Assembly: GCF_019599505.1 (NCBI RefSeq)
Contig: NZ_RKLT01000044.1
Location: 1 to 16,108, forward strand
Origin: Haloarcula nitratireducens
GTDB taxonomy: Archaea; Halobacteriota; Halobacteria; Halobacteriales; Haloarculaceae
DNA length: 16,108 nt
Direction: 5' to 3'
The position numbers and the translations under genes are program-made. The first letter of the stretch is position 1. Each line of letters starts with the position of its first letter. The notes below the pieces were generated by a model that saw only the letters and a program-made list of their open reading frames with translations, was not told where the DNA came from and made no database searches. Of this stretch, positions 1 through 16,108 are shown one piece after another.

Positions 1-2
1 CG

Positions 3-332
3 ACCGTCACGGACGCCAGCGGCCATCTGGAACTCCACGTCGTCTTTGCCCCGTCGTACTACCCAGCAGCCGTCGACGAGGCGCAGTTGACGGTCCGTTG
101 GTACATGAACGACGACTTCAAACTTCACTATCGAGAGCAGCACTCAGACCACACCTGGGAGTGCCGGTGGGACCGGCACCCGAATCCGCACAATACACGA
201 GACCACTCCCATCCCCCGCCCACCGTCCCGACGCCTAGCGAGGACGCATCGTGGCCGGACGACCATCGTGATGTCGTTGCGCTCGTCCTCGACGAGATCG
301 AAGACCGGATCACGGCCCTCTGGAGCGAGTAG
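3..332 (+). CDS. TumE/DUF6516-like protein, 5' end cut by window edge
   Basis: The open frame runs in from the left edge and ends at TAG 330-332, so only the last 109 residues are seen and the true start lies outside. Near the middle is a Trp/His-rich core (CRWDRHPNPHN, then HSHPPP), followed by an acidic tail that ends in a helix with ALVLDEIEDRI. The R-W-D-x-H-P pattern followed by H-x-H-P-P resembles TumE (DUF6516) toxins of the TumA/TumE toxin-antitoxin type, which have a related RxDNAPHH...HKH core. The match is from memory of the family pattern, so the toxin assignment is tentative. A partner antitoxin gene is not visible here; it could lie upstream of the window. Codon use is typical of haloarchaea. 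Confidence 0.5.
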   Translation, partial: TVTDASGHLELHVVFAPSYYPAAVDEAQLTVRWYMNDDFKLHYREQHSDHTWECRWDRHPNPHNTRDHSHPPPTVPTPSEDASWPDDHRDVVALVLDEIEDRITALWSE

Positions 333-515
333 GGGCCGCGGTCTCGCGTGGGGAGTTTGTCCGCGCCAAAAGAGAGAGTGTCGCGCTCTCGAGCCACGTG
401 CTCAGGCCGGTGCACGCTGTATCTGCGCGTCGCTCCCGAAGGAATGTAGTAGACAGCGGCGACACGTGGTCACCGAATCCGGGAGACTATCCGTCTTGCA
501 GACAGTAAAGCAACT

Positions 516-656
516 ATGTTTCAGCGGCTGTTGGCAAGACTACGACAGTCACTCGTATCAGGGCAACTCTACAGTACGACAGTCGATCCATGCGTTGAGT
601 GTGGGAATGCAACAGTCCCGGGTGCCGGCCGGTGTACCGACTGTTTCAACAACTAA
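516..656 (+). CDS. Small CxxC zinc-finger protein (46 aa)
   Basis: A short frame from ATG 516 to TAA 654-656 encodes 46 residues. The first 20 or so form a basic amphipathic helix (MFQRLLARLRQSL). The rest holds two CxxC pairs, CVECG at residues 26-30 and CTDC at residues 40-43, separated by a short Gly/Pro-rich turn. Four correctly spaced cysteines in so short a frame are strong evidence for a zinc-binding micro-protein; haloarchaea are known to encode many such proteins under 70 residues, a few with regulatory roles. A weak TATA-like element (GACTATCC, near 484-491) lies about 27-30 bases before the ATG, consistent with leaderless expression. Function unknown. The gene stands alone between the TumE-like gene and a transposase remnant. 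Confidence 0.55.
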   Translation: MFQRLLARLRQSLVSGQLYSTTVDPCVECGNATVPGAGRCTDCFNN

Positions 657-750
657 TCGTCCGTACTACCATAGCCTCGTCACAGGCAGTCGACAGGCAA
701 CTCGCAGATGTCACTCAAAGTGGTTGCTGGTATCAACGGCACTGTCTAGT

Positions 751-1002
751 TTAGGACCACCTCAGCTGGAGTTCGATTGTTGAGGGATTGATGGGTCGCT
801 GCTGGTTATAGTAATGGAACTGTTCAAGCCACCGGCGAACGCTGACCTGACTGCCCACCCACGAGCGATGGAAGCGGGCGATGCGCATTTTGAGAGTGTG
901 AAACCACTTTTCGATGAGGTTTCGGTCGACGTAGTCAAGCCGACCGCTCAGATCTAATCGAGCAAGAGCAGTCAGATAGCCGTAGCCATCGACGAGTGGG
1001 AG
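751..1002 (-). pseudogene. IS6-family transposase, C-terminal remnant
   Basis: Read on the minus strand, the segment from about 1002 down to 793 encodes a clear piece of an IS6-type DDE transposase. It has LVDGYGYLTALARLDLSG, then DYVDRNLIEKWFHTLKMRI with the conserved R-N-x-x-E-K/R-W-F catalytic-region motif, then RFHRSWVGS and YYNQQRP. The N-terminal HTH and the first catalytic Asp are absent, and the tail after QQRP (793 to the stop at 751) does not resemble a normal IS6 C-terminus. This is therefore a broken copy unable to transpose. Its left part (toward 1002) abuts a plus-strand coding remnant, suggesting that insertion and later deletion damaged the locus. I could not identify terminal inverted repeats or a target duplication. 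Confidence 0.75.
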
Positions 1003-1209
1003 TCCATCTCGCCGAGCCTTCTGATAGTCGGACTGCTGTGTCTCTCGGCCTATGGGACGTGGATGAGTATTGGTGACGGCTTGACGCCGGTTGATCCCAC
1101 TCCCTTCGGCTGGTACACACTCCTTTGGGCTGGTATCGCCGTCCTCATCTCTGGAGTGGGGTGGGCAGAGATGAGACGTAGTCAGTACTCTACAACGAAC
1201 ACAACGTGA
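1003..1209 (+). pseudogene. C-terminal remnant of a small membrane protein
   Basis: A plus-strand frame ending at TGA 1207-1209 encodes about 68 residues without a plausible start codon at its left end. It has two hydrophobic stretches (SLLIVGLLCLSAYGTW and FGWYTLLWAGIAVLISGVGW) joined by a Pro/Asp-rich loop (DGLTPVDPTPFG). It ends in a charged tail (AEMRRSQYSTTNTT), the usual pattern of a two-helix membrane segment. It begins almost exactly where homology to the IS6 transposase remnant on the other strand ends (about 1000), so the 5' part was probably lost when the element came in. Family not recognised. It could also be a chance open frame, but the tidy helix-loop-helix composition argues against that. 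Confidence 0.42.
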
Positions 1210-1248
1210 GCAGTTGCCTGAACCCCACGACGGATCGGAAGCTAACGC

Positions 1249-1254
1249 ATATAT
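1249..1254 (+). promoter_or_regulatory. TATA-like box for the TFS-like gene
   Basis: ATATAT centred about 29-30 bases before ATG 1281 fits a haloarchaeal promoter driving a leaderless transcript. No ribosome-binding sequence lies before the ATG, which agrees with leaderless initiation. Confidence 0.5.
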
Positions 1255-1280
1255 CCGACAACCGTGTATCCGTACTTTAT

Positions 1281-1598
1281 ATGCAATTCTGTGACGAGTG
1301 TGGTTCGCTGACGCATACGGAGGGCGACACGTGGGTGTGTCGCTCCTGTGAGCACGAGGAGCCGCGGGATTCGCAAGCTGAAGCGGCGATGGCGACGCAG
1401 AATGGACAGCGAGACGATGGGGCACCGACCGTGGCCGACGCGACTCAGGGCTCCACCGAGACGGTACAAGAGCCCTGTCCGGCGGACGACTGCGACAGCG
1501 ACCGGGCCTACTACGAGATGCTGCCGAAGCCGGGTGGCTCCTACGAGGTTCGGCTGTTCACCTGCGTCGAGTGCGGCCACAAGTGGCGCGAGTCCTGA
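1281..1598 (+). CDS. TFS/RPB9-like zinc ribbon transcription factor paralog
   Basis: This 105-residue protein has the two-ribbon design of archaeal TFS/RPB9-type factors, which bind RNA polymerase. The N-terminal ribbon uses C4, C7, C20 and C23. A Gln/Asp/Thr-rich linker spans about 28-64. The C-terminal ribbon uses C66, C71, C95 and C98 and ends in the typical CxxCGHKWRES. True TFS stimulates transcript cleavage through an acidic Asp-Glu pair in the hairpin between the C-terminal knuckles. Here that place reads LPKPGGSYEV, with no DE pair, and the first knuckle of the second ribbon is C-x4-C rather than C-x2-C. This is therefore probably a divergent paralog without normal cleavage activity. 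The ATG at 1281 is chosen because the ribbon begins at once (MQFCDECG) and a TATA box sits about 30 bases before it. Confidence 0.85.
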   Translation: MQFCDECGSLTHTEGDTWVCRSCEHEEPRDSQAEAAMATQNGQRDDGAPTVADATQGSTETVQEPCPADDCDSDRAYYEMLPKPGGSYEVRLFTCVECGHKWRES

Positions 1599-1817
1599 CT
1601 GGATTCTTCCCAGCAAGTGTGAAACCAAGGACGGCGGCTTGCTGATCTCACTCTCTGTATCGGGCACGTCGATACTGTCAGAACGCGAGTAATCAGATCG
1701 GTTGAGAGAGCAGCCTAATCAACGGAGACCTGGATTGCGCCATCGTGTTGGGTTACTCTATGAAAGCCCAGTAATCGATGCACGGCTTATTTGAGCGCTC
1801 CAGCGAGAGGGACACCA

Positions 1818-2978
1818 ATGACTGACGCGTTCGCGGATAGGACCCTCGCCGAGCACCGGCGCGTTTTCGAGAAGATATGGTGGCAAAACCCCGAGCGTCA
1901 GAACGAGACGTCCTCGTCTTGGTGGTTCTTTCTCCTGTTCCCGGAGGGCGAGGCCGGATACGGTCCCAAACAACTGATGTTCTCGATAGCTGCCTGTGTG
2001 GGTGACCAGTCCCGTGTCAACGACCTCCCGCCCCAGGGAATGGACGCCGACCGCCCCGTCGTCGACGGCGTGGATAGATTCAACGCGACAACGGTCGGCT
2101 GGACCGGCGACGACGAAGGGGTCCACGACCATGTCGTCAGGCAACCAGCCGAAGCGGTACTCTCTCGAGAGGACCAGCGTCTCGAAGCCTGGACAGACCG
2201 CGAGGACGGTACCAGACGCGGAAGCGAGATAGCGGCGCTCTCGAACCGCCCCCTCGGTCTGCGAGCCCACGTCATCGGTGACGACGCCGAGGCGGAGTTC
2301 GAGGCGTGGGGCGACCTCGACTCGAAGATGACCTCACCACACCACTCACTGGATATCGATACACCGCTGGGTGGCGCCGAGGTCGTGGCTTGGCGCCGGA
2401 TGGAGTTCGAGGGGGAGTTCGACCTGCCCGACGGCCCCGAGACGCTCTCCGGATCGTGTTACTTCCAGCGCGTGTGTTTCGACATGCCGCTGTTACCCTG
2501 GAAGTGGATCTGGGCAATCTTCCCGGACGGGACCTCGTTTTCCGTGTTGGTTCCCTTTATCGGGCCGCAGCTGTTCCGCCGAGGCTACAAATTCTTCTCC
2601 TCGGACAGACTCGAACGCCTGACGATACCCCTTCGACAGTTCGGGTTCTGGGACTGGGGCTCAAAAGACGGGCATGTCGAGTTTGATACGGTTACTGTCG
2701 AGCCGCTCCTGGGCACTGGCGAGCACCCTGACTTCGACGTTCGCGTCGAGAACGAGGAGGGCGATTACGTGCGGTTCGTGGCCCGGACTTATGGCCATGC
2801 GCGAAACTGGCTCGACCGTCCGAGACTCGGTGGTCGGCTTACGTCTCACTGGAGTTACAACGAGTTCATGTTCCGGATAGCCGGACTCGCCGGACACGTC
2901 GGCGGCACATCGATCGACGCCGACTCGATGGGTCCCGGATTCGGAACGTTGGAATACAGTACCGGGTTGGGTCTCTGA
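1818..2978 (+). CDS. Conserved-looking protein of unknown function, 386 aa
   Basis: The frame from ATG 1818 to TGA 2976-2978 encodes 386 residues with haloarchaeal codon use. No signal peptide or long membrane helix is evident. The N-terminal part has an aromatic strand (SSSWWFFLLFPEG, about 32-44) and the middle a second aromatic patch (GSCYFQRVCFDMPLLPWKWIW, two parts around 212-232) followed by FPDGTSFSVLVPFIG. Alternating hydrophobic and polar residues suggest a mainly beta structure in two halves. This layout recalls the CrtC/AttH two-lipocalin-like fold (carotenoid hydratase relatives), but I see no catalytic motif that would prove it. A TATA-like TTATTT at 1787-1792 lies 26-31 bases before the ATG, supporting this start over the TTG at 1791. 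Confidence 0.75.
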   Translation: MTDAFADRTLAEHRRVFEKIWWQNPERQNETSSSWWFFLLFPEGEAGYGPKQLMFSIAACVGDQSRVNDLPPQGMDADRPVVDGVDRFNATTVGWTGDDEGVHDHVVRQPAEAVLSREDQRLEAWTDREDGTRRGSEIAALSNRPLGLRAHVIGDDAEAEFEAWGDLDSKMTSPHHSLDIDTPLGGAEVVAWRRMEFEGEFDLPDGPETLSGSCYFQRVCFDMPLLPWKWIWAIFPDGTSFSVLVPFIGPQLFRRGYKFFSSDRLERLTIPLRQFGFWDWGSKDGHVEFDTVTVEPLLGTGEHPDFDVRVENEEGDYVRFVARTYGHARNWLDRPRLGGRLTSHWSYNEFMFRIAGLAGHVGGTSIDADSMGPGFGTLEYSTGLGL

Positions 2979-3412
2979 GCCACACCATTTGATTGAATAG
3001 TCGACGATGTGGCCGCGGTTGCCTGACAGTCTGTTCGACAAGGAGTAAGAGTATAGTCTCAAGGTAGCCACAAGCGCATTACCGACCCGAGACGGCGACG
3101 TAGGCTGTCACCAGTAGGAACGGCTCGGTCAGTGGATCTCTCGACCGTCTCGACAATTGCATGGCTATTACGATAGCGTCGGTATCATCGATCAACACGT
3201 GGCAGTAGCAGTCGATACAGAACTAACCAACAAAGCAAGGGAAGCCGACCGAACGTTGGGTAGCTAATTCGTTCCGTTTCTGCTACTCCCCGTTTGTTGC
3301 TCGGGAGACCATCTGAAATAGCTGTTAGTTAGAGTTACGGATTGACTGCCGAACGATAACAATCCCAGTTCGGAGGTGATACAAGGGGGTCCATTCCAGC
3401 GAAACAGATATA
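2979..3412. other. Gene-poor spacer before the ars region
   Basis: About 430 bases hold no convincing gene on either strand. Frames are short, codon use is not that of neighbouring genes, and base composition is closer to AT-rich spacer. The last bases lead into the arsR promoter and operator. A plus-strand frame ending near 3269 (HVAVAVDTELTNKAREADR) looks faintly protein-like, but it has no start codon or recognisable family and may be a decayed remnant. Confidence 0.5.
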
Positions 3413-3442
3413 TTAGCATAGGCTAATATTAGCAATCGCTAA
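3407..3442 (+). promoter_or_regulatory. arsR promoter with double dyad operator
   Basis: A TATA-like AGATATATTA (3407-3415 region) lies about 30-35 bases before the arsR ATG. Between it and the ATG are two perfect dyads of the same form, TTAGC-N4-GCTAA, at 3413-3426 and 3429-3442, separated by only two bases. Their centres are 16 bases apart. The second dyad ends one base before the ATG. A dimeric ArsR repressor bound here would cover the TATA box and the transcription start, so this is the probable autoregulatory operator. Confidence 0.7.
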
Positions 3443-3443
3443 G

Positions 3444-3815
3444 ATGACCCGACAATCGTCCTCACCGACACAGAGTGAGAAAAGGCCGTCCGACAGAGAG
3501 TGCTGTACTGCCGCGCATTCATTAGCTGAGTCGGAGCTCACTACAGATGTCCGGGTTCTCTCCGCTCTCGGCAACGACACTCGGTACGAGGCACTCAGAT
3601 TGATTGCTGACACAGAGGGTGACGTATGTGTTTGCGAGCTCGAACCGGCACTCGGTGTCAGCCAGGGCGCTATCAGTCAGGCGCTTTCACGGCTCTACGC
3701 TGCCGGACTCGTGTCTCGCCGCAAAGACGGCAAATGGCGATACTATGCAGCAACTCCACGAGCGACGGCCCTCCTCACCACACTTGATGAATCACGGGGT
3801 GAGCTCAATGAGTGA
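3444..3815 (+). CDS. arsR: ArsR-family metalloid-responsive repressor
   Basis: This 123-residue winged-helix protein matches the ArsR/SmtB family. The LSALGNDTRYEALRLI helix (about 39-54) is followed by the metalloid-sensing DVCVCEL motif with C62 and C64. The recognition helix follows (GVSQGAISQALSRLYAAGLV, about 71-90), then a beta wing (SRRKDGKWRYY). An extra Cys pair at C20-C21 in the N-terminal tail could add a third ligand for As(III). In the family, the apo-dimer represses its own operon and releases DNA when it binds arsenite or antimonite. The gene starts right after a double dyad operator, and its last bases overlap the start of arsM (ATGAGTGA), so the two are co-transcribed and probably translationally coupled. 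Confidence 0.9.
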   Translation: MTRQSSSPTQSEKRPSDRECCTAAHSLAESELTTDVRVLSALGNDTRYEALRLIADTEGDVCVCELEPALGVSQGAISQALSRLYAAGLVSRRKDGKWRYYAATPRATALLTTLDESRGELNE

Positions 3816-4617
3816 ACAGCCCACCTCGGACTCAACGACCGATGGGCTGGCTCCCGACGAACAACGCCGAGCAGTCCGCCGACGGTATGCACAGATTGCG
3901 AGCGAGTCGTCAAGTTGCTGTAGCGACTCGGGCGCTACACCTACCGAGGAGCTGACTCGCCAACTCGGGTACTCCGAGGACGAGGAAACCGCTGTCGTGG
4001 ACGGGGCAAACCTGGGGCTTGGCTGTGGCAATCCAAACGCACTCGCCGCTCTGCAGTCCGGTGAGACTGTCCTTGACTTGGGCTCCGGTGCGGGCTTCGA
4101 TTGTTTCCTCGCTGCCCGAGAAGTCGGGGATACCGGTCATGTAATCGGCGTCGATATGACGCCAGCGATGATCGAGAAGGCCCGCGATAACGTCACGAAG
4201 AACGATGTTCGGAACGTCGAGTTCCGGCTCGGTGAAATCGAACAGCTTCCGGTCGCCGACGAGACAGTCGACGTCATCATTTCGAACTGTGTGATCAACC
4301 TCTCCCCGGACAAACAGCAGGTGTTCCACGAGGCCTATCGTGTCCTCCGGCCTGGCGGACGACTCGCGATCTCGGACGTGGTTTTGACTGCCGAACTGCC
4401 AGCGGATGTTCATGCCGACCCGGAGTCAGTCGCCTCTTGCGTTGCGGGTGCTTCGCCGATAGTCGACGTCGAACGAATGCTTTCGAACGCGGGATTCGAG
4501 GCTATTCAGATCGAGTCGGACGAAGCAAGCGAGGAGTTCATCAGCGAATGGGACGCCGAACGGGACGTGAGCGAGTACGTAGTGTCGGCGACGATCGAAG
4601 CTACCAAGCCGGTCTGA
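3808..4617 (+). CDS. arsM: Arsenite S-adenosylmethionine methyltransferase
   Basis: ArsM moves methyl groups from S-adenosylmethionine to As(III), giving methylated and finally volatile arsenicals in the cytoplasm. The 269-residue product has SAM motif I (LDLGSGAG, 89-96), the acidic SAM contact in VIGVDMTPAM, and motif RPGGRLAISD (181-190). The arsenic-binding cysteines of the family are present: C73 in GLGCGNP, C161 in SNCVINL and C211 in SCVAGA. A further CC pair at C37-C38 (SSSCCSD) is the conserved N-terminal pair. Length is close to microbial ArsM, somewhat shorter at the C-terminus. The ATG overlaps the arsR stop, and no separate promoter is seen, so it is expressed with arsR. The assignment is firm because all the key cysteines are in place. 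Confidence 0.92.
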   Translation: MSEQPTSDSTTDGLAPDEQRRAVRRRYAQIASESSSCCSDSGATPTEELTRQLGYSEDEETAVVDGANLGLGCGNPNALAALQSGETVLDLGSGAGFDCFLAAREVGDTGHVIGVDMTPAMIEKARDNVTKNDVRNVEFRLGEIEQLPVADETVDVIISNCVINLSPDKQQVFHEAYRVLRPGGRLAISDVVLTAELPADVHADPESVASCVAGASPIVDVERMLSNAGFEAIQIESDEASEEFISEWDAERDVSEYVVSATIEATKPV

Positions 4618-4641
4618 GACGGTTGTTCGACTCCAGGTACT

Positions 4642-5121
4642 CTATTTCGAAGTTGCTCTATTCGGCGAAGCATCCGTCTCGTCGAAGAACTCGTCGAAAA
4701 GAGCCGTTACTCGCTGTTCGATGTCGTCTCGAATCACACGGACTTGGTCGAGGTCTTGACCGTCAGGGTCGTCTAGTGCCCAGTCACGAACGTCGACGTC
4801 AGCTGCGTCGAGGTCAAGCGTCGAACAGCCCATGGTCGCGACAACGTCGCAGGATTCGAGTTTCACCGTCGAGACTTCCCGTGGGGTCCGATCCGAGAGA
4901 TCGATATCGAGTTCCCCCATTACCGTCACGACCTCTTCATGGACGCTGTCAGCTGGGTGGGTCCCTCCTGTGATGATCTCTACGCTGTCTTCGAGTCCTC
5001 GGCGCTCACGCTCACGTTCAGCAAATGCCGTCGACATCTGACTGCGGCCTGCATTCTGTACACATACGAAACCGAACGTTACTATCGAATCAGCAGCCAT
5101 AGACGACAGATTCGCCGTCAC
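4642..5121 (-). CDS. arsC: ArsC-type low-molecular-weight phosphatase/arsenate reductase
   Basis: The product (159 residues from the GTG at 5121, 152 from the ATG at 5100) has the low-molecular-weight tyrosine phosphatase fold used by arsenate reductases. The P-loop is C20-VQNAG-R26 followed by S27 (CX5RS), and the general-acid region is WALDDPDG (about 114-121). Cysteines C91 and C99 (ESCDVVATMGCSTLDL) lie where thioredoxin- or thiol-linked ArsC proteins carry their resolving cysteines, though spaced by seven residues. It probably reduces arsenate to arsenite using a cellular thiol. A TATA box (CTATATAG, 5145-5152) is centred 27 bases before the GTG, which favours leaderless initiation there; the ATG would need a 21-base leader. 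It lies downstream of an arsR-like gene and convergent with arsM. Confidence 0.85.
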   Translation of the reverse strand: MTANLSSMAADSIVTFGFVCVQNAGRSQMSTAFAERERERRGLEDSVEIITGGTHPADSVHEEVVTVMGELDIDLSDRTPREVSTVKLESCDVVATMGCSTLDLDAADVDVRDWALDDPDGQDLDQVRVIRDDIEQRVTALFDEFFDETDASPNRATSK

Positions 5122-5144
5122 TGGCTTGATACCTCGTATGTGGT

Positions 5145-5176
5145 CTATATAGTGGACAATACCTCTCAGATGAGAG
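5145..5176 (-). promoter_or_regulatory. arsC promoter with adjacent perfect dyad
   Basis: On the minus strand, CTATATAG (5145-5152) is a good TATA box for arsC. Directly upstream of it is a perfect dyad, CTCTCA-GA-TGAGAG (5163-5176), in the position of a BRE/upstream operator. It differs from the dyads before the plus-strand arsR, so the two modules may answer to different regulators. No U-run follows, so a terminator is unlikely. Confidence 0.5.
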
Positions 5177-5195
5177 ACAGCCCTATTCTAATGCT

Positions 5196-5504
5196 TTACA
5201 GACGCGACCCATCGATTGCGGCCATCAGCGCAGTCGTCCGTTGCGTGGTCTCGTACTTTCGCCAGTTCTCCTCGTACCGCTTGATGAGACCGGAGTCGGT
5301 GAGTTGTGAGAGTGCATGACTAATCGCGCTATCACTTACCGAGAGGGGCGGCGAGAATTCACAGACACATAGTTCAGAGTCAACTGCGTGGAGAAGGCGA
5401 ACGATTTTGTAGCGAGATTTGACAACGGAATCCCCGACGACGAACGGATTCGCCGCGAATCGCAGATGCTCGTGCGCGTCGATATAGAGACCGAGAGTCG
5501 TCAC
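5196..5504 (-). CDS. ArsR-family regulator with atypical N-terminus
   Basis: From residue 27 on, this 102-residue product is a normal haloarchaeal ArsR/SmtB protein. It has VVKSRYKIVRLLHA, then the sensing motif ELCVCEF (C46, C48), the recognition helix VSDSAISHALSQLTDSGLI (about 57-74) and the wing KRYEENWRKYETT. The part before it is odd. The usual SALGNETRY helix is replaced by FVVGDSVVKSRY, and residues 1-20 resemble nothing in the family. The frame also stays open upstream for 28 codons (to 5588) but has no ATG or GTG there, so GTG 5504 is the only standard start. It may be a gene whose 5' end was replaced by recombination. As the gene before arsC on the same strand, with a 74-base gap, it probably regulates arsenate response if functional. 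Confidence 0.7.
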   Translation of the reverse strand: MTTLGLYIDAHEHLRFAANPFVVGDSVVKSRYKIVRLLHAVDSELCVCEFSPPLSVSDSAISHALSQLTDSGLIKRYEENWRKYETTQRTTALMAAIDGSRL

Positions 5505-5649
5505 AGTATCTGCTAGTACCGCCGGGCTGATACAGAGAGCGTCTCCATTACGGCCAGTGATTTGTCGGAATGAGATACAGACTAGAACCTATCGTATCGG
5601 AAAATCGATCACGATACCGCCGGCGGAAACTACTTATATTGTGACACGT

Positions 5650-5886
5650 CTATTCGAGGAGGTCAGAGTCCTCCGCAAGCTGATCCCAGACGTCGCGGGT
5701 TTCTGCAAGCGATTCAACGCCCCGCAATCGCTCCCTCAATTGGGCCGCTTCCTCATGATCTACAGACCCCTCTATGACCGCCTGTTGAATCGTATCTGCG
5801 AGCAGCCCGATCTGATAGTCGAGGCTGCTGACCATCTCATGTCTGATACGTTCGTTTGCTAGTGCATCGGGGGTTGTGTCGTTCAT
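5650..5886 (-). CDS. Small helical acidic protein, function unknown (78 aa)
   Basis: ATG 5886 gives 78 residues with a very regular amphipathic helical pattern: ANERIRHEMVSSLDYQIGLL, ADTIQQAVIEGS, then EEAAQLRERLRGVESLAE. There is no cysteine, signal peptide or membrane segment. Regular heptad-like spacing suggests a helical bundle or coiled coil, as in small haloarchaeal regulatory or partner proteins. A GTG at 5940 would add 18 residues that look unlike coding sequence (MKPVSSLGRFSLGTPLDI), so the ATG is preferred. A possible TATA element (CTTATGC, about 5948-5954 on the minus strand) would give a leader of about 40 bases. I do not recognise the family. Confidence 0.6.
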   Translation of the reverse strand: MNDTTPDALANERIRHEMVSSLDYQIGLLADTIQQAVIEGSVDHEEAAQLRERLRGVESLAETRDVWDQLAEDSDLLE

Positions 5887-6121
5887 TATGTCGAGGGGGG
5901 TCCCAAGCGAGAACCGGCCAAGTGAACTGACCGGTTTCACTCCCTCTGCATAAGAGAGGAATTGACCCCGGAAAACGGTGTTGTGAACGCTAGCAGACCA
6001 ATACGGGGTTCCACAAGATATGGACTCAAGACTGTGTCTCTGTGATCAGCGAATGTGGAATGTCCTGATCAGTCGCACGTATTCTGCGGATTCCCGAATT
6101 CCTATCATCCCTGCGTGAGGT

Positions 6122-6634
6122 CTATGATTCTTCTTCAGCGCCGGCCTCCGCGTGCGCGTCCATCTCTTCTGCTCCCTGCAAGAAGAAGTGATTGAAGGGT
6201 TGGACGTGTCGCCGTCGCATCATCTCCGAACTCTCGATTTCGACGCCGATGTCGTGGATCGCGTCGGTGATTCTGGTAATATCGCTCGTGCTCGTCCCGA
6301 CGACGTCGACGTGGATGTTGCGCCGCCCAGTGAGCATCTCACGAACGTCGATGACGCCCTGGATCGCCCTGATGTCCGCCGAGTACTGTTTGAGTTTAGT
6401 GGGCGATGCGGAGATGACAAACGTCACTTGCAAAGGGAGGTTGGCCGCCTCGTAATCGATCTCTGGATGATACCCTTTGATGATGCCATCTTCTTCGAGC
6501 TGATCGATTCGGTTCCGAACGGTACTGGCCGAGACGCCAGCCGTGTCGCCGATTTCCTGTGCCGTCTTGTTGCGGGCATCTTGCTGGAGCAAGTAGAGGA
6601 TGCTCCGGTCCACATCGTCTAGATCTCGACCCAT
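6122..6634 (-). CDS. Lrp/AsnC-family transcriptional regulator
   Basis: The 170-residue product has the two-domain Lrp/AsnC design. An N-terminal helix-turn-helix lies at about residues 5-55 (DDVDRSILYLLQQDARNKT, then GVSASTVRNRIDQLEEDGII). A RAM ligand-sensing domain follows at about 66-136 (LQVTFVISA, then VREMLTGRRNIHVDVVG). A 30-residue acidic and His-rich tail (HVQPFNHFFLQG, then AEEMDAHAEAGAEEES) extends beyond the usual length. Members form dimers or octamers and control amino acid, energy or metal genes. The target here is unknown. A TATA-like element (AATATG, near 6660-6665 on the minus strand) lies about 28-30 bases before the ATG, so the transcript is probably leaderless. It stands as its own unit. 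Confidence 0.88.
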   Translation of the reverse strand: MGRDLDDVDRSILYLLQQDARNKTAQEIGDTAGVSASTVRNRIDQLEEDGIIKGYHPEIDYEAANLPLQVTFVISASPTKLKQYSADIRAIQGVIDVREMLTGRRNIHVDVVGTSTSDITRITDAIHDIGVEIESSEMMRRRHVQPFNHFFLQGAEEMDAHAEAGAEEES

Positions 6635-6982
6635 GGGATGGAGTACGGCGTGGAAGTACTAACATATTCCCTACCGCATGAGTAACTCGTGTCTCATCAC
6701 CCTCGCTGCGGGATACAGGATATTCGGCAGGTGATTAGGTTCAGGTTCGCACACTGTGGATTCTGTGATTATTATCCTAACTGCTGGGATTGTTACGTCT
6801 ACAGATAGTATAATCGGTGGGAGTACAGGAGCCTCTGACAAACCAGATGCAGTAGAGTCATCTGTGCGGTTTCCCGTACTCCTTCATGCCACGACGAGCA
6901 CTGAAACAACCCTCCACGAAGAAACCGCTATGCAACAGAGTATTCGCTTCGATTCCATCTATGACGCACGTTCCTACAGAAA
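6635..6982. other. Gene-poor spacer between the Lrp and HalOD1 genes
   Basis: The left end carries the promoter of the Lrp-type gene. The rest is AT-richer than neighbouring genes. One plus-strand frame (6756-6986, 76 residues, starting MDSVIIILTAG) runs through it and just overlaps the 3' end of the HalOD1 gene, but codon use and composition are not convincing and no motif is seen. I would not call it a gene. Confidence 0.5.
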
Positions 6983-7300
6983 CTAATCGTCGTCCCCATC
7001 TGTGAGAGCTCCATCGATCTGAATTTCGATGTTGCCATTCCTGTTCACCCGGACAGTGGTATCAGCATATTTGAACGAGACCGTAACTGACGCTGACTCT
7101 TCGCTAGTGAGCAGTGCATCAAACGCATCAGCGTCAACGCTCCGGTGGCGTAGTGGAAGATCGGCTGTCGTCCGGTCCGTGGCAGCAGCAACTGCTTCAA
7201 CGAGAGCTACGCTAGGCGGGCCTGGCTGGCTCCAGTCATGGCGAACCGTAGTCGAATTCGTTTCTTGGTCGGATTGATAGCCAGATATCGAATCCGTCAC
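6983..7300 (-). CDS. HalOD1 domain protein
   Basis: Residues from GPPSVALVEAVAAAT onward match the halobacterial output domain HalOD1: an Ala-rich helix (PSVALVEAVAAATDR), then DLPLRHRSVDADAFDALL, and a short beta sheet (ASVTVSFKYADTTVRVNRNGNIEIQI). HalOD1 proteins are small haloarchaeal proteins or output modules presumed to act in signalling or gene control; no enzyme activity is known. The GTG at 7300 gives 105 residues; a GTG at 7318 would add six and lies inside a terminator-like hairpin, so 7300 is preferred. The start GTG lies inside a 10-base repeat of part of the upstream RNA helix. It is divergent from the TrmB-type gene, sharing a 280-base intergenic region. Confidence 0.8.
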   Translation of the reverse strand: MTDSISGYQSDQETNSTTVRHDWSQPGPPSVALVEAVAAATDRTTADLPLRHRSVDADAFDALLTSEESASVTVSFKYADTTVRVNRNGNIEIQIDGALTDGDDD

Positions 7301-7308
7301 TAGTCTCG

Positions 7309-7332
7309 TAAAAACCACCGGGAATGGTGGTT
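7309..7332 (-). terminator. Intrinsic-terminator-like hairpin with U-run
   Basis: On the minus strand, AACCACC (7332-7326), loop ATTCCC, and GGTGGTT (7319-7313) form a perfect 7-pair stem followed by a run of five T (7314-7310, two shared with the stem). On the plus strand no U-run follows, so it is oriented for minus-strand transcription. It lies just before the HalOD1 GTG and could either end a small RNA or act as an attenuator in the HalOD1 leader. Confidence 0.6.
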
Positions 7333-7380
7333 CCAGCGTGTAGCGACAGCGAGGTTGGGACCCGTTCCGTCACTACACGC
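7309..7380 (-). ncRNA. Candidate structured small RNA or leader
   Basis: Minus-strand RNA beginning at about 7380 would start with GCGTGTAGTGAC (7380-7369), which pairs over 12 positions with GTCGCTACACGC (7347-7336), using one G-U pair. On the plus strand that pair would be C-A, so the helix is strand-specific. A 21-base loop (7368-7348) follows the first arm. A second hairpin with a U-run ends near 7309. The TATA-like CTATATG (7410-7404) lies about 26 bases upstream of the first helix base, as expected for an archaeal start. The loop holds 12 bases exactly complementary to the trmB leader. It may be an independent RNA of about 72 bases or the 5' leader of the HalOD1 mRNA. Expression is not proven. 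Confidence 0.5.
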
Positions 7381-7403
7381 CATGCTACGTTCCGTGCTAC
7401 CTG

Positions 7404-7410
7404 CATATAG
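7404..7410 (-). promoter_or_regulatory. TATA-like box for the HalOD1 gene or small RNA
   Basis: CTATATG on the minus strand is placed to start transcription near 7381, exactly at the first base of the 12-pair helix and about 80 bases before the HalOD1 GTG. Confidence 0.45.
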
Positions 7411-7567
7411 ATGTACTGTGATTAAGTGGGTGAACGAACGAGAAGCGTCGATTTCGCAGAATTTGAAAACTCCTGGATCTCGGAGAATTGTGTAACTATC
7501 TGAGCTACACTTTGCAACCCGGTGCGACGTACTAAACACCTAGGAGATGAATGGGACGATAGCAGTC

Positions 7568-7579
7568 GAGGTTGGGACC
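7568..7579 (+). promoter_or_regulatory. trmB leader site matching the antisense loop
   Basis: GAGGTTGGGACC lies one base before ATG 7581. Its GAGG could act as a ribosome-binding sequence at a reasonable distance. The same 12 bases occur at 7351-7362 in the loop of the candidate minus-strand RNA, so that RNA could pair perfectly with this site. It could equally be one of two copies of a DNA operator. Confidence 0.5.
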
Positions 7580-7580
7580 A

Positions 7581-8411
7581 ATGGACGCTGTTTCAAACCA
7601 AGGACGAGCGATCGAACTGCTCCAACAACTCGGACTCAAAGAATACGAGGCCAAGGCGTTTGTCGCACTCACACGCCGGCAGCGCGGGACGGCCAAGGAC
7701 ATCAGCGAGACCTCCGAGGTGCCCCGGACGCGCGTCTACGATGCGATTCGCGTACTGAAATCGAAGGGCCTGGTAGAGACCCAGCACTCAAACCCGCAGG
7801 TGTTTCGAGCGGTCTCTATCGACGAGGCTGTCAATACCCTTCAGTCAGAGTACGTCGAACGCACCGAGTCACTTCGGAGCGCTCTGAGCGGACTTGAACC
7901 GGCTGACGATGAAGAATCAACAGAGGCTACCCACGAGGTGTGGTCTATCTCGGGCGATCAGGGCATTGCGAGCCGGACACGACAGTCAATCGAGGAAGCG
8001 GCAGAGGAGGTAATCCTCGTGATCGGGCACGAGAGTGTGTTCACCGACCAGTTGGTCGAACAGTTGCGGTCGGCCCAAGAACGAGACGTGCACGTCATCG
8101 TCGGGACGGTCGACGAGGAACTCCAGGCCGCGATTCAGAGTGCCCTTCCGGATGTCGAAGTGTTCGTTTCGGGACTGGACCGGCTAAGCCGATCGCCACT
8201 CCCGGGTGACGATACCGAAATCAGTCGGTTGTTACTGGTCGACCGCGAGGCGATCCTGGTGAGTTCGTTCACTGATACGAGTGAAGAAGGCCGTGAACAC
8301 GAACAAGCTGTCTTTGGTCGCGGATTCGACAACGGGCTGGTCGCGATCACTCGACGGCTAATGGCTACGGGATTGCGCTCTAGGAACAACCCCGAGACTA
8401 GTGAAACCTGA
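7581..8411 (+). CDS. TrmB-family transcriptional regulator
   Basis: The 276-residue product starts with the TrmB-type winged helix: AIELLQQLGLKEYEAKAFVAL, then GTAKDISETSEVPRTRVYDAIRVL (in two parts, about 30-55) and GLVETQHSNPQVFRAVS. A short coiled segment (about 85-110) leads to a C-terminal effector-type domain with EVILVIGHESVF, DVHVIVGTV and RLLLVDREAILVSSF, the phospholipase-D-like core seen in many TrmB-like proteins. Family members control sugar and central carbon metabolism genes, but many haloarchaeal paralogs have unknown ligands. The ATG at 7581 is preferred to the TTG at 7572 because a GAGG sequence lies eight or so bases before it. A weak TATA-like element (TACTAAAC, about 7530-7537) would give a leader of about 20 bases. 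It is divergent from the HalOD1 gene. Confidence 0.87.
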   Translation: MDAVSNQGRAIELLQQLGLKEYEAKAFVALTRRQRGTAKDISETSEVPRTRVYDAIRVLKSKGLVETQHSNPQVFRAVSIDEAVNTLQSEYVERTESLRSALSGLEPADDEESTEATHEVWSISGDQGIASRTRQSIEEAAEEVILVIGHESVFTDQLVEQLRSAQERDVHVIVGTVDEELQAAIQSALPDVEVFVSGLDRLSRSPLPGDDTEISRLLLVDREAILVSSFTDTSEEGREHEQAVFGRGFDNGLVAITRRLMATGLRSRNNPETSET

Positions 8412-9171
8412 GTATTCGAGATAGTAATTTTGAAACGGTCGATTTTAGCTGGCACATACTGCAGAATCGCTTCGTTCGACAGTCGGGTCGGAGCCTGCAG
8501 CGCCAACCTGTGCGTATTGCAGGTATTGGTGCCACCAACGACGACGATTCCCGCTACGTTTGACACTCGACTCAACGATGAACACCGGGCGGCATACAGT
8601 CCTCGCGATCACGACCGTCGGCACAACGGCGTGCGTCGCCATCGCCCCACTCGCGAAACTCGTCGCACCCAGTCTCGAGAGACTACTCAGCGGGTGCCTC
8701 GCGTTGGCGTTCAGTTGCTCGACCCGTCACAGCGGTCGCGTGGATGGTACGCTGATCGCGTCAAACCCAGCGTCACTTTTCATAGTGTCTGTAACGGGAA
8801 GTGCACGTAGCCACATCCTCTATCGAGGATTGCCTTGTCGAATTAATGGCAAGCGAGTAAACCTGACGAGTAGCGCTCTCGCGATCAGTACCTACCCGAA
8901 AGCCGAGCGGCTTCAATCGTTGACCGAGTCTCTGTACTGGCTGTCCCTACTTCGCACCGATTTTTCCTCGATTGACGAGCACGTTTATTCGGGGTGGCCA
9001 GGGGTACACGAATACGAACACCAGGATCACGAATTCCTGGCCACGATGACGAGGAGGCACTCACCAACAGGTACAGAGCGATTCAACACACCCATTGTCG
9101 TGTGAGGCACTCGTAGGGGGTGCTGCAGCGAGCGACACCCGTGTCCAGTACGGATTGGAGTCTCGATGTTG
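8412..9171. other. Long gene-poor stretch with possible decayed ORF
   Basis: About 760 bases have no confident gene. A plus-strand frame from ATG 8578 begins with a hydrophobic segment (TVLAITTVGTTACVAIAPLA) and halophile-like codons for some 40-60 codons. Its codon use then becomes random through to 9105, as in a decayed or frameshifted membrane protein gene. A perfect 9-base inverted repeat, GTGGCCAGG (8994-9002) and CCTGGCCAC (9036-9044), encloses a direct repeat CACGAAT (9007-9013, 9028-9034). The right end would hold the 3' untranslated part of the SLC13 gene. Confidence 0.5.
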
Positions 9172-11148
9172 TCACAGACCCCAAAAGAACGCGATGCCAG
9201 CCGTCGTCACGACGGTCAGTATCAGTTGTAACGGGGCGCCGACCCGCGCGAAGTCGGTGAACTTGTACCCACCGGGGCCATAGACCATCAGATTCGTCTG
9301 GTAGCCGACGGGACTGAGTAGCGGTGTGCTGGCGGCGAACGTCACCGCGAGGGCGAACGCGAAGGCGTTGACTCCGAGTTGACCAGCGACTTCCACGGCG
9401 ATAGGGAGCATCAATACGATACTGGCGTTGTTGCTCATCATTTCCGTGATAATCGCGGTCCCCAGGTAGAATACCGCGAGCATTACGAGTGGCGGCAGCA
9501 TGGTGCCCTCGGTGGCGATGCCCGACGCGATCAGATCCGCGGTCCCGGACGCTTCGAACGCGATTCCCAGGGGAATAACGCCAGCGAGCAGGAAAATAAC
9601 ATCCCAATCGACGGCTTCGTAGGCATCCGCAGGGCGGAGGATACCCGAAAAGAGCATCGCGACGACGCCAGCGAGCGCGCTGACCATGATCGGGAGATAC
9701 TCGAGGGCGGCCAGTCCGACGACGGCGGCGACGATGCCCAGTGCGATTGGAATCCGTGTCCGGTCGAAATCCTCCCAGCGTCTGTCACTGGAGACGACGA
9801 TATTGTTGTCATCCCGGAGCCGGTCAAGGACGTCCTCGTTCGTCTGAACGAGTAACACGTCACCGCCCTGTAGGCGCACGTCTCGGAGGCGCTGACGAAT
9901 CACATCGTTCCCCCGGCGGACGGCAAGCACGGTCGCGTCGTAGGTTCGTTCGAATCCCGCGACGCCGTTTCGTCTGTTCAACCACGCCCCGGGGAGCAAC
10001 ACGATCTCCGTGAGCGAAACTTCGTCCTCGGCTTCCTCCACGTTTTCAGTTCTCTCGTCGTTGTTCGTGGCCGGATTGGGTGTTGCCGACGGTTGGTTCC
10101 ACGCGTGGTGCTCGGGGACGAATCCTTCGGGGAGCGGTTCGTCCCCGTCCGCTGCGGCGTCGAGGAGTTCCGGGAGAAAATCGAGGTGTTCGTCCCCGAT
10201 GACTTGTTCGAGCGTCTCCTGGCTTGCTCTGACCGAGAGGACGTCGCCGGCGCGGATTCGCTCGCTGGAGAGGGCGCGAACGATACTACGACCGTTGCGC
10301 ATAATCTGGAAGACGTCCAGATCAAGGTCGCCGCGTCGCACCTCCCGCACCTGTGAGCCGACGAGGTCAGAGTTCTCGTGGACGACGACGTCGGTGAGGT
10401 AGTCAGCCATGCCGAATTGGTCCGTGGGGGTTCCCTCGGCCGCGATTCGGGCTGGCGTGAGATACCGACCGACCGTAAGGAGGTACAGTATGCCGACGGT
10501 CAGCACGACGGCGCCGAGCTGCGTGAACTCGAACAGTGAGAACGGTTCTGCGGTCGGGCCACCGACCTGCGCCCAGATCTGGCTCGCGAGCAGGTTCGTC
10601 GACGTGCCGATGACGGTGAGCATCCCGCCCAGCATCGCGGCGAAGGAGAGGGGAATCAGCAGCTTCGACGGCGAGGTTCCGGTCTTTCGGGCGAGGGTCG
10701 TGACGGCTGGAATGAGTACTGCGACAATGGGCGTGTTGTTGACGAAACCCGCCGACGGGCCAGCCAGTCCGACCGTCGCGAGGAGTTGGCGGAATTCGCT
10801 GTCGCCCGCGAACCCCTCTAATTTCTGCGTGAGGATCTGGATGACGCCGGTCTGTCGCACCCCCTCGCTGAGGATGAACATCGCCAGCACGGTGAGCGTC
10901 GCAGGGTTCGAGAAGCCCGAGACGCCTTCCTCGGGTGAGACGCCCGTCCACGGACCGAGGAGGATCAATACGACCATCAGGGCGATCGCGGTGGTGTCGA
11001 TCGAAACCGGCTGGAAGATGAATAGGACGAGTGCGACGACGACGACCGCAAGAACCACGAGTACGTCGACAGAGACCGGTAGTTGCACGGGAAACTGCTG
11101 GAGTAGTGCTAGCGGTGCCAGTACGGGTTCGTAGGGTACGGTCGTCAC
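9172..11148 (-). CDS. SLC13/DASS-family permease with two RCK_C-like domains
   Basis: The 658-residue membrane protein has about five or six helices (25-235), a cytoplasmic insert (245-460) and a second helical half (465-658). Transport motifs of the DASS family are seen twice: NNTP (137-140) with GTSTNLLASQ (181-190) in the first half, and MSNNAS (571-576) with SPVGYQTNLMVYG (612-624) in the second. The insert holds two TrkA-C/RCK_C-like units (about 250-322 and 378-450), each ending in GDVL(S/L)V. An acidic, Asn-rich linker joins them. Such proteins are annotated as Na+-coupled sulfate or carboxylate transporters, and the RCK_C units may bind a nucleotide or ligand that gates transport. Substrate unknown. 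The start is GTG 11148. A TATA-like CTACTATG (about 11180-11190) lies upstream. Confidence 0.88.
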   Translation of the reverse strand: MTTVPYEPVLAPLALLQQFPVQLPVSVDVLVVLAVVVVALVLFIFQPVSIDTTAIALMVVLILLGPWTGVSPEEGVSGFSNPATLTVLAMFILSEGVRQTGVIQILTQKLEGFAGDSEFRQLLATVGLAGPSAGFVNNTPIVAVLIPAVTTLARKTGTSPSKLLIPLSFAAMLGGMLTVIGTSTNLLASQIWAQVGGPTAEPFSLFEFTQLGAVVLTVGILYLLTVGRYLTPARIAAEGTPTDQFGMADYLTDVVVHENSDLVGSQVREVRRGDLDLDVFQIMRNGRSIVRALSSERIRAGDVLSVRASQETLEQVIGDEHLDFLPELLDAAADGDEPLPEGFVPEHHAWNQPSATPNPATNNDERTENVEEAEDEVSLTEIVLLPGAWLNRRNGVAGFERTYDATVLAVRRGNDVIRQRLRDVRLQGGDVLLVQTNEDVLDRLRDDNNIVVSSDRRWEDFDRTRIPIALGIVAAVVGLAALEYLPIMVSALAGVVAMLFSGILRPADAYEAVDWDVIFLLAGVIPLGIAFEASGTADLIASGIATEGTMLPPLVMLAVFYLGTAIITEMMSNNASIVLMLPIAVEVAGQLGVNAFAFALAVTFAASTPLLSPVGYQTNLMVYGPGGYKFTDFARVGAPLQLILTVVTTAGIAFFWGL

Positions 11149-11453
11149 GAATCAACCGGGAGTAAATTCCCGCGGTGGCGACATAGTAGTACGGTTCGCG
11201 CCTCAGCACCCTCGGTGTTTGGCTAACACGGACAGAAATACTCGGTGTCCCTGTGAACGGCAGACTTCGATCGTTCTTGGTCCGTTACTCAGGGGTCCTA
11301 TACACCAATTTCTCCATTCACGGCCGTACTTGGACTCGGGATGTCTGAATTCTCGTCACCGTTCCGGTTTCGTGCCCGGAGATCATCGGGGTCTCACACC
11401 GTCTTTTTTATTATTATCGACCGTGGCTACTCACAGGGACTTCTCCTCTGGAA
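11149..11453. other. Divergent promoter region of permease and ATPase
   Basis: This spacer holds both promoters. Near the permease start is a small dyad, CGGGA-N6-TCCCG (11157-11172). Further in, CTCGGTGT occurs twice with a 30-base period (11211-11218 and 11241-11248), and GTGTT-N5-AACAC (11215-11229) overlaps the first copy. Toward the ATPase, an AT-rich TTTTTTATTATTATC (about 11404-11417) is the likely TATA region, giving a short leader. No gene is convincing; the plus-strand frame 11219-11497 runs into the ATPase in another frame. Confidence 0.5.
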
Positions 11454-14192
11454 ATGGACGAACACCCGATTCAAACGCCGTGGGCGAAATCGTCTGATGA
11501 AATCGTAGCGCATTACGATGTTTCTGTAAACGAAGGGCTGAGCGAGGACGAAGCCAAAACGCGGCGCGAGCGGGTCGGCCCGAATGCGTTGCGAAAGGGG
11601 GAACAGCGGGGTTGGTGGAGAGTTCTGGCGGACCAGTTCAGGAGCTTCATCGTCCTATTGCTGGCGGTGGCGGGAGTGGCAGCCTTCGTACTGAACGAGA
11701 ACGTCGAGGGTGTCGCCATCTTCGTCGTGCTCCTCATCAATGGGCTCATCGGGTTCGTCACCGAGATGCGGGCCATCAAGTCGATGGAGGGGCTCCAAGA
11801 GATGACGGAGATCGAGGCTCGCGTTCGTCGGGAGGGGGAGGTCGAGGAGGTGTCTGCCGAAGATCTAGTACCAAGAGACATCGTGCTCCTCAACGCCGGA
11901 AACGTTGTTCCGGCCGACCTTCGAGTGATCGAGCCCTCTAAGCTCCAAGCCGACGAATCGGCGCTCACCGGCGAGTCCGTTCCCGTCGGAAAGACGAGCG
12001 ACGTCCCCGAGGAAGACGTGCCCCTCGCCGAGCGAGAGAACATGCTTTACAAGGGGACGAGCGTGACGCGGGGGACTGCGGAAACGGTCGTCGTGTCCAC
12101 GGGGATGGACACGGAACTGGGCAGGATCTCGGCGTCGCTGCAGGGAGAAGCCGAGGAGAAGACGCCGCTCCAGCAGAAGTTGGACGAACTCGGGCGGAAG
12201 CTCGTTCCGTTCCTGCTCGTCGTGGCCGCGATCGTCTTCGTCTCGGGATGGCTCAGGGGCCAGGATCTGTACCTGATGGTCGAGACGGCCATCGCACTGG
12301 CCATCGCGACCGTCCCGGAAGGGCTTCCGGTCGTCGCCACGCTCGTACTCGCGCGCGGGATGTGGCGGATGGCGGATCGCAACGCCCTGATCAACAACCT
12401 CGCCTCCGTCGAGACGCTGGGCTCGACGAACATCATCTGTACCGACAAGACGGGCACGCTGACAGAGAACAAGATGACCGTCAGCGAGTACGAGCTGGCC
12501 AGCGGCTCGGTTGCCGTCACCGGAACAGGCCTCGATACAGAGGGGGTGTTTCAGCAGAGTGATGAAGAGCGGGACGAGCCACGGGACCCTGTCCTGCAGG
12601 AAGCGCTGGAGGTGGGCGTTCTCTGTAACAATGCGTCAGTGACCGAGGAAGGGGGCGAGACGGCCGTGACGGGTGATCCGACGGAAGCTGCCCTCCTGAT
12701 ATCGGGATTGAAGGGCGGCATCGATCGGAACGAACTCCTCAAGTCGATGCCCGAAGCTCGCGAGGTGTCCTTCGACCCGTCTGTTAAGATGATGGCGACC
12801 TACCACGAGCTGAACGGAAGCTATAAGCTCGCCGTGAAAGGTTCGCCGGAGGCGGTCGTCGAGTCGTCAACCCGGCTGGTAACGGGTGACGGCACCGAGT
12901 CTCTCTCGGACCACAATAAAGAAGAGTGGATTCAAAAGAGCGAGACCATGGCCGAAGACGGATTACGGGTCCTCGCGCTCGCCAGAAAGGACGTCGAAAG
13001 TACGGACGCCCCGCCGTACGAGGAGCTGTCGTTGCTCGGATTGGTCGCCATGATCGATCCGCCCCGAGAGGAGGTCAAGTCGACGATCGAGAACTGTCTG
13101 GATGCAGGGTTGCGGATCGTCATGGTGACCGGTGATCATCCGGGGACGGCCAAAAACATCGCCCGAAGCGTCGGGCTGATGGATTCGGATGACGATGAGG
13201 TCATCCAAGGAAGCGAACTTGACGACCCCGAGAACCTGTCCCGGGACGAGATGGAGCGGTTCGTGAACGCGTCGGTCTTCGCGCGGGTCGCTCCGGAGAA
13301 CAAGCTTGACCTGATCGGAATTCATCAGGCAGCCGGGTCGATCGTGGCCATGACCGGCGACGGGGTCAACGACGCGCCAGCGCTGAAGCGGGCCGACATC
13401 GGCGTTGCTATGGGTCAACGGGGAACGCAAGTGGCTCAGGAGGCGGCGGACATGATTCTCCGGGACGACAACTTCACGAGTATCTACCACGCCATCAGGG
13501 AAGGGCGGATCATATTCCGGAACATCCGGAAGTTCGTGCTGTATCTCATGTCTTGCAACCTCAGCGAACTGCTGGCCATTCTGATCGCAGCACTGCTTGG
13601 CTTTCCGCTGCCGTTGCTTCCCCTGCAGATCCTCTTTCTCAACGTCGTGACTGACATTTTCCCAGCGTTCGCATTGGGGGCGTGCGGAGGCAGTAAGGAA
13701 ATTATGAACACGCCACCGAGGGATCCCGACGAGCCGATCCTGACCCGCACGCACTGGACCGAACTAGGGCTGTACGGAACTATGATCGCAGTCGCGACTA
13801 TCGGCGCGTTCGTAATCGGGGGCAGCATGTACGCCGGCGGAATGGGGGCCGACGAGGTCGTCACCATGTCGTTCCTCACGCTGGCGTTCGCCCAGCTCTG
13901 GCACGTGTTCAACACGCGGGAACTCACGTCGGGCATCGTGCGCAACGAGGTCACCGAGAACGCGTACGTGTGGGGTGCACTCGGCCTGTCGGCCCTGCTG
14001 GTGGTCAGCACCCTCTACCTGCCGGGGGTTTCGCTGGCACTAAACACCGCCCCCATCGGTCTCGAAAGCTGGGTCGTCGTGCTCGGAATGAGCCTGCTCC
14101 CCCTGGCCACTGGACAGATCGTTCTGGAGTTTCGTCGCCGATTTGGCACGCCGAACCTGAGAACAAGGCTCGGAGATCTATCGTTCGACTGA
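11454..14192 (+). CDS. P-type cation-transporting ATPase (Ca2+-type, P2)
   Basis: The 912-residue protein pumps cations across the membrane using ATP. Domain order is standard: an N-terminal cation-ATPase domain (about 1-75), M1-M2, an actuator with T172-G-E-S175, M3-M4, the P domain with D331 in DKTGTLT, the N domain, the hinge T634-GDGVNDAP, then M5-M10. Ion-site residues fit the Ca2+/Mn2+ group: E289 in PEGLP (M4), N702 and E705 in NLSE (M5), N730, T733 and D734 in NVVTD (M6). These equal site II of the sarcoplasmic pump. The M8 acidic residue of site I appears to be replaced (FAQLWHVFN), which suggests one ion per cycle, as in PMCA/PMR1-type pumps. Na+ or Mn2+ cannot be excluded. ATG 11454 is chosen because the family's N-terminal domain starts right after it. 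Confidence 0.93.
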   Translation: MDEHPIQTPWAKSSDEIVAHYDVSVNEGLSEDEAKTRRERVGPNALRKGEQRGWWRVLADQFRSFIVLLLAVAGVAAFVLNENVEGVAIFVVLLINGLIGFVTEMRAIKSMEGLQEMTEIEARVRREGEVEEVSAEDLVPRDIVLLNAGNVVPADLRVIEPSKLQADESALTGESVPVGKTSDVPEEDVPLAERENMLYKGTSVTRGTAETVVVSTGMDTELGRISASLQGEAEEKTPLQQKLDELGRKLVPFLLVVAAIVFVSGWLRGQDLYLMVETAIALAIATVPEGLPVVATLVLARGMWRMADRNALINNLASVETLGSTNIICTDKTGTLTENKMTVSEYELASGSVAVTGTGLDTEGVFQQSDEERDEPRDPVLQEALEVGVLCNNASVTEEGGETAVTGDPTEAALLISGLKGGIDRNELLKSMPEAREVSFDPSVKMMATYHELNGSYKLAVKGSPEAVVESSTRLVTGDGTESLSDHNKEEWIQKSETMAEDGLRVLALARKDVESTDAPPYEELSLLGLVAMIDPPREEVKSTIENCLDAGLRIVMVTGDHPGTAKNIARSVGLMDSDDDEVIQGSELDDPENLSRDEMERFVNASVFARVAPENKLDLIGIHQAAGSIVAMTGDGVNDAPALKRADIGVAMGQRGTQVAQEAADMILRDDNFTSIYHAIREGRIIFRNIRKFVLYLMSCNLSELLAILIAALLGFPLPLLPLQILFLNVVTDIFPAFALGACGGSKEIMNTPPRDPDEPILTRTHWTELGLYGTMIAVATIGAFVIGGSMYAGGMGADEVVTMSFLTLAFAQLWHVFNTRELTSGIVRNEVTENAYVWGALGLSALLVVSTLYLPGVSLALNTAPIGLESWVVVLGMSLLPLATGQIVLEFRRRFGTPNLRTRLGDLSFD

Positions 14193-14206
14193 TTAGGAGC
14201 GATCAG

Positions 14207-15223
14207 TCAGCCGACGTTTCGCTCGTCGATCCGGGACCAGTTATCCAAGCCGACGCGGAGAGCGGCTTTGAGTGCGCCGAGAACGACGGGGCCGAAGAAC
14301 AGTCCCATAATCCCGAATGCGTACGCCCCGCCGAGGATACCGAGGAGGATGACGGCAGGATTGAGCTTCGCGTACCTGTCGACGGCGAACGGACGGAGAT
14401 AATCGTCAGTGAGCCCAACCACGATGACGCTGTAGACGAATAATCCGACAGCGAGTAGCGGTTCGTCCGTGAGATACAGGTAGACCACCGCCCCGCCCCA
14501 AACGGGAATCGCACCGACAAGCGGAACCATCGCGAGAACTATCATGACGGCCGTCCAGAACAACGTATTGGGAACGCCAGTAACGACGAGCCCCACTCCG
14601 GCGACAACCCCCTGGACGATAGCGACGAAGACGTGTCCGAAGAGAACGCCCCACATCACGTCGTTAATCTCGGTGTAGAGCTCGCGCTGGCTGTCCATCG
14701 GGAGAGGGACCGTTCGGTGGAGCCAGTTGACCAAGTCGTCACCGTCTTTGAGAAGGTAGTAGACGAGAAAGAGCGCTAACGCGACCCCGATGAGGTGGAA
14801 GGTGATTGTACCGAACGCTTGGGTCGACCGTTCGAATACGAGCGTTCCGATTTCCCGTCCTGAGCCAACAAGTTCGCCGGCGATGTCGACCTCTTGTCCG
14901 GTGAGTACCTCAATCCGGGATTCGATTACCTCAAGCTGCGCCGGGTCAGTGTCGAAGTTCTGGAGAATCCGGTCGGCACTACCCACGACGGTCGCGAGGA
15001 CGACTACGAACGGTGCGACGAATCCGGCAACCGCCAGGATTACGAGCGAGAGTGCGGCTACCATCGGCGATACGTACGCTTCGAGGCGGATCTGCAGTGG
15101 ATAGAGTACGTAGGTGAGGAGTACGGCACCGAGGACGTACTGGAGAAACGGCTGGATCAGCATGGTCGATAACACGAGGAGGGTGACGATGAGGGCGAGG
15201 ACAAACCCCTTGCTGAGGTTCAC
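14207..15223 (-). CDS. AI-2E family (PerM-like) membrane protein
   Basis: The product has about eight membrane helices: two or three at the N-terminus (KGFVLALIVTLLVLSTMLI, then QYVLGAVLLTYVLYPL), a soluble segment of about 85 residues, then a helical C-terminal half. Family marks are LVYYLLKDGDDLVNWL, GVVAGVGLVVTGVPN, LVGAIPVWGGAVVYLY and DYLRPFAVDRYAKLNPAVILLGILGG. Members have been linked to autoinducer-2 export or Na+/H+ antiport in bacteria; the haloarchaeal role is unknown. I choose GTG 15223 (MNLSKGF), giving 338 residues; a TTG at 15250 would add nine. A TATA-like ATGATATCG (about 15262-15270, minus strand) fits a start of transcription near 15240. The gene is convergent with the ATPase, with a 14-base gap between stop codons and room for no proper terminator. 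Confidence 0.88.
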   Translation of the reverse strand: MNLSKGFVLALIVTLLVLSTMLIQPFLQYVLGAVLLTYVLYPLQIRLEAYVSPMVAALSLVILAVAGFVAPFVVVLATVVGSADRILQNFDTDPAQLEVIESRIEVLTGQEVDIAGELVGSGREIGTLVFERSTQAFGTITFHLIGVALALFLVYYLLKDGDDLVNWLHRTVPLPMDSQRELYTEINDVMWGVLFGHVFVAIVQGVVAGVGLVVTGVPNTLFWTAVMIVLAMVPLVGAIPVWGGAVVYLYLTDEPLLAVGLFVYSVIVVGLTDDYLRPFAVDRYAKLNPAVILLGILGGAYAFGIMGLFFGPVVLGALKAALRVGLDNWSRIDERNVG

Positions 15224-15377
15224 AACTGCGAATTTGTCGAGCAACGGCAAAAAGATTCGATATCATACAGCTGTAGACCACTTTGACTGCCATCGACTGC
15301 CAAGGTTCTTCGGACCCCGATAAAAGCCGGTCGGCCACAGCCCCATGTATCCGTCTGTGCGTCCAACGAGATACCGT

Positions 15378-15667
15378 ATGCCCGAGAAGTCCTCTTTCAG
15401 TCAGAGGGATCCCAAAGTCGATCGGAGCTCGCGTCGTATCTCCATCGAGGCGCAGACAAACTCGATGCCGGTGGTGATATCACCCTGATCGCCGGCGAAC
15501 CATCAGTGACAATGACATCCCCTGCCCAACCGACATTCGAGGTGAAAGCCGAGCGCGAGGGACCGACCGATAGTTCTGGTGAGCTGAGTATCGAGTTCGA
15601 GTTCGAATGAACTGAAGATGGAGACGTCGGAAACGATGAAGGCGGTGGTGGGTTGGAAATCGAGTGA
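15378..15667 (+). pseudogene. Amphi-Trp domain gene broken by frameshift and nonsense
   Basis: From 15386 a frame encodes EVLFQSEGSQSRSELASYL, then RGADKLDAGGDITLIAGEP, TFEVKAEREGPTDSSGELSI and EFEFE, the typical haloarchaeal amphi-Trp protein. The start codon that belongs to it, ATG 15378 (MPE), is in another frame: one base seems lost in the codons for residues 3-4, where GAGGAA would be expected and GAGAA is seen. The frame then meets TGA at 15608, but continues after it in the same frame as TEDGDVGNDEGGGGLEIE to a second TGA at 15665-15667, matching the acidic Gly-rich tail of the family. TGA 15608 stands where the name-giving Trp (TGG) is expected. Two independent lesions make a pseudogene likely. 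A TATA-like GATAAAAG (15319-15326) remains upstream. Confidence 0.72.
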
Positions 15668-15940
15668 AGGCGGTCCTCTACGGTGACTGATATTCTGCGA
15701 TGGTAAATGCCGGGAATGGACATATGTCGGATAGAGTCAGTCTCTTGTCTCTAGTGTCGAGTGGCCCTCCCAGTTGGGTTTGACATCCACGGCAGACAGC
15801 GTGCACGGTGATGACTTGATCATTCTGCTAGTGTTATCGGATCGCTCTCGGAGGTTATCACCCGCGCTCTCTTCGAGCAACCCCAGCAGGGTACTGACAG
15901 ATGGGGACTATTTATCCTGTGCGGGTGAATTCTAGAACCC
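15668..15940. other. Spacer and promoter before the DUF389 gene
   Basis: No gene is visible. The right end carries a good TATA-like element, ACTATTTATC (15907-15916), about 29 bases before ATG 15941, typical of a leaderless haloarchaeal transcript. Confidence 0.5.
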
Positions 15941-16108
15941 ATGGCTCGGCTTGTTTTTGTGACTGTCCCAGCAGGAAAGCGGGACGCTGTTCTCGATGTT
16001 TTGGACGATGAAGGGATCAATTATACGCTCACTGATGAGACGAGCAACCGCGAATACACCTGTGCCGTTCATTTTCCGCTCCCGACGAATGCTGTTGAAC
16101 CCATTCTG
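15941..16108 (+). CDS. TIGR00341/DUF389 membrane protein, 5' part only
   Basis: The frame from ATG 15941 stays open to the window end and gives 56 residues. The sequence MARLVFVTVPAGKRDAVLDV, then DDEGINYTLTDETSNREYTC and FPLPTNAVEPIL, matches the soluble N-terminal domain of haloarchaeal TIGR00341/DUF389 proteins, in which a small alpha-beta domain precedes several membrane helices. Function of the family is unknown; transport has been suggested. Membrane helices would lie beyond the window. A TATA box 29 bases upstream and the lack of a ribosome-binding sequence support leaderless start at this ATG. Confidence 0.78.
   Translation, partial: MARLVFVTVPAGKRDAVLDVLDDEGINYTLTDETSNREYTCAVHFPLPTNAVEPIL

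Follow-up and report, generated by a model that had tools for sequence, protein, structure and literature searches.

CopA-type plasmid antisense RNAs are stem-loops in which the loop is complementary to the leader of a nearby gene. The haloarchaeal RNA described here resembles them as a predicted stem-loop RNA whose loop matches the leader of a close-by gene, trmB. CopA-type RNAs, however, are encoded on the opposite strand of their target and are fully complementary to it, whereas loop and target of the haloarchaeal RNA are separate sites, 0.2 to approximately 2.2 kb apart. According to the available text of a review, targets have been proven for few archaeal small RNAs. Among known cases, sRNA162 of Methanosarcina mazei comes closest; one of its domains targets a cis-encoded mRNA leader (PMC3510493, available sections). 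As described there, sRNA162 has an unstructured linker and two domains with two targets, whereas the haloarchaeal RNA carries its seed in a hairpin loop and, compared by description, differs in having trmB as its partner, usually next door and in many genera. By the sections available (PMC5867862), sRNA154 of M. mazei is likewise a conserved archaeal RNA with two loops that blocks the translation of one target, and differs in its several targets (nifH, nrpA, glnA1 and glnA2), in mRNA stabilisation and in being conserved in Methanosarcina. The s479 and sRNA132 RNAs of Haloferax volcanii are also intergenic haloarchaeal small RNAs acting on mRNAs; they are tied to zinc and phosphate transport, and the accessible text on them mentions no conserved pair of loop and start site.

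Our literature search recognised no description of a trmB-paired RNA, which is weak evidence as most subscription papers lay outside the search. Among the matches listed for the core sequence, all were unrelated by title, and the available portions of the papers on CsmR, on oxidative-stress translation and on OxsR (PMC9426492) do not describe such an RNA. Nor did the literature searched hold a haloarchaeal small RNA whose target pairing is backed by compensated changes across genera. A paper on small RNAs in halite reports, in the part available, 22 conserved intergenic RNAs of Halobacteria without a function, which could include the trmB-paired RNA.

The predicted small RNA gene and the trmB leader

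In the window, a stretch of 16,108 nucleotides from Haloarcula nitratireducens that was analysed as a whole, the 13-nt direct repeat CGAGGTTGGGACC occurs at 7350-7362 and at 7567-7579. A sequence-only reading of this DNA had described an exact match of 12 bases between a hairpin loop and the start region of trmB; the match is exact and one base longer than claimed. Its position was also given correctly: copy 2 stops at 7579, with a gap of 1 nt to the trmB ATG that starts at 7581, and covers GAGG. Copy 1 lies between the arms of an inverted repeat (7336-7347 and 7369-7380), in the apical part of a minus-strand hairpin. The locus has the following features:

7310..7381, minus strand: predicted small RNA gene of approximately 72 nt (covariance-model match at 7298-7385, minus strand, the window itself being one of the model's own sequences)
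7336..7381, minus strand: 5′ stem-loop with a long covarying stem and an apical loop holding the antisense core (from stem-pair counts and folding)
7350..7362, minus strand: antisense core in the loop, GGUCCCAACCUCG on the minus strand (from the direct repeat and the table of loop/target pairing)
7310..7332, minus strand: second hairpin, similar to an intrinsic terminator, AACCACC..GGTGGTT followed by T5 (helix 2 of the model)
7404..7409, minus strand: TATA-like box of the small RNA gene, TATATG on the minus strand (from the position of the AT-rich peak)
7418..7433, no strand assigned: conserved element GTGATTANNNGRGTGA upstream of the TATA box, a candidate regulator-binding site (from conservation)
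7530..7537, plus strand: TATA-like element TACTAAAC of the putative trmB promoter (from the window-clade consensus)
7567..7579, plus strand: target site CGAGGTTGGGACC of the trmB leader, which contains GAGG and leaves 1 nt to the ATG (from the repeat)
7581..8411, plus strand: trmB, a TrmB-family winged-helix regulator of 276 aa and the predicted target (Pfam TrmB, E=1.7e-22)
6983..7318, minus strand: HalOD1-domain ORF downstream of the small RNA (Pfam HalOD1, E=4e-17)

With up to one mismatch, GGTTGGGACC was found four times in the window against 1.18 occurrences expected, and its exact copies are the two repeat sites and no others. It was fair to remark, as the earlier reading did, that a repeated 12-mer alone is not rare in 16 kb. 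A chance repeat is ruled out because the arrangement of loop and start site is conserved in related loci.

The stem pairs of the RNA covary. In an alignment of 25 sequences, 14 of 22 pairs have changed on both sides and 89.8% of cells are paired. The corresponding values for 78 sequences are 22 of 22 pairs and 89.7%, compared with 68.5% of cells in shuffled and 28.7-44.2% in slid controls; the larger alignment had been fitted to the structure and is thereby biased in its favour, unlike the smaller one. In the second hairpin, all seven pairs show double-sided changes. From the TATA spacing we infer a 5′ end of the small RNA near 7381, and the 3′ end would lie in the T run at 7314-7310. Over 105 loci, an AT-rich peak was located 47-50 nt upstream of the loop anchor and the start of the hairpin 22-23 nt upstream of it; the spacing between TATA and hairpin is approximately 26 nt in these loci, as an archaeal promoter would have.

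The element upstream of the TATA box is given as read on the plus strand, while the small RNA unit runs on the minus strand. With no more than three mismatches, GTGATTANNNGRGTGA is present in 103 of 105 loci vs 44 of 1200 random 80-nt windows. Extended by one A, it was found 28 times, spread over 27 of 116 genomes, with no match for the reversed control, and by their coordinates 25 of these occurrences fall at trmB or RNA loci and three elsewhere. A weaker second copy close to the trmB promoter is present in 33 of 105 loci (at most three mismatches); in the window clade it stands approximately 90 nt ahead of the trmB start codon, and in the window it is degenerate, at 7492-7507.

The sequence-only reading has to be corrected in one respect: by its layout, the RNA appears to be an independent gene that carries a promoter and a terminator of its own. 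Its own TATA box, upstream element and terminator form point to a separate transcription unit without overlap of the target. It is not a cis-encoded antisense RNA, as the predicted RNA does not reach into trmB and its loop copy is placed 217 nt upstream of the one in the target. Rfam gave no match in the window at the curated gathering score. The RNA represents a conserved family that is new to Rfam, as checked for the window, and to the literature searched.

On the side of trmB, the target core ends 0-3 nt before the ATG in all 105 loci measured, and exactly 1 nt before it in 84, while its distance to the TATA-like element varies, by eye, between clades. In the consensus of the window clade, which has 21 members, the TACTAAAC element stands out as strongly conserved; it predicts a trmB 5′ end near 7558-7560, with a leader of approximately 22 nt that would contain the target. 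Transcription of trmB from a start downstream of 7568, named beforehand as a finding that would tell against an RNA target, is unlikely given this element. Outside the window clade, a stem of at least 5 bp adjoins the target in 67 of 75 loci (6/6, 28/30 and 33/39 in the separate groups; shuffled 19-27%), an argument for transcription of the site; within the window clade, such a stem was present in only 7 of 21 loci (shuffled 12%). This comparison grouped 96 of the 105 loci, and the rest belong to no group.

The TrmB protein of the window, with its 276 aa, TrmB and partial Regulator_TrmB domains and no cysteine, is not of the OxsR type. By the available text of PMC9426492, OxsR-type single-domain TrmB proteins have approximately 123 aa, one winged-helix domain and Cys24.

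A second TrmB paralogue, trmB2, starts directly after the RNA in 60 of 108 loci and was not found there in 48. The divergent gene of the sequence-only reading is thus often a TrmB paralogue in relatives; in the window, the HalOD1 ORF takes its place. By eye, the stretch 7260-7288 resembles a remnant of the trmB2 start, and the codons ISGYQSDQ at the start of the HalOD1 ORF (7260-7318, minus strand) resemble the trmB2 start MSGDQSDQ, as if trmB2 had been replaced. Elsewhere in the window, 3444-5121 encodes an ArsR-type regulator and an LMW phosphatase-family protein with one ORF between them, which we take to be similar to an arsenite methyltransferase; the region is likely an arsenic-resistance cluster. 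A large anion transporter (9172-11148, minus strand) and a P-type cation ATPase (11454-14192, plus strand), both names predicted from sequence, are divergently oriented.

Conservation and joint change of loop and start site

When named genomes were scanned for relatives of the TrmB protein, 25 loci were obtained, of which 24 are haloarchaeal orthologues; these 24 and two loci from plasmids form the conservation set of 26. In 24 of the 26, TTGGGACC is found both 0-3 nt before the trmB ATG and again upstream. The exceptions are L014, with a degenerate trmB site, no upstream copy and upstream DNA that is transposase-like by eye, and a Halolamina plasmid (L027), which lacks either copy. Among 391 genomes of the class, the RNA was detected in 85 by covariance model R1 and in 113 by model R2 (E <= 0.001), many R2 training sequences having been drawn from these same genomes; a TrmB relative at E <= 1e-55 is present in 214. 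Genera carrying the pair include Halorubrum, Haloarcula, Halosimplex, Natronomonas, Haladaptatus and Halorussus. A scan of viral contigs revealed no trmB relative.

By reading of the table, GGTTGGGACC stands 0-3 nt before an ATG in 84 of 391 genomes compared with 31 of 391 for the reversed control. The loci examined with this layout number 38, comprising all 11 places of one listing and 27 more from a longer one; in 27 of the 38 the gene is trmB, and for 26 of the trmB loci a TTGGGACC copy was present no more than 600 nt upstream. The 11 loci that are not trmB have neither a trmB nor a TTGGGACC copy and look like chance matches; a broad set of other targets was rejected on these grounds.

The co-variation of loop and target was analysed in 110 model-detected loci, from which the same genome place under a second identifier and second matches on the opposite strand had been left out; a trmB start lies downstream in 108. 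An uninterrupted duplex of loop and site of at least 10 bp (G-U counted) can form in 107 of 108, and the sole exception (L124, 8 bp) is a broken trmB copy. The core position u3/x3 is Watson-Crick paired in 108 of 108 loci, as C-G in 75 and as A-U in 33, whereas the mean of shuffled pairings was 62.3 of 108 and none of 2000 shuffles reached the observed value. Position u4/x4 is paired in 100 of 108. The mean duplex comprises 12.6 bp with the own partner vs 10.7 bp with a foreign one and 11.2 bp for the best of 1000 shuffles; these means assume the central five pairs and contain a small overcount from L124. Five core versions were found, each matching its own target:

target GGTTGGGACC, loop GGTCCCAACC
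target GGTTGGGACAC, loop GTGTCCCAACC
target GGTTGGGATCC, loop GGATCCCAACC (L104)
target GGTGGGGACC, loop GGTCCCCACC (L187, L189, L191, L232); in L187, L189 and L191, GGTGGGGACC is paired with GGUCCCCACC
target GGTTGGGCC, loop GGCCCAACC (L240, L246)

The RNAs of L187, L189, L191, L240 and L246 were found via the upstream element and not via complementarity, and that of L232 was located by model R2. Eight genomes, picked by hand, contain two versions, and in these the mean duplex is 12.1 bp for own and 9.4 bp for crossed partners, with one tie (G302). Another 44 loci were compared, namely L240, L246 and 42 loci that had been located by R2, a model favouring the loop letters. They gave 42 duplexes of at least 10 bp vs 119 of 2200 with shuffled loops; this set shares some loci with the sample of 49 described below.

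A tree of 103 TrmB proteins, for which two short rows and three rows with a start-less trmB were left out of the 108, places the change at u3/x3 as a single event and counts six changes for u4 in the target and ten for x4 in the loop. Compensated u4/x4 events include L006 beside L007, L132, L133 and L056, and a different core position has a compensated event in L104. Uncompensated events on the tree are those of L091/L140, L138, L143, L058, L164, L130, the window and L162. Counted by loci, u4 is uncompensated in 8 of 108, the window among them, L162 is so at u2, and L217, L221 and L241 are further cases. With few independent pairs, the tree-based paired test fell short of significance. Core changes on one side only are few, and about half of them are compatible with G-U pairing; G-U tolerance was therefore discarded as a means of telling RNA pairing from a DNA operator, since these changes do not decide. 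Taken over relatives, the co-variation that the sequence-only reading had suggested looking for is largely present, at u3/x3, at u4/x4 and in the extra compensated versions. At the level of sequence, the loop and the trmB start site have co-evolved.

Targets without an RNA and RNAs at other positions

A harder sample comprised 52 loci, fetched mostly because they had no model match or for their upstream element; two loci without trmB and one with only a 36% paralogue were removed, and 49 remain. A matched pair was present in 23 of these, namely 21 with at least 10 bp at the element, L240 with the full 9-bp version of the pair, and L201, whose RNA lies 2.2 kb away (L214). The family-type start site, exact or slightly changed, is kept without a well-matched RNA in 16 loci (L186, L193, L195, L197, L229, L236, L237, L238, L241, L251, L252, L253, L254, L255, L256 and L257; L254 is the same place as the plasmid locus L181), and ten loci have neither target nor RNA. 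Pairing is therefore frequent without being universal, and there are lineages in which the target has persisted longer than the RNA. In several of the target-only loci, the stem and loop of the RNA look decayed while the target is intact. Independent divergence of the two copies, which had been named as a reason to give up an antisense function, was seen at the edges of the duplex and in this minority of loci (16 of 49), in which the target stays although the RNA looks decayed or was not found. L193, L195, L197, L251, L253, L254 and L255 form a related group in which the target is kept or nearly so and the RNA stem and loop look decayed.

A whole-genome RNA search in seven genomes with target-only loci detected none in six and two weak matches in one. 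Second trmB loci with an intact loop core are L262 (G197) and L230 (G254). An intact distant RNA serving the orphan targets was dismissed, as none was found in five of the seven genomes and in two it lies beside a second trmB. RNAs of the family without an adjacent matching trmB target were seen at L244 / L263 (G083) and L128 (G242).

The distance between RNA and trmB is not fixed. It is approximately 0.9-1 kb in L116-L118 and L121-L123 and approximately 1.5 kb in L249, and in the Haladaptatus plasmid L176 annotated genes lie between the two. In the rearranged locus L214, the RNA has the same orientation as trmB at a distance of 2.2 kb, with trmB2 and two ORFs between them; therefore, the DNA repeat is now inverted and the complementarity of the RNAs is kept. 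The small RNA is predicted to be diffusible and not tied to its place.

Some copies are damaged. In L135 (G202), the two repeats have apparently recombined: the trmB start directly follows the 3′ arm of the hairpin, and trmB itself is broken into several frames. In L124 and L125 (G144), trmB has ACG and ATA for ATG, in L124 also in-frame stops, and the adjacent RNA hairpins still score well.

Proposed action at the trmB start site

We consider it probable that the antisense small RNA masks the ribosome-binding region of trmB and lowers TrmB. An RNA of approximately 72 nt would be transcribed from the minus strand, from about 7381 to 7310; its 5′ stem-loop would expose GGUCCCAACC, and the second hairpin would end transcription. 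The loop would pair with GGUUGGGACC directly before the AUG of the divergent trmB mRNA, over 13 bp in the window, and in the cell this pairing would mask the ribosome-binding region and result in less TrmB synthesis. As a diffusible antisense RNA, it would have a nearly dedicated partner, which is usually a neighbouring gene. The RNA may in turn be controlled by a regulator, perhaps TrmB, via the element at 7418-7433, which would close a feedback loop. For the window, the duplex of loop and target has a predicted free energy of -31.0 kcal/mol. A GGU/ACC mini-stem partly closes the loop, and in the predicted 100-nt fold of the mRNA most of the site is engaged in pairs; therefore, both RNAs would have to open. 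That the loop is antisense to the trmB ribosome-binding site, as the sequence-only reading had suggested, is supported by the covarying hairpin and the compensated changes, with a translational block as the presumed consequence.

An unlikely explanation is that the repeat is a DNA operator, at which TrmB or another regulator binds GGTTGGGACC both at the trmB start and within the divergent unit. Co-variation is also expected of direct repeats to which a single protein binds, autoregulation is frequent among TrmB-family genes, and some loci keep the trmB copy beside a decayed-looking RNA, as a lone trmB operator could. An operator, however, leaves unexplained why one copy lies in the loop of an RNA hairpin that covaries and has a promoter and a terminator, and why the distance to the ATG is fixed (0-3 nt in 105 of 105 loci) but that to the TATA element variable. 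Moreover, the loci share a different candidate operator, GTGATTANNNGRGTGA, and the repeat motif differs from the TrmB consensus site, TACT-N7-GAGTA. A single-sequence RNA-binding protein cannot bind both sites because, as RNAs, loop and target are complementary and not identical. This complementarity makes RNA-RNA pairing the simplest reading.

That pairing activates or stabilises the trmB mRNA instead of repressing it is quite improbable: pairing over a GAGG region adjacent to the AUG should block initiation, and the site in trmB abuts the AUG and covers this region. On the other hand, a leader stem adjoins the site in the 67 of 75 loci outside the window clade, and sRNA154 of Methanosarcina stabilises some of its targets (PMC5867862, available sections). 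It is very doubtful that the hairpin pair is mainly an attenuator leader of trmB2, in which pairing with the trmB leader sets read-through into trmB2 and not trmB translation, because trmB2, although it starts directly after the terminator-like second hairpin in 60 of 108 loci, was not found there in the other 48, and in two Haladaptatus plasmids the nearest annotated gene on the same strand is more than 500 nt away, by a gene table that is incomplete.

With masking of the trmB start site as the preferred reading, the trmB-paired RNA would join the known antisense RNAs that mask ribosome-binding sites, and would be notable in archaea for its dedicated and widespread partner. As a tentative extension, which we regard as possible, TrmB or its divergent paralogue controls a dedicated antisense RNA via an operator nearly confined to these loci, as a feedback module widespread in haloarchaea, and paralogous modules within one cell have evolved separate codes of loop and target. 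If this were true, these modules would be natural, partly insulated archaeal RNA switches, which would also link two TrmB regulators. The natural compensatory variants across genera make the pair of loop and target testable, and the eight genomes with two differing codes are a natural test of pairing specificity. The RNA family, to which the window belongs without an Rfam match, may merit an entry of the Rfam type. Together, these data suggest that antisense masking of a start site may be a way in which haloarchaea control a transcription regulator.
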